This document shows positions 1-64,000 of a stretch of 64,000 nucleotides of DNA, piece by piece. The DNA comes from Pseudomonadota bacterium (lineage in GTDB: Bacteria; Desulfobacterota; Desulfovibrionia; Desulfovibrionales; Desulfovibrionaceae). Positions within the stretch are counted from its first letter, which is position 1. Each line of letters opens with the position of its first letter. The notes beneath the pieces were generated by a model, which had not been told where the DNA came from, ran no database searches, and worked only from the letters and a program-made list of their open reading frames with translations. Location of the stretch: the NCBI GenBank assembly GCA_018822105.1, contig JAHJLB010000023.1:62001-126000 (forward strand). Direction: 5' to 3'. Both the position numbers and the translations under genes were made by a program.

Positions 1-17
1 TCCAGGGGGCCTAAGCC

Positions 18-1124
18 ATGAACACCATTCGGATTCAGCTCATTCTGGACGAGGCGGCGGAAGGCCGCCGCCTGAGCCTGGACGAGGCCCGTCTGCTGCA
101 GCAGGAGGCCAGCCTGCACGACCTGGGGCACGCCGCGCACCGGGTGCGCCTGCGCAAGCACCCGGACCCCGTGGTCACCTACGTGGTGGACCGGAACATC
201 AACTACAGCAACGTCTGCGTCTGCGCCTGCCGCTTCTGTGCCTACTACCGCGCGCCCGGCCATGACGAGTGCTTCGTGCTGACGCATGCCGAGATCGGCC
301 GCAAGATCGAGGAGACCATCGCCCTGGGCGGCACGCAGATCCTCATGCAGGGCGGGCACCACCCAGACCTGCCCCTCAGCTGGTATGAGGACATGCTTGC
401 CTTCATCAAGGCCAACTACCCCATCCACGTCCATGCCTTCTCCCCGCCGGAGATCGCGCATTTCGCCAGGCTCAGCGGCCTGACCACAAAACAGGTCATC
501 CAGCGCCTGCGCGCGGCTGGGCTGGACTCCATCCCCGGCGGCGGGGCCGAAATTTTGGTGGACCGCGTACGCACGGCGGTCTCGCCCAACAAATGCCCGG
601 CCGGCCAATGGCTGGGCATCATGGAGGAGGCGCACGGCCTGGGCCTGCGCACCACGGCCACCATGATGTTCGGGCACGAGGAGACCCTGGAGGAGCGCCT
701 GGAGCACCTTTTCGCGGTGCGCGCAAGCCAGGACCGGTCCCTCCGGAACGTGGGGGACGGCTACACGGCCTTCATTCCCTGGACCTTCCAGCCGGACAAC
801 ACGAACATCGAGGCCCGGCCCCTGACCAGCGTGGAGTACCTGCGCCTGCTGGCGCTCTCGCGCCTGGTGCTGGACAACGTGGACAACGTGCAGGTGTCGT
901 GGGTGACCATGGGCCCGAAGATCGCGCAGTTGGCGCTGTATTTCGGCGGCAACGACTTCGGCTCCACCATGATCGAGGAGAACGTGGTGCGAGCCGCTGG
1001 GGTGAGCTTCCGGCTCTCACGCGGGGACATCGACGCCCTGGTGCGCACCGCGGGCTTTGAGCCCCGCCAGCGGCGCATGGACTACCGGCTGGTTCCGGCG
1101 GACAAGACAGGGGAGCAGGCCTGA
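18..1124 (+). CDS. mqnC: Cyclic dehypoxanthinyl futalosine synthase (MqnC)
   Basis: A radical SAM enzyme of the futalosine route to menaquinone. MqnC cyclises dehypoxanthine futalosine to the cyclic form in the cytoplasm. The protein is 368 aa, a normal length for the family. Cys67, Cys71 and Cys74 form the CX3CX2C motif for the SAM-binding 4Fe-4S cluster, followed by the family stretch YRAPGHDE. A glycine-rich GGTQILMQGG segment lies at about residues 103-112. The start is preceded by AGGGGG about 8 nt upstream. The TGA stop shares its A with the ATG of mqnA, so the two genes are translationally coupled. The paralogue MqnE is less likely because the N-terminal and RTTATMMFGH regions fit MqnC better. 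Confidence 0.9.
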   Translation: MNTIRIQLILDEAAEGRRLSLDEARLLQQEASLHDLGHAAHRVRLRKHPDPVVTYVVDRNINYSNVCVCACRFCAYYRAPGHDECFVLTHAEIGRKIEETIALGGTQILMQGGHHPDLPLSWYEDMLAFIKANYPIHVHAFSPPEIAHFARLSGLTTKQVIQRLRAAGLDSIPGGGAEILVDRVRTAVSPNKCPAGQWLGIMEEAHGLGLRTTATMMFGHEETLEERLEHLFAVRASQDRSLRNVGDGYTAFIPWTFQPDNTNIEARPLTSVEYLRLLALSRLVLDNVDNVQVSWVTMGPKIAQLALYFGGNDFGSTMIEENVVRAAGVSFRLSRGDIDALVRTAGFEPRQRRMDYRLVPADKTGEQA

Positions 1125-1975
1125 TGCCGGCAGGGATCAGGCTGGGGCGCATCGGCTACCTGAACGTGCTGCCCCTGCATTACCCGCTGGAGTCCGGCGT
1201 TCTGCGGACGGAGTTCAAGGACCTCGATTTCGAGGTCGTCGCCGGGCCGCCCGCGCAGCTCAACGAGCTCATGGACCAGGGGCGGCTCGACCTTTCGGGC
1301 TGCTCAAGCATCGAATACGCTAGGCATCCGGACAAGTATCTGCTGGTGCCAAATCTGGCCATCGGCAGCCGGGGGCCGGTGCAAAGCGTACTTTTGCTCT
1401 GCCGCAACCGGCCGGAGGACCTGGACGGCAAGACCGTGCTGGTGAGCGCCGCCACGCACACCTCGGCGGCGCTCCTGGACCTGCTCCTGACGCAGCAGCT
1501 CGGCGTGCGCCCCGGCTACCGGATCGGGGACGCCAGCTCCTTCCTGGCCGGCGGCCAGCGCCCGGAGGCCATTCTGTGCATCGGCGACGAGGCCTTGAGC
1601 CTGCGGCAGCATCCGGACTACCCGGTCCGCATGGACCTGGGCGAGGCCTGGCGGCAGTGGACCGGCCTGCCCTTCATCTTCGGCGTCTGGATCGCCCGGC
1701 GCGACGTGGTGGCCCGGCGCAGGGCCGAGGTCATGGCCGGGGCGCGGCTGCTCCTGGCGGCCAAGGCCTGGGGCCAGGCCCACATGGACGTCATCGCGGC
1801 CCTGGCGGCCGGCTGCGGGGCCCTGGACGAAGCCGGCATGCGCTCGTACTTCGACGGGCTGGTGTATGACCTGGGCCCAGGGGAGATTGAAGGCCTTACG
1901 CTGTTTTACGAAATGCTGGACAAGGCCGGGGCCATCCCGTCCATGCCGGACCTAGCGTTCCTGCCTCTGGACTGA
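1124..1975 (+). CDS. mqnA: Chorismate dehydratase (MqnA)
   Basis: First enzyme of the futalosine pathway; it dehydrates chorismate to 3-[(1-carboxyvinyl)oxy]benzoate. The 283-aa protein has the periplasmic-binding-protein-like fold typical of MqnA/MqnD. The N-terminal motif RIGYLNVLPLHYPL and the substrate-loop stretch SGCSSIEYARHP at about residues 58-69 point to MqnA rather than MqnD. It overlaps the mqnC stop by 1 nt (ATGA), which places both in one operon. It ends 30 nt before the convergent LysR gene. The organism therefore probably makes menaquinone by the futalosine rather than the Men pathway. Confidence 0.88.
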   Translation: MPAGIRLGRIGYLNVLPLHYPLESGVLRTEFKDLDFEVVAGPPAQLNELMDQGRLDLSGCSSIEYARHPDKYLLVPNLAIGSRGPVQSVLLLCRNRPEDLDGKTVLVSAATHTSAALLDLLLTQQLGVRPGYRIGDASSFLAGGQRPEAILCIGDEALSLRQHPDYPVRMDLGEAWRQWTGLPFIFGVWIARRDVVARRRAEVMAGARLLLAAKAWGQAHMDVIAALAAGCGALDEAGMRSYFDGLVYDLGPGEIEGLTLFYEMLDKAGAIPSMPDLAFLPLD

Positions 1976-2005
1976 GGCGGCCCCGGCACCACCGCCTCGT
2001 CCGGC

Positions 2006-2902
2006 CTAGCCTTCCGAGGAATTGCGCACGTGCTCGATGAACAAGTTGGCTGCGGGCAGCAGCTCGCGGCCCTGGCGCTGGATGAGGTAGAAGGAGCGCT
2101 CCGGCATCTGGGGCATCACCCCCAGGGCCACCAGTTCGCCGCGGTCCAGGTAGGGCTGGGCCGCCAGGCGCGAAACAACGCTGATCCCCAGTCCGGCGCG
2201 GGAGCACTGCAGCGCGGCCTCGGTGGTCTCCACCCAGAGGGCGACCTTCAGCTCGCTGATGGACATTCCCGCTCCCTTGAGCAGGGTCTCCAGGTACCGT
2301 CGCGTCCCGGACCCGCGCTCGCGCAGGATCCAGGGCCAGGGGCGCAGGTCCTTCAAAGCCTTGGGCGCCGGCCGCACCGCGGCGATATCCGCCGCCACCA
2401 CAAGCACGAGTTCGTCCCGTCGCAGGGGATAGAAGGCGATGCCCTGCTGCTCCGGCTGGGAGCCCACGATGCCCAGCTCCAGCCGACCTTGGCCAACCTG
2501 GCGGATGATGGAGTCCGTGTCCCCGATGGTCATGTGCACCCGCAGGGAGGGATACAGGGCCAGAAAGGTCTTGAGCAGATTCGGCAGGATGTAGTTCGCC
2601 GGGATGGTGCTGCCGCCCAGGATCAGATCGCCCACGACCATGTCGCGCAAAAGCCCGATCTCGGAATTGATGCGCCCCACCTGCTGGAAGACTTGCTTGG
2701 AGCCCCGGTAGAGCACCTCGCCGGCCTGGGTGGGCATGACGGTGCGGCCCAGGCGGTCGAACAGCGGCACGCCCAGCTCCTCTTCGAGGTTGGCCACATG
2801 GGCGCTGATGGTGGGCTGGGAGAGCTGCAACTCCAGGCCAGCCTTGGAAAAACTTTTCAATTCATAGACCTTGCAGAAGGCCTCGAGCTTGCGTAAGTCC
2901 AT
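2006..2902 (-). CDS. LysR-family transcriptional regulator
   Basis: A DNA-binding activator or repressor of 298 aa. An N-terminal winged helix-turn-helix covers about residues 1-60 (SFSKAG...LSQPTISAHVANLEEELG) and a C-terminal LysR substrate-binding domain runs from about residue 90 to 295. The start at 2902 has GGAGG 6 nt upstream. An upstream ATG at 2941 would add 13 residues outside the domain and overlap the putative promoter, so it was not chosen. The gene lies just downstream of the rplQ terminator on the same strand with its own candidate promoter. Its N-terminus recalls the LysR subgroup associated with selenium metabolism in delta-proteobacteria, but I cannot confirm that; the ligand and targets are unknown. 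Confidence 0.85.
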   Translation of the reverse strand: MDLRKLEAFCKVYELKSFSKAGLELQLSQPTISAHVANLEEELGVPLFDRLGRTVMPTQAGEVLYRGSKQVFQQVGRINSEIGLLRDMVVGDLILGGSTIPANYILPNLLKTFLALYPSLRVHMTIGDTDSIIRQVGQGRLELGIVGSQPEQQGIAFYPLRRDELVLVVAADIAAVRPAPKALKDLRPWPWILRERGSGTRRYLETLLKGAGMSISELKVALWVETTEAALQCSRAGLGISVVSRLAAQPYLDRGELVALGVMPQMPERSFYLIQRQGRELLPAANLFIEHVRNSSEG

Positions 2903-2924
2903 CTGTAACCTCCGATGTAATCCA

Positions 2925-2954
2925 AGTATAACATCAGGCATCCCGATAGCGCAA
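2925..2954 (-). promoter_or_regulatory. Candidate sigma-70 promoter for the LysR gene
   Basis: On the minus strand TTGCGC (2954-2949) is followed after 18 nt by TATACT (2930-2925, 5 of 6 matches to the -10 consensus). Transcription would start near 2918, about 16 nt before the start codon of the LysR gene. It sits directly after the rplQ terminator, so the regulator is probably transcribed independently of the ribosomal operon. Confidence 0.4.
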
Positions 2955-2956
2955 GC

Positions 2957-2985
2957 AAAAAAAGAGGAGGGACCAAAGTCCCTCC
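2957..2985 (-). terminator. Intrinsic terminator after rplQ
   Basis: A perfect 8-bp stem, GGAGGGAC/GTCCCTCC (2966-2973 with 2978-2985), closes a 4-nt loop. On the minus strand it is followed by seven U residues (2963-2957). It ends the long ribosomal protein transcript about 25 nt after the rplQ stop codon. Confidence 0.85.
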
Positions 2986-3010
2986 CCAGATTTTCAGCAG
3001 TGTGCAGGAG

Positions 3011-3545
3011 CTACTCGGCGGCAGCTTCCTTCTTGGCCTTGGGAGCCTTGGGCTTGGCAACCTTGGCGGGCTTTTCAGCCTTGGCCTCGGCCTTCTCCTC
3101 AACGCTCTCCACGGCCTTTTCCTCGGCCTTGGAAGCCTCAACCTTAGAGGCTTCCGCCTTGGGAGCTTCGGCCTTGGGGACCTCAGCCTGCTTCTCGGCC
3201 AGCTTGGTCAGCTCGAAGATGACCATGGGCGCGGCGTCGCCGGCACGCACATGGGCCAGCTTCACAATGCGGGTGTACCCGCCCTGTCCGCCGGTGTAGC
3301 GCGGGCCGACCTCGTCGAAGAGGTGCTGCACGAGCTTGTGGTTGCCCAAAACCTTGAAGGCCTGACGGCGAGCGTGCAGGTCGTTCTTCAGGGCCAGGGT
3401 GATGAGCCCGTCGACCACGCCGCGCAGTTCCTTGGCCTTGGCCTCGGTGGTGCGGATGGTCTCGTGGGTGAAGACGGCCCGAGCCATGTTCTTGAACATG
3501 GCCTTGCGGTGGGAGCTGTTCCGGTTCAGCTTTCTTCCGGACTTA

Positions 3546-3556
<11 letters not shown>
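3011..3556 (-). CDS. rplQ: 50S ribosomal protein L17, with long charged C-terminal tail
   Basis: Large-subunit protein L17, last gene of the alpha operon. The conserved core ([20 protein letters not shown] to about residue 117) is typical. After it comes a tail of about 64 residues made almost only of Lys, Ala, Glu, Val and Pro, with imperfect [11 protein letters not shown]-like repeats, bringing the protein to 181 aa where many L17 proteins have 115-130. The start codon lies inside the end of rpoA (11-nt overlap), so translation is coupled. An intrinsic terminator follows. The tail is probably disordered and its role is unknown. Confidence 0.95.
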
Positions 3557-4586
<1,030 letters not shown>

Positions 4587-4598
4587 GTCTACACCTGC

Positions 4599-5225
4599 TT
4601 ATTTGGAGTAAAGTTCGACGATGAGCTGTTCGTTGATCAAGAACTGTATATCCTCGCGGGTCGGGAAGGCCTTGACGACCCCCTTGAAGGCCGCGCCGTC
4701 GCTCTCGAGCCAGGAGGGGCAGCCGCGACGGGCAACGACCTGCTGGGCCTCGGTGATGACCGGCACCTTGCGGCTCTTCTCCCGCACCTCGATGACATCG
4801 CTGGGACGCACGAGAAGCGAAGGGATATTCACCTTGCGGCCGTTCAGGCTGAACAGGCCGTGACGCACCATCTGGCGGGCCTGGTCGCGGGAATTGGCGA
4901 AGCCCAGGCGGTAGACCACGTTGTCCAGACGACGCTCGAGCAGGATGAGCAGATTGGCGCCGGTGACACCCTTCTGGGCCTCGGCGCGGGTGAAGTAGTT
5001 GCGGAACTGCCCTTCCAGGATGCCGTAGATGCGGCGCACGCGCTGCTTCTCGCGAAGCTGCACGGCGTAGTCGGTAAGCTTCTTGCGGAGCTTGCCGGCG
5101 AATCCGGGAGCGTAGGGACGGCGCTCATAGGCGCACTTGTCGGTGAAACAGCGGTCGCCTTTAAGAAAAAGCTTCTGGCCTTCGCGGCGGCAGAGCCTGC
5201 ATTTCGCTTCGGTGTAACGAGCCAA
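4599..5225 (-). CDS. rpsD: 30S ribosomal protein S4 (zinc-type)
   Basis: Small-subunit assembly protein that binds 16S rRNA, and in some bacteria the translational repressor of the alpha operon. It has 208 aa with a central S4 RNA-binding domain ([20 protein letters not shown]). The N-terminus has CRLC plus two further cysteines (DRC, DKC), a set of four that fits the zinc-binding C+ form of S4. It follows rpsK by 18 nt and precedes rpoA by 12 nt. Confidence 0.96.
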
Positions 5226-5243
5226 GTTGGTTCCTCCTAGGTC

Positions 5244-5630
5244 TTAGACGCGACGGCGCTTGGGGGGCCGGCAGCCGTTGTGAGGGATGGGAGTCACGTC
5301 GCGGATGAAGCTCACTTTGAAGCCCACGTTATTGATGGCGCGCATGGCGGCCTCGCGGCCGGAGCCGGGCCCCTTGACGAAGATGCCCACCAGACGCATG
5401 CCGCAATCCTGGGCCTTGCGGGCGGCGGTCTCGGCAGCGATCTGCGCTGCGAACGGAGTGCTCTTGCGGGAGCCCTTGAAGGAGGCACCTGCGCTGGCCC
5501 AGCTCACAACATTTCCCTTCAGATCCGTGAAGGAGATGATGGTGTTGTTAAAGCTGGCATGCACGTGGGCCAGGCCCACGGGAATGCTCTTCTTCTCTTT
5601 CTTTTTCCCAGTGCGACGGGGTTTTGCCAT
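5244..5630 (-). CDS. rpsK: 30S ribosomal protein S11
   Basis: S11 forms part of the mRNA-exit platform of the small subunit. The chosen start gives a 128-aa protein beginning [14 protein letters not shown], with GAGGA 5 nt upstream. A start ten codons further up (5660) has no support. The conserved [15 protein letters not shown] stretch and the C-terminal [18 protein letters not shown] are diagnostic. It sits between rpsM and rpsD. A gap of 106 nt separates it from rpsM, longer than most gaps in this operon. Confidence 0.96.
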
Positions 5631-5736
5631 GTCTGTCCTCGCTTCGCCCGTAGGCGACATTATGCTTCATTCAGGAAAAGCCGATACGCCATGATCGCTC
5701 ATGGCGTCATTCGGCACAGTCCGTGCTCGGCAGCGC

Positions 5737-6117
5737 CTACTTGGTGGGCGCCTTTTTCTTGCCCATCACGGTGCGCCGCGGTCCCTTGCGGGTGCGAGCA
5801 TTGGTATGGCTGCGCTGGCCGCGCACGGGCAAGCCCTTGCGGTGGCGCAGGCCACGGTAGCTGCCGATGTCCATAAGCCGTTTGATGCTCTGCGTCACGT
5901 CGCGACGCAGGTCACCCTCGACCCGGTGGTTGGCCTCGATCTCCACGCGAATGAGGTTCACGTCCTCATTGGAGAGATTGTCGGTATTCTTGGACCAATC
6001 GATCCCGACGGTGTCGAGGATCTTGAGCGCTGTCGTATGGCCCACGCCATAGATGTACGTCAGCGCGATGTCCAGCCGCTTGTTCCTGGGCAGATCAACG
6101 CCTGCAATGCGAGCCAC
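5737..6117 (-). CDS. rpsM: 30S ribosomal protein S13
   Basis: S13 lies in the head of the small subunit and contacts the large subunit and the P-site tRNA. The 126-aa product carries the helix-two-turn-helix part ([20 protein letters not shown]) and the basic C-terminal tail ([20 protein letters not shown]). It is the second gene of the alpha operon, 15 nt after rpmJ. Confidence 0.96.
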
Positions 6118-6132
6118 TCTCGTACCCCTCTC

Positions 6133-6246
6133 TTAACCCTGACGCTGCTTGTGACGGGGGTCCTCACAGAGAACCCGCAAAACGCCGCGGCGACGGATGA
6201 TTTTGCACTTGGGACACATCTTCTTCACGGAAGGCCGAACTTTCAT
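6133..6246 (-). CDS. rpmJ: 50S ribosomal protein L36 (zinc-type)
   Basis: A 37-aa protein read directly from the minus strand: it begins [19 protein letters not shown] and ends [11 protein letters not shown]. Three cysteines (CPKC and a later Cys) plus a His form the zinc ribbon of the C+ L36 type. GGAG lies about 9 nt before the start. A 7-bp hairpin (6266-6284) stands 20 nt upstream of the ATG and could affect initiation. It is the first gene of the alpha group after map. Confidence 0.93.
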
Positions 6247-6345
6247 GCCCTACTCCACTTAGCTCGGCGCTGAGAACCAGCGCCAATCTTCTGCATTATG
6301 CCCGGCTTTTGGCCAGGCGGTTTACACACAAAGTTGAGACGGAGG

Positions 6346-6374
6346 AAAATATATGCCTTGGCACAGAAACGCAA
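6346..6374 (-). promoter_or_regulatory. Possible internal promoter before rpmJ-rpsM
   Basis: In the 135-nt gap between map and rpmJ, TTGCGT (6374-6369) is followed after 17 nt by TATTTT (6351-6346) on the minus strand, in an AT-rich patch. It could give extra transcription of the alpha operon. The -35 match is weak, so this is tentative. Confidence 0.28.
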
Positions 6375-6381
6375 GGGTTTT

Positions 6382-7152
6382 CTATGTGCTCAAGGTTAGA
6401 ATATTCGGACCGTCCGCCGTCACCGCCACGGTATGCTCAAAGTGCGCTGCCAGCTTGCGATCCTTGGTCACTGCGGTCCAGCGATCCTCCAGGATCTCCA
6501 CATCATAGCTTCCTTCCGTGACCATGGGTTCTATGGCCAGGACCATGCCCGGCTTGAGAACGACGCCTGACAGGCCCTTGGGCACGAAATTCGGTATCTC
6601 CGGCTTCTCGTGCAGCTTGACCCCGATGCCGTGCCCCACGAAGCGGCGCACAACGCCGAACCCGGCCTCCTCCACGCACTCCTGCACAGCCGTGCTGATG
6701 TCGTAGAGGTTTTTTCCGCTAACAGCCATGGCGATGCCCCGGTCCAGGGACTCCTTGGTCACGGCCATGAGCCGCTTGGCCCCTGGGCTTATCTCGCCAA
6801 CGGCAAAGGTACGCGCCGCGTCCCCATGAAATCCGCCGGCGATGACGCCCATGTCGATGCTCACGATGTCCCCGTCCTTCAGAATGCGTTCCTTGGAGGG
6901 GAAGCCGTGCACAATGACCTCGTTCACGGAGCAGCAGATGGCGAAGGGGAAGCCCAGGTAGCCCAGGAAAGCCGGGCGCACCTTGAACTGATCGCACATC
7001 CTGCGGGCGATGTCTTCAAAGAGCATGGTCGGAACGCCGGGTTGCACGGCTGCGCCGATCTCGTCCAGAATCAGGGAGACGATGCGGCCGGCCTCTCGCA
7101 TGAGACCGATCTCCTTCTCGTTCTTGAGAAAGATCCCCCTGGCCTTCTTCAC
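6382..7152 (-). CDS. map: Type I methionine aminopeptidase
   Basis: Removes the N-terminal Met from nascent proteins in the cytoplasm; a two-metal enzyme. The chosen GTG start at 7152 lies 4 nt after the secY stop and gives 256 aa, the usual size. An upstream start would add 44 residues that overlap secY and resemble no protein. Metal ligands are visible: the Asp of DMGVIAGG, the Asp of HGDAART, the His of GHGIG, the Glu of IEPM and the Glu near the C-terminus (FEHTVAV). The secY-map-rpmJ order is common in many bacteria. Confidence 0.94.
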   Translation of the reverse strand: MKKARGIFLKNEKEIGLMREAGRIVSLILDEIGAAVQPGVPTMLFEDIARRMCDQFKVRPAFLGYLGFPFAICCSVNEVIVHGFPSKERILKDGDIVSIDMGVIAGGFHGDAARTFAVGEISPGAKRLMAVTKESLDRGIAMAVSGKNLYDISTAVQECVEEAGFGVVRRFVGHGIGVKLHEKPEIPNFVPKGLSGVVLKPGMVLAIEPMVTEGSYDVEILEDRWTAVTKDRKLAAHFEHTVAVTADGPNILTLST

Positions 7153-7156
7153 CCGG

Positions 7157-8473
7157 CTACCTGCCCTTGACGCGGGCCTTGTTGCCCATGAGCCCTTCGT
7201 ACTGACGCGAGATGAGGTAGGACTCGATCTTGCCCATGAAGTCCATGGCCACGCCCACCACGATGAGCAGGCTGGTGCCGCCAAAGTAGAAGGGGATGTT
7301 GAACTGGCTGATGAGCATCATGGGCAGCACGCAGATGAGGGCCATGTAAAGGGCGCCCCAGAGCGTGATGCGCGCCAGCACCCGGTCGATGTACTCGCGG
7401 GTCTTGGCGCCGGGCCGGATGCCGGGGATGAAGCCGCCCTGCTTCTGGATGTTCTCGGAAATCCCCTTGGGATCGAAGAGAATGGCCGTGTAGAAGTAGG
7501 CGAAGAACATGATCAGCCCGACAAAGGCCACATTGTAGAGCACCGAAGAGGGGCTCATGTGCTGGGAGAGCTTCTGCAGCCATTCGACGCTGGAGAAGTT
7601 CGCCAGCGTGGCCGGAAAGAGCAGGATGCTCGAGGCGAAGATGGGCGGGATGACGCCCGAGGTGTTGATGCGCAAAGGCAGATGCGTGGTCTGGCCGCCA
7701 ACCATCTTCCGGCCGAGCATGCGCTTGGCGTAGTGGATGGGGATGCGGCGCTGGCCGCGCTCCACAAAGACGATGAAGACCAGGGTGGCGGCCATGAGCA
7801 CGCCGATGAGCAGCAGGATGATGAGCGAAAGCTCACCGGCCGTCATCAGCCGCCCGGTGTTGATCAAGGCGGAGGGCAGCCCGGCCACGATACCGGCGAA
7901 GATGATCATGGAGATGCCGTTGCCGATGCCCTTTTCGGTCATCTGCTCGCCCAGCCACATGAGGAACACCGTGCCCGCGGTCAAGGTGACCATGGTCACC
8001 AGGCGGAAGCCCCAGCCGGCGAAGAGCACCAGAGACTGGCCCGTGGTCGGGCTGGTCATGCTCTCAAGCCCGACGGCTATGGCCAGGCCCTGGATGCAGG
8101 TGATGAGCACAGTGCCGTAGCGGGTGTACTGGGTGATCTTTTTCCGGCCCTCGGCTCCCTCATCCTTGCTCAGGCGCTTGAGTTCGGGGCTGACCACGCT
8201 CAAGAGCTGCAGAATGATGGACGCCGAGATGTAGGGCATGATGCCCAGTGCGAAGATGGACACCTTCTTGAGCCCGCCGCCGGAGAACATGTCGAACAGG
8301 CCGAACAGGGTGTTCGATGCGCTGTTGAAGAACTCTGTCAGCGCGTGGCTGTCCACGCCCGGCACCGGGATGTGGATCCCGAGGCGGTACACGGCCAGAA
8401 GTGCAAAGGTCCAGAGGAGCTTCTTCTTCAGTTCGGGCAGACGGGCGAGATTTTCAACACCGGAAAGCGACAC
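7157..8473 (-). CDS. secY: Preprotein translocase subunit SecY
   Basis: Channel-forming subunit of the SecYEG translocon in the inner membrane; 438 aa with about ten transmembrane segments. The N-terminal region with the plug helix (GGLKKVSIFALGIMPYISAS) and the cytoplasmic loop GIRPGAKTREYIDRVLARIT are characteristic. The gene follows rplO by 6 nt in the spc operon, so export capacity is co-expressed with ribosome synthesis. SecE is encoded in the same window at 32261-32521. Confidence 0.97.
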   Translation of the reverse strand: MSLSGVENLARLPELKKKLLWTFALLAVYRLGIHIPVPGVDSHALTEFFNSASNTLFGLFDMFSGGGLKKVSIFALGIMPYISASIILQLLSVVSPELKRLSKDEGAEGRKKITQYTRYGTVLITCIQGLAIAVGLESMTSPTTGQSLVLFAGWGFRLVTMVTLTAGTVFLMWLGEQMTEKGIGNGISMIIFAGIVAGLPSALINTGRLMTAGELSLIILLLIGVLMAATLVFIVFVERGQRRIPIHYAKRMLGRKMVGGQTTHLPLRINTSGVIPPIFASSILLFPATLANFSSVEWLQKLSQHMSPSSVLYNVAFVGLIMFFAYFYTAILFDPKGISENIQKQGGFIPGIRPGAKTREYIDRVLARITLWGALYMALICVLPMMLISQFNIPFYFGGTSLLIVVGVAMDFMGKIESYLISRQYEGLMGNKARVKGR

Positions 8474-8479
8474 TGTATA

Positions 8480-8926
8480 CTACCCTTCCAGAGCTTTGAC
8501 GGTTCCGCCAGCCTTGGTGATTTTCTCCGCAGCCGAAGCGCTGAAGCGGTGGGCCTCGATGCTGACCTTCACGGACACGTCGCCGCGGGCGAGGATCTTC
8601 ACCGGGGAGCCGGACTTGCACAGGCCGCGCTCGTAGATGGCCTCAATGGTGATCTCCGACTGGCCGTCAAAGGCGGTCAGCAGGTGGTCGAGGTTGATGG
8701 CCTCGTAGACGACGCGGTGCGGATTCTTGAAGCCGCGCTTGGGCAGACGGCGGGCCAGAGGCATCTGGCCGCCTTCGAACCAGGCCGGGCGGCCGCCGCC
8801 GGAACGGGAGTTCTGGCCCTTGTTGCCGCGCCCGGAGGTGCAGCCGCTGCCGGAGCCGGGGCCACGGCCAACGCGCTTGCGCTGGGCGTACTCTTCCGGG
8901 AAGGGATACAATTCGTGCAATCTCAT
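8480..8926 (-). CDS. rplO: 50S ribosomal protein L15
   Basis: A late-assembly large-subunit protein. The 148-aa product has the Gly/Arg-rich N-terminus (RVGRGPGSGSGCTSGRGNKG) and a globular C-terminal half. Its ATG overlaps the rpmD stop (ATGA), so the two are translationally coupled. secY follows directly. Confidence 0.96.
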   Translation of the reverse strand: MRLHELYPFPEEYAQRKRVGRGPGSGSGCTSGRGNKGQNSRSGGGRPAWFEGGQMPLARRLPKRGFKNPHRVVYEAINLDHLLTAFDGQSEITIEAIYERGLCKSGSPVKILARGDVSVKVSIEAHRFSASAAEKITKAGGTVKALEG

Positions 8927-9096
8927 GACTTGGTCACCTCAATCAGGTGCTTCACTTTCTCAATCATGCCCGCCAAAGTGGGGGCTTCCTCAAAAGACTT
9001 TTCCTGCCGGATGCGCTTGAGCCCCAATGCGTCCAGGGTATGGCGCTGGTTGGGCGAACAACCGATGCGGCTGCGGAGGAGTTTTATCTTCAACAC
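8923..9096 (-). CDS. rpmD: 50S ribosomal protein L30
   Basis: A 57-aa L30, read as (M)[18 protein letters not shown] and ending LIEVTKS. The GTG start at 9096 has GAGGT 5 nt upstream; a TTG one codon later would also fit. The central [14 protein letters not shown] stretch is the family signature. It sits in the standard spc order, rpsE-rpmD-rplO, and its TGA overlaps the rplO ATG. Confidence 0.92.
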
Positions 9097-9128
9097 GGTG
9101 GACCTCGCTTGTCAGGACCCGAAAGGGT

Positions 9129-9620
9129 CTACTTCCTGGGGGTGGAGAGCGTCTTGCCGCGCACTTCGGACACGCTCTCGGCGCTGCGCAGGGCGGCCAG
9201 GCCGCACATGGTGGCGCGCAGCACGTTGTGCGGGTTGCAGGTGCCGATGGCCTTGGTCAGGATGTCATGGACGCCCACGGCCTCCATGACGGCGCGCACG
9301 GGGCCGCCGGCAATGATGCCGGTGCCGCGGCTGGCGGGCCTGAGCATGACGCGGCCTGCGCCGAAGCGGCCCAGGACCTCGTAGGGCAGGGTGCCGTCCA
9401 GCACGGGCACGGTGATCATGTCCTTGCGGGCACGGTCCGTGGCCTTGCGGATGGCCTCAGGCACTTCGTTGGCCTTGCCCAGGCCGAAACCGACCTTGCC
9501 CTGGCCATCGCCCACGACAACCAGGCAGCTGAAGCTGAACCGGCGGCCGCCCTTGACGACCTTGGCCACGCGGTTGAGATATACGATCTTCTCGATGAAG
9601 CCGGAATCGTTCTTTTCCAT
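9129..9620 (-). CDS. rpsE: 30S ribosomal protein S5
   Basis: S5 shapes the mRNA entry site and affects decoding accuracy. The chosen ATG at 9620 gives 163 aa beginning [20 protein letters not shown], with a GGGTGGG Shine-Dalgarno-like stretch 7 nt upstream. A GTG at 9632 would add four residues but lies too close to the preceding stop for a good ribosome site. The double-stranded RNA-binding fold is visible at [20 protein letters not shown]. Confidence 0.95.
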
Positions 9621-9634
9621 ACTTGGACCCACCC

Positions 9635-9994
9635 CTAGAATTTGAGGCCGCCCTCTCGGGCGCCATCGGCAAGGGCCTTAACGCGGCCGTGGTAAAGGTA
9701 GCCGTTGCGATCGAAGACGCAGGCTTCTATGTTCTTGGCCTTGGCCTTCTCCGCGATGTCCTTGCCGACACTGGCGGCGCCTTCGCGGTTGGCCCGGGCG
9801 GGCGTGCCGCTGCGGGACAAAACCAGCGTGGAGGAGCTGACAAGGGTGCAGCCGGTCTCGTCGTCCACGAGCTGTGCATACACATGCACATTGGAGCGGA
9901 AGACCACCAGGCGGGGCTTCATCTCGGTTCCATTCACTTTCTTGCGGATGCGCAGCTTTCTGCGTTGCCGCGCTTGTTCTTTGGTCTTCTTCAT
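9635..9994 (-). CDS. rplR: 50S ribosomal protein L18
   Basis: A 5S rRNA-binding protein of the central protuberance. It has 119 aa with a basic N-terminus ([14 protein letters not shown]), followed by [18 protein letters not shown] and the C-terminal [20 protein letters not shown], all typical. It lies between rplF and rpsE. Confidence 0.96.
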
Positions 9995-10006
9995 GGCCGC
10001 ACTCCG

Positions 10007-10546
10007 CTATTTTTTGGAACCGGACTTGCCGGCCTTACGCCTGATGTGTTCTTCAAGGTACTTGATGCCCTTGCCCTTGTACGGCTCGGGCGGACGCACG
10101 CGACGGATCTGCGCTGCGGATTCGCCCAGAAGCTGCTTGTCAATGCCGGTGAGGTGCAGCTTGTTGCCCTCCACCGCGGCATCGATGCCCACGGGCAGCG
10201 GGAACTCAACCGGGTGCGAAAAGCCCACGGTGAGCACGATGCTTCTGCCCTGCAGCACAACTTTATAACCGACACCAATGACCTCAAGAGTCCTCTTGAA
10301 GCCGTTGGTCACACCCTCCACGCAGTTGGCGAGCAGGGTGCGGCGCAGACCGTGCTGGGCACAGGCCACGCGGGAGTCGTCCACGCGATTGACGGTCACG
10401 GCGCCATCCTCCATCACATAGGTGACGGCAGGATGCACGGGGGTGGACAAGGCGCCCTTGGGGCCCTTGATCTGCACGGCGTCAGCGCCGACTTTCACCT
10501 CCACCCCGGCAGGGATGGGAACAGGTTTTTTCCCGATACGAGACAT
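10007..10546 (-). CDS. rplF: 50S ribosomal protein L6
   Basis: Binds 23S rRNA near the sarcin-ricin loop and the factor-binding site. The 179-aa protein has two similar domains. It starts MSRIGKKPVPIPAGVEV and ends with the conserved RPPEPYKGKGIKYLEE stretch and a Lys-rich tail. The position rpsH-rplF-rplR is standard. Confidence 0.96.
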   Translation of the reverse strand: MSRIGKKPVPIPAGVEVKVGADAVQIKGPKGALSTPVHPAVTYVMEDGAVTVNRVDDSRVACAQHGLRRTLLANCVEGVTNGFKRTLEVIGVGYKVVLQGRSIVLTVGFSHPVEFPLPVGIDAAVEGNKLHLTGIDKQLLGESAAQIRRVRPPEPYKGKGIKYLEEHIRRKAGKSGSKK

Positions 10547-10557
10547 GTGTACCTCTT

Positions 10558-10941
10558 CTACCAGATTTCACAAAGGAGTTCGCCGCCGATCTTGTCGGCG
10601 GTGGCCAGAGAACCCGCGAGCAGCCCGCGCGAGGTGGACAGGATGCAAATCCCAAGGCCGTTCTGGACCTTGGGAATGTCCTCCACGCCCACGTAGACGC
10701 GGCGTCCGGGGGTGCTGACCTTCTTGAGCCCGCGGATGGCGGGCTTGCCAGCGGCATACTTGAGGGTCAGCTTCAGCTTGCCCTCAGCGCTGGCGCACTC
10801 GGTAATGTAACCCTCATTCTTGAGGATCTCTGCAATGGCGGCCTTCATCTTCGACGCAGGCATCTCCACGGTGGAATGAAACGCACCATGGGCGTTGCGA
10901 ATGCGCGTCAGCATGTCGGCAATGGGATCAACAACAGACAT
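10558..10941 (-). CDS. rpsH: 30S ribosomal protein S8
   Basis: A primary 16S rRNA-binding protein needed for assembly of the platform. The 127 aa begin MSVVDPIADMLTRIRNAHGA and end in the conserved GLLAGSLATADKIGGELLCEIW. In E. coli S8 represses the spc operon by binding near rplE, two genes upstream here; whether that applies in this organism cannot be seen. Confidence 0.96.
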   Translation of the reverse strand: MSVVDPIADMLTRIRNAHGAFHSTVEMPASKMKAAIAEILKNEGYITECASAEGKLKLTLKYAAGKPAIRGLKKVSTPGRRVYVGVEDIPKVQNGLGICILSTSRGLLAGSLATADKIGGELLCEIW

Positions 10942-10959
10942 AGTCAGCTCTCCTTGGAC

Positions 10960-11145
10960 TTACCAGCTGGATTTACGCACGCCTGGGAGTTCGCCTGCCA
11001 GGGACTTGTTGCGGAAGCAGATGCGGCAGCAGCCGAACTTGCGCAAGTATGCCCTGGAGCGTCCGCATATGGGGCAGCGATTGTAAGCCCGGACCTTGAA
11101 CTTCGGCTTGCGTTGGGCTTTCACCCGGAGACTTGTCCTGGCCAA
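10960..11145 (-). CDS. rpsN: 30S ribosomal protein S14 (zinc-type)
   Basis: A short 61-aa S14 of the zinc-binding kind, with CPIC and CCRIC motifs carrying the four ligands. The longer zinc-free paralogue is not in this window. It lies between rplE and rpsH. Confidence 0.95.
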
Positions 11146-11157
11146 ACCGGTTTCCTC

Positions 11158-11697
11158 CTATTTTTTGAAAGGCATGCCAAGGAGGTCGAGCAACAGCTTG
11201 CCTTCCTTGTCCGTCTTCGCGGTGGTGGAGATGGTGACGTTCATGCCCTTGACCAATTCGACCTTGTCGATCTCCAGTTCGAAGAAGATCGTGTGCTCCT
11301 TGAGGCCCATGGTGAAATTCCCACGGCCGTCAAACCCGCGGTCGGGCACGCCGCGGAAGTCGCGGACGCGGGGCAGGGCGAAGCTCACCAGCTTGTCGTA
11401 GAAATCCCACATGCGGTCGCCGCGCAGGGTCACGCGGCAGCCCACAGGCTGCCCTTCGCGCAGCTTGAAGGCCGCGATGGACTTCTTCGCCCGGGTGACC
11501 ACGGCCTTCTGGCCGGCGAGCTGGGTCAGCTCAACCACGGCGGCGTCAATGAGCTTAGGGTTCTGGCTGGCCTCGCCCAAGCCGATGTTGAGCGAGATCT
11601 TCTGCATGCGCGGGATTTCCATGTTGCTCTTGTAGCCGAACTCTTTCTTGAGTTCGCCGGAAATCTTATCGTTGTATTCTTTTTGAAGGCGTCTCAT
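11158..11697 (-). CDS. rplE: 50S ribosomal protein L5
   Basis: Binds 5S rRNA and contacts P-site tRNA. The 179-aa product begins [20 protein letters not shown] and contains the conserved [20 protein letters not shown] and [15 protein letters not shown] stretches. It follows rplX by 8 nt. Confidence 0.96.
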
Positions 11698-11705
11698 GGC
11701 GCAAC

Positions 11706-12026
11706 CTACTGGATGGTTTCGTTACACTTCTTGCAGAAGCGAACTTTCTTGCCGTCTTCATTCACCCGGTAGCCGACGCGCGCGGCCTTGGTGCAAGCAT
11801 TGCATACCACAGCAACATTGGAGATATGCACGGGAGATTCCTTTTCCACGATGCCGCCGGGCTGATTGGCATAGGGATTGGCCTTGGTGTGACGGCTGAC
11901 CTTGTTGGCGCCCTCGACAAGAACCCTGTCCTTCTTGCGAAGGATCTTGAGCACCTTGCCGATCTTTCCTTTGTCCTTGCCGGCAAGGATCATTACCTTG
12001 TCGTCTTTACGAATCTTGCAGTTCAT
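11706..12026 (-). CDS. rplX: 50S ribosomal protein L24
   Basis: One of the proteins that initiate large-subunit assembly. The 106-aa product has the KOW motif near the N-terminus ([20 protein letters not shown]) and a C-terminal part with CNAC and CKKC pairs, as in many bacterial L24 proteins. It sits between rplN and rplE. Confidence 0.95.
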
Positions 12027-12058
12027 GACTTTGTCCTTACGTTCCTGTTACGGTCGTC

Positions 12059-12427
12059 CTACAGGACTTCCGGGGCCAGGGAGACGATCTTCATGAAGTT
12101 CTTCAGGCGCAGCTCACGGGCAACGGGCCCGAAGATGCGGGTACCCAGAGGCTCGTTGGCGTTGTTCAGCAGAACAGCCGAGTTGGTGTCGAACCGGATG
12201 AAGGAGCCGTCGGGACGGCCCACTTCCTTCTTGGTGCGCACGACAACGGCCTTCATCACTGCGCCCTTCTTCACCTTGGAGTGCGGCATGGCGTCCTTGA
12301 CGGACACGACAATGATGTCGCCCACCGAGGCATAGCGGCGCTTAGAGCCGCCAAGCACCTTGATGCAGCACAACAGCTTGGCGCCGGAGTTGTCGGCGAC
12401 GTCGAGATTGGTTTCGCTCTGGATCAT
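12059..12427 (-). CDS. rplN: 50S ribosomal protein L14
   Basis: An interface protein that forms a bridge to the small subunit and contacts L19. The 122 aa begin [19 protein letters not shown], and the conserved [20 protein letters not shown] follows. It is the first gene of the classical spc operon, but it is only 8 nt from rpsQ of the S10 group, so the two groups run together here. Confidence 0.96.
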
Positions 12428-12435
12428 AGCTGTAC

Positions 12436-12702
12436 CTACACCGCTTTCTCAACGATTTTGGACAGATGCCAACGCTTGCGCGCGCTCATGGGGCGGTGCT
12501 CGATGATGGTCACCGTGTCGCCGATCCCGCAGTCGTTGCTGGGATCATGGGCCATGAACTTCTTGCGGCGGCGGATATACTTTTTGAACAGGGGGTGCTT
12601 GATGAGCGTTGCAACGCTGACCACTATGGTCTTGTCGCACTTGTCGCTCACCACGACGCCGGTCAAAGTCCGCCTGTTGCTTTCTTGAGTCGTCTCGGAC
12701 AT
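12436..12702 (-). CDS. rpsQ: 30S ribosomal protein S17
   Basis: A primary 16S rRNA-binding protein with an OB fold. It has 88 aa, with the conserved [20 protein letters not shown] and the C-terminal [20 protein letters not shown]. It follows rpmC by 4 nt at the end of the S10 gene group. Confidence 0.95.
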
Positions 12703-12706
12703 GGCC

Positions 12707-12901
12707 TTATGCTCCCATTGCGCGCTGGGTCTGAATGGTCAGAATGCGCGCGATGTCTTTCTTCACAGCGGGTATGCGCTGGGTGTTCTCCAGCTGCGCC
12801 GTGGCATGCTGGAAACGCAGATTGAAGAGCTCCTTGCGCAGATCGCCGAGCTTGGTGGTCAGCTCAGCGGCGTCCAGAGCCCGCAGTTCCTTGGCGTTCA
12901 T
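12707..12901 (-). CDS. rpmC: 50S ribosomal protein L29
   Basis: A small two-helix protein near the peptide exit tunnel, where trigger factor and the signal recognition particle dock. It has 64 aa, with the typical [20 protein letters not shown] core. Its ATG overlaps the rplP stop by 1 nt. Confidence 0.95.
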
Positions 12902-13317
12902 TATTCAGCGCCCTCCTTGACCACGATAACAGTCTTGACGGAGAGCTTGTGCATGGCGCGGGTCAAGGCGACCTTGGCCACTTCAAGCTCCACACCCTTG
13001 ACTTCATAAAGGATGCGTCCGGCGCGGATGGGCGCAGCCCAGCCCTCCGGGGCGCCCTTACCGGAACCCATGCGGGTTTCAGCAGGCTTCTTGGTCAGGG
13101 GGTAGTCCGGGAACAGGCGGATCCAGACCTTACCGCCGCGCTTGATGTGGCGCATGATGGCGATACGTGCGGCTTCGATCTCCTGGCTCGTGATCTTCCC
13201 CGGCTCAAGGCTCTTCAGGGCCACATCGCCAAAGGCGATGGTGCTTCCCTTCACAGCAGGGCCCTTGATGCGGCCCTTTTGCTTCTTGCGGTATTTCAGT
13301 TTCTTTGGCGCGAGCAT
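12901..13317 (-). CDS. rplP: 50S ribosomal protein L16
   Basis: Helps position tRNA in the A site. The 138 aa begin [20 protein letters not shown]. The conserved [20 protein letters not shown] and the [20 protein letters not shown] segment mark L16. It starts 1 nt after the rpsC stop. Confidence 0.96.
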
Positions 13318-13318
13318 G

Positions 13319-13957
13319 CTACTTTCCTACCTTGTCAAGAATCTCACCCTTGAAGATCCAGACCCGCACGCCGATGATGCCGTACGTGGTCTTGGCCGTG
13401 GCGTAGCCGTAGTCGATGTCGGCACGCAGGGTGTGCAGGGGCACGCGGCCGTCACGGTACCACTCGGAGCGGGCGATCTCCGCACCGGCCAGGCGGCCGG
13501 CACAGGCGACCTTGATGCCCTCCGCGCCGAACTTGCGGGACAGGGCCACGGTGCGCTTCATGGCGCGGCGGAAGGCCACGCGGCGCTCCAACTGGGTGGC
13601 GATGCTCTCGGCCACGAGCTGGGCCTCGACCTCGGGGCGGCGGATCTCCGTCACCTCGATGGTGATGTCGGTGCCGAACTCCTTCTTCAGGTCGTCGCGC
13701 AGCTTCTCGATCTCGGCGCCCTTGCGGCCGATGACGATGCCCGGACGCGCGGTGTGCAGCACAAGGCGAACCTTGCCGCCGGCGCGCTCGATCTCGATCT
13801 TGGCCAGACCGGCGTGATAAAGCTTCTTCTTCACATACTTGCGCAGCTTGTCGTCCTGGAGCACGAAGGCCGGATAATCCTTCTTGCTGAACCAGCGCGA
13901 CAGCCAGTTCTTGGTATACCCCAGGCGGAACCCGATCGGATGTACTTTCTGACCCAT
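13319..13957 (-). CDS. rpsC: 30S ribosomal protein S3
   Basis: Lies at the mRNA entry tunnel with helicase activity. The 212-aa protein has an N-terminal KH domain ([19 protein letters not shown], with the GxxG loop as GRKG) and a C-terminal S3 domain. It follows rplV by 8 nt in the S10 operon. Confidence 0.96.
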
Positions 13958-13965
13958 GGCGCCCC

Positions 13966-14298
13966 CTACTTTTCCTTCACGATGACGGTTATGTGACTGG
14001 TGCGCTTGAGGATCCGGTAGGCGCGACCCATGGCGCGAGGCATGATGCGCTTCTGCGTCGGGCCTTCGTTGACCATCACATTCCCCACCACCAGAGCGTC
14101 CACGTCCACGCCGGGAATCTGTCCGGCGTTGGCGATGGCCGAGTACAGCACCTTGCTGATCAGCTGGGCCGATTTCTTGGGCGTGAACTTCAGGATGTTC
14201 AACGCATCCTCAACCGGCTTGCCTTTGATGTTCTCCGCCACAATCCGCACCTTGCGCGCGGAAATGCGCAGGTACTTGGCGATAGCTTTGGCTTCCAT
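13966..14298 (-). CDS. rplV: 50S ribosomal protein L22
   Basis: Its beta-hairpin lines the peptide exit tunnel. The chosen start at 14298 gives 110 aa beginning [20 protein letters not shown], which matches the family from its first residues. The frame stays open far upstream, but that part is a shadow of rpsS and rplB. The hairpin and C-terminal region [20 protein letters not shown] is conserved. Confidence 0.95.
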
Positions 14299-14309
14299 TA
14301 CGGCGCTCC

Positions 14310-14588
14310 CTACTTGCCCTTGGCTTTCTTGTCCGCAGCGTGGCCGAAGAAGGTGCGGGTGGGCGAAAACTCGCCCAGCTTGTGCCCGACCATATTCTCC
14401 GTCACGAACACGGGAATGAACTTGCGGCCATTGTGCACCGCAAAGGTGAGCCCGACCATCTCGGGAAGGATGGTGGACCGGCGGGACCAAGTCTTGATGA
14501 CGCGGCGGTCCTTGTTCTCGTTGGCGACGTCGATCTTCTTCTGAAGATGGCCGTCCACGAAGGGACCTTTCTTGATTGATCTGGCCAT
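14310..14588 (-). CDS. rpsS: 30S ribosomal protein S19
   Basis: Forms a complex with S13 in the small-subunit head. The 92-aa protein begins [20 protein letters not shown] and ends with the conserved [20 protein letters not shown]. It lies between rplB and rplV. Confidence 0.96.
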
Positions 14589-14597
14589 GTTCTACTC

Positions 14598-15428
14598 CTA
14601 CTTCTGCCCGCGGCGCTTGACGATAAGCTTGGAGGACGACTTCTTCGGCGAGCGGGTCTTGTAACCCTTGCTCGGCATGCCCCAAGGAGAGCACGGATGC
14701 CGGCCGCCAGAACTTCTGCCCTCGCCGCCGCCCAGGGGGTGGTCGACCGGGTTCATGGCAACGCCGCGCACCTCGGGCCGACGGCCCTTCCAGCGATTGC
14801 GGCCCGCCTTGCCCAGGGTGATCTTCTCATGATGGATGTTGCCGACCTGACCGATGGTGGCCATGCAGTGCGAAAGCACCTTGCGCACCTCGCCCGAAGG
14901 CATGCGAAGCAGGGCGTAGGCGCCCTCCTTGGCCACCAGCTGGGCGTATGCGCCGGCGGCGCGGCAGAACTGGCCGCCGCGGCCGGGGTGCAGCTCAACA
15001 TTGTGTATGACCGTGCCCACCGGGATGCGGGAAAGCATCAGCGCGTTGCCGGGCTTGATGTCCGCCGTGTCGCCGGAGAGGATCTGGTCGCCCACCTTGA
15101 GGCCCAGGGGGGCCAGGATGTAGCGCTTCTCGCCGTCGATGTAGTGCAGCAGGGCAATGCGCGCGCTGCGGTTGGGATCGTACTCCACGAAGGCGACCTT
15201 GGCGACGATGCCGGCCTTGTCGCGACGGAAGTCGATGACGCGGTATGCGCGCTTGTGCCCGCCGCCACGGCGACGGGAGGTGATGCGGCCGAAGTGGTTG
15301 CGGCCGGACTTGTTGCTCAGCCCCTCGGTGAGGCTCTTCTCTGGAGTGCTCCGGGTGATCTCCTCAAAGGTGGAGATGGTCTGGAAGCGGCGTCCAGCCG
15401 ATGTGGGTTTTACCTTGCGGATGGACAT
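14598..15428 (-). CDS. rplB: 50S ribosomal protein L2
   Basis: One of the most conserved large-subunit proteins, required for subunit association and the peptidyl transferase centre. It has 276 aa. The conserved segments [36 protein letters not shown] and the C-terminal [20 protein letters not shown], which carries the key His, are all present. It follows rplW by 2 nt. Confidence 0.97.
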
Positions 15429-15430
15429 AT

Positions 15431-15721
15431 CTAGACTCCCTCGAAGAACTCAATTTTGTCGCCCTTGGCAAGGGTGACGAAGGCCTTCTTGAACCCCGCC
15501 ACTTTACCGATGGTCCTTCCATGACGGACACGGCGGCAGGGGCGCTTGCGCAGGATGTTCACAGCCTCGACCTTGACGTTGAAGGCGGCCTCCACGGCGC
15601 GCTTGACCTCGATCTTGTTGGCGGAGTTCGCCACAATGAAGGACACCTGGTTCAGGTATTCCTTCGAGAGGTTGGCCTTCTCGGTGATGACCGGGCGGAT
15701 GATTATTTTCGTGTAGTCCAT
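15431..15721 (-). CDS. rplW: 50S ribosomal protein L23
   Basis: Sits at the tunnel exit and is the docking site of trigger factor. The 96 aa begin [20 protein letters not shown] and include the family stretch [20 protein letters not shown]. It lies 1 nt from the rplD stop. Confidence 0.96.
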
Positions 15722-15722
15722 G

Positions 15723-16343
15723 CTACTTCAACCTCTCCTGAACGGAAATAGCAGCGCTCTCAAGCATGATCAGCTTCGGGTACAGCAACACGTCGTAGGC
15801 GTTGAGTTTGTCGGCCGGAAGCAGCTTGATGCCAGGAAGATTACGCGCTGAAAGAAGCAGGTTATTATCCACTTCCGTAAAAACAATCAAGGCTTTTTCC
15901 AAACCGAGCCCCTTGGCGAACTCGGCGAAGTGCTTGGTCTTGATCTCCGGAAGCTCTATGCCCCTCAACACCATCAGGTCGTCTCCGGCCAGGCGCGAGG
16001 ACAGGGCCATCTTCAAGGCCAGGCGGCGCACCTTGCGGTTGACCTTGAACTCGTAGCTGCGCGGGGAAGGCCCGAAGACGATGGCGCCGCCGCGCCACAG
16101 GGGCGAACGGTTGGAGCCGGCGCGGGCGTGGCCCGTGCCCTTCTGCTTCCAGGGCTTCTTGCCGCCGCCGGAGACAAAGGCGCGGGTCTTGGTGGAATGG
16201 GTGCCGACGCGCTTGGCGGCCAGCTGGGCCCGCACCACCAGGTGCATGATTTCGGGGCGGACATCCACCTCGTAGACGTCCGCGGACAGATCGAGGCTGC
16301 CCACTTCCTTCTTGTTTTGGTCGAACACGGTAACAGTTGCCAT
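15723..16343 (-). CDS. rplD: 50S ribosomal protein L4
   Basis: An early-assembly protein with a loop reaching into the exit tunnel; in E. coli also the autoregulator of the S10 operon. It has 206 aa. The tunnel loop region [20 protein letters not shown] is clear. No E. coli-like S10 leader could be recognised upstream of rpsJ. Confidence 0.96.
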
Positions 16344-16356
16344 GATTGTGTTCCTT

Positions 16357-16989
16357 CTACCCGGCCTTGCGGATCATCACCAAGCCGTTTCTGCAGCCTG
16401 GAATCTGACCCTTGACCACGATGATATTATCCTCCAGGCGGACATCAATGATCTCCACGCTGGACAGGGTCACGCGCTCGTCGCCCATGTGTCCGGGCAT
16501 CTTCTTGTCCTTGAACACGCGGGAGGGCTCGGTGTTGGTGCCGATGGAGCCGCCGGAGCGGTGGACCTTCTCGGCGCCGTGGGTGGCCTTGAGGCCGGAG
16601 AAGTTCCAGCGCTTCATGACGCCCTGGAAGCCCTTGCCCTTGGAGGTGCCGGTGACCTTCACTTTCTCGCCGGGCTGGAAGATGCCCACCGTGATGTCCT
16701 GGCCGACCTCATAGCCGTCCACTGCGTCCAGGGAGAATTCCCTGAGGTGGCGGTAGAAGCCCTTGGCGGCCTTGGCCTGGTGGCCCTTGGCGGGCTTGGT
16801 CAGCTTGCGCTCCGGGATGGCGTCGAAGCCAACCTGCAGGGCGTTGTAGCCTTCCTTGTCCGAGGTCTTGATCTGCAGGACCGGGCAGGGCCCGGCGCTG
16901 ATGACCGTGACGGGCACAACGGTGCCGTCATCGGCGAAGATGCGGGTCATGCCGAGTTTGCGGCCGAGAAGTCCGAGAGTCTTTGCCAT
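16357..16989 (-). CDS. rplC: 50S ribosomal protein L3
   Basis: An early-assembly protein close to the peptidyl transferase centre. It has 210 aa. The conserved [19 protein letters not shown] and the segment with the methylated Gln in other bacteria ([20 protein letters not shown]) are present. It follows rpsJ by 14 nt. Confidence 0.96.
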
Positions 16990-17003
16990 GTCGCTCCCCT
17001 CCC

Positions 17004-17321
17004 CTACAGCTTGATCTCAACGTCAACGCCGGCAGGCAGGGAAAGCTTGCCCAAGGCGTCGACGGTCTGCTGGGTGGGCTCCAGGATGTCGAGCAGGCGC
17101 TTGTGGATGCGCATCTCGAACTGCTCGCGGGACTTCTTGTCCACGTGCACGGAGCGGTTCACAGTGGTTTTGAGGATGTTCGTGGGCAGGGGGATGGGCC
17201 CGGCGATGGCCGCACCGGTATTCCGGGCGGTATCGACGATCTCCGTCACAGCCTTGTCCAGGATGCGGTAATCGTAGGCCTTGAGCTTGATCCGAATACG
17301 GTCGCTCGTCATCGCAGCCAT
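17004..17321 (-). CDS. rpsJ: 30S ribosomal protein S10 (NusE)
   Basis: Small-subunit protein and, as NusE, a partner of NusG and NusB in transcription antitermination. The start at 17321 has AAGGAGA about 5 nt upstream and gives 105 aa ([20 protein letters not shown]). A second ATG at 17312 is less well placed. It is first in the S10 group, separated from fusA by a 205-nt gap where many bacteria carry a copy of tuf. Confidence 0.95.
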
Positions 17322-17423
17322 ACACTCTCCTTCGTTTCCGGGGGTTTAAAGCCCCTCGCGCCAAGCTTGCGTTTGCCTGCCGCTCTACGGAAATGCTGGG
17401 GGTTATCTGGTTCTCGTGACTCG

Positions 17424-17444
17424 TTCCGGGGCCATCCCCCGGAA
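17424..17444 (-). promoter_or_regulatory. Perfect hairpin in the fusA-rpsJ gap
   Basis: An 8-bp stem, TTCCGGGG/CCCCGGAA (17424-17431 with 17437-17444), with a 5-nt loop lies in the 205-nt gap before rpsJ. On the minus strand no U-run follows, so it is not a standard intrinsic terminator. It may be an attenuator or a protein-binding leader element of the S10 group. No clear promoter is visible in the gap. Confidence 0.3.
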
Positions 17445-17526
17445 ATTTTCTACGAGGCGGAACGTTGCCTTACTTGCTGGTCTCTTCTCCTGTCAAGGGA
17501 AATATGCGCCGGGCCGATCCCGGCGG

Positions 17527-19605
17527 CTACTTCTTCTTGACGATCTCCTCGGCAATGTTGCCGGGAACCTGTTCATAATGGTCAAACTGCATGGTGAAGG
17601 TGGCGCGGCCCTGGGTGCGCGAACGCAGATCCGTGGCGTAGCCGAACATGCTCGACAAGGGCACCTGGGCCGTGATGACCTGGGAACTCACACGGGCCTC
17701 CAGGCTGCTCACCCGGCCGCGGCGGCCGTTCAGATCGCCCATGACGTCGCCCAGGTATTCCTCGGCGGTGACGACCTCGACGCTCATGATGGGCTCAAGC
17801 AGCACCGGTCCGGCCTTCTGGGCGGCCTCCTTGATGGCCATGGAGCCCGCGACGTAGAAGGCCTGCTCGCTGGAGTCGACCTCGTGGAAGGAGCCGTGGA
17901 CCAGCCGGACCTTCACATCAACGGCCGGAAAGCCGGCCAGGATGCCGTTCTTCAGGGCGTCGGCGATGCCGCGGCCCACGGGGGCGATGTATTCCTTGGG
18001 GATGATGCCGCCCTTGATGTCGTCCTCGAACACGTAGCCCCCTGCGGGGTTCGGCTCGATCTCGATGACCACGTGGGCGTACTGGCCGCGGCCGCCCGTC
18101 TGCTTGGCGTGCTTCATGTCCGCCTTGGCGGGCTTGGTGATGGTCTCGCGGTAGGCCACGCGGGGCGCGCCCACGTTGGCGTTGACGTTGAACTCGCGCA
18201 GCAGGCGGTCAACGATGATCTCCAGGTGCAGCTCGCCCATGCCGGCGATGAGGGTCTGGCCGGTCTCCTCGTTGCCCTTGACGCGGAAGGAGGGGTCCTC
18301 CTTGGTCAGCTTGGCCAGGCTCTGGGAGAGCAGGTCGCGGTCGGCCTTGGTCTTGGGCTCGATGGCGACCTCGATGACCGGCTCCGGGATGTCCAGGGAC
18401 TCCAGGACCACGGGGAAGCGGACGTCGGCCAGGGTGTCTCCGGTGGAGACGCTCTTCAGGCCCACGGCGGCGACGATGTCGCCGGCCAGGGCGACCTTGA
18501 TCTCTTCACGCTTGTTGGCGTGCATCTTGAGCAGGCGGCCGATGCGCTCCTTCTTGCCATTGCCCGCGTTGACCACGGTGGCGCCGGACTCGATGCGGCC
18601 GGAATAGACGCGCAGGAAGGTCAGGTGGCCCACAAAGGGGTCGGTCATGAGCTTGAAGGCCAGGGCCGCCAGGGGCTTGGTGTCGTCGCAGGGGCACTCG
18701 ATCTCCTGGGTCTCGTCATCGGGGTTGATGCCCCTCATGGCCGGGATGTCGAGCGGGGAAGGCATGTAGTCGATGATGGCGTCGAGCAGGGGCTGCACGC
18801 CCTTGTTGCGGAAGGCGGTGCCACAGAGCACCGGGCAGATCTTCATGGCGATGGTGGCCTTGCGGATGCCCAGCATGATCTCTTCCACGGTGAGCTCCTC
18901 ACCGGCGAGATACTTCTCCATCATGGCCTCGTCTTCCTCGACGACGGCCTCCAGCATGACCTGGCGCAGCTCGTCGTACTTGGCCTTGAGGTCGGCGGGG
19001 ATCTCCACCACATCAAAGGCCACGCCCTTGTCCGCGGCGCGGTCGACGTAGATGACGGCGTGCCCGTAGACCAAGTCGACCATGCCGACGTAGGAGTCCT
19101 CGCTGCCGATGGGGATGTGCAGGGGCACGGGCTTGGCGCCCAGGCGGGTCTTGATCATGTCCACGCAGCGGAAGTAGTCGGCGCCCACGCGGTCCATCTT
19201 GTTCACGAAGGCGATGCGCGGGACGTTGTAGCGGTCAGCCTGGCGCCAGACGGTCTCGGACTGGGGCTCGACGCCGGCAACGGCGTCAAAGACGGCGATG
19301 GCGCCGTCGAGCACGCGAAGGGAACGCTCCACTTCCATGGTGAAGTCAACGTGGCCCGGCGTATCAATAATGTTAATGCGGTGTTCGCGCCAGTAGCAGG
19401 TGGTGGCGGCACTGGTGATGGTGATGCCGCGCTCCTGCTCCTGAACCATCCAGTCCATGGTGGCATTGCCGTCATGGACTTCGCCGATCTTGTGGGAAAC
19501 GCCGGTGTAAAAGAGGATGCGCTCAGTGGTCGTGGTCTTACCGGCATCGATGTGAGCCATGATGCCGATATTGCGCTGCCTCTCGCTGGGGACGACTTTG
19601 GACAC
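17527..19605 (-). CDS. fusA: Elongation factor G
   Basis: GTPase that drives translocation and, with RRF, ribosome recycling. The 692-aa protein has a normal five-domain layout. The GTP-binding motifs are visible: AHIDAGKTT near residue 18, DTPGHVDF in G3 and NKMDRVG in G4. Domain IV follows [16 protein letters not shown]. It is third in the str operon after rpsL and rpsG. Confidence 0.97.
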
Positions 19606-19623
19606 TGTTCGTACTCTCCGTGA

Positions 19624-20121
<498 letters not shown>

Positions 20122-20493
20122 TTACTTCGGACGCTTGGCGCCGTACTTGGAACGGCCCTGGCGGCGATCGGACACGCCAGCGGTGTCGAGCGTGCCACGG
20201 ACGATATGGTAGCGGACACCGGGAAGGTCCTTCACGCGGCCGCCGCGGATGAGCACAACCGAGTGCTCCTGAAGGTTGTGGCCCTCGCCGGGGATGTACG
20301 CGGTGACCTCAATGCCGTTGGTCAGCCGCACGCGGGCAACCTTGCGCAGCGCGGAGTTCGGCTTCTTGGGCGTGGTGGTGTACACGCGGGTACACACGCC
20401 GCGACGCTGCGGACACTCAAGCAGGGCCGGGGTCTTTTTACGCTTCCCGATCTTTTTGCGCGACTTGCGGATCAACTGACTGATAGTAGGCAT
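20122..20493 (-). CDS. rpsL: 30S ribosomal protein S12
   Basis: Decoding-site protein; changes at its two conserved lysines give streptomycin resistance elsewhere. The 123 aa include [18 protein letters not shown], with the Lys43 equivalent, and [10 protein letters not shown]. The Lys at both usual sites points to a sensitive allele. The start has GGAGG 4-5 nt upstream. It has its own candidate promoter in the gap after rpoC. Confidence 0.97.
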
Positions 20494-20535
20494 GAACCCT
20501 CCGAGAAAGTGCTAAAATGCAATGCAAGAGGACCG

Positions 20536-20564
20536 CTCTTAGTCCTATAGCGGCCCGCTGTCAA
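20536..20564 (-). promoter_or_regulatory. Promoter of the str/S10/spc/alpha block
   Basis: In the 164-nt gap between rpoC and rpsL, a perfect TTGACA (20564-20559) is followed after exactly 17 nt by TAAGAG (20541-20536) on the minus strand. Transcription would begin near 20529, about 36 nt before the rpsL start codon. No comparable promoter is seen in later gaps, so this may serve much of the block down to rplQ. Confidence 0.55.
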
Positions 20565-20657
20565 GTCCCTTGCCGAGCCCCCGGTCACGGGGAATGGGGT
20601 GGGCGCCCGTCCCGGCGCCGCCCTGCACATGGTCTCGCGCCCGGGGACGGGCACGTC

Positions 20658-24815
<4,158 letters not shown>

Positions 24816-24903
24816 GGAATTTCCTCGTAAGTTTGACAGTTCCCTAAGGACCCGCGCTTAGGAGCGGGTCAGCCCACCAACGGCCGGGGGGTGCGCCCCC
24901 GCC

Positions 24904-29004
<4,101 letters not shown>

Positions 29005-29357
29005 TGTCACCTCATCGAGCGAGACGGTTGGTGTTCACAGAAGTGCATGCGCCCCTGCGGCAGGCTATGCCATACAGGAAGGGCAGTGGCTACTCCCGGT
29101 CCAGAAAGAATGCGGAAAAATATGTCGATTCTTTGAAAAGTCCCCAGGTGGAATCAGATCTCCGCTAGGGGGGCGGGGAAAATTTGTTGTGGGCCAGAGG
29201 CAAAGCCACCTGACGCCGCATGCGCCGGAACCTCCGACGCAGCATTCCCGGCTCAGCCCTGGGCCGGCGCGGAATTATAAAATGCAAGACGGGACAAAGG
29301 ACGCTCCCTGCCGGGGAGCGTCCTTTGCCCGGAATATCTTGAGCAGTAGTCTAAAAA
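29005..29357 (-). promoter_or_regulatory. 353-nt rplL-rpoB intergenic region
   Basis: No gene is visible here. Close to rplL lies a very strong hairpin (separate entry). Just beyond it a TATAAT box occurs on the minus strand (29279-29274) without a good -35 partner. Around 29110-29140 there is an AT-rich patch with CATATTTTT. The region could hold both an attenuator and a weak rpoB promoter, as known for the rplJL-rpoBC junction in E. coli. Confidence 0.4.
29291..29330 (-). terminator. Attenuator-like hairpin between rplL and rpoB
   Basis: A 14-bp perfect stem (29295-29308 with 29314-29327), extended by three more pairs across a bulged A, closes a 5-nt loop. It starts 28 nt after the rplL stop. 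On the minus strand it is followed by GUCUUGCAUUUUAU, so the U-tract is interrupted. Partial termination that lowers rpoBC relative to L7/L12 is the likely role. Confidence 0.6.
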
Positions 29358-29738
29358 CTACTTCACTTCAACAACAGCGCCGGCTTCCAGCAGCTGCTTC
29401 TTGGCGTCTTCGGCGTCGGCCTTGCTCACGGCTTCCTTGATGGCCTGGGGGGCGCCGTCAACCTTGTCCTTGGCTTCCTTCAGGCCCAGGCCGGTGAGGG
29501 CGCGGACGACCTTGATGACGCCGATCTTGTTGGCGCCGGCTTCCTTCAGGATGACGTCGAACTCGGTCTTCTCTTCAGCGGCCTCGGCCGGGGCGCCAGC
29601 GGGGGCGGCGGCAAAGGCGGCCACGGGAGCGGCGGCGGAAACGCCGAACTTCTCTTCCAGCTCCTTGATGAAATCGGCCAGATCGAGAACGGTCATGCTG
29701 GAGATGAACTCAACAACCTGCTCTTTGGTCACGGACAT
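29358..29738 (-). CDS. rplL: 50S ribosomal protein L7/L12
   Basis: The flexible stalk protein that recruits translation GTPases, present in several copies per ribosome. It has 126 aa: an N-terminal dimerisation domain, an Ala-rich hinge ([20 protein letters not shown]) and a C-terminal domain with [20 protein letters not shown]. It is followed by the attenuator-like hairpin. Confidence 0.97.
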
Positions 29739-29784
29739 GGGATATTCCTCCTGGAAAGTTTCGTTTGCTTGAAGTTGATCGGGG

Positions 29785-30336
29785 TTACTGGACTTCGGGG
29801 GCCGCTTCGGGTGCCGCTCCGCCTTCCTTCTGCTCCTTGATTGCGTTCAAGGCGTACAGGAAGTTGCGGAGGATGGCTGCGAACACGCCGACGAAGTTGG
29901 TGGGCACCGCATTCATGGTGCCAAGCAACTTGGCCAGCAGTTCGGGCTTGCTGGGCAGCATTGCCAGCTGCTTCACGCCCTCCTCGTCAAGAAACTTTCC
30001 CTCAAGGCTGCCGTAACGCAGGGCGAGCTTCTTGCTCCCCTTGGCGAACTCGGCGAGGACCTTGGCCAGGGCGACGGGATCATCGTAGCCCAGGGCGACC
30101 GCACAGTTTTCCTTCAGACGCTCATTGAGCACGTCGTGGGACGTGTCGTTGAGCGCCAACCGGGCCAGGGTGTTCTTGACGACTTGGTAATCGACTCCGG
30201 CTTCACGAAGCTTGGCGCGCAGGATGGTCATCTCCTCTACGCCCATGCCCTTGAAGTCGGTGACGACGGCGATGTTCGCCCGTGCAGCCTTTTCGTGCAG
30301 CTGCTCGATGATCTGGGCTTTTTCTTGCCTTTTCAC
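29785..30336 (-). CDS. rplJ: 50S ribosomal protein L10
   Basis: Base of the ribosomal stalk; it binds L7/L12 dimers and represses its own operon. The GTG start at 30336 ([20 protein letters not shown]) has GAGGAG 9 nt upstream and gives 183 aa. An upstream start at 30375 adds 13 unconserved residues inside the leader. A leader structure typical of L10 operons lies just upstream. The C-terminal helices that bind L12 end in an Ala/Pro/Glu tail. Confidence 0.94.
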
Positions 30337-30370
30337 CGTGTCTCGCTCCTCGTCGTTCTTTGGCCCGGAA

Positions 30371-30420
30371 AGCAAAGTACGTCTCGGCAGGAGATTAAGG
30401 GCTCAAAGCCCGCCTGCTTT
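30371..30420 (-). ncRNA. L10-type ribosomal leader RNA
   Basis: In the rplA-rplJ gap the minus-strand RNA has an outer stem GCAGG/CCUGC enclosing the hairpin GGGCUUUGAGCCC, followed by the conserved string CUUAAUCUCCUGCCGAGAC. This string closely resembles the L10 leader known from many bacteria, where L10 (with L12) binds and blocks translation of rplJ. The recognition is from memory of that motif, not from a covariance-model search. Confidence 0.6.
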
Positions 30421-30484
30421 CTTCGACTCAACTTCCCGTGCTTACATGAAATACCGGGTAGGCGGCCAATCCGCCCGTACCGGA

Positions 30485-31192
30485 TTAAACTTCCAAAAAC
30501 TTGCGCAGAGTCTGGGTGTCGATCTTGACGCCGGGGCCCATGGTGGTGGCCACGGCCATGGCCTTCAGGTACGTGCCCTTGGCCGTGGAGGGCTTCAGGC
30601 GGTTCACGGTGTCCAGCAGGGCGGACAGGTTCTGCAGCAGCTTCTCGGGTCCGAAGGACTTCTTCCCGATGGATGCGTGCAGGATGCCCGCCTTGTCGAC
30701 CTTGAACTCCACGCGGCCGGCCTTCAGCTCGCGGACGGCTTCGCCCACGTTGAAGGTGACGGTGCCGGTCTTGGCGTTGGGCATGAGCCCGCGGGGGCCG
30801 AGCATGCGGCCGATCTGGCCGACCTTGGCCATCATGTCCGGGGTGGCCACGGCGTTGTCGAACTCGAGCCAGCCGCCCTTGATCTTCTCCACCAGCTCAT
30901 CGCCGCCGCACTCGTCCGCTCCGGCCTCTTTGGCCTCGGCTTCCTTGTCCGGCTTGCAGAAGACGATGACCCGCGCGGTCTTGCCCAGGCCGTTTGGCAG
31001 AGGGCAGGCGCCGCGCACCATCTGGTCGGAGTACTTGGGGTCAACGCCCAGATTGATGGCGACGTCCACGGTCTCGTCGAACTTGGCAAAGGAGTTCTCG
31101 AGGGCCAGCTTGACGGCCTCGTTCACTGCATAACGTTCTGTCTTGTCAAAGCCCTGAGAGGCTTTGTCGTAATTTTTTCCGTGCTTCGGCAT
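30485..31192 (-). CDS. rplA: 50S ribosomal protein L1
   Basis: Forms the mobile L1 stalk that moves deacylated tRNA out of the E site. The 235 aa include [20 protein letters not shown] and [20 protein letters not shown]-like signature residues ([16 protein letters not shown]). It follows rplK by 12 nt. A GC-rich hairpin (about 30454-30483) directly follows its stop codon and may be part of the rplJ leader. Confidence 0.97.
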
Positions 31193-31204
31193 GGCTTTCC
31201 CTCG

Positions 31205-31630
31205 CTACCCTATGACTTCAAGGCCCATGCTGCGGGCAGTGCCGATGACGCAATTCATGGCGGCCTCAAGGGACTTGGCCGTCAAATCAGGCGTCTTGAG
31301 CTTGGCGATTTCCTCCACCTGGGCCATGCTGACCTTGCCGACCTTGGTCTTGTTGGGCTCGCCTGAGCCCTTCTCGATCTTGGCGGCCTTGAGCAGGAGC
31401 ACAGGAGCCGGAGGGGTTTTGGTGATGAAGGAGAAGGTGCGGTCCGCATACACGGTGATGATCACCGGGATGATCATGCCCTTCTGGTCCTGCGTGCGCG
31501 CATTGAACGCCTTGCAGAACTCCATGATGTTCACGCCGTGCTGGCCCAGCGCCGGACCCACGGGGGGGGACGGGTTGGCCACGCCGGCGGGAATCTGCAA
31601 CTTGACTTTACCAGTAATTTTCTTGGCCAT
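31205..31630 (-). CDS. rplK: 50S ribosomal protein L11
   Basis: Binds the GTPase-associated centre of 23S rRNA with the L10-L12 stalk. The start at 31630 gives 141 aa beginning [20 protein letters not shown]; an earlier start at 31663 adds 11 residues with no family match. The conserved [20 protein letters not shown] is present. A small GGCGG/CCGCC hairpin lies 16 nt upstream and may be an L1-type leader element. Confidence 0.96.
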
Positions 31631-31678
31631 TGTTATATCCTCGCAGGCGGTTGCCCGCCGCATTCGAACAGGGTCCGC

Positions 31679-32239
31679 CTAGCCTTTCGTCACCTGGACG
31701 AAGTCTAGCTCCACCGGGGTCTGGCGACCAAAGATGGAAACGGCCACACGGAGCTTGCCCTTGTCGTAATTCACGTCCTCGACGACGCCATTGAAACCGC
31801 TGAAGGGGCCGTCGATGACCCGGACCTCGTCGCCACGTTCAAAGTTGAACTTGGGCCGGGGCTGTTCCTGCCTGCTCTCCATCATGGAGAGGATCGTCTG
31901 GGCCTCGCTGTCGCGCATGGGGGTGGGCCGGTTTTTGCCGCCCACAAAGCCCGTCACGCGCGGGATGGACTGGATCAGATGCCAGGAGTCGTCGGTGAGC
32001 ACCATCTGCACCATCACATACCCGGGGTAGAACTTCCGGGTGGAGGTGCGGCGCTCGCCCTTGACCATCTCCACGACTTTCTCCGTGGGGACGACGACCG
32101 CAAGGACCTGGCCCTTTTCCTGACCGGTTCGCATCATCTCAAGGATGGTCTTCTCCACACGCTGCTCGAAACCCGAGTACGTGTGGACAATGAACCAGCG
32201 GGCCGATTTTTCCCCGCCAACGGCGCTATCTTCAGTCAC
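31679..32239 (-). CDS. nusG: Transcription termination/antitermination protein NusG
   Basis: Elongation factor that binds RNA polymerase through its N-terminal domain and Rho or S10 through its C-terminal KOW domain. It has 186 aa. The signature RKFYPGYVMVQMVLTDDSWH and the KOW motif FERGDEVRVIDGPFSGFNG are clear. It follows secE by 21 nt, the nearly universal secE-nusG arrangement. Confidence 0.97.
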   Translation of the reverse strand: MTEDSAVGGEKSARWFIVHTYSGFEQRVEKTILEMMRTGQEKGQVLAVVVPTEKVVEMVKGERRTSTRKFYPGYVMVQMVLTDDSWHLIQSIPRVTGFVGGKNRPTPMRDSEAQTILSMMESRQEQPRPKFNFERGDEVRVIDGPFSGFNGVVEDVNYDKGKLRVAVSIFGRQTPVELDFVQVTKG

Positions 32240-32260
32240 GTGCGCTCACCTGCCGGGATT

Positions 32261-32521
32261 TTAGGACAGCACTGCCTCGATGATCTTGGACAAGCCAAGA
32301 TCCACGACGCCCAGGAACAGCGACATGACCACCACAAGGATCATGACCGCAACGCAGGTCGCATACGTCTCCTTCTTGGAAGGCCAGGTGATCTTTTTCA
32401 GTTCGACCTGGGATTCCTCAAAGAAGACCTTGAGTTCCTGCGCCTTGGCGGCAATACCCGTTTTCTCGGGTATCTCTACGCCTTGTTGGCTGCTGGAGCC
32501 TTTCGCTGTATTTTTCGCCAT
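32261..32521 (-). CDS. secE: Preprotein translocase subunit SecE
   Basis: Clamps SecY in the translocon. The start at 32521 with GGGGAG 4-5 nt upstream gives 86 aa. An N-terminal soluble helix (ELKVFFEESQVELKKITWPS) is followed by one transmembrane segment (about residues 55-75). This is the short, single-span form typical of most bacteria. It lies between tRNA-Trp and nusG. Confidence 0.94.
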   Translation of the reverse strand: MAKNTAKGSSSQQGVEIPEKTGIAAKAQELKVFFEESQVELKKITWPSKKETYATCVAVMILVVVMSLFLGVVDLGLSKIIEAVLS

Positions 32522-32545
32522 TTTGCTCCCCAAGTTGGGGGTGAG

Positions 32546-32622
32546 TGGCAGGCCAGGTAGGATTCGAACCTACAGCCCCCGGTTTTGGAGACCGGTGCTC
32601 TAGCCGTTAGAGCTACTGGCCT
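32546..32622 (-). tRNA. tRNA-Trp (anticodon CCA)
   Basis: A 77-nt cloverleaf on the minus strand, with acceptor AGGCCAG/CUGGCCU, anticodon loop CUCCAAA, T-loop UUCGAAU and an encoded 3' CCA. It lies between rpmG and secE, its usual place in proteobacteria. Confidence 0.95.
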
Positions 32623-32631
32623 GCATGAATA

Positions 32632-32781
32632 CTACTTGGTCTCGCGGTGAACCGTATGCTTCCTGTCGAAGGGGCAATACTTCTTCACTTCAAGACGACC
32701 CGTAGTGTTCTTCTTGTTCTTCTCCGTGGAGTAATTACGCCGCTTGCACTCGGTGCAGGCAAGCTGAATATTGACTCGCAT
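32632..32781 (-). CDS. rpmG: 50S ribosomal protein L33
   Basis: A 49-aa protein read from the minus strand: starts [18 protein letters not shown] and ends KHTVHRETK. The first zinc knuckle CTEC is intact, but the second is CPFD, so the fourth ligand position holds Asp rather than Cys. The codons there read TGC CCC TTC GAC. It follows tuf by 3 nt and precedes tRNA-Trp. Confidence 0.94.
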
Positions 32782-32784
32782 GGA

Positions 32785-33978
32785 TTACTCCAGAATCTCG
32801 GTGACAACACCCGCGCCAACGGTGCGGCCGCCTTCGCGGATGGCGAAGCGCAGGCCCTGCTCCATGGCGATGGGGTGGATCATGTCAACGATGAAGGTTG
32901 CGTTGTCGCCGGGCATGACCATCTCGACGCCCTCTTCCAGGCTCACCACGCCGGTGATGTCCGTGGTGCGGAAGTAGAACTGCGGGCGGTAGCCGGAGAA
33001 GAACGGGGTGTGGCGTCCGCCCTCGTCCTTGGACAGAACGTAGACCTCGGCCTTGAACTTGCGGTGGGGCGGGATGCTCTTGGGCTTGGCCAGAACCTGG
33101 CCGCGCTCCACATCTTCGCGCTTGATGCCGCGCAGGAGCACGCCGACGTTGTCGCCAGCCTGGCCCTGGTCAAGGATCTTGCGGAACATCTCAACGCCCG
33201 TGCAGGTGCTCTTCACGGTGTCCTTGATGCCCACGATCTCCACTTCGTCGCCCACGGTGACGATGCCGCGCTCCACACGTCCGGTGACCACGGTGCCGCG
33301 GCCGGAGATGGAGAACACGTCTTCGATGGGCATGAGGAAGGGCTTGTCGATGTCGCGCTTGGGCTCGGGAATGTAGGTGTCGCAGGCCTCAAGCAGGGCC
33401 AGGATGCACTTGCACTCTTCGCTCTTCGGATCGTCGCTCTCCAGGGCCTTCAGGGCGGAACCCTGAATGATGGGAACGTCGTCGCCGGGGAAGCCGTACT
33501 TGGTCAGCAGTTCGCGCATTTCCAGCTCGACCAGCTCCAGGAGCTCGGCGTCGTCGACCATGTCGCACTTGTTCATGAACACGACCATGTAAGGCACGCC
33601 CACCTGACGGGCGAGCAGCAGGTGCTCACGGGTCTGGGGCATGGGGCCGTCGGTGGCGGCGACCACGAGAATGGCGCCGTCCATCTGGGCCGCGCCAGTG
33701 ATCATGTTCTTGATGTAGTCGGCGTGGCCGGGGCAGTCCACGTGGGCGTAGTGACGATTCTTGGTCTCGTACTCCACGTGGGCGGTGGCGATGGTGATGC
33801 CGCGCTCTTTCTCTTCAGGTGCCTTGTCGATCTGGTCAAAGGCGACGTAGGAGCCCATGCCCATCATGGAAGCCGTCTTGGTGATGGCGGCCGTGAGGGT
33901 GGTCTTGCCGTGGTCGATGTGACCGATGGTGCCGATGTTGACGTGAGGCTTCTTGCGCTCAAATTTGGCCTTGCCCAT
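32785..33978 (-). CDS. tuf: Elongation factor Tu
   Basis: GTPase that delivers aminoacyl-tRNA to the ribosome. The start at 33978 gives 397 aa beginning [20 protein letters not shown], with AGGGGGG upstream. A longer frame reaching 34071 runs into tRNA-Thr and is not used. The G motifs [17 protein letters not shown] and NKCDMVDD are intact. No second tuf copy lies beside fusA. Confidence 0.98.
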
Positions 33979-34026
33979 TTTGGAACCCCCTGTGCTTCGT
34001 GTCAGCGGTTGTCCGTGAAAAAGATA

Positions 34027-34102
<76 letters not shown>

Positions 34103-34141
34103 CTAAGCGCGCCTTAGGAGGCCCCCGATGGGCCTGGACTT

Positions 34142-34218
34142 TGGAGCGGGAAACGGGACTCGAACCCGCAACCCTCAGCTTGGAAGGCTGATGCTCTAGC
34201 CAATTGAGCTATTCCCGC
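34142..34218 (-). tRNA. tRNA-Gly (anticodon UCC)
   Basis: A 77-nt cloverleaf with acceptor GCGGGAA/UUCCCGC, anticodon loop CUUCCAA, T-arm GCGGG/CCCGU and an encoded CCA. Confidence 0.95.
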
Positions 34219-34283
34219 GCGGTGATCCGTAGTCCCTGCGACGGGGACGAGCCCCATCTCCTACAGCGTGCTTGCCGCGTATG

Positions 34284-34369
34284 TGGTGGTGGGGGGAGGA
34301 TTTGAACCTCCGAAGGCTGACGCCGACAGATTTACAGTCTGTTCCCTTTGGCCACTCGGGAACCCCACC
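34284..34369 (-). tRNA. tRNA-Tyr (anticodon GUA)
   Basis: An 86-nt class II tRNA with a long variable arm. The acceptor is GGUGGGG/CCCCACC, the anticodon loop is CUGUAAA and the 3' CCA is encoded. Confidence 0.95.
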
Positions 34370-34382
34370 ATTCACTTCAAAC

Positions 34383-34457
34383 TGGAGCTGGCGATGGGAC
34401 TTGAACCCGCAACCTGCTGATTACAAGTCAGCTGCTCTGCCATTGAGCTACGCCAGC
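34383..34457 (-). tRNA. tRNA-Thr (anticodon UGU)
   Basis: A 75-nt cloverleaf with acceptor GCUGGCG/CGCCAGC, anticodon stem GCUGA/UCAGC with loop CUUGUAA, and an encoded CCA. It is the first gene of the Thr-Tyr-Gly-Thr-tuf transcription unit. Confidence 0.95.
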
Positions 34458-34570
34458 GCGAACGAAGACGGATACACGTCTTGTCCACAGATTGCAAGCC
34501 TTTTCGTCCCCCGATGGCACGCCAACTGCGCAAAGGACACCTGCAATCCCCTTGTTTCCAAGGCCGCATC

Positions 34571-34599
34571 ATCTATTTTGAATTGCCCCACCTTGTCAA
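34571..34599 (-). promoter_or_regulatory. Candidate promoter of the tRNA-tuf unit
   Basis: A perfect TTGACA on the minus strand (34599-34594) is followed after 17-18 nt by ATAGAT/TAGATG, about 105 nt before tRNA-Thr. A second, closer candidate is TTGCAA (34497-34492) with TATCCG (34474-34469) at 17 nt spacing, which would start only a few nt before the tRNA. Either or both may act. Confidence 0.4.
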
Positions 34600-34689
34600 C
34601 AAGTATTTCCCCTTGCGCGCAACATTCTTGCCCCTGCCCCCATTTCTTCCTTTGACTGCGGCGCCTGGAAGCCCTATCTCCCCTCTGCC

Positions 34690-35709
34690 ATGCACACACT
34701 GCCCATCGCCCCCGACGCCCCCTGGCTGGCCCCCCTGGCCGGATATTCCGACCTGCCTTTCCGCATGCTCTGCCGCAGCTTCGGCGCGGCCTGCGCCGTG
34801 ACAGAGATGGTCAGCGCCAAGGGCCTGGTCTACGGCGGTTTCGGCACCACCCGCCTGCTGAACACCGCCCCCGGCGACGGCCCCCTGGTGGTGCAGATCT
34901 TCGGGGCGGAGCCGGACATCTTCGAGCGCGCCATGCCGCAGCTTCTTGAACAGGGCTTCACCCACTTCGACCTCAACGCCGGCTGCTCCGTGCGCAAGGT
35001 GAACAAGAGCGGCTCCGGCTCGGCCCTCATGGCCAAGCCCGCCCTGCTGCTCAAGATCGCCGAGGTCATGCTGCGCGCGGCAGGTCCGGGCCGGGTGGGC
35101 GTCAAGATGCGCCTGGGCTTTGCGCCGGGAGAAGAGAACTTCCTGGACCTCGGCAAGGCGCTGGAGGACCTGGGGGCCGGCTGGCTGACCCTGCATCCGC
35201 GCACGGCCCGGCAGCTCTTCGGCGGCGCGGCCGACTGGAGCCGCATCGGCGAGCTGGTGCGCGCCGTGGACATACCCGTGCTGGCCAGCGGCGATCTGTT
35301 CAGCGCCGAGGCCGCGGCGCGCTGCCTGGCCGAATCCGGCGCCAGCGGGGTCATGTTCGCCCGCGGGGCCCTCACCGACCCCATGATCTTCCAGCGCCTG
35401 AGGGACATCCTGGCCGGGCGCGAGCCCGCGCCGCGCAGCGCCGAGGCCCTGGCAGAGGCCGCGGCCCTGCACATCCGCCTGGCCCGCGAGCTGGAGGGGA
35501 CTCCGCGCGCCCTGCGGGCCTTGCGGGCCTTCCTGCCGCGCTACGCCAAGGGCTTTTCCGGCATCCGCGCCGTACGCCAGGCCCTGCTGGAATGCCGGAC
35601 CTGGGAGGAACTGGAGGCCACGGCTGGCAGCATCGCCGCCCTCTACGGAACTGCGGCCCCCCTGGCCCAGGCGGAGCTTGCGGACCTGCAGGACGGCTGC
35701 CTGGCCTAA
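34690..35709 (+). CDS. tRNA-dihydrouridine synthase
   Basis: FMN- and NADPH-dependent enzyme that reduces uridines in tRNA D-loops. The 339-aa protein has the TIM-barrel start LAPLAGYSDLPFRMLCRSFG and the catalytic Cys in NAGCSVRKV at about residue 98. A flavin-binding region (MFARGALTDPMIF) precedes the helical C-terminal domain. It is DusB-like overall, but the subclass is uncertain; the usual GCP is GCS here. It is divergent from the tRNA cluster. The first Met has no strong ribosome site upstream. Confidence 0.88.
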   Translation: MHTLPIAPDAPWLAPLAGYSDLPFRMLCRSFGAACAVTEMVSAKGLVYGGFGTTRLLNTAPGDGPLVVQIFGAEPDIFERAMPQLLEQGFTHFDLNAGCSVRKVNKSGSGSALMAKPALLLKIAEVMLRAAGPGRVGVKMRLGFAPGEENFLDLGKALEDLGAGWLTLHPRTARQLFGGAADWSRIGELVRAVDIPVLASGDLFSAEAAARCLAESGASGVMFARGALTDPMIFQRLRDILAGREPAPRSAEALAEAAALHIRLARELEGTPRALRALRAFLPRYAKGFSGIRAVRQALLECRTWEELEATAGSIAALYGTAAPLAQAELADLQDGCLA

Positions 35710-35818
35710 GGCCCCCTGCCCGGCTCCCGCAGTTGACGCAGCCCTCCGCATGCGCCTATGCTGAAAATTGCGGCGCCCATATGGGCCTGAGCCCACGCGC
35801 CGCCTGGAGACGATCCCT

Positions 35819-36667
35819 ATGAACATCATCCGCGCCCGCCTTGCGGGGTTCTGCATGGGCGTGGGCCTGGCCCTGAAAAAGCTTGACGACCTGCTGTCCA
35901 AGGACGATTCCCGCCCCACCTTCATGCTCGGCCCCATCATCCACAACCCGCAGGTGCTCGAAGGCTACGCCCAGCGCGGCGTGCGTCTGGCCAAAAGCAT
36001 TTCCGAGGCCCCGGCCGGCAGCCGCGTCGTCATCCGCGCCCACGGCATCCCCGCCGACGAGGAGCGGGCCCTTTTGGAGCGCGGCGTGGAGGTGGTGGAC
36101 GCCACCTGCCCCAAGGTCAAGCGCGCCCAGCTGCTCATCGGCGAACAGGCCGAGGCCGGGCGCAGGCTGCTGCTCTTCGGCGAGGACGACCACCCCGAGG
36201 TCCTCGGGCTTTTGAGCTACGCCGGGCCGGAAGCCTTCGTCTTCGAGACCCCGGCCGAGCTGGCCGCCCACCCGCTGGACCCGCGGGCGCACTATTTCCT
36301 GGCCGCCCAGACCACCCAGGACCGCCAGGGCTTCGAACAGATCCGCCGCGACCTGGCCGCCCGCCTCTCGGAAGAGGTGGCCACCCTGGAGACCATCTGC
36401 GACGCCACGCGCCTGCGCCAGCAGGAGGCCATCCGCCTGGCGGCCCAGGCAGACTGCGTGGTGGTGGCCGGGGGCAGGGCCAGCGGCAACACCCGGCGCC
36501 TGTCCCAGGTCATCGAGGCCCAGGGGATTCCGACCATCCTCGTGGAAACCGTTGACGATCTTCATGGCCTTGACGTATCGAAATATGGGAAGATGGGCTT
36601 AACTGCTGGCGCATCCACGCCGAAGAGCATTATTGACGAGATTGAAGCCTATCTTCGGGCGCTGTAG
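35819..36667 (+). CDS. ispH: 4-hydroxy-3-methylbut-2-enyl diphosphate reductase
   Basis: Last step of the MEP isoprenoid pathway; reduces HMBPP to IPP and DMAPP with an oxygen-sensitive iron-sulfur cluster. It has 282 aa. The three cluster Cys are in AGFCMGV (Cys12), DATCPKV and ETICDATRLRQ. The substrate loop GGRASGNTRRL is present. The ATG at 35819 with GGAG 9 nt upstream starts the family match; an upstream start at 35768 adds unrelated residues. Confidence 0.95.
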   Translation: MNIIRARLAGFCMGVGLALKKLDDLLSKDDSRPTFMLGPIIHNPQVLEGYAQRGVRLAKSISEAPAGSRVVIRAHGIPADEERALLERGVEVVDATCPKVKRAQLLIGEQAEAGRRLLLFGEDDHPEVLGLLSYAGPEAFVFETPAELAAHPLDPRAHYFLAAQTTQDRQGFEQIRRDLAARLSEEVATLETICDATRLRQQEAIRLAAQADCVVVAGGRASGNTRRLSQVIEAQGIPTILVETVDDLHGLDVSKYGKMGLTAGASTPKSIIDEIEAYLRAL

Positions 36668-36712
36668 TCGCCCGCACGGGCTCGCACCGAAATCCGGAAC
36701 ATGGAGCCACGC

Positions 36713-37681
36713 ATGAGCACGAATGTGACCAATATTCTCCTCGAAGCCGGGACCAACGAACTGGAGATCGTGGAGTTTTACCTGGAAGAGCCGCAGAGCG
36801 GGGACGATACCGCCTACAAGGGCTACTACGGGGTCAACGTGGCCAAGGTGCTTGAGATCATCCGCAAGCCCAAGATCACGGAGATGCCGCAGGTCTCCCA
36901 CCCCTCCGTGCTCGGCGCCTTCAACCTGCGCGACCAGATCATCCCCCTGGTGGACCTGGCCCAGTGGCTCAGAAAGGGGCACGGGGACAAGGAGCCGCCC
37001 AAGGTCATCGTCTGCGAGTTCAACAACGTCACCACGGCCTTCATGGTCTCCGGCGTCACGCGCATCCACCGCATCAGCTGGGAGGAGGTGGAGGCGCCCA
37101 ACAAGTACATGTCCTCCCTGGCCTCGAACTCCATCACCGGCGTGGTGCGCCTGGAAGGCCGCATCATCTTCATCCTGGACCTGGAGAAGATCGTGGCCGA
37201 GCTGAACCCGGAACTGGGCCTGCGCTTCGACGAGAACGTGACCTGGGAGGCGGACACCCAGTACCGCGCCCTCATCGCCGACGACTCCACCCTCATCCGC
37301 GAGATGATCGGCGATTTGCTGCACAGGGCCAACTTCCTGGTGGAGAAGACGAGCCACGGCGGGGAATGCTGGGAGCGCCTGCTGCAGATCAAGAGCATCG
37401 CCGAGGCGGAGAACCGGCCCGTGACCGACTATGTGCAGGTGGTCATCTCAGACATCGAGATGCCCAACATGGACGGCCACAACCTGACCAAGCGCATCAA
37501 GGAGGATCCCCTGCTCAAGGACCTGCCGGTGATCCTGTTCTCCTCCATCATCTCCGACAAGCTGCGCCACAAGGGCGACACCGTGGGCGCCGACGACCAG
37601 ATCAGCAAGCCCGAAATCACGCAGGTGGCCCGGAGGGCGGTGGCCCTCATCAAGGAGAGGATCGCGGCCGCGCGCGGCTAG
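36713..37681 (+). CDS. cheV: Chemotaxis coupling protein CheV (CheW-receiver fusion)
   Basis: Couples chemoreceptors to CheA and tunes adaptation. It has 322 aa. An N-terminal CheW-like domain (about residues 20-165) is followed by a receiver domain (about 185-310). In the receiver, the acidic pair in IADDS, the phosphoacceptor Asp in VISDIEMPNMDG (about residue 247) and the Lys in SKPE are all present. The ATG at 36713 with GGAG 6 nt upstream is preferred over one four codons earlier. No other che gene is adjacent. A bidirectional terminator follows. Confidence 0.93.
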   Translation: MSTNVTNILLEAGTNELEIVEFYLEEPQSGDDTAYKGYYGVNVAKVLEIIRKPKITEMPQVSHPSVLGAFNLRDQIIPLVDLAQWLRKGHGDKEPPKVIVCEFNNVTTAFMVSGVTRIHRISWEEVEAPNKYMSSLASNSITGVVRLEGRIIFILDLEKIVAELNPELGLRFDENVTWEADTQYRALIADDSTLIREMIGDLLHRANFLVEKTSHGGECWERLLQIKSIAEAENRPVTDYVQVVISDIEMPNMDGHNLTKRIKEDPLLKDLPVILFSSIISDKLRHKGDTVGADDQISKPEITQVARRAVALIKERIAAARG

Positions 37682-37700
37682 ATTCCGCAGCCCCCGGTCA

Positions 37701-37750
37701 CAAGACAAGACCGCCCGGCGTCCTTCACGACGCCGGGCGGTCTTGTCTTG
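37701..37750. terminator. Bidirectional intrinsic terminator
   Basis: A perfect 21-bp stem (37701-37721 with 37730-37750) with an 8-nt loop lies between cheV and the convergent nitroreductase gene. The GC-rich inner stem is flanked by CAAGACAAGA on one side and its T-rich complement on the other, so it can work in both directions. Confidence 0.75.
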
Positions 37751-37763
37751 CGGCCAGGCGACC

Positions 37764-38552
37764 TCAGCGCCAGTCCACGGCAGAGGGCTTGCGCGGCGGC
37801 ACCAGGCGGTAGTCATGGCGCGGATAGCCCAGCATGAGCCCGCCGAAGACCCGCTGCCCGGACGGCAGATTGAGGGCCTCGGCCAGGGGCGGCCAGCCTT
37901 CCAGGGCCCGGAGGAAGATGCCCGACCAGCAGGTGCCCAGCCCCCGAGAGACGGCCAGGAGATCCAGGTGGGTCAAGGCGATGGCGCTGTCCGTGCCGGC
38001 CCAGCGGTAGTCCTCCGGGGCGCAGCAGAGGACCAGGTGCGGCGCCCCGCGCAGCACCGGGTCCGCATCGCCGGTCCAGACCTCGTCGAGGCTGTCCGGG
38101 TAGTAGGTCCTGCGCATCCACTGCAGCGCCAGCTCGGCAAGATGCCTGGTGCCTTCGCGCTCCAGCGTCACGATCCACCAGAGCTTCTGGGCGTTGTTGC
38201 CCGAGGGGGCGAAACGCACCACGTCGAACAGCTCCTTGAACACGGCCTTGTCCACGGGCCGGGCTTGAAAGGCGCGCACCGAGCGCCTGGTCTTCATGGC
38301 GTAGGTCAGCGGATCCGCGCCGCGGTTCAGCGCGGCCTTCTCCAAAAACTCCTGGCCCTCCAGGAAATGGTTGACCAGCGCGCCCTTGGCGCAAATGGAG
38401 ACGCACTGCCCACAGCGGATGCACAGCGTCTCCGCCCCTGCGCGCGTCACCGGGATGCCGTCCGGCCCGCGCAGAAGGAGGGAATGCGGGCAGGAGTCGA
38501 TGCAGGCGCCCTCGCGGTCGCACAGGTCCTGGTCAACGGTCACGAGGGCCAT
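37764..38552 (-). CDS. Ferredoxin-domain nitroreductase family protein
   Basis: A 262-aa fusion. Residues 1-60 form a two-cluster ferredoxin domain and residues 80-260 an FMN-dependent nitroreductase domain (TRRSVRAFQARPV, RFAPSGNNAQKLWW). The second motif, C44, C47, C50 and C54, is complete. The first has only C11, C17 and C21, with Glu14 where the second Cys is expected, so cluster I lacks one Cys ligand. The substrate is unknown; such proteins reduce nitro compounds or quinones in anaerobes. It has its own TTGACA promoter after the NRAMP-like gene. Confidence 0.87.
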   Translation of the reverse strand: MALVTVDQDLCDREGACIDSCPHSLLLRGPDGIPVTRAGAETLCIRCGQCVSICAKGALVNHFLEGQEFLEKAALNRGADPLTYAMKTRRSVRAFQARPVDKAVFKELFDVVRFAPSGNNAQKLWWIVTLEREGTRHLAELALQWMRRTYYPDSLDEVWTGDADPVLRGAPHLVLCCAPEDYRWAGTDSAIALTHLDLLAVSRGLGTCWSGIFLRALEGWPPLAEALNLPSGQRVFGGLMLGYPRHDYRLVPPRKPSAVDWR

Positions 38553-38617
38553 GCTCTATCCTCCAGCGTTGCAGAAGCGCCCGCAGAACCGGGCGCGGCA
38601 TGTCGAGTCTAGATCAT

Positions 38618-38646
38618 TCTCTATGGAAAACGCCGAATTGTGTCAA
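38618..38646 (-). promoter_or_regulatory. Promoter of the ferredoxin-nitroreductase gene
   Basis: On the minus strand TTGACA (38646-38641) is followed after 17 nt by TAGAGA (38623-38618). The start would be near 38611, about 60 nt before the start codon. A 7-bp hairpin (38577-38596) lies in the leader. Confidence 0.5.
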
Positions 38647-38669
38647 CATCTTCCGAGCCGGGCGGCCTG

Positions 38670-39956
38670 TCAGCGACCCATCAAGAGCGCGATGAACCCC
38701 GGAAAGACGAGATCCAGGGTCATGAGCAGCGTCAGGCACAGGACGATGACCACCGTGGCCCAGGCGATGGTGTTGAAGGTGGCCTTGTTGACGTACTCGC
38801 CCATGATGCGCTTGTCGTTGATGAGGATGAGCATGAAGATGAGCACAAAGGGCAGCACCGCGCCGTTCACCACCTGGGAGACGTACATGATGGCGATGAG
38901 CGGCGCCCCGGGCAGCAGGATGACGCCTGCGGACACGGCTATGAGCAGGGTGAACAGCCAGAAGAACTGCGGGGCCTCGCGGAAGTCCTTGTCCACGCCG
39001 AGCTCCCAGCCCAGGCCCTCGCAGATGTAGTAGGCGGTGGACAGGGGCAGCACGCAGGCGGCGAAGATGGAGGCGTTGAACAGGCCGATGGCGAAGAGCG
39101 TGGTGGCGTACTTGCCCACCAGCGGGGTCAGGGCCAGGGCGGCGTCCGCGGCGGTCTCGATCCTGACGCCGGACTTGAAGATGGTGCCGGCGCAGGCCAC
39201 CACGATGAAGAAGGCCACCACAATGGCCATGATGCAGCCCACGATGACGTCCAGGCGCGAGAAGGCGTAGTTCTCCTTGGTGATGCCCTTCTCCACCACG
39301 GACGCCTGCTGGTAGAACTGCATCCAGGGCGCGATGGTGGTGCCGATGATGCCGATCATCATGGTCACTGCCGAGGGCGTGACGTGGACGTCCGGCACCA
39401 CCGAGGCCGTGAGCACCTCGCCCCAGTCCGGCCCGGACATGAAGGCGGCCACGGGATAGGCCACGTAGACCAGGCAGGCCACCAGGAAGACCTTCTCCAC
39501 GATGCGGTAGGAGCCCTTGACGATGAGCAGCCACACGGCCACCGCGCCCAGGGGCACGGACAGGTACTTGCTGACGCCGAAGAGCTCCATGCTCGCGGCG
39601 ATGCCCGCGAACTCGGACACGGTGTTGCCCAAATTGGTCAGAAGCAGGGCGATCATGACGTAGAAGGTGATCTTGACGCCAAAGGACTCGCGGATGAGGT
39701 CGGCCAGGCCCTTGCCCGTCACCGCGCCCATGCGCGCGCACATCTCCTGCACCACCACCAGCGCGATGGTGGTGGGCAGCATGATCCACAAGAGCGAGAG
39801 CCCGAACTGGGCCCCGGCCAGGGAATAGGTGGTGATGCCGCCGGCGTCGTTGTCCACGTTGGCGGTGATGATTCCCGGGCCCAGGATCGCCAGGAACATG
39901 AAGATGTTCCTGCGGTTGAGCTTGCCCAGGGGGGCGATGATGCGTGCTGCGGTCAC
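38670..39956 (-). CDS. NRAMP-like divalent metal permease
   Basis: A 428-aa inner-membrane protein with about eleven transmembrane segments and the SLC11/NRAMP fold. The TM1 metal-site motif, usually DPGN, reads DNDAGG (residues about 35-40). The TM6 MPH motif is absent; the corresponding segment reads IGTTIAPWMQ. Transition-metal selectivity of classical MntH depends on those residues, so another cation such as Mg is plausible. It follows an MgtE-like sensor gene by 21 nt in the same operon, which supports that idea. The substrate is inferred, not shown. Confidence 0.82.
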   Translation of the reverse strand: MTAARIIAPLGKLNRRNIFMFLAILGPGIITANVDNDAGGITTYSLAGAQFGLSLLWIMLPTTIALVVVQEMCARMGAVTGKGLADLIRESFGVKITFYVMIALLLTNLGNTVSEFAGIAASMELFGVSKYLSVPLGAVAVWLLIVKGSYRIVEKVFLVACLVYVAYPVAAFMSGPDWGEVLTASVVPDVHVTPSAVTMMIGIIGTTIAPWMQFYQQASVVEKGITKENYAFSRLDVIVGCIMAIVVAFFIVVACAGTIFKSGVRIETAADAALALTPLVGKYATTLFAIGLFNASIFAACVLPLSTAYYICEGLGWELGVDKDFREAPQFFWLFTLLIAVSAGVILLPGAPLIAIMYVSQVVNGAVLPFVLIFMLILINDKRIMGEYVNKATFNTIAWATVVIVLCLTLLMTLDLVFPGFIALLMGR

Positions 39957-39977
39957 GTTGCCTACTTTCCGGCGGCC

Positions 39978-41255
39978 CTAGAACTTGCGCAGGGCCTTGT
40001 ACTGCTTCCAACGCAGGGCGAAGGGCAGGAAGTGTTCCAGGATGTCGTCCGCAGAGACGATTCCGGCCATCTTGCCGTCCTCCTCCAGCACGGGCACGGC
40101 GGCCAGCTTGTACTGCACCACCAGCTCGAAGACCTCGTCCAGGGCGGAATCCACGTGCACGCTCTTGGGGTTGCGGCTCATGACCTCGGCCACGGGGGTG
40201 TTGCCCGGCGAGAGCAGCAGGCGCTTCAGGCTCAGCACGCCTTGCAGGTGCTCGTTTTCGTCCACCACGTAGACATAGTAGATGTTGTCGATCTCCGCGC
40301 CCAAAAGCCGCACCTGGCTCATGGCGTCGTCCATGATGGCGTCGGGCGAGACGAAGAGGTATTCGTTGTTCATGAGGCCGCCGGCGGAGTCGTCCTCGTG
40401 CTCCAGCAGCTCCTGGACCTTCTCGGCGTCCTCGGGGTCCATGTGCGACAAAAGCTCCAGGGCCTTGTCCTCGGGCAGCTCGGCCAGCAGGTCCGCGGCC
40501 TCGTCCGGGGGCATCTCCTCCAGCACGTCGGCCGCATGCGAGCTGTCCAGCTGGCTCAGCACCCGGCTGGAGTCCTCGGGCTCCATCTCGCCCAGGGCCT
40601 CGCCCGCGGCCTCCATGTCCAGGGAATGCAGCATCTCCGAGATGTTCTGGTGCGGCAGCTGGCTGATGATGTGCGCCAGATCGGCCGGGTGCAGGTCGGA
40701 GAGCTTGTCGCGGGTGATGGTCAGGGTCAGCCGGGAGAGGTTCGCGCCCAGGGGCTGCACCAGGAACCAGTCGATCTCCTTGCGGGCCAGGGGCCGGTGC
40801 AGCACACCGCCCAGGAAGTCCCAGGCCTTGAGGTAGCCCAGGCGGCGCAGCACGCCGCGGAAGCCCACGTCCACCGTGGCCAGGCACAGGCCGTCCAGCA
40901 CGGGGGTGAGCTTGAGGTCGTTGACCCGCACCACGCGGGCCCCGTCCACGTCCACGATCTGCTTGTCCAGGATGTCCCGGCGCATGAGCACCTCGTCACT
41001 GGGCTCAGGCAGGTCAGTGATGCCTTCAGGCTCGCCCTTGAGCGACACCACCACGGGATTGAACAGGGCGATGTCGGCCCAGGCTATGCGCCGCACCCGG
41101 CCGGCCTTGCGCACCAATAGGTGCGGCACCACGGGAAAGGGGTCGCCGGGGCCCATGGCCACGTCCCACAAAACGCCGATGTCGCGGCCGGACTGGCTGA
41201 TGACCGGACGGTCCAGCACCGCGCTGAGGAAGATGCCGCTGACAGGCTGGTTCAT
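39978..41255 (-). CDS. PRC-barrel/MgtE-N/CBS cytoplasmic sensor protein
   Basis: A 425-aa soluble protein. Two PRC-barrel-like segments (about residues 10-75 and 92-170) are followed by an MgtE intracellular N domain (about 185-300, with helical repeats such as LHPADLAHIISQLP and MPPDEAADLLAELP) and two CBS domains (about 300-425). It has the Mg-sensing half of MgtE but no channel segments. The ATG at 41255 with GGAGG 5 nt upstream overlaps the stop of a small upstream frame (ATGA). A longer start at 41450 is not supported. It probably senses Mg or nucleotides and gates the NRAMP-like permease; this is inferred from domains and context. Confidence 0.85.
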   Translation of the reverse strand: MNQPVSGIFLSAVLDRPVISQSGRDIGVLWDVAMGPGDPFPVVPHLLVRKAGRVRRIAWADIALFNPVVVSLKGEPEGITDLPEPSDEVLMRRDILDKQIVDVDGARVVRVNDLKLTPVLDGLCLATVDVGFRGVLRRLGYLKAWDFLGGVLHRPLARKEIDWFLVQPLGANLSRLTLTITRDKLSDLHPADLAHIISQLPHQNISEMLHSLDMEAAGEALGEMEPEDSSRVLSQLDSSHAADVLEEMPPDEAADLLAELPEDKALELLSHMDPEDAEKVQELLEHEDDSAGGLMNNEYLFVSPDAIMDDAMSQVRLLGAEIDNIYYVYVVDENEHLQGVLSLKRLLLSPGNTPVAEVMSRNPKSVHVDSALDEVFELVVQYKLAAVPVLEEDGKMAGIVSADDILEHFLPFALRWKQYKALRKF

Positions 41256-41422
41256 GCAGGCCTCCGGCAGGGCTTGGACCAGTGGGAAGGATGCTGCGCG
41301 CGCAGAGGGCCTCCGGCGTGCAGGCGCCAGGACCGCGGGGCTGCCGCCTTGGGGCCGCGCAGGGCGAAGGCCCCGAGGGGCTCGGATGCGGCATTGAAGA
41401 ATCTGGTGCGGGTGCGATGCAT
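41252..41422 (-). CDS. Candidate 56-codon upstream frame (uORF2)
   Basis: A small frame beginning MHRTRTRFFNAASEPLG and ending WSKPCRRPA. It is preceded by AGGAGGTG (41434-41427) 4 nt before its ATG, a near-perfect ribosome site. Its TGA overlaps the sensor gene ATG as ATGA, so ribosomes could pass directly from one to the other. It is Pro- and Arg-rich and matches no family I recognise. A hairpin just upstream (41432-41458) pairs part of its ribosome site. It may be a leader peptide that controls the sensor and permease genes rather than a functional protein. Confidence 0.4.
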   Translation of the reverse strand: MHRTRTRFFNAASEPLGAFALRGPKAAAPRSWRLHAGGPLRAQHPSHWSKPCRRPA

Positions 41423-41431
41423 CGGCCACCT

Positions 41432-41458
41432 CCTGCATGTGCGTCGCCACATTGCAGG
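41432..41458 (-). promoter_or_regulatory. Hairpin overlapping the uORF2 ribosome site
   Basis: On the minus strand CCUGCAAUGUG pairs with CACAUGCAGG (10 bp with one bulged A) around a 6-nt loop. The last three bases of the 3' arm are the first three of the AGGAGGU ribosome site of uORF2. Opening or closing this stem could control translation. Confidence 0.4.
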
Positions 41459-41509
41459 GGGCGGCGCGTCAGGGGAGGCCCAGGACGCGCGTTTTGGCGC
41501 GGGGGGGCT

Positions 41510-41605
41510 TCAGACGCGAGCAGCCGTGCGGGCGGGCGACTCGAATTCGGACAAAGGCCTGAAAACTTCAGGCGATTTCAAACATGTACTGTAGGGGTCG
41601 TCCAT
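41510..41605 (-). CDS. Candidate 31-codon leader peptide (uORF1)
   Basis: A small frame beginning MDDPYSTCLKSPEV and ending PARTAARV, with GAGGAAGAG directly before the ATG. It lies about 29 nt after the predicted transcription start of the leader. It starts with Asp-Asp-Pro, recalling the acidic/proline opening of the enterobacterial Mg leader peptide MgtL. An internal 7-bp hairpin (41557-41573) is followed by CUUUGU. No homology can be claimed. A 12-codon frame starting at 41616 overlaps it in another phase and has no ribosome site. Confidence 0.3.
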   Translation of the reverse strand: MDDPYSTCLKSPEVFRPLSEFESPARTAARV

Positions 41606-41640
41606 CTCTTCCTCATAAGACTGTTGCAGCGCCAAAGCGT

Positions 41641-41670
41641 ACCCTAGGCCCAGGCAGCGCAGGCTGTCAA
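41641..41670 (-). promoter_or_regulatory. Candidate promoter of the sensor/NRAMP-like operon
   Basis: A perfect TTGACA (41670-41665) is followed after 18 nt by TAGGGT (41646-41641) on the minus strand. Transcription from about 41634 would give a leader of roughly 380 nt before the sensor gene, holding both small upstream frames. The -10 match is only 3 of 6. Confidence 0.4.
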
Positions 41671-41852
41671 CGGAGCACGGCAGGGGCCTTCCGTGCGTTC
41701 CGGATTGGCCACGAACCCTGCGGATCCCGCGCCTGGCTGCGCGCGGCAAACACGAACAGCCGGCAGCCCGCTGCGGCGCGGACTCCGGCACACTCGCTGC
41801 CGCCGCAGGGCTCAGCCGGGGAAGAATCCCCGACAGGCGAAGCGGCGGCGGG

Positions 41853-42056
41853 CTATTTCTTGGTCTCTGACTGCGGGGGCGTCGTGGTCGTCTGCTGGGC
41901 GCCGGGATCGGCCACGCCGTCCAGGCCCTTGCGCAGTTCACGGATGCTTTTGCCGATGCTGGCCCCAAGCTGCGGCAGCTTGTTGGGGCCGAACACGAAC
42001 AGGGCGATGACAAGGACCAGCAGCAGATGCATGGGCTGGAAAAGCTGTCCGAACAT
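41853..42056 (-). CDS. tatA: Sec-independent translocase protein TatA
   Basis: Forms the protein-conducting part of the Tat system that exports folded proteins across the inner membrane. It has 67 aa: one N-terminal transmembrane helix (MHLLLVLVIALFVFG), then the hinge and amphipathic helix (PNKLPQLGASIGKSIRELRK), and a short Thr/Pro/Lys tail. GGAGG lies 7 nt before the ATG at 42056; longer starts are shadows. It lies 194 nt after ruvB. tatB and tatC are not in the window. Confidence 0.9.
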   Translation of the reverse strand: MFGQLFQPMHLLLVLVIALFVFGPNKLPQLGASIGKSIRELRKGLDGVADPGAQQTTTTPPQSETKK

Positions 42057-42250
42057 GGTGCTTCCTCCGTGTTCCCTTGGAGCGGCGGGCGACTTTTGCG
42101 TCCAGGTCCAGGGGAGGGCTTGCTCCGGTTCCCGGATTTCTCCGGTCGGCGCGTCGGTTCGGGTGTCGGCAAGGGACAATGTCCAACAGGACCATACGGT
42201 CTCAATCAGGACGAAAACGACCACAAGGCCATCTTCGCGCTTGGCAGCAA

Positions 42251-43240
42251 CTACAGCAGCTCGCCTCCCCCGTCAAGACGCATCTTGAGGTGCTGGTAGG
42301 CCTTGGCCGTGGCCACGCGCCCGCGCGGGGTGCGCTTGATGAACCCGCACTGGATGAGGAAGGGCTCGTAGATGTCCTCGATGGTGCGCGCCTCTTCCGA
42401 GCAGGCCACGGCGATGGTCTTGACCCCCACGGGCCCGCCGCTGAACTGATTCACGATGAGCGAAAGGATCTTGCGGTCCATCTGGTCCAGACCGTAGGGG
42501 TCCACGTCGAGGCGGTCCAGGGACTGCTCGGCCAGGGCCTGGTCCACCATGCCCTGGTTCTGGACCACTGCGTAGTCGCGGATGCGGCGCAGGAGCCGCC
42601 CGGCGATGCGCGGGGTGCCGCGCGACCTGCGCCCGATGGCCCAGGCCCCGTCCTCGGTGATGCCGATGCCCAGGATCTTCGCCGCGCGCATGACGATGCG
42701 CGCGAGCTCCTCCGGGGCGTAGAACTCCAGGCGAAACACGCAGCCGAAGCGGTCGCGCAGTGGCGAGGTCAAAAGCCCCACCCGGGTGGTGGCGCCCACC
42801 AGGGTGAAGGGCTCCAGGTCGATCTTCACCGTGCGCGCCCCCGGCCCCTGGCCGATGATGAGGTCGATCTTGTAGTCCTCCATGGCCGGATACAGGATCT
42901 CCTCGACATTGGCGGGCAGGCGGTGGATCTCGTCGATGAACAGGATGTCGTGGCGCGAGAGGTTGGTCAGGATGGCCGCCAGGTCGCCCACGCGCTCCAG
43001 CACGGGCCCGGAGGTGGAGATCATGTTCACGCCCAGCTCCGAGGCCATGATCTGGGCCAGGGTGGTTTTGCCCAGGCCGGGATTGCCGGAGAACAGGGTG
43101 TGGTCCAGGGCCTTGCCGCGCTCCCGGGCGGCCTGGATGAACACGCCCAGGTTGGAGCGCAGGTCGTCCTGGCCGATGAAGTCGGCAAGCCGCTGCGGGC
43201 GGATGGTGTCGTCCGGTGGGGAGGCCGCCTGGATGTTCAT
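42251..43240 (-). CDS. ruvB: Holliday junction branch migration ATPase RuvB
   Basis: Hexameric AAA+ motor that drives branch migration with RuvA. It has 329 aa. Walker [10 protein letters not shown], Walker B FIDEIHRL and the sensor stretch [18 protein letters not shown] are present, followed by the C-terminal winged helix with RTPRGRVAT. Its ATG overlaps the ruvA stop (ATGA). Confidence 0.97.
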
Positions 43241-43848
43241 GCGCGGGCCGCCGCGATCTTCTTGAGGGCCGCCCGGATGGCCGAGGAGGCGTCGATGTCC
43301 GGCTCGGACTCAAAGATGTCGCGCATCATGCCGCGCGCCTCCTCCTCGGTGTAGCCCAGGGCCTTCATGCCCGCCAGGGCGTCGAAATACTCCCCCTGGG
43401 GGCCGTCCACGGGGCTCGAGGCCGTGAGCGGCCCGGTCTTGATGCCCGCCAGCTTGTCCTTGAGCTTCCACATGATCTCGCGCGCGCTCTTGGGCCCGAT
43501 GCCCGGCACCAACGCCAGGGTGTCGGCGTCCTCGCGCAGCACCAGCTCGCGCAGGTGCTCGGGCCGGAAATGCGAGAGGATGGCCAGGGCCTTCTTGGGC
43601 CCCAGCTTGTCGATGCCGATGAGCAGCCGGAACAGGTCGCGGTCGTCCTTGGCGGCAAAGCCGTAGAGGTCCAGGGCGTCCTCGCGCACAATGGTGTGCG
43701 TGAAGAGCGTGACCTCCCCGCCCTTCTGCGGCAGGGCCATGAGCGCGGTGCTCGGCAGGGCCAGCTCGTAGCCCACGCCGCCGGGGGTCAAGACCACGCA
43801 GCCCTTGCCTGTGACGTCCAGCAGACGGCCCTCGATGTAGGAGATCAT
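43237..43848 (-). CDS. ruvA: Holliday junction DNA helicase subunit RuvA
   Basis: Tetrameric protein that binds four-way junctions and recruits RuvB. It has 203 aa: an N-terminal OB domain ([20 protein letters not shown]), helix-hairpin-helix motifs ([20 protein letters not shown]) and a C-terminal RuvB-binding domain ([12 protein letters not shown]-like). It overlaps ruvC and ruvB by 4 nt each. Confidence 0.96.
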
Positions 43849-44375
43849 GCGCCCTCCCCACGGCTGGCGCCGTAGCGCCCGGTGAGCTTGCGCGCCCGGC
43901 GCTCGTTCAGATGGCAGATGGCCACGGCCAGGGCGTCGCTGGCGTCCAGGGCCCAGTCGGGCTTCTTCAGGCCCAGGATCTGGGCCACCATGAAGGCCAC
44001 CTGCTCCTTTTCCGCCCGGCCCACGCCCACCAGGCTCTTCTTGACCTGGGTGGGCGGGTATCCGGCCACGGAGAGGCCCGCCACGGCGCAGGCGGCCATG
44101 GCCGCGCCGCGCGCCTGGCCAAGCTTCAGCGCCGAGGCGGCGTTCCTGGACACGAAGACGCTCTCGATGGCGGCCTCAGCCGGGCCGAAGCTGGCGATGA
44201 CCTCGGCCACGCGGCGGTAGATGACCCCCAGGCGTCCGGCCATGTCGGTGCCGCTGGGAGTGCGGATGGTGCCCACGGCCACGAGCTCGGCCCGGCCCGA
44301 GGCTTCGCGCACCACGCCATAGCCCGTCACCTGGCTTCCGGGATCAAGCCCCAGCACCACAACGGGCACCGACAT
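43845..44375 (-). CDS. ruvC: Crossover junction endodeoxyribonuclease RuvC
   Basis: Resolves Holliday junctions by symmetric cleavage. It has 176 aa with an RNase H-like fold. The acidic active-site residues are visible in GLDPGS, AIESVFV and the C-terminal ALDASDALAVAICH. It is 5 nt from the yebC stop and overlaps ruvA. Confidence 0.95.
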   Translation of the reverse strand: MSVPVVVLGLDPGSQVTGYGVVREASGRAELVAVGTIRTPSGTDMAGRLGVIYRRVAEVIASFGPAEAAIESVFVSRNAASALKLGQARGAAMAACAVAGLSVAGYPPTQVKKSLVGVGRAEKEQVAFMVAQILGLKKPDWALDASDALAVAICHLNERRARKLTGRYGASRGEGA

Positions 44376-44380
44376 GCGCC

Positions 44381-45124
44381 CTACCCCAGCTCTTCCATGA
44401 TTTCGTCGGTAAAGTCGGCGGTGACGTACACGGCGGACACGTCCTCGTTGTCCTCCAGGTTCTCCATGATGGTCATGACCTTGCGGGCCGTGGCCGCGTC
44501 CACCGGGGTCAGGTTCTTGGGGACCATGGTCAGCTCCGCGCTGTCCGGGGTGAACCCGGCGTCCTCAAAGGCCTTCTCCACGGTGGAGTAGTCCTCGGGG
44601 TTGGTACGCACCTCGATGGTCTCGCCCTCGTCCAGCACGTCGTCGGCCCCGGCCTCCAGGGCCACCTCCATGAGCTGGTCCTCGGTGTACTTGGCCTTGT
44701 CAAAGACAAAGACGCCGCGCTTGTCGAACATCCAGGCCACGGAGCCGGGCTCGCCCATGCTGCCGCCGGCCTTGCTGATGATGTGCCGGACCTCGGCGAT
44801 GGTGCGGTTCTTGTTGTCCGTTGCCACCTCCACCAGCATGGCCACGCCGCCCTGGGCGTAGCCTTCGTACATCATCTCGTACACTTCGCCGCCGGCCAAC
44901 TCGCCGGTGCCCTTCTTGATGGCCGTCTCGATCTTGTCGTTGGGCATGTTGGCGGACTTGGCCTTGGCGATGACCGCGCGCAGGCGGGCGTTCAAGGCCG
45001 GGTCGCCGCCGCCCTTGGCCGCCAGGATGATGTCCTTGGTGATCTTGGTGAATACCTGGCCCTTCTTGGCGTCCGTCTTTTCCTTGGCACGCCTGATGGT
45101 GGCCCATTTGCTGTGTCCTGACAT
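44381..45124 (-). CDS. YebC/PmpR family protein
   Basis: A 247-aa protein of the three-domain YebC family, with the signature start MSGHSKWATIRRAKEKTDAK and GYAQGGVAMLVEVATDNKNR. Members act as transcriptional regulators or, as shown more recently for some, in translation of difficult sequences. It lies directly upstream of ruvC, a widely conserved neighbourhood. Confidence 0.93.
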   Translation of the reverse strand: MSGHSKWATIRRAKEKTDAKKGQVFTKITKDIILAAKGGGDPALNARLRAVIAKAKSANMPNDKIETAIKKGTGELAGGEVYEMMYEGYAQGGVAMLVEVATDNKNRTIAEVRHIISKAGGSMGEPGSVAWMFDKRGVFVFDKAKYTEDQLMEVALEAGADDVLDEGETIEVRTNPEDYSTVEKAFEDAGFTPDSAELTMVPKNLTPVDAATARKVMTIMENLEDNEDVSAVYVTADFTDEIMEELG

Positions 45125-45178
45125 TCTTCCTCCAGAAACATTCTTGGCCCGGGAACATGTCCCGAGAAACAGATTTAT

Positions 45179-45793
45179 TTACTCGACATCGGGCCGAAAG
45201 CCAAGCCCCAGATACCCGAGCCCGAGAAGAAAGGTCTCCTTGCTCTCGGCCCGCGAGCTCTTGGGCTTGAAGCCGCGCACATGCTCGAAATACGGCTTGA
45301 GGCTCTCCTGAAAGGCCTTGGCGTCCGGGCCTTCGAAGATCTTGGCCACAAAGTCGCCGCCGAGCCGAAGCCGCTTGAGGGCCACATCCCGGGCGCGTTC
45401 GCACAGCTCCAGGGACCGGGCCTGGTCCGTGAATTTGATGCCCGTGGTGCGCGGGGCCATGTCGCTCATGACCAGGTCAAAGGGCAGCAGCGGCTCCATC
45501 ACCGCCAGGAGCTCCGGGCTGTCCTCAAAGGCATCGTGCACCAGGAATTGGACATTCTCCGAAAACTCCTGCACCGTGGCCTGGATGTCCAGCGCCAGCA
45601 CCCGGCCCGAGGGGCCGATGCGCTTGGCGGCGTACAGGGTCCAGGAGCCCGGGGCCGCGCCGAGGTCGAGGACCTTCCGGCCGGGCTTCAGGAGCGAGAA
45701 CTTGGCGTCCAGCTCCTGGAGCTTGTAGACGCTGCGCGCGGGATAATTTTCCGCCTTGGCGCGCTTGAAATAATGGTCGCGATATTGTTTCAT
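45179..45793 (-). CDS. rlmE: 23S rRNA 2'-O-ribose methyltransferase (RlmE/FtsJ)
   Basis: Methylates U2552 in the A loop of 23S rRNA, a late step of large-subunit assembly. The start at 45793 gives 204 aa ([20 protein letters not shown]). A GTG seven codons earlier has no ribosome site. The SAM motif [10 protein letters not shown] and the catalytic Asp in [10 protein letters not shown] are present, as is the following Lys (VAKIFEG). Confidence 0.92.
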
Positions 45794-45848
45794 GGGGTGC
45801 CTGCTGGCCGACACCTAGCCCAAACCGGCCCCCTTGCCAAGGAGCTCC

Positions 45849-47432
45849 ATGTCCGCACGCCTTAAGCCGCCCGTGCCCGTCCGCGCACGCATCCTCGACG
45901 AGCTTGGCCTGGAGAAGTCCCTGCCCGCCGAGCCGGGGGACTTCCGCGTTCTCTGCGGCCGCGGGCCCCACACGGTCTTCCTGGGCCTGGGGCCGCAGCC
46001 GGGGCGCCTGCACGAGCTCTTCCCCGGCCTGAGCGGCGCCGGCTTCCTCGAATGCCCGGCCTTGTCCGCCCAACTGGACGGACAAGGCGAGCCCCGGGGC
46101 GGGCGCCTGCCCGCTGACCTTGCTCCAGTGGAGGCCGGGGACCTGCCCGCCCTGGCCCGCAGCGGCGCGCGGCTCATCCTGTACAGTCCGGGCCCGCGCC
46201 TGTTCCCGTCCTTCTGGGGGCCGCTTCTGGCCGCCGTGCAGACGGCGCTCTATTCCAGCGCCCCGGCCCCGCGCCAGGGCCTGGCCTGGCTGCCGGGCGG
46301 CGGGGGCGACCTCCTGCGCCTGGAGCTGCGCGAGGCCCTGGAGGCCCGGGGCTTTCACGTGCGGCTCACCGGGGACGCGGGCCTGGAGGACCTCCGCGGG
46401 CTCCTGGCCGGAGGTGAATGCCCGGAGCTGTTCTTCAGCGTCAACTTCAGCGGCCTGGACCCCCTGGGCGAGACCTACCATCTGCTCCTCGCCGCAGGGA
46501 CGAAGGTCGCCGCCTGGTGCGTGGACAACCCGCTGCATCTCGTCAGCGGCCTGAAATCCAGGTTCTGGACCGCCCTGCCCCTCTTCGTCACCGACAGCTG
46601 GTTTCTGGATCCGCTCCGGCAGCTGGGCGCGCAGGACGTCCGGCACCTGCCCCTGGCCGCCCGCAATAGCTACCTGAAAGGCCCGACGCGGCCGCCATCG
46701 CCCGCCTTTGCCGACCTCGCGGACCGGCTGGTGTTCGTGGGCCGCAGCGCCTTTCCGGGCAAGGCCGGCTTTTTCGCGGGCTGCGCCCTGCCCACCGGGC
46801 CAAGGGACAACGCCTGGGCCGAGGCCCAGGCCATGCTGGAGTCTGCCCCGCCGGAAGGCGCGCAGCGCCCGGACTTCGGCTGGTGGCTGAAGCGCCTGGG
46901 CATCACCAGGCTCTGGCCCGGCGCCCAGGTCCGGCAAGCGGGCTTTTGCGCCGAGGAAACGGGCCGGGTTTGGCGGACGCTGTGCCTGACCCGCGCCCAG
47001 GCCGACCTGGGCCGCCTGACGGTTTTCGGCGATGCTGGCTGGAGGGAGCTGCTGCCGGAAGAGACGGACCTGCGCGGCCCGGTGGACTACTACACGGCCC
47101 TGCCGGACATCGCGGCCAGCGCGGGCTGCTGCCTGGGGCTGACCAGTCCGCTTTTGCCCTGCGGGCTCAGCCAGCGGCATTTCGACACCTGGGCCTGGGG
47201 CGGGCTGCTGCTTTCCGACGCCACGCCGGGCCTGGGCCTCTTTCCCGCCGAGCTCACGGCCGAAACCACCTTCCATTGCCCGGGAGAGCTGGCCGCACGC
47301 TTCCGGGCGCTGGCATCCTCCGCCACCCGCGCCGCGGACATCAAGGCCGCCTGGCGCTCAGAGCTTGCGCGCGGGCATACGTACGCGCACAGGGTGACGG
47401 CGGTGCTGGGGCAGTTGGGCCTGGAGGCCTAG
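45849..47432 (+). CDS. CgeB-like glycosyltransferase (DUF3880 family)
   Basis: A 527-aa cytoplasmic protein. The central segment FSVNFSGLDPLGETYHLLLA, followed by WCVDNPLHLVSG, fits the DUF3880 domain. The C-terminal part (FDTWAWGGLLLSDATPGLGL) fits the glycosyl-transferase domain of CgeB-like proteins. AAGGAG lies 4 nt before the ATG at 45849. The substrate is unknown; surface or flagellar glycosylation is possible. It is divergent from rlmE with only 55 nt between them. Confidence 0.75.
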   Translation: MSARLKPPVPVRARILDELGLEKSLPAEPGDFRVLCGRGPHTVFLGLGPQPGRLHELFPGLSGAGFLECPALSAQLDGQGEPRGGRLPADLAPVEAGDLPALARSGARLILYSPGPRLFPSFWGPLLAAVQTALYSSAPAPRQGLAWLPGGGGDLLRLELREALEARGFHVRLTGDAGLEDLRGLLAGGECPELFFSVNFSGLDPLGETYHLLLAAGTKVAAWCVDNPLHLVSGLKSRFWTALPLFVTDSWFLDPLRQLGAQDVRHLPLAARNSYLKGPTRPPSPAFADLADRLVFVGRSAFPGKAGFFAGCALPTGPRDNAWAEAQAMLESAPPEGAQRPDFGWWLKRLGITRLWPGAQVRQAGFCAEETGRVWRTLCLTRAQADLGRLTVFGDAGWRELLPEETDLRGPVDYYTALPDIAASAGCCLGLTSPLLPCGLSQRHFDTWAWGGLLLSDATPGLGLFPAELTAETTFHCPGELAARFRALASSATRAADIKAAWRSELARGHTYAHRVTAVLGQLGLEA

Positions 47433-47558
47433 CCCGGCGAAAAACCTGGCCGCGATCCTGGAGGGACCGGCCGCGGTGCGCGGAGAAGGCTCGCGGAGGG
47501 CGCGCAAGGGCTGTCCGAGGCCCCGGCAGGAGACCTTCTCAAATAGACGGGGACAGGG

Positions 47559-47587
47559 TTGCCATCCAAGTTAGAAATGGTTATGAA
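47559..47587 (+). promoter_or_regulatory. Promoter of the 55-aa membrane protein gene
   Basis: TTGCCA (47559-47564) and TATGAA (47582-47587) are spaced by exactly 17 nt in a locally AT-rich patch, about 80 nt before the small gene. This separates it from the glycosyltransferase upstream. Confidence 0.5.
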
Positions 47588-47674
47588 TTAGTTCTGCAAC
47601 CTGTGAAGGATGCGCTCGCCTTGGCGCAGGGATGTCCCAGGCAAGGGAACTTAACGTACTGCGAGGACGACGAG

Positions 47675-47842
47675 ATGAGCATGCAAACGTTTGCGGTTCT
47701 GCTGATCATTGTCGGGCTTGTTCTGGGCTTAATTGGCCACTTCCTGCCCGCCGCGCCGAACGATCCGGGCAAGGTCATGCCCAAGGACAAAAAGTCCGTG
47801 ACGGCGCAGGACAACTGGGAAGGCTTGCAGTCGAAGCAATGA
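47675..47842 (+). CDS. Small single-span membrane protein, 55 aa
   Basis: Begins MSMQTFAVLLIIVGLVLGLI and has one transmembrane segment (about residues 6-25) with a short polar, Lys-rich tail that ends QSKQ. GAGG lies 8 nt upstream. No family is recognised. It has its own candidate promoter and lies convergent to the nucleotidyltransferase gene. Small proteins of this kind often act as partners of membrane complexes, but nothing here says which. Confidence 0.6.
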   Translation: MSMQTFAVLLIIVGLVLGLIGHFLPAAPNDPGKVMPKDKKSVTAQDNWEGLQSKQ

Positions 47843-47924
47843 CTCGGCACGGCCATGCGCCGCGGAACGCCCCTGAGCTAAACTCCGCGGGGACCCGCCT
47901 TGCCTTCACCCCGCCAGACTGCTC

Positions 47925-49814
47925 TCAGCCCAGCATCCTCAGCCCGTACTTCTCGAAAAGCAGATTCTGAAATTCCGCCGTGAGCTTGAAGGATGCGCGC
48001 AGGCGCTCGCGTTCCATGGCCCCCAGGGTGTCCGGGCGGATGTCGTTGTCCAGCGGGCGGCCCTGGCGCAGGTGCGACGCCTGGGCGCGCATGCGCAGGG
48101 TTTGCAGGAAGTCGTAGGCGTCGCACAGCCCCTCGGCCAGGGGCACGGAAAGCGCCCCGGAGCGGTGCAGCAGGCGCAGGCGCGCGCAGGTCCCGGTTTC
48201 CGCAAGGCCGTGGTCCACGGCCAGGGTCTTCACGCCCTGGGTGATGGGGAAGACCCCGCCGCGCTTGATGTCCAGGCAGCCCCGGCCCTCCTCGTCCTTC
48301 TTCAAGGAAAACGTCCCGAACAGACCGAGGGGCGGGCTGAAGCGCACGGCCTCCCGCGCCATGAGCTTGAGCAGGATCGGGCTCTTCCTGAGCCGCCTGG
48401 TCATGGCCTCGCGCAGGCGCACGTTCAGGCCGCAGCTTCCGGCACCCTGGACCTGGAAGGGCCGCATGTCGGCCAGAAGCGAGGTCTTGATCACCGCCTC
48501 GGCGTCGGGCCTGTCGGCCATGGAGTCGAAGAGGTCCAGCCAGCTGTCCAGGCTGCGCCGCCAGTCCGGGTTGTCCAGCATGATGCGGTTTTTGCAAGGC
48601 GGAAAGCCCAGTTCCAGAAGCATCTCCGTCAGCCTTACGCCCAGCCGCTCAAACCAGCTCTCCAGCTCCGGACCGGAGCCCTTGCCGCCCTCGTAGACCA
48701 GCGCCAGATCCTGGTCCGTGGCCAGAAACTGCTCGCGCCGCCCCTGGCTGCCCAGCACCAGCACCGCGTGGGGCGCAGGGGCAGGCCCCAGCTCCAACAG
48801 GGCCATTTCCCAGGCCCGGGTCATGATGCGGTCATGCATCTCGCTGATGAGCCGGCCCACGGCATCGCTGGAGATGCCCTCAGCCACGCTGCGCCCGGCC
48901 ATGCGGTGCAGGCGCTCGAAGGTCCGGGCCAGATCCCTCGGGGCCGTGGCCACGAGGATCTCCGAGGCCAGGGCCAGGGGGCTCTCGCCCCGGGCCGAGA
49001 GCATGTCGCGCTCACCCAGAACGCCGGCGGGCGCGCCGGATTCGTCCAGCAGCACCAGGCGGCGGATGCCGTGGTGCACCATGCGCGAAAAGGCCTCGAT
49101 GAGCAGTTCCGCCGGGCCCACCGTGACCAGTCCGGGGGTCATCACCGCTGTCACGGGCAGGGTCTCGGCATCCTGCCCGGCGGCCACCACCTTGGACAAG
49201 ACGTCGCGCTCGGTGAGGATGCCCAGCACCTCGCCCTGCCCGCGCACCAGGGCCGAGGTGGCCCCGGTCTGCGTCATGACGCGCGCGGCACCGGCCACGC
49301 TGAGGGAGGACTCCACGAACACCGGGGCCGGACAGATCATGTCGCCCACGCGCAGCCGCAGGAAGGGGTCCGGTCCGGGCTGGCAGGCCTGGCTGCGGGC
49401 GCGCTCCGTGGCTGCGGCCAGGCCGCCCGCGCGGGCTGCGAGGGCGCGGGCGAAGAGCTCATCGGACATGAGCCGGGCGAGGCTGTCCAGAGGGATGAGG
49501 ATGACCTCCGAGGGCTCGGCGGCGCGGGCCTCCCAGAGCCCCATGTCCGCCCCCTGGCCCATGGGCAGCGCGGCCTCGCAGCCCAGCATGTCGCCGGGCG
49601 TGAGCGTCAGGGGCAGGCACTGGGCGTAGGTGGCCTCCAGGCTGCCGGAGCGCACCACGCAGGCGGCGTCCGGGCTGGCGCCGGCCGTCAGGATCTCCTC
49701 GCCCGCAGCCAGGTTGCGGGCGAAAAGATGATCTCCCTCCTTCCCCAGCAAACGCGGAGGAAGGAGGGAGAAGGGGATGGTCGCTTTGAGGAAGGAAACT
49801 AACGCATCGTTCAT
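47925..49814 (-). CDS. cNMP/CBS/DUF294 nucleotidyltransferase (left copy)
   Basis: A 629-aa cytoplasmic protein. It has a degenerate cyclic-nucleotide-binding-like domain (about residues 10-130), two CBS domains (about 155-275), a GlnD-like nucleotidyltransferase domain (DUF294; GSQGRREQFLATDQDLAL at about 355-372) and a C-terminal DUF294 helical domain. The GS-R-E and D-x-D residues needed for catalysis are present. It is third in an operon after DUF485 and an acetate-type symporter. By analogy it may modify or regulate that symporter or acetate metabolism; the target is unknown. The start has only a weak ribosome site. Confidence 0.85.
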   Translation of the reverse strand: MNDALVSFLKATIPFSLLPPRLLGKEGDHLFARNLAAGEEILTAGASPDAACVVRSGSLEATYAQCLPLTLTPGDMLGCEAALPMGQGADMGLWEARAAEPSEVILIPLDSLARLMSDELFARALAARAGGLAAATERARSQACQPGPDPFLRLRVGDMICPAPVFVESSLSVAGAARVMTQTGATSALVRGQGEVLGILTERDVLSKVVAAGQDAETLPVTAVMTPGLVTVGPAELLIEAFSRMVHHGIRRLVLLDESGAPAGVLGERDMLSARGESPLALASEILVATAPRDLARTFERLHRMAGRSVAEGISSDAVGRLISEMHDRIMTRAWEMALLELGPAPAPHAVLVLGSQGRREQFLATDQDLALVYEGGKGSGPELESWFERLGVRLTEMLLELGFPPCKNRIMLDNPDWRRSLDSWLDLFDSMADRPDAEAVIKTSLLADMRPFQVQGAGSCGLNVRLREAMTRRLRKSPILLKLMAREAVRFSPPLGLFGTFSLKKDEEGRGCLDIKRGGVFPITQGVKTLAVDHGLAETGTCARLRLLHRSGALSVPLAEGLCDAYDFLQTLRMRAQASHLRQGRPLDNDIRPDTLGAMERERLRASFKLTAEFQNLLFEKYGLRMLG

Positions 49815-49893
49815 TCCACGCTCACGCCTTCTGTTGTTGCGGACCCGTTGCTCCGCAGCAAAGGCATGGCGCGTGCGCTACGTATGCGTTCGT

Positions 49894-51444
49894 CTACTCA
49901 ACGCTCACGCCAAGGTAGTTGCGGACCTTTTGTTCCGGATACAACGATTCGGCGCGTTCGTCACGCTTAATTACAGACCCTATCCAGCCGGCGATGAAGG
50001 CCCCGGTCATGGAGATGAGCGCCGGGTTCTTGAGCGGGAAGATGGCTGTGGGGTTCTTCAGGATGTCCACCCACACCGTGGGGCTGATGACGATGAGCAC
50101 CACGGCCAGGGTCGTGCCGGTGACGATGGAGAACACCGCGCCCATGGTGCTGAAGCGGCGCCACATGATGGAGAGCAGCAGGGCCGGGAAGTTGGCGCTG
50201 GCGGCGATTGCGAAGGCCAGGCCCACCATGAAGGCCACGTTCTGCCCCTTGAACACCAAGCCCAGGACCACGGCCACCACGCCCAGGCAGAGGGTGGCGA
50301 TCTTGGCCACGCGGACCTCTTCCTGCTCGTTGGCATGGCCGCCCCGGAACACGTTCACGTAGAGGTCGTGGGACAGGGTGGTGGCGCCGGCGAGGGTGAG
50401 CCCGGACACCACGGCGAGGATGGTGGCGAAGGCCACGGCCGCGATGAAGCCCAGGAACACTGTGCCGCCGGTGGCCTCGGCCAAAAGCAGCGCGGCCATG
50501 TTGCCGCCCTTGTCCATGCCGGAGATGATATCCTGGCCCACGAGAACCATGGCCCCGAAGCCGATGATGAAGGTCAGGATGTAGAAGAAGCCGATGAACC
50601 CGGTGGCCACGAACACGGATTTGCGGGCGGCCTTGGCGTCGGGCACGGTGTAGAAGCGCATGAGGATGTGCGGCAGGCCGGCCGTGCCGAACATGAGAGC
50701 CAGGCCGAGGGACATGGCGTCCCAGGGATTGGACACCAGCCCGCCGGGGGCCAGCACCTTGTCGCCGTACTTGGCCTGGGCCGCGGCGAAGAGATTCACC
50801 GGGTTCATGTCGAACCTGTAGAGGACCATGATCACGAGGATGGTGGCGCCGGAAAGGAGCAGCACGGCCTTGATGATCTGCACCCAGGTGGTGGCGAGCA
50901 TGCCGCCGAAGAGCACGTAGCAGATCATCACCGCGCCCACGAAGACGATGGCGATTTCATAGGGCAGGCCGAAGACCATGTGGATGAGGGAGCCGGAGCC
51001 CACCATCTGCGCGATGAGGTAGAAGCACACGGTCATGAGCGAGCCGACGCTGGCAGCGATGCGCACGGGCTTCTGCGACAGGCGGTAGGCCACCACGTCG
51101 GCGAAGGTGTACTTGCCGAGGTTGCGCAGGGGCTCGGCGATGAGGAACATGATGATGGGCCAGCCCACGAGGAAGCCTATGGAGTAGATGAGCCCGTCGT
51201 AGCCCTTGAGGGACACGAGCCCGGCGATGCCCAGGAAGCTGGCCGCGCTCATGTAGTCGCCGGCCAGGGCCAGGCCGTTCTGGAAGCCGGAGATGCCGCC
51301 GCCCGCGGCGTAGAAGTCCGCCGTGGTCTTGGTCTTCTTCGCCGCATAATAGGTGATGAACATGGTCACCGTGATGAAGACGAAGAAGAAGAGGATGGAC
51401 GTGAGGTTCGGCTGCCCGATGGTCGTGATGAACTGCTGTTCCAT
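49894..51444 (-). CDS. Sodium:solute symporter, acetate permease (ActP) type
   Basis: A 516-aa inner-membrane protein with about 13 transmembrane segments. Family motifs include [20 protein letters not shown] with [10 protein letters not shown], and [20 protein letters not shown]. It pairs with a DUF485 protein 2 nt upstream, the usual ActP arrangement, and so likely imports acetate or a similar monocarboxylate with sodium. No acs gene is in the window. Confidence 0.88.
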
Positions 51445-51446
51445 GT

Positions 51447-51752
51447 CTAGCTCCTCCTGAGGCTCTGCCGGATGGCGTTCACGGCGGCGTCGTACTTGTC
51501 ATTGGCCCAGTAGACATAGATTCCGGTGAGGCCCCAGGCCAGCACGATGACGAACAGGCCCACGGGGATGCCCAGGCTCAGGCCCTCGGAGACCATGCTG
51601 CCGAGCAGGGCCTTGTTGAAGGCCAGGACCAGGATGAACCCGAAATACACGCCGAGCATGATGATGGACAGAACTGCCGAGACGGACCACTGCGTTGCGA
51701 CCAGTGCCTTGAATTCAGGCGAGTCGATGATGGCGTCCGGATCTTTCTTCAT
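51447..51752 (-). CDS. DUF485 small membrane protein
   Basis: A 101-aa protein with two transmembrane segments ([17 protein letters not shown] and [20 protein letters not shown]), typical of DUF485 partners of ActP-type symporters. The ATG at 51752 has AGGAGG 8-9 nt upstream. The leader carries a run of nine C residues on this strand, about 30 nt before the gene. Its exact role in uptake is not known. Confidence 0.88.
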
Positions 51753-52734
51753 GATGGTTCCTCCTGTTTGCGGTGCCTGCGGGGGGGGGCGTTGGACTGT
51801 CCACGGCCCTTGCGCGCTGCCTTTGATCATTGGAGTAAAGAACTTTCCCCGATTCCGGTAGCCTATTTCGCCGAATGGCGCTTTTCCGGCGGCAAGCGGC
51901 TGTCACAGGGGCGGTAGGCACAGCCCAGGCGGATGTTTCGCCCGCAGCGGCAAAGATTCTTCACCCGCCCGGCGGCGCGACCTCCACAGGAATCAAGGCC
52001 ACCGAGGGAGCCGGGCAGAGCCCCGCCTGCTCTGGCCGGGGGCCGGACCCCGCCCTCCCGGCGGCTCCTGTGGCGACACCGCCAACCGTCCCGGGGACTT
52101 CTCCTGAGCCGTTTTCAGGCCCCGGCCAGCAGGCGCGGCGCCCTTGCCTCCGCGGCCGAGGGCCTGCGCAGCAGGCACGCCCGGCAGGGGGCTGTCCCTA
52201 ATGACCAGGGCCTCAGATCGCCGGCGGCGCAGCGCGCGGCCCCTGCCAACGCCGGCCGAGAAGCGGCCGGAAACCGCTCTCCCCTTGGGTTTCCGGGCAT
52301 TCGGACCTGGACATGCCCGGGCCGCGGCCCCAAAGGCCGCAAAGAAGCCCAGCCAGCGCGCAGCCCGGAGCCCGCCCAGCGCCAACACCGCTGAAGCATA
52401 TATAATATGCTTACAATACAGCATGCTGCGGCGACACCCTGTCTGCCTGCAGGCCCGTCGCGGCCTCAGCAGTTCAGTCCGGAACTCGAGACTTTCCTCC
52501 TTTCGGCAACTCTCCGGCCAAGCCCTGCTGCCCCCCTAAACAGCAACCGCGCCCTTTCCAGGGTCCAACGGTTCCGGCAACGCGGTGAACGGCCACGGGA
52601 AAACGACCATTGGGAGGCGAATCCTTTTACCCTGGCGATGCCGCCATTCACAGAAGGGAGCTACCACCCCCCTTGCTCTCTGCTATTGTCGCGGCGTGAT
52701 CACGTTTGATTCCATTAAATGAAGGAGGAGGAAC
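51753..52734. promoter_or_regulatory. 982-bp gene-free region between divergent symporter modules
   Basis: No convincing gene is seen; the few open frames are shadows in GC-rich DNA. It must hold the promoters of both modules. The only AT-rich spot is at 52394-52412, an inverted repeat AAGCATAT-ATA-ATATGCTT with TATAAT in its centre, followed by the perfect 10-bp palindrome CAGCATGCTG (52419-52428). No clear -35 box or sigma-54 site was found on either strand. Confidence 0.5.
52394..52428. repeat. Adjacent palindromes, possible operator
   Basis: An 8-bp inverted repeat with a 3-bp centre (52394-52412) is followed 6 bp later by a perfect 10-bp palindrome (52419-52428). Both share AGCAT. They surround a TATAAT box and are a good candidate for a regulator site that serves one or both symporter modules. 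Confidence 0.4.
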
Positions 52735-52986
52735 ATGGACAAGAGCATGCAGGAGTATTGGCGCAGAAACTTGAGGTACATGGCGATCCTGCTGACCATC
52801 TGGGCGCTCGCAGGATACGTTTTCAGTATCTTCCTGGTACAGCCGCTGAACGCCTTTCAGCTGGGAGGATTCCCATTGGGATTTTGGTTCGCCCAACAGG
52901 GGTCGATATTCATCTTCGTGTGTCTAATCTTTGCCTACTACTATCTGATGCAGAAGTTGGACAAAGAATTCGACGTGCACGAATAG
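52735..52986 (+). CDS. DUF4212 small symporter subunit
   Basis: An 83-aa protein with two transmembrane segments (about residues 16-36 and 50-70), beginning MDKSMQEYWRRNLRYMAILL. This fits the DUF4212 family, which nearly always precedes a large sodium:solute symporter gene. GGAGGAGGAAC lies directly before the ATG. It is 41 nt upstream of the symporter gene. It is thought to be a partner subunit; the mechanism is unknown. Confidence 0.88.
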   Translation: MDKSMQEYWRRNLRYMAILLTIWALAGYVFSIFLVQPLNAFQLGGFPLGFWFAQQGSIFIFVCLIFAYYYLMQKLDKEFDVHE

Positions 52987-53027
52987 GCCGCTGGGCGATT
53001 TAGCCTGAGCGTGAACAAGGAGTCTCT

Positions 53028-54806
53028 ATGTCGATCATGACCTGGACCTATATCATCGTAGGCCTGACCTTCGCCATCTACCTGAGCATCGCCTGGGCCT
53101 CGCGGGTGAGCGACACCAAAAGCTTCTACGTGGCCGGAGGCGGCGTTCCGCCACTGGCCAACGGCATGGCCACGGCCGCGGATTGGATGAGCGCGGCCTC
53201 CTTCATCTCCATGGCCGGAATCATCTCGTTTTCCGGCTACCAGGGCTGCATGTACCTCATGGGCTGGACCGGCGGCTACGTGCTGCTGGCCCTGCTCCTG
53301 GCGCCCTATCTGCGCAAGTTCGGCAAGTTCACCGTGCCGGACTTCGTGGGCGACCGCTACTATTCTGACGGCGCGCGCCTGGTGGCCCTCATCTGCGCCA
53401 TCTTCGTGTCCATGACCTACGTGGCCGGACAGATGCGCGGCGTGGGCATCGTGTTCAGCCGCTTCCTTGAAGTGGACGTGAACACCGGCGTCATCGTGGG
53501 CATGGTCATCGTGTTCCTGTACGCCTGCCTGGGCGGCATGAAGGGCATCACCTGGACCCAGGTGGCCCAGTACGTGATCCTGATCCTGGCCTTCACCATC
53601 CCGGCCATGGCCATCTCCATGAAGGTCACCGGGCACTTCATCCCGCAGCTGGGCTTCGGCAGCACCATCGCCAGCGGTCCGGACGCGGGCAAATACCTGT
53701 TGCACGCCCTTGACCAGATCAATACCGACCTCGGCTTTGCGGCCTATACGAGCGCCTTCGGCAAGGGCCAGAAACCCATGATCGACGTGTTCGCCATCAC
53801 CATGTGCCTCATGGTCGGCACAGCCGGCCTGCCGCACGTCATCGTGCGCTTCTACACCGTGCCCAGCGTGCGCGCCGCCCGCCTTTCGGCCGGCTACGCC
53901 CTGGCCTTCATCGCCCTGCTCTACACCACGGCTCCGGCTGTGGGCGCCTTTGCCCGCTACAACATGGTCAACACCCTGAACAACGTGGCCTTCGAGCAGG
54001 CACCGACCTGGTTCAAGAACTGGGAGCGCACCGGCCTCATCGGCTGGATGGACAAGAACAACGACGGCATCATCCAGTACCGCTCCGGCAAGGCCTTTGA
54101 GGGCAAGCCCACCTTCGCCGCCGAGCCCGGCCCGGACGGCAGGAAGATGCTCACCAACAAGCCCACCTCCAGCGCCAACGAGCTGTATGTGGACAACGAC
54201 ATCATGGTGCTGGCCAACCCCGAAATCGCCGACCTGCCCGCCTGGGTCATCGCCCTGGTGGCGGCCGGAGGACTTGCCGCGGCCCTGTCCACGGCCTCGG
54301 GCCTCCTGCTGGTGGTGGCCTCGTCCATCAGCCACGACCTGTATTACCGCATCATCAACCGCCAGGCCACGGAGAAGCAGCAGCTCCTGCTGGGGCGCGT
54401 CATGATCGGCGTGGCCGTGCTGGTGGCCGGCTACTTCGGCATCAATCCCCCCGGGTTCGTGGCCCAGGTGGTGGCCCTGGCCTTCGGCCTGGCCGCATCC
54501 TCCTTCTTCCCGGTCATCCTGCTGGGCATCTTCTGGAAGCGGGCCAACAAATACGGGGCCATCGCCGGCATGAGCACCGGCATCGGCTTCACCATGATCT
54601 ACATCATCCAGACCAAGTTCATGGGCATCGCCCCCTGGTTCATGGGCATCAGCCCTGAGGGGATCGGGTCCGTGGGCATGGTCCTGAACATGGCCATGAC
54701 CATCGCCGTTTCCCTGGCCACAGCTCCTCCCCCCATCGAGATCCAGGAGCTGGTGGAGAACGTCCGCATTCCCAGAGGTGCCAAAGAGGCTTCTGGCGCC
54801 CACTAA
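53028..54806 (+). CDS. Sodium:solute symporter, large type with soluble insert
   Basis: A 592-aa permease with about 13 transmembrane segments. Motifs KSFYVAGGGVPPLANGMATA and TAGLPHVIVRFYTVPSVRAA mark the family. Unlike the left-hand symporter it has an insert of about 85 residues (about 320-405) outside the membrane. That insert contains DKNNDGIIQYRS (342-353), which matches a calcium-binding EF-hand-like loop except at position 12. AAGGAG is 5 nt before the ATG. Acetate or another organic acid is the likely substrate. Confidence 0.88.
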   Translation: MSIMTWTYIIVGLTFAIYLSIAWASRVSDTKSFYVAGGGVPPLANGMATAADWMSAASFISMAGIISFSGYQGCMYLMGWTGGYVLLALLLAPYLRKFGKFTVPDFVGDRYYSDGARLVALICAIFVSMTYVAGQMRGVGIVFSRFLEVDVNTGVIVGMVIVFLYACLGGMKGITWTQVAQYVILILAFTIPAMAISMKVTGHFIPQLGFGSTIASGPDAGKYLLHALDQINTDLGFAAYTSAFGKGQKPMIDVFAITMCLMVGTAGLPHVIVRFYTVPSVRAARLSAGYALAFIALLYTTAPAVGAFARYNMVNTLNNVAFEQAPTWFKNWERTGLIGWMDKNNDGIIQYRSGKAFEGKPTFAAEPGPDGRKMLTNKPTSSANELYVDNDIMVLANPEIADLPAWVIALVAAGGLAAALSTASGLLLVVASSISHDLYYRIINRQATEKQQLLLGRVMIGVAVLVAGYFGINPPGFVAQVVALAFGLAASSFFPVILLGIFWKRANKYGAIAGMSTGIGFTMIYIIQTKFMGIAPWFMGISPEGIGSVGMVLNMAMTIAVSLATAPPPIEIQELVENVRIPRGAKEASGAH

Positions 54807-54872
54807 ACGTCCGCGCGGGGAGGGGGGCTTTGGGCTTCCCTCCCCCGCTCCGTTGTGGTTAAGAAGATACTC

Positions 54873-56795
54873 ATGGCCGAACAGCACGCCCCGATTGACC
54901 GCGACCTCATCCGAGAATTCCTCCAGGCGACCCTTCCGTTCTCCGAACTGGACGCCGGCGCCCTCGACCGGCTGGTGCGCCACTGCCTCATCGACTTCCA
55001 GCCCGCGGGCACACGGATCTTCATCCGCAACGTCACCGAAATCGACGGCCTCCTCGTCATCCAGAAAGGCGGGGTCAAGCTCTTCGTCCAGGACGAAGCG
55101 GGGCAGATCACCCTGGCCGACTTCCGGGGCGAAGGGGCCTGCGTCGGCGCCATGGCGCTGTTCCAGAACGCCAAGGCCAGCCTGAGCGCCGAAACCGTCG
55201 AGGACACCTTTTTCGTCAAGATACCCAAGGACGCCTTTTTCGAGGCGGCCGGGGCCAACCCGGCCATTCCGCGCTTCTTCCTCAAGACCCTTTCGGAGAC
55301 CTTCACCACCAAGGCCTTCACCGAAATCCGGCAGCGCAGGAACGAGTCCTCCGACGATTCGAACCTGTACCTGTTCAGCCTCAAGGTGGGCTCCCTGGTG
55401 GAGCGGGCGCCGGTGACGGTGCCCTTCGGCATGTCCATCCAGGACGCAGCCCAGGTGATGATCCGGCACAGCGTGGGCTCGCTTTTGATCCAGGAGCAGA
55501 CGGGCAAGCCCTGCGGCATCATCACCGACATCGACATCCGCAAGTCCGTGGCCCTGGGCCTCAGCATGCTGGCCCCCGTGGAGACCATCATGTCCGCCCC
55601 GCTGGAGACCATCGCCGAGACCGCCGTATGCTTTGACGCCCTCGTCTCCATGATGGCCAAGAACATCCACCACCTGGCCATGACCAGCGGCGAGGAGATC
55701 ACCGGGGTCATCACCTCCCACGACATCATGCTGCTGCAGGGGCGCTCCCCCCTGGCCGTGTTCCGCGAGGTCAGCACCCGCAACACCTATGAGGGGCTCT
55801 ACCCCATGCGGGCCAAGACCTGCCGGGTGGCCAGGACCCTCGTGGAGGAGGGCGGCAGGGCGGGCAACATCACCCGCATCCTCTCCATCATCAACGACCT
55901 GATGCTCAACCGGCTCCTGGAGCTGCTGCTCAAGGAGCTGGGGCCGCCCCCGGTCAAGTTTTGCTGGCTGGTCATGGGCAGCGAGGGCCGCAGGGAGCAG
56001 ACCTTCGCCACGGATCAGGACAACGCCCTGGTCTACGCCGACTGTTCGGTGGACTACCTGCAGCGCGCCGCGGAGGTGTACTTCGAGGCCTTCACCCAGC
56101 GCGCCGTGGAGCACCTTGTGCGCTGCGGCTTTCCGCGCTGCCCGGGGGACATGATGGCCTCCAACCCCAAGTGGCGCAAGCCGCTCTCGGCCTGGAAGGA
56201 CACCTTCGACCACTGGATCGCCGCCCCCGAGCCCAAGGAGGTCCTGCACTCCACCATCTTCTTCGACTTCCGGGGCGGCCCGGGCGACAGCTCGCTGGCC
56301 GAGGAGCTCCGCTCCCACATCACCGGCAGGTGCGCGGCCAACGACATCTTCCTGCGGCACATGGCCGTGGACTGCGTCCAGGCCCGACCGCCCCTGTCCT
56401 TTTTCAACAACATCGTGGTGGAGAAGAACGGCGAGCACAAGAACACCCTGGACATCAAGACCAGGGGGCTTCTGCCCTTCATGGACTTCGCCCGGATCAT
56501 GGCCCTGCGCCACGGCATCCGGCAGACCAGCACCCTGGAGCGCCTGGACCAGCTCAAGGCCGGAGGGCACATCCCCAACGACCTGGCCCAGGAGGCCATG
56601 GCGGCGTTCGAATTCCTGCAGCAGATACGCCTCGTGCACCAGATGGACATGCTTGACCGGAACCTGGAGCCCAACAACCACATCGACCCGGCACAGCTCT
56701 CGGCCCTGGAGAAGCGGACCATGCGCGACGCCTTTGGCGCGGTGACGAAACTGCAGAGCCACCTCAAGGAGGCCTTCCGCCTCCAGATGGCCTGA
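54873..56795 (+). CDS. cNMP/CBS/DUF294 nucleotidyltransferase (right copy)
   Basis: A 640-aa paralogue of the left-hand protein with the same order: cyclic-nucleotide-binding-like domain (about residues 10-125), two CBS domains (about 165-285), nucleotidyltransferase (GSEGRREQTFATDQDNAL at about 369-386) and DUF294 C-terminal domain. Catalytic GS-R-E and D-x-D residues are intact. It follows the symporter by 66 nt and precedes the exonuclease gene by 1 nt. The ATG at 54873 is chosen over a GTG at 54855 because neither has a strong ribosome site but homology starts after it. Confidence 0.85.
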   Translation: MAEQHAPIDRDLIREFLQATLPFSELDAGALDRLVRHCLIDFQPAGTRIFIRNVTEIDGLLVIQKGGVKLFVQDEAGQITLADFRGEGACVGAMALFQNAKASLSAETVEDTFFVKIPKDAFFEAAGANPAIPRFFLKTLSETFTTKAFTEIRQRRNESSDDSNLYLFSLKVGSLVERAPVTVPFGMSIQDAAQVMIRHSVGSLLIQEQTGKPCGIITDIDIRKSVALGLSMLAPVETIMSAPLETIAETAVCFDALVSMMAKNIHHLAMTSGEEITGVITSHDIMLLQGRSPLAVFREVSTRNTYEGLYPMRAKTCRVARTLVEEGGRAGNITRILSIINDLMLNRLLELLLKELGPPPVKFCWLVMGSEGRREQTFATDQDNALVYADCSVDYLQRAAEVYFEAFTQRAVEHLVRCGFPRCPGDMMASNPKWRKPLSAWKDTFDHWIAAPEPKEVLHSTIFFDFRGGPGDSSLAEELRSHITGRCAANDIFLRHMAVDCVQARPPLSFFNNIVVEKNGEHKNTLDIKTRGLLPFMDFARIMALRHGIRQTSTLERLDQLKAGGHIPNDLAQEAMAAFEFLQQIRLVHQMDMLDRNLEPNNHIDPAQLSALEKRTMRDAFGAVTKLQSHLKEAFRLQMA

Positions 56796-56796
56796 C

Positions 56797-57537
56797 ATGG
56801 GCGGCCGCCTGAACCTGCCGCAGTGGCTGGGCCGGCTCCTGGGCGAAGGGCGCCGCCAGGCCCCGCCGAGCGCCATCACCGCCAACAACGAGGCCTGCCG
56901 GAAGCTGGACCAGAACCGCGCCCTCGAGGACTGCGTCTTCACGGTGCTGGACACCGAGCTTACCGGGCTGAGCCCTGGCCGGGACGAAATCGTGTCCATC
57001 GGCGCGGTGCGCATCCGCAACATGCAGATCCTCCAGGCCGAGCGTTTCCACTCGCTGGTGAAGCCCGACATGCCCATGCCCAAGCTGAGCACCCTCATCC
57101 ACCGCATCACCCCGGAGCGCATCATCCAGGCGCCGCCGCTCAGCGAGGTGCTGCCCGGATTCCTGAGCTTCATCGAGGGCACGCTTCTGGTGGGCCATTT
57201 CGTGGACCTGGACATGGCCTTCCTTGCAAGCGCCTGCAGGAGGCTCTACGGCGACACGCCCGCCAACCCCTGCCTGGACACCATGCGCCTGGCCAAATCC
57301 TGGCAGCACCGCCTGCAAGGCGACTATTACGACCGGTACGACCAGAGCCTCTCCTTCAACCTGTCCAGCCTGGCCAGGCGCTTCGGGCTGCCCATCTTCC
57401 CCTCCCACGACGCCCTGCACGACGCCATGCAGACAGCCTACCTGTTCCTCTACCTGGTGAAGAAGCTGCGCTCCACGGGCATCAAGACCCTGCGGGAGCT
57501 CCACCGTCCCATGCGCACCCAAACCTTTGGCTTTTGA
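56797..57537 (+). CDS. DEDDh 3'-5' exonuclease (DnaQ-like)
   Basis: A 246-aa protein with an exonuclease domain at about residues 45-220. Catalytic acids are in VLDTELTGL (motif I), HFVDLDMAFL (motif II) and the HD-A-D set of SHDALHDAMQTA (motif III). It resembles the polymerase III epsilon-type proteins often found beside DUF294 genes, not the main replicative DnaQ. Its start is 1 nt after the nucleotidyltransferase stop, so the two are tightly co-translated. The substrate may be DNA, RNA or a small nucleotide. Confidence 0.87.
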   Translation: MGGRLNLPQWLGRLLGEGRRQAPPSAITANNEACRKLDQNRALEDCVFTVLDTELTGLSPGRDEIVSIGAVRIRNMQILQAERFHSLVKPDMPMPKLSTLIHRITPERIIQAPPLSEVLPGFLSFIEGTLLVGHFVDLDMAFLASACRRLYGDTPANPCLDTMRLAKSWQHRLQGDYYDRYDQSLSFNLSSLARRFGLPIFPSHDALHDAMQTAYLFLYLVKKLRSTGIKTLRELHRPMRTQTFGF

Positions 57538-57553
57538 ACAGCGAGGAGACGCC

Positions 57554-57940
57554 ATGAAACCCTACCTCTTCATGCTTGTGATCATGTACGCCGCCACCAT
57601 CCTCAAGGCAGGCTTCGCCCTGGCCCTCGCTCCAAACCCCGAGTCCATGCTGAAGCTCCTGGCCGACATGACGCTCCTGGGCTTCTGCGTCTACGGCTGC
57701 TACGGGCTGGCCTACGGCAGGAAGCTCTTCACGCCCCAGGCCTGGCGCCTTGTGCACCAGGGCACCCTGGTCCTCGGCCTGTTGACGATCTTCCTCATCA
57801 ACAGGGCCGCTCCAGACAGCGGCTTTCTGCGCCTGGCCCTGACCTTCATCACCTACCTGGTCTTCGCCATTCCCGCCATCCTCTACGAACGCGAGCTCAA
57901 GGGGCCGGACAAGGCCCAGGGCGAAGACAGCCGCGGCTGA
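57554..57940 (+). CDS. Four-span small membrane protein
   Basis: A 128-aa protein with four hydrophobic segments (about residues 3-25, 33-52, 65-83 and 92-112). It ends in a charged cytoplasmic tail. GAGGAG lies just upstream of the ATG at 57554, 16 nt after the exonuclease gene. No family is recognised. It is likely the last gene of the right-hand symporter operon. Confidence 0.65.
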   Translation: MKPYLFMLVIMYAATILKAGFALALAPNPESMLKLLADMTLLGFCVYGCYGLAYGRKLFTPQAWRLVHQGTLVLGLLTIFLINRAAPDSGFLRLALTFITYLVFAIPAILYERELKGPDKAQGEDSRG

Positions 57941-58154
57941 ACCCGGCCCGGCCGACGCGCTCCTCCTCCGCTGGCCTGGGTGGCATTGCGCCTTGCGCTT
58001 TCGCCGCACCGGATCAGCGGGACCGCCCTGGCCGCAGGCGGGGGGCCAGGATGCCGCGCAAAGCGGCGTCCCCGGCGCCATCCTCATGTCATCGACAGGA
58101 CATCGGCAGGCTTCTTGCTAGTCTCCCAAAGCAGAACTATCTGCCGGAGCGCCC

Positions 58155-59759
58155 ATGAACGTCCTTGTGATGAACCTGACCCGACTGGGCGACCTGCTCC
58201 AGTCCCAGCCCACCGTGGCCGGGCTCAAGGCCCAGGGCCACCGCGTGGGCCTGGCCTGCCTGGAGAACTTCGCCCCGGCCGCAGCCCTCATGCGGGGCCT
58301 GGACGGGCTGTTCCCCTTTCCCGGCGCGCGCCTGCTGGCCCGGCTGGACCAGGACTGGCGCCTGGCCCTGGCCGGCTACCGCGAGGCCCTGGACCGTGTG
58401 CGCAGCGAATTCTCCCCCGACCTCGTCATCAACCTGACGCCCTCCGAGCCCGGCCGCCTGCTGGCCCTGTCCGTGAACGCGGCGCAAACGCGCGGCTTCG
58501 TCCTGGACGACCACGGGTTCAACGCCGACTCCTGCGCCTGGGCGGCCTTCCTGCAGCTGGCCTCCAGATCGCGCGGGGCCAGCCCCTTCAACATCGTGGA
58601 TCTGTTCCGGCGCATCGCCGGACTTCACGGCGCGCCCGGCGCCGATGGCGGCTTCGGCCTGCGCGGGCCCAGCAGCGAAGCCAGGGGCGAAGCCCTGGGC
58701 CGCCTGCGCGCCCTGCTGCCCGAGGCCCAGCCCCGGGGCCACGTGGCCCTGCAGCTCGGCGCATCGGAGAACCGCAGGCGCTGGCCCGTGGCGCGCTTCG
58801 CCCTTGTGGCCCAAGGGCTGCACGCCGCCGGCTTCACCCCGGTGCTGGTGGGCACGGCCGGCGAAAAGCCCCTTGGCCAGCGGCTGCGCGCCCAGGCCAA
58901 GGTCCCGGTCATCGACCTCATGGGCGAAACGGACCTGCCGGCCCTTGCCGCCGTGCTGGCGGGCTGCCGCCTCCTCGTCACCAACGACACCGGCACCATG
59001 CACCTGGCCGCCGGCCTGGGCGTGCCCTGCCTGGCCATGTTTCTGGCCACGGCCCAGCCCTGGGACACCGGCCCGTATCTGCCCGGCAGCATCTGCCTGG
59101 AGCCGGACATGGCCTGCCACCCCTGCGCCTTCGGCCAGACCTGCCGGGCCTGCGGAGAGGACGGCGAGGCCTGCCGCCAGGCCATCGCCCACGAGACGGT
59201 GCTCGGCCTCGCCCTGGCCATGCTCGGGACCGGGGAAATGCCCGGCGGGTTCGCCGGCTCGCGGGCCTGGAAAACGGTCATGGGCTCCGACAACCTCATG
59301 GACCTTGTCTCCCTTTCCGGCCACGAACTTGACGACCGCACACGGCTCATCCGGCTCCAACGCGGACTGTATCGTCGATATCTTGACGGAGACAGCCTGG
59401 ACCGGGCCGCGGACCCGGCCGGGCTCTCGCCCGAGGCGGCGGAGCAGATGGCCGCAACGCTCAGCGCGGCCTCGGAATTCCTGTTCCTGCTGGAGCGCCA
59501 GGGCCTGCTGCTCAAGCGCGACCCCCTCGCCTCCGTCAAGGGCAAGTTCCTGAACACCTGGCAGCGGGTGCAAAGTGTTCTCGCCGCCGACCCGCGCCTG
59601 GCAGTTTTGTCAGCCCTGTGGATGTTCGAGTCGGAGCGTCCTGGCCTGGACATGCCGGACATCCTGGCGCTCACCGCACGATTCCGGCAACTTATAGACG
59701 CCCTGCACTCGTCCATAGTCATTGGCACGAACAGTGCATGCGCCAAGACAGACCACTGA
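58155..59759 (+). CDS. Glycosyltransferase family 9 protein with C-terminal extension
   Basis: A 534-aa protein. The first 350 residues have the ADP-heptose:LPS heptosyltransferase fold (start MNVLVMNLTRLGDLLQSQPT; LQLGASENRRRWPVARFA; VTNDTGTMHLAAGLGVPCLA). A Cys-rich patch (CHPCAFGQTCRACGEDGEAC) follows at about residues 318-337. The last 170 residues are an unassigned helical extension. It may glycosylate LPS or a protein. Two small helical proteins follow it 34 nt downstream. Confidence 0.85.
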   Translation: MNVLVMNLTRLGDLLQSQPTVAGLKAQGHRVGLACLENFAPAAALMRGLDGLFPFPGARLLARLDQDWRLALAGYREALDRVRSEFSPDLVINLTPSEPGRLLALSVNAAQTRGFVLDDHGFNADSCAWAAFLQLASRSRGASPFNIVDLFRRIAGLHGAPGADGGFGLRGPSSEARGEALGRLRALLPEAQPRGHVALQLGASENRRRWPVARFALVAQGLHAAGFTPVLVGTAGEKPLGQRLRAQAKVPVIDLMGETDLPALAAVLAGCRLLVTNDTGTMHLAAGLGVPCLAMFLATAQPWDTGPYLPGSICLEPDMACHPCAFGQTCRACGEDGEACRQAIAHETVLGLALAMLGTGEMPGGFAGSRAWKTVMGSDNLMDLVSLSGHELDDRTRLIRLQRGLYRRYLDGDSLDRAADPAGLSPEAAEQMAATLSAASEFLFLLERQGLLLKRDPLASVKGKFLNTWQRVQSVLAADPRLAVLSALWMFESERPGLDMPDILALTARFRQLIDALHSSIVIGTNSACAKTDH

Positions 59760-59793
59760 ACCACATCACAACGCTGAACCCAAGGAGGGGCAC

Positions 59794-60399
59794 ATGCTGC
59801 TCATAGACGGACAAAAAAGCGACCTTGATTTCGCCAATTTCAGCAACCTGGACCAGGTCTTCATCAACGTCATGGAGAAGGGGCTCCTGCAGGACCGCGT
59901 TGTCACCGACGTGTTCGTCAATGAAGAACCCTTTTCCGAGATCTACCCGCATCAGGCCGAGGACATCGACGCCAGCGAATTGCGCAGCGTGGACATCCGC
60001 ACCCTGCCCGTGGGCGAAGTTGCCGTGGAGATCACCCGCGAACTTTACAAGGTCGTCACCCTCATGGGCGAAGGCGCCAACCGCGTGGCCGAGCTCTTCC
60101 GCCAGGCCGACGACGCCGAGGCCCTGGAGACCTACCAGGACCTGGTGGACGTGACCCGCGACTTCATCGGCATGGTCAGCACCCTGCGGGGCGAATTCGC
60201 CCTCAAGGACTACCGCGAGTTCCTGGAGGCCAGCGACCAGCTCTCCAACCTGTTCGGGGAGATGACCACGGTCATGGGCAATGAGGACTGGATCCTCCTG
60301 GCCGACCTGCTGGAATACGAGTTTCTGCCCGCGGTGAACCGCTGGAAGAAGGTCATCGCGCAGCTGCGCGAGGACGTCCGGGCCTCCGGCAAGGAGTAG
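59794..60399 (+). CDS. Uncharacterised helical protein, 201 aa
   Basis: Starts MLLIDGQKSDLDFANFSNLD with AAGGAGGGG 3-4 nt upstream. It is acidic, mostly helical and has no membrane segment. The first third (ELRSVDIRTLPVGEVAVEIT) is followed by helical repeats. The following gene is only 3 nt away, so the two likely work together. I do not recognise a family; a flagellar or secretion chaperone is a possibility given its neighbour. Confidence 0.7.
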   Translation: MLLIDGQKSDLDFANFSNLDQVFINVMEKGLLQDRVVTDVFVNEEPFSEIYPHQAEDIDASELRSVDIRTLPVGEVAVEITRELYKVVTLMGEGANRVAELFRQADDAEALETYQDLVDVTRDFIGMVSTLRGEFALKDYREFLEASDQLSNLFGEMTTVMGNEDWILLADLLEYEFLPAVNRWKKVIAQLREDVRASGKE

Positions 60400-60402
60400 A
60401 CC

Positions 60403-60771
60403 ATGCGCGCGGCCCTCACTCTGCTCGACCAGGCCATCGAGATGGGCAACCAGGAACTGGCCCACCTGGCCGCTGGCGATGTGGACAAGGCCGAGGAGCT
60501 GGCCTTCGGACGCGACGGCGTCCTGGACGCGGCCCTCGATGAGGACAACCTGAGCGCCCCGGACGGGGAATGCCTGGACAGCCTGGTGGCCAAGCTCGAG
60601 GAGCTCAAGAGCCTTCAGGCCAGGATCATCGATGAGGCTGCGCGGCTGCGCCGGTCCATCGGGCAGGAGATCCTGCGCACGGACCAGGAGCAGAAGCGCC
60701 ACCAGGGCTATGGCAGGGCCGTGCGCCCTGTCCCGCGCGTCCGCAGTTCCTTCATCAGCACCAACAGCTAA
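60403..60771 (+). CDS. Small helical protein, possibly FliT/FlgN-like
   Basis: A 122-aa helical protein. The repeat-like ALTLLDQAIEMGNQELAHLA and GDVDKAEELAFGRDGVLDAA segments recall FliT/FlgN-type flagellar chaperones, with a basic C-terminus (RAVRPVPRVRSSFISTNS). The resemblance is by pattern only. It starts 3 nt after the preceding gene and is followed by an intrinsic terminator. Confidence 0.6.
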   Translation: MRAALTLLDQAIEMGNQELAHLAAGDVDKAEELAFGRDGVLDAALDEDNLSAPDGECLDSLVAKLEELKSLQARIIDEAARLRRSIGQEILRTDQEQKRHQGYGRAVRPVPRVRSSFISTNS

Positions 60772-60787
60772 GCCACGTTCAGGAAGC

Positions 60788-60814
60788 GCGGCCCGTTCTG
60801 CGGGCCGCCTTTTC
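60788..60814 (+). terminator. Intrinsic terminator of the GT9 operon
   Basis: An 8-bp stem GCGGCCCG/CGGGCCGC (60788-60795 with 60801-60808) with a 5-nt loop is followed by CTTTT. It ends the GT9 and small helical protein unit. Confidence 0.75.
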
Positions 60815-60917
60815 CTGCGCCTGCTCCCTCCCCCCTGCCCACAGACAACGCGCCCCTGCGGCAAATTTCGCGCGCATCCTTGCCAAACGCCTGGATTCGC
60901 GCTACCCCGCAGGCATC

Positions 60918-61850
60918 ATGGAACCCGTCCGGCACATCCCCGTGGCCCTGCTGCGCCAGCCGACCTATGCCCGCTCCGCCCTGGTGGCGGCGGTGGAGCG
61001 GCTCATCACCGCCTGCGGCCTTGATTTCGCGCGCGGGGAACGGGTGCTGGTCAAGCCCAACCTGGTTTCCAGGGTCAACCCCGGACTCTCCTGCACCCAC
61101 CCGGAGGTGGTGCGGGCCGTCTGCGTGCATCTGCTGGACTGCGGGGCCAGGCCCACGGTGGCAGACTCCCCGGCCTTCGGCAGCGCCGGGCGCGTGGCCT
61201 CCGCCTGCGGCCTCACCGAGGCCCTGCGCGACCTGGGCCTGCGCGTGGCCACCCTCGACCGCCCGGCTCCGCTGGCCTTGAGCGACGGCGGGCACATCGG
61301 GCTTTCGCGCCGCGCCCTGGAGGCCGACCGCATCCTGAGCGTGGCGAAGCTCAAGACCCACGGCCAGTTCCGCCTCACGGCCAGCACCAAGAACCTCTTC
61401 GGGGCCGTCTGCGGCTGCCGCAAGGCCCTGGCCCACGTGCGCCTGGGCGACATCCCCGGGCGCATGGAGCGCCTGGTGCTCGACGTGCGCCGCGCCCTGC
61501 CGCCGGCCATCGGCCTTGTGGACGGCATCACGGCCATGCACCGGGGCGGCCCCATCCACGGCCAGGCCTTCGCCCTGGGGCTGCTGGGCTGCTCGCCGGA
61601 CACCCTGGCCCTGGACGCCGCGCTCTCCGGGCTGCTGGGGCTCGCCCCGGCGGACCTGCCCCTCTGGGCCGAGGCCCTGTCCCAGGGCTTGCCAGGGGCC
61701 GACCCAGCCTCCACGCGGCTTGTGCTTGACGGCCCGCAGGACTTTGACGCCACGGGCTTCGAGAGCGCCGCAAGCCTGTGCCCCATGCGCTTCGAACCCC
61801 TGCGCTTCGTGGGCGGACGCATCAAAAGCCTGCTGCACCGCCTGGGCTAG
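60918..61850 (+). CDS. DUF362 domain protein
   Basis: A 310-aa cytoplasmic protein of the DUF362 family (VLVKPNLVSRVNPGLSCTHP; VADSPAFGSAGRVASACGLT; LSVAKLKTHGQFRLTASTKN). Family members are often fused to ferredoxin domains in anaerobes; this one has no such domain and no CX2CX2C motif. Its function is unknown. It lies 70 nt upstream of hypF, so it may be co-expressed with hydrogenase maturation. Confidence 0.82.
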   Translation: MEPVRHIPVALLRQPTYARSALVAAVERLITACGLDFARGERVLVKPNLVSRVNPGLSCTHPEVVRAVCVHLLDCGARPTVADSPAFGSAGRVASACGLTEALRDLGLRVATLDRPAPLALSDGGHIGLSRRALEADRILSVAKLKTHGQFRLTASTKNLFGAVCGCRKALAHVRLGDIPGRMERLVLDVRRALPPAIGLVDGITAMHRGGPIHGQAFALGLLGCSPDTLALDAALSGLLGLAPADLPLWAEALSQGLPGADPASTRLVLDGPQDFDATGFESAASLCPMRFEPLRFVGGRIKSLLHRLG

Positions 61851-61920
61851 AAGCTCTTCCCTTGCCACGGGCCCAGGCCTTGGCTATCACCACCGGGACA
61901 TTCCCAGCCAAGGAGCGCCC

Positions 61921-64000
61921 ATGTCCGACATCTCCCACCGCCGCCGCATCACCGTCACCGGGCAGGTGCAGGGCGTGGGCTTCCGCCCCTTCGTCTACCG
62001 CCTGGCCCAGGACATAGGCCTGGCGGGCATGGTGCGCAACGCCCCGGAGGGCGTCGTCATCGAGCTGCAAGGCAGCCCGCGCCGCCTGGACGAGTTCCTG
62101 CGCAGGCTGGAGCCCGAGCAGCCGCCGCTTTCGCGCATCATGCGCGTGAGCACCCAGGACATCCCCCCCGAGGACGGGGCCGGCGCCTTTGAAATCCACA
62201 AGAGCACCGGCGGCACGGGGCACGACGTGCTCATCAGCCCGGACATCAGCACCTGCGCGGACTGCCTGGCCGAACTCACCGACAAGAACGACCGCCGCTT
62301 CCTCTACCCGTTCACCAACTGCACCAACTGCGGCCCGCGCTTCACCATCACGCGCTCCATCCCCTACGACCGGCCCAACACCTCCATGGGCTGCTTCCCC
62401 CTGTGCGCGGACTGCGAGCGCGAGTACAACGATCCGGCCGACCGGCGCTTCCACGCCCAGCCCAACGCCTGTCCGGTCTGCGGCCCCAAGGTCTGGCTGT
62501 CCGACCGCTCCGGCTCGGTGGTGGCCCGGCGCGACGAGGCCATGCGCAAGCTGGCGGCCATCCTGATGCAGGGCGGCATCGCCGCGGTGAAGGGCCTGGG
62601 CGGCTTCCACCTGGTCTGCGACGCCACCAGCCAGGCCGCCGTGACGGATCTGCGGCGGCGCAAGAACCGGCCGCACAAGCCCCTGGCCGTCATGGTGCCG
62701 GACCTGGCCACGGCCCGGCAGCTGGCCCACATCGGCCCCGCGGAGGAGGCCTGGCTCACCGGGCATGTGCGGCCCATCGTGCTGTGCCCCAGGCGGCGCG
62801 GCGCGCCTTTGGCCTCGGCCGTGGCCCCGGACGCCGACCAGGTGGGGCTCATGCTGCCGTACACGCCCCTGCACCATGTGCTCTTCCGGCGCTTCGGGCG
62901 GCTTTTGCAGCAGGAGCGCCAGAACATGCCCGCCGCCCTGGTCATGACCTCGGGCAACGTCAGCGACGAGCCCATCTGCCTGGGCAACCGCGAGGCCCTG
63001 GGCCGCCTGGCGGAAATTGCAGACATCTTCATGTTCCACAACCGCGACATCCTCCTGCGCACCGACGACTCGGTGCTGCGCATCGCGCCCGGCAGCGGCC
63101 AGCCGCTCCTGCTGCGCCGGGCCAGGGGGTTTGCGCCCCAGCCGGTGTTCCTCCCGGAGTCCGGACCCAGCGTGCTGGGCCTGGGGCCGGAGCTCAAGTG
63201 CACCCTCACCCTGACCAAGGGCGACAAGGCCTTTGTGAGCCAGCACCTGGGCGACATGCAGAACATCGAGACCCTGGGCTTCCACCACGAGATCGTGGAG
63301 CATTTCCAGGACATCCTGCAGACCGACCCGGTGCTCGTGGTGCGCGACCAGCACCCCAACTACCTGACCACCAGCGTGGCCCAGGAGATGGCGCGCAAGA
63401 CCGGCGTCGAGGCAACCTTCCTGCAGCACCATTTCGCCCACGCCCATGCCGTGCTGGCCGAAAACGCGCACCAGGGGCCGGCCCTCTGCCTGGCCCTGGA
63501 CGGCACGGGCTTCGGCCCCAGCCAGCCCAACCTGGGCTTCAGCGCCAGCTGGAGCATCTGGGGCGGGGAATGCCTGCTGGTGGACACCAGGGACCTGCGG
63601 CACAGCCGCCTGGGGCATCTGGCCGAATTCAGCCTGCCCGGCGGGGAGGCTGCGGTGCACGAGCCCTGGCGCCTGGCCCAGTCCCTGCTCTGGGAGCTGG
63701 ACCTCGAGGAGAGCGGCCAGGACGACACCCCACCCTGGCCCTGGCTGCCCGAATTCGAGCAGGCCAGCCGCTTTCTGCCGCAGCTGCTGCGAAAGAACCT
63801 GAACTGCCCGCTGACCTCCAGCTGCGGACGGCTCTTTGACGCCGTTTCGGCCATGCTCGGCCTGTGCCTGCGCACGACCTACGAGGGCCAGGCGGCCATC
63901 ATGCTGGAGCAGGCCCAGGACCACAGCATCCCCTTTGCCGATGCCGTGGCCTACCCCTGCCCGCTGCTGAAGCGGGAGGGCAGCGCGCGCCTGGGCGGCG
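61921..64000 (+). CDS. hypF: Carbamoyltransferase HypF (N-terminal 693 codons, runs off window)
   Basis: Makes the thiocyanate/cyanide precursor on HypE for [NiFe]-hydrogenase active sites, from carbamoyl phosphate and ATP. AAGGAG is 5-6 nt before the ATG. The acylphosphatase domain (residues 8-95; GQVQGVGFRPFVYRL) comes first. Two zinc fingers follow (CADC...CTNC and CADC...CPVC), then the YrdC-like domain (AAVKGLGGFHLVCDATSQAA) and the Kae1-like domain. The frame is still open at 64000, so the C-terminus lies outside. Confidence 0.95.
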   Translation, partial: MSDISHRRRITVTGQVQGVGFRPFVYRLAQDIGLAGMVRNAPEGVVIELQGSPRRLDEFLRRLEPEQPPLSRIMRVSTQDIPPEDGAGAFEIHKSTGGTGHDVLISPDISTCADCLAELTDKNDRRFLYPFTNCTNCGPRFTITRSIPYDRPNTSMGCFPLCADCEREYNDPADRRFHAQPNACPVCGPKVWLSDRSGSVVARRDEAMRKLAAILMQGGIAAVKGLGGFHLVCDATSQAAVTDLRRRKNRPHKPLAVMVPDLATARQLAHIGPAEEAWLTGHVRPIVLCPRRRGAPLASAVAPDADQVGLMLPYTPLHHVLFRRFGRLLQQERQNMPAALVMTSGNVSDEPICLGNREALGRLAEIADIFMFHNRDILLRTDDSVLRIAPGSGQPLLLRRARGFAPQPVFLPESGPSVLGLGPELKCTLTLTKGDKAFVSQHLGDMQNIETLGFHHEIVEHFQDILQTDPVLVVRDQHPNYLTTSVAQEMARKTGVEATFLQHHFAHAHAVLAENAHQGPALCLALDGTGFGPSQPNLGFSASWSIWGGECLLVDTRDLRHSRLGHLAEFSLPGGEAAVHEPWRLAQSLLWELDLEESGQDDTPPWPWLPEFEQASRFLPQLLRKNLNCPLTSSCGRLFDAVSAMLGLCLRTTYEGQAAIMLEQAQDHSIPFADAVAYPCPLLKREGSARLGG

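Follow-up and report, generated by a model that had tools for sequence, protein, structure and literature searches.

MgtL, the leader peptide of enterobacterial mgtA, starts with an EPDP motif that causes ribosomes to drop off at low Mg2+, an effect opposed by EttA; di-acidic starts by themselves do not always destabilise ribosomes (PMC11282234). In Salmonella, the eight-codon mgtQ, located between mgtC and mgtB, aborts translation through Asp2 and Glu5 and so frees the mgtB SD (PMC8092293), and the mgtCBR leader carries two tandem small frames (uORFs), mgtM and the proline-rich mgtP (PMC3641672). The cases we found in which ribosome destabilisation serves to sense Mg2+, MgtL and MgtQ, come from enterobacteria. 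A different device is the M-box (RF00380), whose sensor is the RNA itself; according to Shin et al. (PMC4072509), M-boxes before Nramp-related genes are mostly seen in Clostridia and Deltaproteobacteria. The transporters concerned include the NRAMP-related Mg2+ transporters (NRMT), which carry the signature DxxG (helix 1) and TxxA/T (helix 6) where Mn2+/Fe2+ NRAMPs have DxxN and A/CxxM, as given in PMC8806188. We describe here a leader that precedes an NRMT operon, shares traits with each of these systems and has no description in Rfam or in our literature search, which covered few subscription journals.

The window, that is, the whole stretch of DNA analysed, comprises 64,000 nt (positions 62,001 to 126,000 of contig JAHJLB010000023.1, assembly GCA_018822105.1) and belongs to the genus Humidesulfovibrio (Desulfovibrionaceae, phylum Thermodesulfobacteriota). 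On its minus strand, tatA and its terminator-like end are followed by a TTGACA box, a weak -10, a GAGG and a first small frame, uORF1 (Table 1). From a TTGACA promoter candidate, a leader of about 380 nt and a 31-codon MDDP frame with an upstream GAGG, the original prediction had proposed an independent Mg-sensing leader. All three elements are found at the locus. The distance from the predicted start to the main ATG, that of gene 1, is 379 nt, and TTGACA is kept in 24/24 homologous leaders, most of which have a better -10 (TCTAAT/CATACA). A generic sigma-70 scan did not call the window promoter because its -10 is poor. No intrinsic terminator was found in the window leader. The leader is larger than first described: the conserved unit also holds a second conserved frame, uORF2, which the original prediction did not have, and an RNA core.

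Table 1. Positions of the leader elements and downstream genes in the window
Feature	Position	Strand	Description
Promoter	41641..41670	-	-35 TTGACA, 41670-41665; weak -10 TAGGGT, 41646-41641; predicted start near 41634
uORF1	41510..41605	-	31 codons, MDDP...AARV*; SD GAGG, 41614-41611; translation (41605-41510) MDDPYSTCLKSPEVFRPLSEFESPARTAARV*
Hairpin of the original prediction	41557..41573	-	GCCTGAA-GTT-TTCAGGC; window only
uORF1 3'-end hairpin	41517..41543	-	CGAGTCGCC/GGCTGCTCG; conserved within Humidesulfovibrio
C-rich segment with predicted anti-SD	41455..41480	-	CGCCCCCTG, 41463-41455; homologous GGCCTCCCC, 41480-41472
uORF2 SD	41429..41433	-	strong SD, GGAGG; its GAGG shows no variation among the ten leaders aligned first
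uORF2	41252..41422	-	56 codons; TGA overlaps main ATG (ATGA)
Gene 1	39978..41255	-	soluble MgtE_N + CBS protein, 425 aa, without MgtE channel domain
Gene 2	38670..39956	-	NRMT-type NRAMP; helix 1 DAGG, helix 6 TTIA

The downstream genes had been read as an MgtE-like/NRAMP-like operon related to Mg, and this holds in a more precise form. Pfam detects MgtE_N and CBS domains in gene 1 and no channel domain, so that gene 1 is not an MgtE channel; its product probably adds a second, protein-level Mg2+ feedback. The solved structure closest to gene 2 is 7qia, the Mg2+ transporter EleNRMT, with 437 bits against 118 for MntH structures. The motifs NVDNDAGG and GTTIAPW agree with the NRMT signature, and gene 2 is, judged by its sequence, a member of the NRMT branch. 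This is the branch of C. acetobutylicum NrmT and of EleNRMT, which often occur with an MgtE-like fragment and an Mg2+-responsive RNA. Unlike the locus described here, those known loci use an M-box, and the excerpted accounts of them do not mention a uORF-type leader. An MgtE-associated NrmT of A. capsulatum (Acidobacterium), which lacks an M-box, moved Mn2+ and not Mg2+, as reported by Shin et al. (PMC4072509).

We found the leader in 24 genomes from four Desulfovibrionaceae genera (Humidesulfovibrio, g36, g6 and g38). Within Humidesulfovibrio it occupies the same locus in five other species and a different locus in two more; covariance and sequence models made from these leaders gave matches in g36 and g6, and a ten-sequence model, built with the g38 sequences left out, retrieved the leader in 14/14 NRMT-bearing g38 genomes. 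Recurrence in seven other Humidesulfovibrio species and three more genera places the leader above chance. An NRMT-type operon lies downstream in all 23 cases with visible downstream sequence, in either of two gene orders, starting with the MgtE_N-CBS gene or with the NRMT gene. Among the 37 NRMT-bearing genomes of the family, 23 carry the leader and 14 do not; the sole match in a genome with no detected NRMT lies at a contig end in a 73%-complete assembly. Order- and phylum-level searches returned no convincing leader outside Desulfovibrionaceae, and the viral contigs searched had none. Weak matches of the model to other genera, with E values from about 1e-5 to 0.01, were rejected as chance, since those examined lack an M[DE][DE]P frame. 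This comparison shows a single unit conserved across four genera, consisting of promoter, acid-acid-proline uORF1, structured C-rich inter-ORF segment, uORF2 and NRMT operon.

The start of uORF1 reads M-[DE]-[DE]-P in all 24 leaders, and thus has acidic residues in the first codons, which, with or without proline, characterise the MgtL/mgtQ-type class. Codon 2 is GAC or GAA, codon 3 is GAC, GAT or GAG, and codon 4 is CCN. Parsimony on a tree made without codons 2-4 infers 12 substitutions in these codons, all at third positions, with acid, acid and proline retained; the chance of this is about (1/3)^12 = 2e-6 if positions are equally free and changes independent. Because changes are confined to third positions and residue classes are kept, uORF1 is, by this pattern, a coding frame under peptide-level selection, and the conservation of the frame and its first codons that had been suggested as a check is thereby found in four genera. 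That the frames are by-products of high GC in a conserved promoter/UTR, with no regulatory use, would agree with the many long chance open frames at this GC and with a uORF1 frame that is open far upstream; it hardly accounts for the acid-acid-proline pattern, or for a stop position and a uORF2/main overlap that are kept despite indels, and we regard it as highly improbable.

The leader resembles MgtL in having a short frame whose first residues after the start include acids and proline, with an Mg2+ uptake gene downstream. It differs in its motif, which is M[DE][DE]P and not MEPDP, in carrying a further frame, and in preceding an NRMT operon instead of a P-type ATPase gene. No homology to MgtL is seen; host clade, gene and sequence differ, which places the leader outside the MgtL family proper. 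The MDDP motif holds just two acids and one proline. The remainder of the uORF1 peptide is variable, with 20-31 codons and a sequence that differs between genera. Within Humidesulfovibrio, part of the uORF1 body is conserved at the nucleotide level even in leaders with a shifted frame (CGAGTTGCCCGCA...GGCTGCTCG); an RNA constraint therefore acts on the uORF1 3' end as well. The conserved hairpin at this end has 96.9% of cells paired, mostly invariant, and hence offers little covariation evidence. A hairpin at 41557-41573 that had been noted earlier is present inside uORF1 in the window; being absent in relatives, it was rejected as a functional part.

Two forms of uORF2 can be distinguished. 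Its C-terminal end is [ED]PP(P/S)... in 17/17 complete cases outside the window's clade (g38, g6, g36 and one Humidesulfovibrio), and the six changes inferred in the [ED]PP codons affect third positions only. This end is lost in the window's clade, where the ATGA overlap of uORF2 with gene 1 is found in 6/6 species despite uORF2 lengths of 39-77 codons. Each form implies that ribosome traffic on uORF2 is of importance. The arrangement recalls the Salmonella mgtM/mgtP leader, with two small frames per leader, one of which has consecutive prolines; however, mgtM lacks M[DE][DE]P, the Pro-codon run of mgtP senses proline, and the order and structures are unrelated.

Either or both peptides might instead act in trans on the transporter as small proteins, in the manner of MgtS or MgtR, and the 54-57 aa uORF2 of g38, well conserved along its whole length, would suit such a role. 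We consider this very unlikely, since the uORF1 body is not conserved, neither peptide is a clear membrane helix as judged by eye, and the body of uORF2 has diverged in the window's clade, with only its frame preserved. In g38 leaders (L184-L197), the uORF2 start codon lies inside a small hairpin of its own (GATGAA...TTCATC); the conserved Phe-Ile codons may therefore reflect an RNA constraint rather than a peptide constraint.

The segment between the two frames contains stretches predicted to pair with the uORF2 SD. These anti-SD stretches (CGCCTCC/CGCCCC) lie 35-60 nt 3' of the uORF1 stop, and in one g38 subgroup right at this stop, under a terminating ribosome. Occlusion of the uORF2 SD is predicted in most leaders; it is near-complete in most g38 leaders and exceeds that in dinucleotide shuffles of the upstream segment, while in the window's genus it is not above such shuffles. 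A likeness to mgtQ may be seen here, as destabilisation on mgtQ alters the RNA structure over a downstream SD, and both frames combine a single proline with early acids. Unlike the intergenic mgtQ, uORF1 is longer and lies at the 5' end; here it is the SD of uORF2 that is occluded. In Humidesulfovibrio, predicted alternative helices pair the uORF1 end with the segment around the anti-SD. Nevertheless, and despite these alternative pairings, constrained folding does not support a simple mechanism by which the uORF2 SD is masked or exposed when a ribosome sits on the stop codon of uORF1: with a ribosome modelled at the stop, the uORF2 SD was not opened and its access was unchanged on average. 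Equilibrium folding of the leader gave no clean switch. From the uORF1 stop to the uORF2 stop, the window shows a C-over-G bias of 0.14, within the top 0.9% of stretches of the 64-kb window, and this C-rich, G-poor region fits a Rho site. A Rho step is part of the MgtL system; in the window leader Rho is a candidate only.

A structured RNA could also bind Mg2+ (or Mn2+) directly, as a riboswitch not yet recognised for which the small frames merely serve as expression platform. The RNA core in Humidesulfovibrio is long, GC-rich and conserved (mean column identity 82%), the uORF2 SD is buried in predicted structure, and the M-box fills this role in related operons. We nevertheless judge a direct riboswitch unlikely: a search of the leader returned no Rfam family, covariation is weak, which is explained by most pairs never varying, and the core diverges strongly between genera whereas the M[DE][DE]P codons persist with third-position-only changes.

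The nature of the signal is indicated by related operons. Among 40 loci scanned, mostly in Geobacterales, 28 have an M-box directly upstream of a related MgtE_N-CBS/NRMT operon. The MgtE_N-CBS genes of Geobacterales are mostly 45-52% identical to gene 1, and most related MgtE_N-CBS genes are followed by an NRMT 70-74% identical to that of the window. The leader thus resembles the M-box in its position before such operons, in Geobacterales and others, and differs in that its proposed sensor is the nascent peptide. RF00380 had no match in the window leader or in any Desulfovibrionaceae locus scanned, and the M-box, like other Rfam families, was rejected as the identity of the leader. No convincing acidic/proline uORF was seen upstream of the relatives of gene 1 in Geobacter and Eremiobacterota; an M-box is present there instead. 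By analogy with the M-box on related operons, Mg2+ is most likely the signal for the window leader too. In several Geobacterales (L054, L056, L057, L059, L063, L067 and L085), a tmRNA gene lies upstream of the M-box-controlled operon, at distances that range from a few hundred bases up to about 1,600.

The uORFs might alternatively sense amino-acid supply or the state of elongation (Pro/Asp tRNA charging, EF-P, or EttA/ATP), much as Salmonella mgtP senses proline (PMC3641672). The acidic-proline motif that opens uORF1 and the [ED]PP stretch at the end of uORF2 would be suitable targets, and EttA acts on the EPDP motif of MgtL (PMC11282234). We see this as distinctly unlikely, as Mg2+ is indicated both by the genes downstream and by the M-box that relatives carry at the equivalent position, and the single proline of the common uORF1 motif is too little for classical charging attenuation. 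A direct RNA sensor, or sensing of the Pro/EF-P state, is as consistent with the data as ribosome drop-off.

With moderate confidence, we favour an Mg2+ attenuator that acts in cis through the translation of two leader peptides, placed before an NRMT Mg2+-uptake operon and probably serving as a low-magnesium switch. The comparative evidence supports the original reading of an independent Mg-sensing leader, which most likely works like MgtL and MgtQ with no homology to them. When Mg2+ is ample, ribosomes would get past M[DE][DE]P and complete uORF1, and the RNA behind them would fold into a form that holds the operon off. When Mg2+ is low, intrinsic destabilisation would make ribosomes drop off at the first acidic-proline codons, as on MgtL and MgtQ; the uORF1 3' end would then be free, the RNA would refold, and uORF2 and/or the operon would be expressed. 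uORF2 may act as a second gate or relay, which in most species would combine an occluded SD with a slow [ED]PP(P/S) end and in the window's clade would hand ribosomes straight to gene 1 via the ATGA overlap. Candidates for the output step are initiation at uORF2, Rho-dependent termination, or both. We infer the drop-off, the direction of the response and the output step by analogy with the known systems.

A more specific proposal, which we hold tentatively and place slightly short of an even chance, is that the leader is an independently evolved tandem-leader-peptide Mg2+ sensor that stands in place of an M-box, with uORF1 acting by abortion at M[DE][DE]P and uORF2 relaying the signal through the [ED]PP slow step or start/stop coupling. 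One operon would then have two interchangeable controllers, a nascent-peptide sensor and an RNA aptamer. If true, a sequence-unrelated acidic-proline leader in another phylum would mean that the same property of the ribosome has been recruited more than once. The 24 leaders provide a comparative set with which to study the early codons that cause ribosome drop-off, and the leader offers a direct test of NRMT transporter regulation.

Some loci bear on the mobility of the leader. At L241 (G011:C22:44500-53000), a cassette of leader, NRMT and MgtE_N-CBS gene lies within what is left of a resident gene1-NRMT operon at ruvB/tatA, and fragments of that operon are found on both sides of the cassette on the opposite strand; this implies that the leader can move together with the transporter. 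In two species (L145 and L146; G001:C51 and G009:C3), the sequence upstream of a second NRMT copy looks identical over 760 nt, which suggests that it was transferred recently; decay has left only promoter remnants of the leader there. At L144/L127 (G061:C43), a perfect 13-bp inverted repeat (GTGACGTTTTGGT ... ACCAAAACGTCAC) flanks the promoter, uORF1 and uORF2, and possibly represents an operator pair or the ends of a mobile element. Finally, leader-less Humidesulfovibrio (L010, L011 and L036-L041) have a strong terminator-like hairpin that separates tatA from gene 1 and lies about 60 nt before the start of the latter (for example, CCGGAGCCCGC-TTTTTT-GCGGGCTGCCGG-TTTTTT). As this hairpin leaves little room for a promoter, the operon in these species may need regulated read-through.
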